Below, one piece after another: positions 1 through 12,559 of a stretch of 12,559 nt of DNA. The notes below the pieces were generated by a model. The model was not told the origin of the DNA. It worked only from the letters and a program-made list of their open reading frames with translations, and ran no database searches. Both the position numbers and the translations under genes were made by a program. Source of the DNA: Gallionella sp. (GTDB taxonomy: Bacteria; Pseudomonadota; Gammaproteobacteria; Burkholderiales; Gallionellaceae); contig SCPW01000357.1 of assembly GCA_004298605.1 (NCBI GenBank), forward strand, positions 1 to 12,559, given 5' to 3'. Each line of letters begins with the position of its first letter. Position 1 is the stretch's first letter.

Positions 1-19
1 GGACACGGGCTTTTTTTTC
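1..19 (+). terminator. Probable 3' half of a rho-independent terminator cut by the window edge
   Basis: The first ten bases (GGACACGGGC) are GC-rich and run straight into eight T residues. This is the form of the 3' stem arm and U-tract of an intrinsic terminator. The matching 5' arm, GCCCGTGTCC, would lie just outside the window, so the stem cannot be confirmed. If right, a gene to the left is transcribed rightwards and ends here. Confidence 0.4.
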
Positions 20-208
20 AAAAAAAAGGTCTGAAAACATATTGACATCTTCAAATAATCCACAAAGCGAGGGAATTCGCCATTTCTTGCCAGCCGCCCC
101 ACAATAAAATCTGCAACTTACGATAACATGTTGTTTTACAAGTGTTTTATTACTACACAAAAAATAGGCAACGTAAGAAAAGTCCTTAATGTACGCCAAG
201 TTAAAGGG

Positions 209-242
209 CTATCCACAAGGATTATCCACAAAGTTATCCACA
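209..242 (+). promoter_or_regulatory. Three tandem DnaA boxes
   Basis: CTATCCACA (209-217), TTATCCACA (222-230) and TTATCCACA (234-242) lie in the same orientation, spaced 13 and 12 bases apart. The last two match the bacterial DnaA-box consensus exactly and the first differs at one base. A fourth near-match, TAATCCACA, lies at 56-64. AT-rich DNA between them could serve as an unwinding element. Clusters like this occur at oriC, at DnaA-titrating sites and in promoters controlled by DnaA. The sequence alone does not decide between these. dnaA, dnaN, rpmH and mnmG (gidA), the usual oriC neighbours, are not in this window. Confidence 0.6.
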
Positions 243-319
243 GGTTTTGTGAGTAAACGGAAATACTCTTTTCAAATGGCAGGTTAGCCAAACATAGCTG
301 AAGTAAATCCTGAGAAATG

Positions 320-348
320 TTGCTCAACTCAGTGTGACACGCTACAGT
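320..348 (+). promoter_or_regulatory. Weak candidate sigma-70 promoter for the exbB operon
   Basis: TTGCTC (320-325) and TACAGT (343-348) are separated by 17 bases and lie about 90 bases before the exbB start. Both hexamers match the consensus only partly (3 of 6 and 4 of 6), so this is a candidate only. No better-spaced pair was found in the leader. Confidence 0.15.
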
Positions 349-438
349 TGCGCCCTCGGAATATCCGGGCAAATCACGCATGGATCATGTACGGCTTGTT
401 CGGGGGCTACCTAATTTAAGCACATTTGGAGAATCCGC

Positions 439-1047
439 GTGTTTGCAATCGTAGAAGCGGCCGGTTGGCCGATCTGGTTCCTGATTTTGGCATCCGTTAT
501 CGCAGTTGGTTTGATTGTTGAACGCCTGATATTTTTGCGCAGCAGCCGCATCGCCCCTCCCGCCCTGCTGGACGAAGTCGTCAAAGAACTCAAGCAACAC
601 GGCGTCAGCGACGGCATGCTGGCCAAGCTTGCCAAAGGCTCGCCGTTAGGCTGCATTTTTGCCGCCGGATTAAAGAATATCAAAAGCCCGCCCGATGTGA
701 TGAAGGAATCCATCGAGGAGGCGGGGAGGGCAATCGCACACGACTTGGAACGCTTTCTCACCACGCTGGGCACGATTGCTTCCATCAGCCCACTGCTGGG
801 GCTGTTCGGCACGGTGGTCGGCATGATCGAGATTTTCGGCTCGCAAACTGCGGCGGGCAACAGCCCCGCGATACTTGCGCACGGCATTTCGGTAGCTTTG
901 TACAACACCGCTTACGGCCTGATCGTGGCGGTTCCCAGCATGATTTTCTACCGCCATTTCCGCTCCAAGGTGGACAGCCTGTCCATCGAAATGGAGCAGC
1001 AGGCCATCAAGCTGGTAGAAATTGTGCATGGCCAACGCAGGGGCTGA
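439..1047 (+). CDS. exbB: ExbB/TolQ-family proton channel protein
   Basis: A 202-residue inner-membrane protein of the MotA/TolQ/ExbB family, which with ExbD uses the proton gradient to power TonB- or Tol-type envelope work. Three hydrophobic segments are visible at about residues 8-33, 110-135 and 150-172. The family's conserved Gly/Pro-rich region is seen around TLGTIASISPLLGLFGTVVG (110-128) and in the ALYNTAYGL segment (153-161). The GTG start is supported by GGAGA at 428-432, six bases upstream. exbD follows after six bases. In many betaproteobacteria an exbB-exbD pair stands in front of lpxK, so its partner may be a dedicated envelope system and not iron uptake. No TonB gene is present here. 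Family assignment is firm; ExbB versus TolQ is less certain. Confidence 0.9.
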   Translation: MFAIVEAAGWPIWFLILASVIAVGLIVERLIFLRSSRIAPPALLDEVVKELKQHGVSDGMLAKLAKGSPLGCIFAAGLKNIKSPPDVMKESIEEAGRAIAHDLERFLTTLGTIASISPLLGLFGTVVGMIEIFGSQTAAGNSPAILAHGISVALYNTAYGLIVAVPSMIFYRHFRSKVDSLSIEMEQQAIKLVEIVHGQRRG

Positions 1048-1053
1048 CCAATC

Positions 1054-1473
1054 ATGAATTTCCAGCGTGGGCGCAGCCGCGAAGAACCGGAAATCAATCT
1101 GATTCCGATGATAGATGTGCTGCTGGTGATCCTGATTTTTCTGATGGTGACCACCAGCTATGCCAAGTTTTCCGAATTGCAGATCAACCTGCCGCAAGCC
1201 GGAGGTGAAACAAGCGCCACACCGGCCCAGCCCATCAATGTGGCGATAGACGCTTCCGAGCACTATGCCATCAACAATCAGGGATTATCCTACACCGGCG
1301 TGGAATCGCTGCTTGCGCCCCTGAAAAAAGCCGCCGGCGATCAAACCGACCCCACCATCATCATCAACGCCGATGCCAAGGCCCCGCACCAATCCGTGAT
1401 AAACGTGATGGAGGCGGCAAGGCAGGCCGGATACGGGCGCATCACCTTCACCACGCAAAGCCAGCCCAAATAA
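1054..1473 (+). CDS. exbD: ExbD/TolR-family biopolymer transport protein
   Basis: A 139-residue protein with a short cytoplasmic N-terminus, one transmembrane helix (about residues 16-36) and a periplasmic domain, the standard ExbD/TolR layout. The helix carries the family signature INLIPMIDVLLVILIFL with Asp21, the single membrane-buried acid that takes part in proton flow. It begins six bases after exbB and ends one base before lpxK starts, so the genes must be co-transcribed and are probably translationally coupled. The ribosome site is weak, in line with coupling to exbB. No anomaly was seen; length is normal for the family. Confidence 0.92.
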   Translation: MNFQRGRSREEPEINLIPMIDVLLVILIFLMVTTSYAKFSELQINLPQAGGETSATPAQPINVAIDASEHYAINNQGLSYTGVESLLAPLKKAAGDQTDPTIIINADAKAPHQSVINVMEAARQAGYGRITFTTQSQPK

Positions 1474-1474
1474 C

Positions 1475-2722
1475 GTGCGCTGGCTGCAACACCACTGGTA
1501 TCGCATCACCCCGCTGCACCTGATTCTTTTTCCGATTAGTTTGCTGTTTGGCGCGCTGGTAGCGTTGCGTCGTGCGCTGTACCGCAGCCGCATTCTGCGC
1601 GGCGAGAAATTGCCTGTGCCGGTCGTCGTGGTCGGCAATATCAGCGTCGGCGGAACCGGCAAAACGCCCCTCACCCTGGCTTTGGCGCAACAGCTCATCA
1701 ATCGCGGCTGGCATCCGCTCATCATCAGCCGGGGCTACGGCGGGGCAGCGCAACAGCCGCAACGCGCCAATGCGGGCAGCGATACGCGGCAAGTGGGCGA
1801 CGAACCGTTGTTGATGGCGCAACGCAATATCTGCCCGGTCTGGGTGGGCAGGGATCGCGCCGCCACGGCCCGAGCCGCTTTGCAAACCCACCCGCAATGC
1901 GATGTCGTGCTGTGCGACGATGGCCTGCAACATTACCGCCTGCGGCGCGATGTGGAAATCGCGGTCATCGACGGCGCGCGCGGCCTCGGCAACGGCTGGC
2001 TGCTCCCCGCCGGGCCGCTGCGCGAGCCGGCATCGCGCTTGCAGGCCGTGGATGCCGTGGTGGTCAACATGCAAGCCCGCTCCCCCCATCCCAACCTCCC
2101 CCCGGTGATGCCCTCTCCTCAATCCTCTAGTGAAACAACAGGTGAAACAACTAGCCATCTGACTAGGCTGTCCAAAAACGACAGCCAAGTCATTGGCTAT
2201 AGCCATTCGACTAAGCACGCAAGCGTGCAAGTCGCTGGTTATCCCGCAAGCGGGCGAGGAGGCAAACGGGAAGAGCAATCGTTAATTCCTGCAAACGAAT
2301 CGCTGCGCGAGTTTCAATTTGACGGCGGCAATGCGCCGGCAGGGCAATATTCCATGCGCCTCGCCGGGGAAATTTTCCACAACCTGCGCGATCCCGAAAA
2401 AACAGTTTCCGCCGCTTATTTTTCCGCGCTGAACAATCACGCCGTGGCCGGCATCGGGCATCCGCAACGCTACTTCCAACACCTGAAAACACTGGGCATC
2501 CCCTTTACGCCGCACGCTTTTCCGGACCATCATCCCTACTCCGCCGCCGATCTGGGCTTTACCGGTTGCGACGCGATACTCATGACCGAAAAAGATGCGG
2601 TAAAATGCGCCGCATTCGCTGATGAAAAATACTGGGTGTTGCGTGTGGATGCCCGGATCGATTCAGCCCTGACCGACCACATTCTGCGAAAGATCGCCCC
2701 CCATGGACGCCAAACTGCTTGA
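1475..2722 (+). CDS. lpxK: Tetraacyldisaccharide 4'-kinase LpxK with a large in-frame insertion
   Basis: LpxK phosphorylates the 4' position of the tetraacyldisaccharide precursor, forming lipid IVA at the inner membrane. Visible are a hydrophobic N-terminal helix (about residues 12-30), the Walker A loop [11 protein letters not shown] (54-64), the DDGLQHYR motif (148-155), PAGPLRE (178-184), and the C-terminal GIGHPQRYF (327-334) and MTEKDAVKC (370-378) motifs. The start is GTG, one base after the exbD stop. At 415 residues it is much longer than E. coli LpxK (328). The excess lies at about residues 201-285, a Ser/Thr-rich, low-complexity stretch encoded by C-rich repeats and hairpins, placed in the loop between VDAVVVN and the second domain. 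The frame stays open and all motifs on both sides are intact, so the enzyme is probably functional. Its last 20 bases overlap the next gene. Confidence 0.95.
2081..2276 (+). repeat. Mosaic of palindromic and short tandem repeats inside lpxK
   Basis: This part of lpxK is built from repeats. A C-rich start (2082-2100) shares the 15-mer CCCCCATCCCAACCT (2083-2097) with the intergenic repeat at 6307-6321. Next is a direct repeat GTGAAACAAC (2130-2139 and 2142-2151) within a CTAGT/ACTAG dyad. Then come hairpins GGCTGTC/GACAGCC (2166-2172 with 2180-2186), GCCAA/TTGGC (2184-2197), an 11-pair stem CGACT..GCACGC/GCGTGC..AGTCG (2208-2234) and CCCGC/GCGGG (2243-2254). It maps to the extra residues of LpxK. 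The exact borders are uncertain. Confidence 0.7.
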
Positions 2723-2888
2723 TATCCTCGTTTGCCCGTTGTGCAAATCCCCGCTGATTTACCAAAAAGCCGCGCAGGAGCTGATCTGCAAGGCCGACCG
2801 GCTGGCCTTCAAAATCGAAGATGACATCCCGGTGATGCTGGCCGACGAAGCGCGCAGACTCACGCCGGAAGAAGCCGAGAAAGTTTGA
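2703..2888 (+). CDS. Trm112-family (YcaR-like) small zinc-finger protein
   Basis: A 61-residue protein of the Trm112/YcaR family (the old UPF0434 group). It begins [18 protein letters not shown] with the Cys11-x2-Cys14 pair and Cys29 ([11 protein letters not shown]), followed by the typical [12 protein letters not shown] (40-51). Family members are small zinc-ribbon-like proteins; in eukaryotes and archaea Trm112 activates methyltransferases, while the bacterial role is poorly defined. A gene of this type between lpxK and kdsB is a conserved arrangement in proteobacteria. Its ATG lies inside lpxK with a 20-base overlap in another frame, and kdsB starts one base after its stop. Length is normal. 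Confidence 0.92.
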
Positions 2889-2889
2889 T

Positions 2890-4888
<1,999 letters not shown>

Positions 4889-4899
4889 TCCCAAGCCTC

Positions 4900-6222
4900 T
4901 CAACCAGCCCGGATATACACGCTCAAACTATCGTCCATCGCCTTTTCGTAACCTCTCAGCATACCGATCAATTTTTCGTCCAATACATGCCCGCGCATCA
5001 ACAGCAGGATGCCATCCTTGGCGACCAGCTCGCGCGCCACGGTCATGCCCGATTTCAATTGGAATGTATGGAGCTTCAATTCGGCCTCTTTGACCGGCGT
5101 CGGCATCCCTTTCAACAACTCGACAAACGCATCCACAACCATCGGGTCATAACGCTTGCCGCGGTTTACCACCAGGTAGGAAACCGCCTCGGCGGGGCTG
5201 AAGTGCTTTGGCTGCAACATCCCCGCCTGCAAGGCGTCATAATCGCTTGCCACCGCCAGGATGCGCGCACCCAGGGGAATTTCGAGACCGCTCAGGCGGT
5301 CGGGGTAGCCGTTCCCGTTGAAATGCTCGTGCTGGTGGCGGATGATTTTCGCCGCGCCCTCCATCTGTTCGAGCGACATCAACGCCGCCTGCCCCCGGAT
5401 CGGATGTTTGGTGACGAGCGCCATCTCCCTGTCGTCCAGGGTGAACAGCGGTTTGGACAGCAAGTAGTCGGGCAGGCTCATTTTGCCCAAGTCCTTCAGC
5501 ATGGCGGCGAACATCAGATCCTGCGCCTCGCCTTCCGCCACCCCCATCCGCTGCGCCAGCCTGCGCACATTTTCGCCGACCCGCTTGGCGTGCCCGGCCA
5601 TCGGTCCGCCGCCGCGCATTTCGATCAAACTGGAGAAGGCGCGGATCGAAGCCATGAAGCCTTTCTTCAACTTCTCGTGCGCCATCTCCAGAAAACTCAT
5701 GGTCTGGCGCAGCTCCTCGGTGCGTGCCTGCACTTTGCTCTCCAGGCTGGCATTCAGCTCCTTGAGCTGTTCGTTCTGTTGCTGTGCCAACGCCTCCAGC
5801 CGCGTTTTTTCACGCTCCAGCATACGCCGCTCCAGCGCTTGGCGCACGGTGATGGTGATGTCGTTGTCCTCCCAGGGTTTGGAGATATAGCGGTAAATTT
5901 GCCCCTTGTTGATGGCGTCTATCGTCGAGCCGACATCGGCATAACCGGTGAGCAGGATGCGCACCGCGTCCGGCCAGTTCTGGCGCACCTGTTCGAGAAA
6001 CTGCGCGCCGTTCATTTCCGGCATGCGCATATCCGAAATCACCAGATCCACCGGTTCCTGCGCCATGATCTCCAGGCCGGCAGCCCCGCCCTCTGCGGTA
6101 AAAATACGGTAACCGTAAGGGCGGAACAGGCGCTTGAGCGAAGAAAGGATATTTGCTTCGTCATCCACAAACAGCAATGTCGCCTGCGTTGCGGCAGCCC
6201 CGGTTTGATTATTCTGATCCAT
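4900..6222 (-). CDS. Response regulator with HD-GYP-like domain, metal ligands partly lost
   Basis: A 440-residue cytoplasmic regulator. An N-terminal receiver (about residues 12-130) has FVDDE, the phospho-acceptor Asp64 (VISDMRMPE) and Lys115 (ISKPWE). A coiled-coil linker covers about 130-190. An HD-GYP-like domain (190-375) keeps the order GH..., LPDYLLSKP, KHPIRG and GNGYPDRLSG..IPLGARI. The HD pair reads Lys243-Asp244 (AAMLKDLGK), the HHE motif reads QHE, and the following DG is NG. Cleavage of c-di-GMP by this domain is therefore doubtful; binding or signalling remains possible. A C-terminal module (about 382-440) matches the 102-residue protein encoded at 8641-8949. ATG at 6222 was chosen; a TTG at 6237 with AGGA about eight bases upstream is a real alternative giving five more residues. 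Confidence 0.9.
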   Translation of the reverse strand: MDQNNQTGAAATQATLLFVDDEANILSSLKRLFRPYGYRIFTAEGGAAGLEIMAQEPVDLVISDMRMPEMNGAQFLEQVRQNWPDAVRILLTGYADVGSTIDAINKGQIYRYISKPWEDNDITITVRQALERRMLEREKTRLEALAQQQNEQLKELNASLESKVQARTEELRQTMSFLEMAHEKLKKGFMASIRAFSSLIEMRGGGPMAGHAKRVGENVRRLAQRMGVAEGEAQDLMFAAMLKDLGKMSLPDYLLSKPLFTLDDREMALVTKHPIRGQAALMSLEQMEGAAKIIRHQHEHFNGNGYPDRLSGLEIPLGARILAVASDYDALQAGMLQPKHFSPAEAVSYLVVNRGKRYDPMVVDAFVELLKGMPTPVKEAELKLHTFQLKSGMTVARELVAKDGILLLMRGHVLDEKLIGMLRGYEKAMDDSLSVYIRAG

Positions 6223-6376
6223 CGCTTGATTTTCCAATTTTCAATTCCTGCGTAACCGAGGGAGATGGGAATTCTTGGAATACCGTTATCGCGCCTCCGG
6301 CATTTGCCCCCATCCCAACCTTCCACCGCTTGCGGGGGAAGGAGTTGAAGCACCCTCCCTAACCCTTTTTGGCAGC
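6223..6376. other. Intergenic spacer with C-rich palindromic repeat
   Basis: About 150 bases separate the GAF kinase stop from the start of the HD-GYP-like regulator, much more than elsewhere in this cluster. The spacer holds the palindromic repeat at 6307-6342 and both possible starts of the regulator. On the minus strand the hairpin is not followed by a T-run, so it is not a standard intrinsic terminator. No good promoter pair was identified. Confidence 0.5.
6307..6342 (+). repeat. Intergenic member of the C-rich palindromic repeat family
   Basis: It begins with CCCCCATCCCAACCT (6307-6321), identical to 2083-2097 in lpxK. It then forms a hairpin CCTTCC-A-CCGC-TT-GCGG-G-GGAAGG (6319-6342): ten base pairs with one A/G mismatch and a two-base loop. 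The CCGCTTGCGG core is the reverse complement of the CCGCAAGCGG found in the lpxK insertion (2244-2253). Confidence 0.65.
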
Positions 6377-7783
6377 CTACACCGACCACCCAGACCATAC
6401 CGAGCGGCCTGTCGGCAACCACACGGTGAAAACACTCCCTTTGCCGACTTCGCTTTCCACCTCGATCCGCCCGTGGTGTTTCTGCATGATGCCATATGAC
6501 AGCGACAATCCCAGACCCGTCCCCTTGCCAACCGGTTTGGTGGTAAAGAACGGGTCGAAGATGCGCTTGAGATTTTCCGGCGGGATGCCTTTTCCCGTAT
6601 CGGCAACCTGGATGAAAACCTCATCGCCCCGCTGCCCGGTGCGGATGGTGATAACCCCTTTTTCGGGAATCGCATGTGACGCGTTGACCAGCAGGTTCAT
6701 GAATACCTGGTTGAGCTGCGACGGCAGGCACTCCACTTCCGGGATTTTGCCGTACTCTTTTTTCACTTCCGCATGGTATTTGATTTCGTTCCATACAATG
6801 TTGAGCGTGCTGTCTATCCCTTTGTGCATATCCACCCATTGCCACTCATCCTGAGCATCCACGTGCGAGAATTCTTTCAGGTCCTGGACGATCTTTTTCA
6901 CGCGGGTGATGCCATCGCGCGATTCTTTCATCAACATCTGCACATCTTCCCTGAGAAACGCCAGATCCTTTTGCTGTTTTGCGGCGCGCACTTTGGCGCG
7001 CTCGGCCTCCGGCATCGCCGCTTCGGCATTTTCATACACGTCGAACAGCTCAAAAATATCCTTGAGATATTGCTCCAGCGAACCCAGGTTGGAATAGACA
7101 AAGCCGATCGGGTTGTTGATCTCGTGCGCCACCCCGGCGGAGAGCTGCCCGATCGAAGCCAGCTTTTCGGACTGGAGCAACTGCCCCTGCATCTGCTCCA
7201 CTTGCTGGTTGGCCAAACGGATTTCTTCATTCATCCTGGACAGCGCCGCGATACGCTGCCGGTGCATGACGTGCAGGCGCGCATTTTCGATCACGACAGA
7301 AATCAGACCTATCATGACGGAGCCTCTCGCGAGATCGTCGCTTGTATAGGGAGGCAGCCCTTCCTTGTGGTTCACACTCAAGACGCCCATTATTTTCCCT
7401 TCCGATTTGAGCGCCCAGCACATCGCCGATACCGGCTTGGGCGCCTTGTCGCGCACCAGGTTGGAAAACCTCGGGTCGTCGCGCAAATCGCCGTTGAGCA
7501 GCAGGTCTTCGCCATGCTCCGCCACCCAGCCGAGGATGCCCTGCCCGAGCTCGACCTTGCTGCCGATGGCCTGCACCGGAATGTCGATACCGGCGACGAT
7601 GCCGAGGCTGCCGCCGTCTTCATCGGCCAGCGCGAGCGTGCCGCTCTTGCCCTCGAAACCCCGCACAATATGTTCGAGTATCTGCCGCTGCACCGCTTCG
7701 GCCTGCCCGCCAAGCGCGCCGCTCTGCCCCAGCCGGTAGAGGTCATAGACCCAGGATAGTTTGGTGACTTCTTGCTGTGACAT
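6377..7783 (-). CDS. GAF-domain sensor histidine kinase
   Basis: A 468-residue sensor kinase with no membrane segment, so it probably acts in the cytoplasm. Order: GAF domain (about residues 22-172), coiled coil (175-208), HisKA with the H-box GVAHEINNPIGF and phospho-acceptor His220, a long helical insert rich in charged residues (240-300), then the HATPase domain. That domain has N-box NQVFMNLLVNASHAI (358-372), G1 DTGKGIP (395-401), F-box FDPFFTTKP (409-417) and G2 GKGTGLGLS (419-427). Ribosome site GGGAGG is six bases before the ATG. The C-terminal part is about three quarters identical to the partial kinase at 12082-12559. It follows the HDOD gene by 18 bases. The regulator encoded next (4900-6222) is the obvious partner, but the GAF ligand is unknown. 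Confidence 0.93.
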   Translation of the reverse strand: MSQQEVTKLSWVYDLYRLGQSGALGGQAEAVQRQILEHIVRGFEGKSGTLALADEDGGSLGIVAGIDIPVQAIGSKVELGQGILGWVAEHGEDLLLNGDLRDDPRFSNLVRDKAPKPVSAMCWALKSEGKIMGVLSVNHKEGLPPYTSDDLARGSVMIGLISVVIENARLHVMHRQRIAALSRMNEEIRLANQQVEQMQGQLLQSEKLASIGQLSAGVAHEINNPIGFVYSNLGSLEQYLKDIFELFDVYENAEAAMPEAERAKVRAAKQQKDLAFLREDVQMLMKESRDGITRVKKIVQDLKEFSHVDAQDEWQWVDMHKGIDSTLNIVWNEIKYHAEVKKEYGKIPEVECLPSQLNQVFMNLLVNASHAIPEKGVITIRTGQRGDEVFIQVADTGKGIPPENLKRIFDPFFTTKPVGKGTGLGLSLSYGIMQKHHGRIEVESEVGKGSVFTVWLPTGRSVWSGWSV

Positions 7784-7801
7784 GGCTCGCCTCCCGCTCC
7801 G

Positions 7802-8644
7802 TCAATCGCCCAGCATCAGGCTGGCGGCGGCATTCTGGCGCCAGATTTCCGGCAGGCTATCCCTGACCATCTCCCAGGACAGCCCGAGCCGCTGCCACGC
7901 GGGCGCAGACAGCGGCGGCACATGGTCGTAACCGGCGTTGCCGATATCCAGCGCGTGGCACAACACATTGGCGACATGGACAATATCGGCCAGTGGGCCG
8001 GACGCCTCCCCGGGCCTGTGATGGTCGCGTATGGCCTGCTGGATCGCGACCGGAAAATTCCAGCGCCTGGCGGCTTCAAAGCCGATCTGGGTATGGTCGG
8101 CGCCCAGGACGGACTGTTCGGCCTTCAGCATCGAGATGTCATCGGCAAGGCAACACGCCGCCACCGCATTGAATTTTTCCGGGCAACAGGTTTCCACCAC
8201 CAGCCGGCCGACGTCGTGCAGCAGGCCGGCGATGAACGCCAGTTCGCCGTCTTTGCCCAGCCTGCCCGCCAGCACGCGCGCGCACACGCCGGTGCCGATG
8301 TTGTGCTGCCAGAAGGCGTTGCGGTCGAACATCCGGTCGTCCGCAGACGGGAATTTGCGGATCAACCCGGCCGCCACGATCAGCGAGCGGATATTGTGAA
8401 AACCCAGCAATACCACCGCATCGTGCATCGTGCCCACTTTACTGTTGAAGCCGTAAAAGGCGGAATTGGCCACACGCAGGACGCGCGTCACCATACCCTG
8501 ATCCAAGCTGATTTTACCGGCGATTTCATCCACGTCGGCATCCGGACGCCCGAAGCTCGCCAACACCTCGGCCACCGCGACCGGCAGCGGCGGGAGCTGT
8601 CTCACGCAGGCAAACATTTGTTCCATTGGCAAGCCGTTATTCAT
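7802..8644 (-). CDS. HDOD-domain signalling protein
   Basis: A 280-residue protein made almost entirely of one HDOD domain, a relative of the HD phosphohydrolases used as an interaction or regulatory module in bacterial signalling. Typical features are LPPLPVAVAEVLA near the N-terminus (17-29), SLDQGMVTRVLRVANSAFYG (46-65), the FWQHNIGTGV segment (111-120), and an intact His143-Asp144 pair in LLHDVGRLV. DHH (207-209) and ADIVHVANVLCHALDIG (219-235) follow. Catalytic activity has not generally been shown for HDOD proteins, so the HD pair alone does not prove an enzyme. ATG overlaps the stop of the preceding 102-residue gene (ATGA) and has GGGGGA just upstream. The tight packing points to a job in the same pathway as the kinases and c-di-GMP proteins. 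Confidence 0.9.
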   Translation of the reverse strand: MNNGLPMEQMFACVRQLPPLPVAVAEVLASFGRPDADVDEIAGKISLDQGMVTRVLRVANSAFYGFNSKVGTMHDAVVLLGFHNIRSLIVAAGLIRKFPSADDRMFDRNAFWQHNIGTGVCARVLAGRLGKDGELAFIAGLLHDVGRLVVETCCPEKFNAVAACCLADDISMLKAEQSVLGADHTQIGFEAARRWNFPVAIQQAIRDHHRPGEASGPLADIVHVANVLCHALDIGNAGYDHVPPLSAPAWQRLGLSWEMVRDSLPEIWRQNAAASLMLGD

Positions 8645-8949
8645 AATTCCCCCACGCGGAATTCCCGCACTGTCTCGCGCAGTTTGCGCAGCAACGGATC
8701 ATTGCCGGCATGGCGGAACAACGCATCCAGGCGTTGGTCGATTTCCGCGATCCGCCGCGCGCGTTCCTCCGGGCTGATCGCTTCCGCTACGGCAAGCCGG
8801 GTTACCCCGCGCCGCGCCAGCGCGGCGAGCGCGGCCTCCGACAAGACGGCTCCGGCAGCCAGCAATATGCCGCCGTTCGCGTCGCACACATCGACCGCAA
8901 GCTGCATGCCGGGCCGGGTTTCCTCCAGACTGATCGTTTTGCGCGCCAT
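8641..8949 (-). CDS. Stand-alone copy of the HD-GYP regulator's C-terminal module
   Basis: A 102-residue protein I cannot assign to a named family. Residues 5-55 (ISLEETRPGM, GGILLAAGAVLSEAALAALARRG, RLAV) align with the last 60 residues of the REC-HD-GYP-like protein in this window: both have L...L..GM..A, then G.LL..G.VL.E..L..L. This module is common next to or within HD-GYP and HDOD proteins. Residues 58-98 are a charged helical tail (EERARRIAEIDQRLDALFR). There is no signal peptide or membrane segment. GGAGG stands seven bases before the ATG, and the stop overlaps the HDOD start. A role as partner of the HDOD or HD-GYP-like protein is inferred from this context only. Confidence 0.8.
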   Translation of the reverse strand: MARKTISLEETRPGMQLAVDVCDANGGILLAAGAVLSEAALAALARRGVTRLAVAEAISPEERARRIAEIDQRLDALFRHAGNDPLLRKLRETVREFRVGEL

Positions 8950-8956
8950 ACCTTAT

Positions 8957-8961
8957 CCTCC
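8957..8961 (-). promoter_or_regulatory. Ribosome binding site of the 102-residue gene
   Basis: GGAGG on the minus strand lies seven bases before the ATG at 8949. It supports translation of this short gene and its chosen start. Confidence 0.75.
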
Positions 8962-8970
8962 AGAGGTATT

Positions 8971-8997
8971 GGCCGGGTTGCACCACGCCACCCGGCC
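8971..8997 (-). repeat. Perfect eight-pair hairpin in the gap before the 102-residue gene
   Basis: GGCCGGGT (8971-8978) and ACCCGGCC (8990-8997) form an eight-pair stem with an 11-base loop in the 57-base gap between the globin protein and the next gene. No T-run follows on either strand, so it is not a classic terminator. It could stabilise mRNA ends, attenuate transcription or be a copy of an intergenic repeat. Confidence 0.7.
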
Positions 8998-9006
8998 TAC
9001 GAAAAC

Positions 9007-12000
9007 TCAATTCTTTTCCGCGAACGCCAGCACTATGCCGCGCCCTTGCGACATGGCTCCCATGTGATAACACCAGAATTCCATGCGCCGCCCATCCGCG
9101 AGCTTGCACTCGAGCCCGCTGGTTGCGCAGGGAGAGCCGTCCAGGCACGCCAGCATCCCGCCCGGCAAGCGCTCCTCGGCGAAACAGCCCTGCAACGGGC
9201 CATCGCCGTCACGCGCAAATATCCGGTTGGCGACATGGTTGGCTACCGCGATCAGCCCGTCTTCGCCCACACCGATCACACCGACCGGCAACTGCTCCAA
9301 AATTTCCTGCGAGACCTGCAGGATATTCAGGTTGCGCAACGCCTCCACAGTTTTCTCGTCGACGCGCTCTTCAAGCTGGTGTTTGGCCTCTTCCAGGCGC
9401 CTGTTTGACGCCAGCAACTCGGCGGTCAGACGGTCTTTTTCACTGCTCAGCTCAAAGTACTCAAAGGCTTTCCGGACATTTTCGCGCAACAGGTCGTCTT
9501 CCCACGGCTTGGTCAGGAATTTATAAATCGCGCCCCGGTTGATCGCCTCGGTGATGGATTGCAGTTCGGTATAGCCGCTCAGCACAATGCGCACGGTATC
9601 CGGGTACAGCTCCTTGACCTTGCTCAAAAAATCGGTGCCGCACATTTCCGGCATACGCTGGTCGGAGATGATGACGCCCACCGGGTGCGCCGCCAGCAAC
9701 TCCATGCCCTGGCGGGCGCTGGTGGCGGTGAGAATCCGGTATCCGTCGCGGCGCAACAGGCGCTTGAGCGCGGACAGGATATTTTCCTCGTCGTCCACCA
9801 GCAGCAGCGTGCGCCCCGAGTTCATTTCCGGCCGGTTGAGCGGTCGCCCTTCGGTGAGCAGGGCGGTATATTCCCCTGCCGGCAAAGGCTTCGAATAATA
9901 ATAGCCCTGCATTTCGTCGCAGCGGTTGTTCAGCAGGAAGGCCAGTTGCGCTTCGGTTTCCACGCCCTCGGCAATCACTTTCATTTTCAGGTTATGCGCC
10001 AGGTCGATGATGGTGCGCGTAATCAGGGCATCGTCGGGATCGGTCGCAATATCGCGGACAAAGGACTGGTCGATTTTCAACGCATCCGTGGCAAAGCGCT
10101 TGAGATAATTCAGGCTGGAATGCCCGGTGCCGAAGTCATCCACCGACAGCCGCACACCCAGCGATTTCAGCCCGCGCAACATTTGGACGGCTCTGCCCAC
10201 GTCTTTCATGATGGTGCTTTCGGTGATCTCCAGCTCCAGGAATTCCGGCTCAAGCCCGGTTTCTCCGAGTATCTGCTGCACCACCCCGCAAAGATCCTGG
10301 CGGTGAAACTGGATCGCCGAAAGATTGACCGCCACGCGGCATGATTTCATCCCCATGTCCCGCCAGGCCTTGGCCTGGTTGCAGGCGGCGCGCAGCACCC
10401 ATTCCCCGACCGGCACAATCAGGCCGTTTTCCTCGAGCATGGGAATGAAATCCGCCGGGGAAATCAGGCCCCGCTCCGGATGCTGCCAGCGCAGCAACGC
10501 TTCCGCGCCGATGATCTCACCGGTGTGCAAATTTACCTGCGGCTGATAAAACAGTTCAAATTCGTAATTTTCCAGCGCGCGGTGCAACCCGCTTTCAAGC
10601 TGCATGTCGTGCTGCACGCGCCGGTTCATTTCTGCCTGGAAAAAATGAAACTGGTTGCGCCCGTCTTTCTTCGCCTGATGCAGCGCTGCCGCCGCATTCC
10701 TGAGCAGCTCCTGCGCGTCTTCGCCGTCGGCGGGAGAAACCGCGATGCCGATGCTGGCGGTCAAATAAACCTGCTGCCCGTTGATCCAGAACGGCTCGAC
10801 CAGCGCCCCGAGCACTTTCTTCGCCACCACCTTGGCATCGTCGGCGGAAGTCATGCTGAGCAGGATCATCACAAATTCGTTGCCGCCGACGCGACCGACC
10901 GTATCGCTCTCGCGCAAGCCCTCGCGCAAACGCCCCGCCACCAGCTTGAGCAACACATCGCCATACGAAGGGCCGAGGCTATCGTTGATCATCTTGAAGC
11001 GGTCCAGGTCGATCAGCATCGTCGCCACCGTGCCTTCGCCGCGCCGCGACAGGGTGTAGGCGTAGTCGATCCGGTCGTAGATCATGCTGCGGTTCGGCAA
11101 GCCGGTCAGCGCATCGTGCTGCGCCAGATATTGCGCGCGTTTTTCCGCCGTCTTGTATGCGGTGATGTCCTGCACCATGAAGAGGAGGCGCGTCTGCTGC
11201 CCTTCCGTCTGCGCCCTTGAAATGTCGGCCAGAAAGTATCGCGTGCCCAATGGGTCGTGGCGCTCAAAAGCCAGCCCCGAGCGCATTTTCCCGTGATCGA
11301 GGACCCCCTGAAGCTCACCGGTCATGTCCCCATCCGTCAATCCCAGCAGCCTGGGCACCGTCAGCCCGGTGCAGGTTTCCGCCGCGCCCAGATCGAACAT
11401 GCGCAGCAACGCATCGTTCACCGACTGCACTTTCAGTTGCGAATCCACCACCGCCAGGCCGAAAGGTATGCCGGCAATAATTTGTTCGGTATATCTCTTT
11501 TCCCGGACAATCGCCTGGTGCTCCGCATGAAAATACGTGTCGAGCGCCAGCTCCATATCGAGAAGAATGATTTTGAGCAGCGCGCTGTAGGTGGCGATAC
11601 ACTTTTCCGTGTCCCCGTCCAGCAACTGGAAAATGATGGGCATGATCTCGCCCATATATTTGCGGTAAGCCCCGATATACCACTTGGGGGACAGCCCGAC
11701 ACGCTGGTAGATCATCCCGACGCGCAGGCGGTTCTCTATGTAACCCGAGCCATATTCGCCCGAGGTGAGCTGGCTGAAATAAGCGGATTGCGTACATTTG
11801 AGGCGCTCCAGCTTCGCGTCGTCGCCGAACAGCGGGACGATCTCGGAGAAATGCTTCAGATGGTCATAAAACGCCGTGCTGAATGAATCGCGCCCCGCCT
11901 CCAGGCGCACGTGCAAATCCTTGAGCAACGCGGCATCCGCCTCGGTGAATTCGAGAAACGCCTTGCGCACCGCCACCTCGGCAGAGTCTATACCCAGTTC

Positions 12001-12036
12001 TTTTTGAAGGGCGTTATCTTCGAATTGCTCATTCAT
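9007..12036 (-). CDS. Globin-coupled GGDEF-EAL response regulator with PAS domains
   Basis: A 1009-residue c-di-GMP signalling protein without membrane segments. Domains in order: globin sensor (about residues 10-175), PAS (184-297), GGDEF (300-465), EAL (480-725), receiver (742-860), coiled coil (860-905), PAS (910-1009). The GGDEF site reads GGNEF (384-388) with an inhibitory RxxD site, RESD, at 375-378. The EAL domain looks active: EALLRW (512-517), DDFGTGHSS (633-641) and EGVETE (690-695). The receiver has VDDE, Asp792 in ISDQRMPE and Lys843 in LTKPWE. In the globin, the position of the proximal heme His reads Tyr110 (RVGMIYQRVGLSPKWY). The last PAS has five Cys (951, 964, 970, 977, 989). 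AAGGAG lies seven bases before the ATG. It probably degrades c-di-GMP under phosphorylation and ligand control; direction of regulation is unknown. Confidence 0.95.
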   Translation of the reverse strand: MNEQFEDNALQKELGIDSAEVAVRKAFLEFTEADAALLKDLHVRLEAGRDSFSTAFYDHLKHFSEIVPLFGDDAKLERLKCTQSAYFSQLTSGEYGSGYIENRLRVGMIYQRVGLSPKWYIGAYRKYMGEIMPIIFQLLDGDTEKCIATYSALLKIILLDMELALDTYFHAEHQAIVREKRYTEQIIAGIPFGLAVVDSQLKVQSVNDALLRMFDLGAAETCTGLTVPRLLGLTDGDMTGELQGVLDHGKMRSGLAFERHDPLGTRYFLADISRAQTEGQQTRLLFMVQDITAYKTAEKRAQYLAQHDALTGLPNRSMIYDRIDYAYTLSRRGEGTVATMLIDLDRFKMINDSLGPSYGDVLLKLVAGRLREGLRESDTVGRVGGNEFVMILLSMTSADDAKVVAKKVLGALVEPFWINGQQVYLTASIGIAVSPADGEDAQELLRNAAAALHQAKKDGRNQFHFFQAEMNRRVQHDMQLESGLHRALENYEFELFYQPQVNLHTGEIIGAEALLRWQHPERGLISPADFIPMLEENGLIVPVGEWVLRAACNQAKAWRDMGMKSCRVAVNLSAIQFHRQDLCGVVQQILGETGLEPEFLELEITESTIMKDVGRAVQMLRGLKSLGVRLSVDDFGTGHSSLNYLKRFATDALKIDQSFVRDIATDPDDALITRTIIDLAHNLKMKVIAEGVETEAQLAFLLNNRCDEMQGYYYSKPLPAGEYTALLTEGRPLNRPEMNSGRTLLLVDDEENILSALKRLLRRDGYRILTATSARQGMELLAAHPVGVIISDQRMPEMCGTDFLSKVKELYPDTVRIVLSGYTELQSITEAINRGAIYKFLTKPWEDDLLRENVRKAFEYFELSSEKDRLTAELLASNRRLEEAKHQLEERVDEKTVEALRNLNILQVSQEILEQLPVGVIGVGEDGLIAVANHVANRIFARDGDGPLQGCFAEERLPGGMLACLDGSPCATSGLECKLADGRRMEFWCYHMGAMSQGRGIVLAFAEKN

Positions 12037-12043
12037 ATCACTG

Positions 12044-12049
12044 CTCCTT
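12044..12049 (-). promoter_or_regulatory. Ribosome binding site of the globin-coupled regulator
   Basis: AAGGAG on the minus strand is seven bases before the ATG at 12036, fixing this as the start of the globin domain protein. It lies in the 45-base gap after the upstream kinase, with no terminator between them. Confidence 0.8.
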
Positions 12050-12081
12050 ACAAACTGGCCCGCAAAACTACTTTTTCAAGA

Positions 12082-12559
12082 TCATGCAACTTCCCGCGGC
12101 TGATCCGCCGGCAACCATACCCTGAACAAAGTACCCTTGCCCACTTCACTTTTAACTTCGATGCGCCCGTGGTGTTTCTGGATGATGCCGTAGGATAGCG
12201 ACAACCCCAGCCCGGTTCCCTGCCCGACCGGCTTGGTGGTGAAAAACGGGTCGAATATCTTGCCGAGGTGCTCCGGCGCGATACCCTTGCCGGTATCTTC
12301 GACTTCCACCCACACTTCTTCGCCCTGCCGCCCGGTGCGCAATGTGATGGTGCCGTGCTCTTCGATCGCATGGGCCGCGTTTACCAGCAGGTTCATGAAT
12401 ACCTGATTTATCTGCGAGGGCAGGCATTCTACCTCCGGGATGTCCCCGTATTCCTTCTTCACGTCGGCCTTGTATTTGATTTCGTTTCTGGCGACATTGA
12501 GCGTGGAATCCAATCCCTGGTGCAGGTTTGCGCGATGCCATTCGTCGCCTGCGTCCACC
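12082..12559 (-). CDS. Sensor histidine kinase, C-terminal part only (cut by window edge)
   Basis: The last 158 residues of a histidine kinase whose start lies beyond the right edge; the first in-frame GTG in view is an internal valine (VDAGDEW matches VDAQDEW inside the GAF kinase). The HATPase domain is complete: N-box NQVFMNLLVNAAHAI, G1 DTGKGIA, F-box FDPFFTTKP, G2 GQGTGLGLS. By hand count about 113 of 150 residues are identical to the GAF kinase encoded at 6377-7783, so the two are recent paralogues. Its sensor domain and phospho-acceptor His are not visible. It is the first gene in view of the minus-strand cluster and the nearest kinase to the receiver of the globin-coupled regulator. 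Confidence 0.92.
   Translation of the reverse strand, partial: VDAGDEWHRANLHQGLDSTLNVARNEIKYKADVKKEYGDIPEVECLPSQINQVFMNLLVNAAHAIEEHGTITLRTGRQGEEVWVEVEDTGKGIAPEHLGKIFDPFFTTKPVGQGTGLGLSLSYGIIQKHHGRIEVKSEVGKGTLFRVWLPADQPREVA

Follow-up and report, generated by a model that had tools for sequence, protein, structure and literature searches.

The DNA analysed here, referred to as the window, is a stretch of 12,559 nucleotides (positions 1 to 12,559 of contig SCPW01000357.1) from the draft genome of a Gallionella sp. (GCA_004298605.1). Its minus strand carries, at 9007..12036, an open reading frame of 1009 residues which, according to the ORF list and Pfam, has the layout globin–PAS–GGDEF–EAL–REC–tail. 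The sensor globin (Protoglobin, residues 18–172, 11521..11985) matches Pfam PF11563 with 133.6 bits for a curated cut-off of 25 bits (E 8.1e-39 with the whole protein), and its assignment is supported by an AlphaFold2 model and by fold matches in the PDB. It is followed on the same strand by a PAS domain (PAS_4, residues 190–293, 11158..11469), a GGDEF domain (residues 305–462, 10651..11124), an EAL phosphodiesterase domain (256 bits, residues 484–717, 9886..10587) and, in the C-terminal tail, a receiver (REC) domain (residues 745–854, 9475..9804), so that a signalling output is joined to an N-terminal sensor globin, as in globin-coupled sensors. A PAS-like piece at residues 910–942 is weakly supported when the whole protein is submitted to Pfam; the tail scanned alone returned the REC domain only.

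The likely minus-strand genes between 4900 and 12558 are mostly signalling genes: the end of a histidine kinase, the globin protein, a 102-aa ORF without Pfam match, an HDOD protein, a GAF–histidine kinase and a REC–HD-GYP protein. They possibly form one cluster. On the plus strand, odd Pro/Gly/Arg-rich stretches (e.g. one of 12 residues), which look like in-frame repeat insertions, occur in the LpxK ORF (1475–2722) and in the next ORF (2890–3822), the latter being KdsB-like by eye.

In globin-coupled sensors the heme ligand is taken to be the proximal His, and the presence of the fold is commonly read as a sign of O2 sensing. The original prediction was that the globin of the window has Tyr at this very position, and alignment to sensors of known structure confirms it. 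A phmmer search against PDB chains listed five hits, all of them covering the globin domain. With HemAT (1or4) the alignment is gap-free across the pocket: it pairs Tyr110 (codon TAC, 11707..11709, minus strand like the residues below) with the proximal His123, Tyr57 (11866..11868) with the distal-pocket Tyr70, Thr82 (11791..11793) with Thr95 on the distal side, and Trp119–Tyr120 (11677..11682), which belong to a conserved PKWY motif, with Trp132–Tyr133. The remaining four chains listed also have His at the column of Tyr110. The roles of Tyr70, Thr95 and His123 in HemAT are taken from PMC13401364; the counterpart residues are H98 and Y43 in DosC according to PMC5549716, and H112, Y57 and S82 in PccGCS according to PMC12805357. 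A neighbouring His as the proximal residue is ruled out: there is none between residues 97 and 120, where the HemAT alignment has no gap. Thus, the window protein lacks the proximal heme-ligating His of canonical globin-coupled sensors and has the distal Tyr and the Thr/Ser of the O2 pocket. The motif pattern, written with TAY at this codon, occurs once in the window and in none of 200 shuffles.

The AlphaFold2 model of the globin (mean pLDDT 82, pTM 0.77) serves as a fold check and not as a pocket model, because the underlying alignment held five sequences only. Its best fold matches are the heme sensor globins of AfGcHK, HemAT, Thermosynechococcus and Geobacter, and the ranges aligned with HemAT (15..166 with 28..178) would place residue 110 at about residues 122–123 of 1or4_B.

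Of 150 family genomes, 38 have a globin match; the matches lie at 52 places, one of them in the window. His occupies the proximal position in all 29 relatives read first (the best place of each genome that received a locus, L003–L031) and, with all 51 other family places fetched, in 50 of them; the last one, L221, is a stop-broken frame with no letter at the column. In the 76 genomes of the genus that were covered, there is no further sequence of the species and no globin closer than 74% to that of the window. The nearest globin domains are 74–76% identical; where the window reads TAC, the six nearest read CAC (five) or CAT (one), the step from CAC to TAC being a single transition. The codon beside it also differs from all six (ATC in the window versus GTT). 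His in the family relatives is one of the signs named as speaking against the original prediction, and it leaves room for a very recent mutation or for a consensus error in a single draft genome.

The proteins that are alike from the globin through the EAL domain are L105 (72% identity over 735 aa), L106 and L107 (70% over about 720). Judging kinship by the globin alone was rejected: L103 and L104, whose globins come closest (75.5% over residues 18–172), are only 45–55% identical in the GGDEF and EAL domains. Such closely related globin domains on unrelated GGDEF–EAL modules, as seen from the comparison of L103 and L104 with L105–L107, point to domain swapping or shuffling among sensors.

We then looked for Tyr at the proximal position in other lineages. 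A scan of one genome per species, which may leave out the genome under study or any that is very close to it, gave nine exact matches to the motif with TAY. Five of these were rejected as chance matches, there being no globin at the loci; the other four are true sensor globins, all in histidine kinases: three from Methylotenera, of which two come from isolate records, and one from Poribacteria (L035). With the globin domain of M. mobilis as the query, matches were obtained in 15 of 187 genomes of the Methylotenera family; the nine places at 64–100% identity to this domain (its own included) encode the same kinase type, six with Tyr and three with His (L090, L091, L092). Tyr is kept in six species of Methylophilaceae: M. 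mobilis 13 and M. oryzisoli, both isolates, one Methylotenera MAG and three further genomes (loci L032, L037 and L039 in Methylotenera; L086, L088 and L089). All nine Methylophilaceae kinases L084–L092, His and Tyr forms alike, have Lys at the position of HemAT Thr95, a possible distal ligand. In Poribacteria, 6 of 84 genomes have a globin match, and the Tyr case is a singleton whose sole close relative, L116 (71%), has His. The look at close homologues proposed with the original prediction gave no Tyr within the family; Tyr does occur in more distant sensors, isolates included.

Overall, the 231 loci yielded 195 distinct globin domains, short fragments from L081, L127 and L221 having been dropped and 19 weaker listed places lying outside the loci read out. 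The residue at the column is His in 183, Tyr in eight, Gln in two and Leu in one, and one domain has no letter there; these counts are enriched for Tyr and are no measure of its frequency among sensors, since Tyr was the reason for turning to Methylotenera and Poribacteria and the genome-wide scan used the Tyr pattern alone, without a matching His count. The Leu form (CTT; L192, G533:C69:6678-7348) has an intact motif and keeps the distal Tyr. The two Gln forms, L094 (G598) and L195 (G479), have a disturbed motif and are candidate heme-free globin sensors.

A tree of 76 globin domains was built without column 110; 5 of the 81 rows, comprising a fragment and far-diverged sequences, were left out (L081, L094, which has Gln, L096, L098 and L102). 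Three His/Tyr changes are needed, and the starred branches force all three: separate His-to-Tyr changes took place in the window protein, in the six-member clade of Methylophilaceae globin–histidine kinases and in the Poribacteria kinase. Note that L035 sits on a long branch whose place was flagged as unsure by the tree program, and that its His-bearing sister L116 is outside the tree.

To find out whether the globin of the window is decaying, we used the 32 columns in which 72 His-bearing globin domains show conservation of at least 90%; many of these come from the window's own family, so that the columns suit the window globin. The latter breaks H110 only: none of the 31 others is changed, Tyr57 and Trp119–Tyr120 included, and 36 of the 72 His-bearing rows break none of the 32. 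This bears out the claim that the surrounding motif is kept and the domain is not decayed. The end branch of the window globin, at 0.16, is of ordinary length: the paths leading to its two sisters measure 0.13 and 0.14. By hand, the ratio of globin to EAL differences is 1.35 for the window versus L105 and 1.51 for L105 versus L106, and that of globin to GGDEF differences is 1.12 and 0.78, respectively. The picture is therefore mixed, the window globin being somewhat over-diverged relative to GGDEF and not relative to EAL. A decayed pseudogene is ruled out by the open ORF and the intact conserved globin columns; the lack of clear signs of decay does not by itself prove constraint at Tyr110.

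The Methylophilaceae Tyr clade looks older than the swap in the window. Phe56 is replaced by Leu in all six members, the distal Tyr by Ser57 in four, and residue 120 is His in two. Its globins are under purifying selection, with shifted or mildly relaxed constraint: globin dN/dS is 0.02–0.11 in all 15 Tyr–Tyr pairs, compared with 0.072 and 0.078 in the two computable pairs out of three His–His pairs, while the ratio of dN in the globin to dN in the rest of the protein, calculated by hand, is at least 2.3 in 13 of the 15 Tyr–Tyr pairs (the remaining two have 1.2 and 0.4) and 0.9–1.2 in the three His–His pairs. These figures are rough, because dS is almost saturated and, in one pair, the kinase part may have recombined.

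Active diguanylate cyclases have the active-site motif GG[DE]EF. The window protein has the degenerate GGNEF in its place (10873–10887), together with an I-site-like RESD (10903–10914). GGNEF as a second lesion in the window lineage was rejected: it is common to the His-bearing orthologues L105, L106 (ORF at 7082) and L107, and hence predates the Tyr swap. A c-di-GMP phosphodiesterase is recognized by the EAL motif and the downstream catalytic motifs, and inspection of the EAL domain found EALLRW, NLS, EITES, DDFGTG, KID, EGVE and QG. Since the cyclase motif is degenerate and the EAL motifs are intact, the predicted net output is probably c-di-GMP hydrolysis.

Sequences related to the C-terminal tail were found at E 1e-40 or better in 47 of the 150 family genomes, the window's included; many lie in short open frames of about 280–390 aa, and others end frames of more than 1000 aa. 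One of the latter, in G126, is a long open frame 74% identical over the tail, with an EAL domain upstream and an HDOD-like gene downstream by eye, and the notion that the REC tail is unique to the window protein was rejected on this basis. The make-up of the window protein suggests that a globin–PAS–GGNEF–EAL front recombined with an EAL–REC back. An internal ATG (MNSGRT, residue 738) opens the REC tail (9007–9825, minus strand), giving the impression of a once separate REC gene fused to an EAL gene; a similar EAL–REC fusion is present in G126.

How, then, might such a sensor work? In Hb M and in the myoglobin variant H93Y, ligation by Tyr tips the iron towards the ferric state and makes a stable complex with O2 less favourable. 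The reading that we favour, with a confidence approaching even, is that the window protein, a globin-coupled c-di-GMP signalling protein, has undergone a natural change from His to Tyr and most likely holds ferric heme through tyrosinate. The sensor globin would still fold and keep its distal Tyr pocket, offering Tyr110 to the iron of a heme that would be five-coordinate, ferric and bound through tyrosinate. Under such ligation Fe(III) would be the preferred state and a stable Fe(II)–O2 complex would be disfavoured, and the domain would therefore report redox state, heme supply, NO or peroxide, not O2. Judging from the residue change, the protein should be unable to act as a normal reversible O2 sensor, O2 sensing being changed or abolished. 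The signal would pass through the PAS domain to the GGDEF–EAL module, of which the GGNEF part is probably unable to make c-di-GMP and the EAL part probably hydrolyses it, and the REC tail would provide a second, phosphorylation-type input. There are precedents for the chemistry: PMC12494546 describes Corynebacterium hemophores that bind ferric heme via a tyrosyl linkage and have EPR spectra likened to those of myoglobin H93Y, and PMC7457136 reports Tyr at F8 in four Daphnia globins (HbC, E, F and K), whose binding of O2 its authors doubt. The spectra given in PMC12494546 for the tyrosine-ligated hemophores show a Soret band near 405 nm, a further band near 624 nm and a low-field EPR signal split near g 6.6 and 5.3. 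That the proximal link matters for output is indicated by PccGCS, in which, according to PMC12805357, detaching the proximal ligand from its helix (Gly for His, with imidazole added) lowers communication to the cyclase. In the open-licence literature covered, which lacks most subscription papers, we came across no globin-coupled sensor described as having Tyr as its proximal residue.

More broadly, tyrosinate-ligated sensor globins may be a real, repeatedly evolved class of heme sensors, in which a C-to-T transition turns an O2 sensor into a ferric-heme, redox or NO sensor that is kept through several speciations, as in Methylophilaceae, with subsequent remodelling of the distal pocket; we propose this tentatively and regard it as rather doubtful. 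Several points stand against the reading that we favour: the pocket drift and the raised globin dN of the Methylophilaceae clade also fit heme loss, the kin of the window protein have His, the Poribacteria case is a singleton with a His-bearing relative, and the recurrence of Tyr may partly reflect mutation bias, as CAC to TAC is a single transition.

The main rival to ferric-heme ligation by Tyr110 is a globin devoid of heme, acting as an apo structural or dimerisation module or sensing another small molecule, as proposed for Bacillus RsbR. We consider this unlikely, while recognizing that it has a precedent in the RsbR globins without heme residues, one of which was crystallised with a fatty acid (PMC4976288), and that the further pocket changes of the Methylophilaceae Tyr clade and the existence of Leu and Gln forms are in its favour. 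In the window globin itself, however, the rest of the conserved columns are intact, with Tyr57 and Trp119–Tyr120 in place, the end branch is ordinary and the divergence relative to the other domains is mixed.

Two further explanations would make the Tyr of the window a matter of its own lineage or of its genome record, and both appear improbable. One is a very recent natural loss-of-function mutation, leaving the sensor blind or locked, with decay yet to show: a single transition in a singleton among its kin, with no other conserved globin column changed, is what it would leave, and the added pocket changes of the Methylophilaceae clade show what accompanies such a swap; yet the long ORF runs without interruption, its EAL motifs are intact, and three separate Tyr cases, one of them extending across six species, argue that the state can persist. 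The other, to which we give about as little credit, is that the true residue is His and that the draft genome shows Tyr through an error of consensus or assembly or through the allele of a minor strain. The genome is 85.8% complete and 4% contaminated, in 462 contigs, and the 76 genus genomes covered offer no second sequence of the species and no globin domain nearer than those described above. Against this, Tyr is found at the same place in other lineages, isolate genomes included, a base error at exactly this codon would be rare a priori, and the adjoining codon differs from the nearest six as well. We thus regard the His-to-Tyr swap as a natural phenomenon on three separate branches of the tree, with a putative chemistry and an unlikely residual error in the window genome. 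A recurrent natural swap with His-bearing partners in related species supplies ready natural pairs, with which one can test how the iron ligand sets the signal sensed and its passage to c-di-GMP or kinase outputs.

The window protein resembles the heme globin-coupled sensors (HemAT, DosC/YddV, BpeGReg, PccGCS and AfGcHK) in its N-terminal sensor globin fold, its distal Tyr and its signalling output, and its best PDB matches by sequence and by fold are of this type. It differs from them in having Tyr in place of the conserved proximal His, and a GGNEF–EAL–REC output instead of an active cyclase, chemotaxis or kinase module. The Methylophilaceae globin–PAS–histidine kinases share Tyr at the same position, independently arisen; unlike the window protein, they have a histidine kinase output, Lys at position 82 and Leu56, and have lost the distal Tyr in four of six cases and changed WY to WH in two of six. 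The Poribacteria globin–histidine kinase likewise acquired Tyr independently and keeps the distal Tyr and Thr82, but its output is different, the identity is 32% and seven other conserved columns are changed. Outside sensor globins, Tyr also occupies F8 in the Hb M variants, which are disease alleles. It does so too in the Daphnia globins HbC, E, F and K (PMC7457136) and in myoglobin H93Y (PMC12494546), neither being sensor globins and the latter being engineered. Finally, the non-heme globins of Bacillus RsbR, as presented in PMC4976288, share with the window protein a sensor globin fold without the heme-ligand residue; in RsbR the distal Tyr is not conserved either, whereas in the window protein only the proximal residue is changed, His being absent and Tyr57 present.
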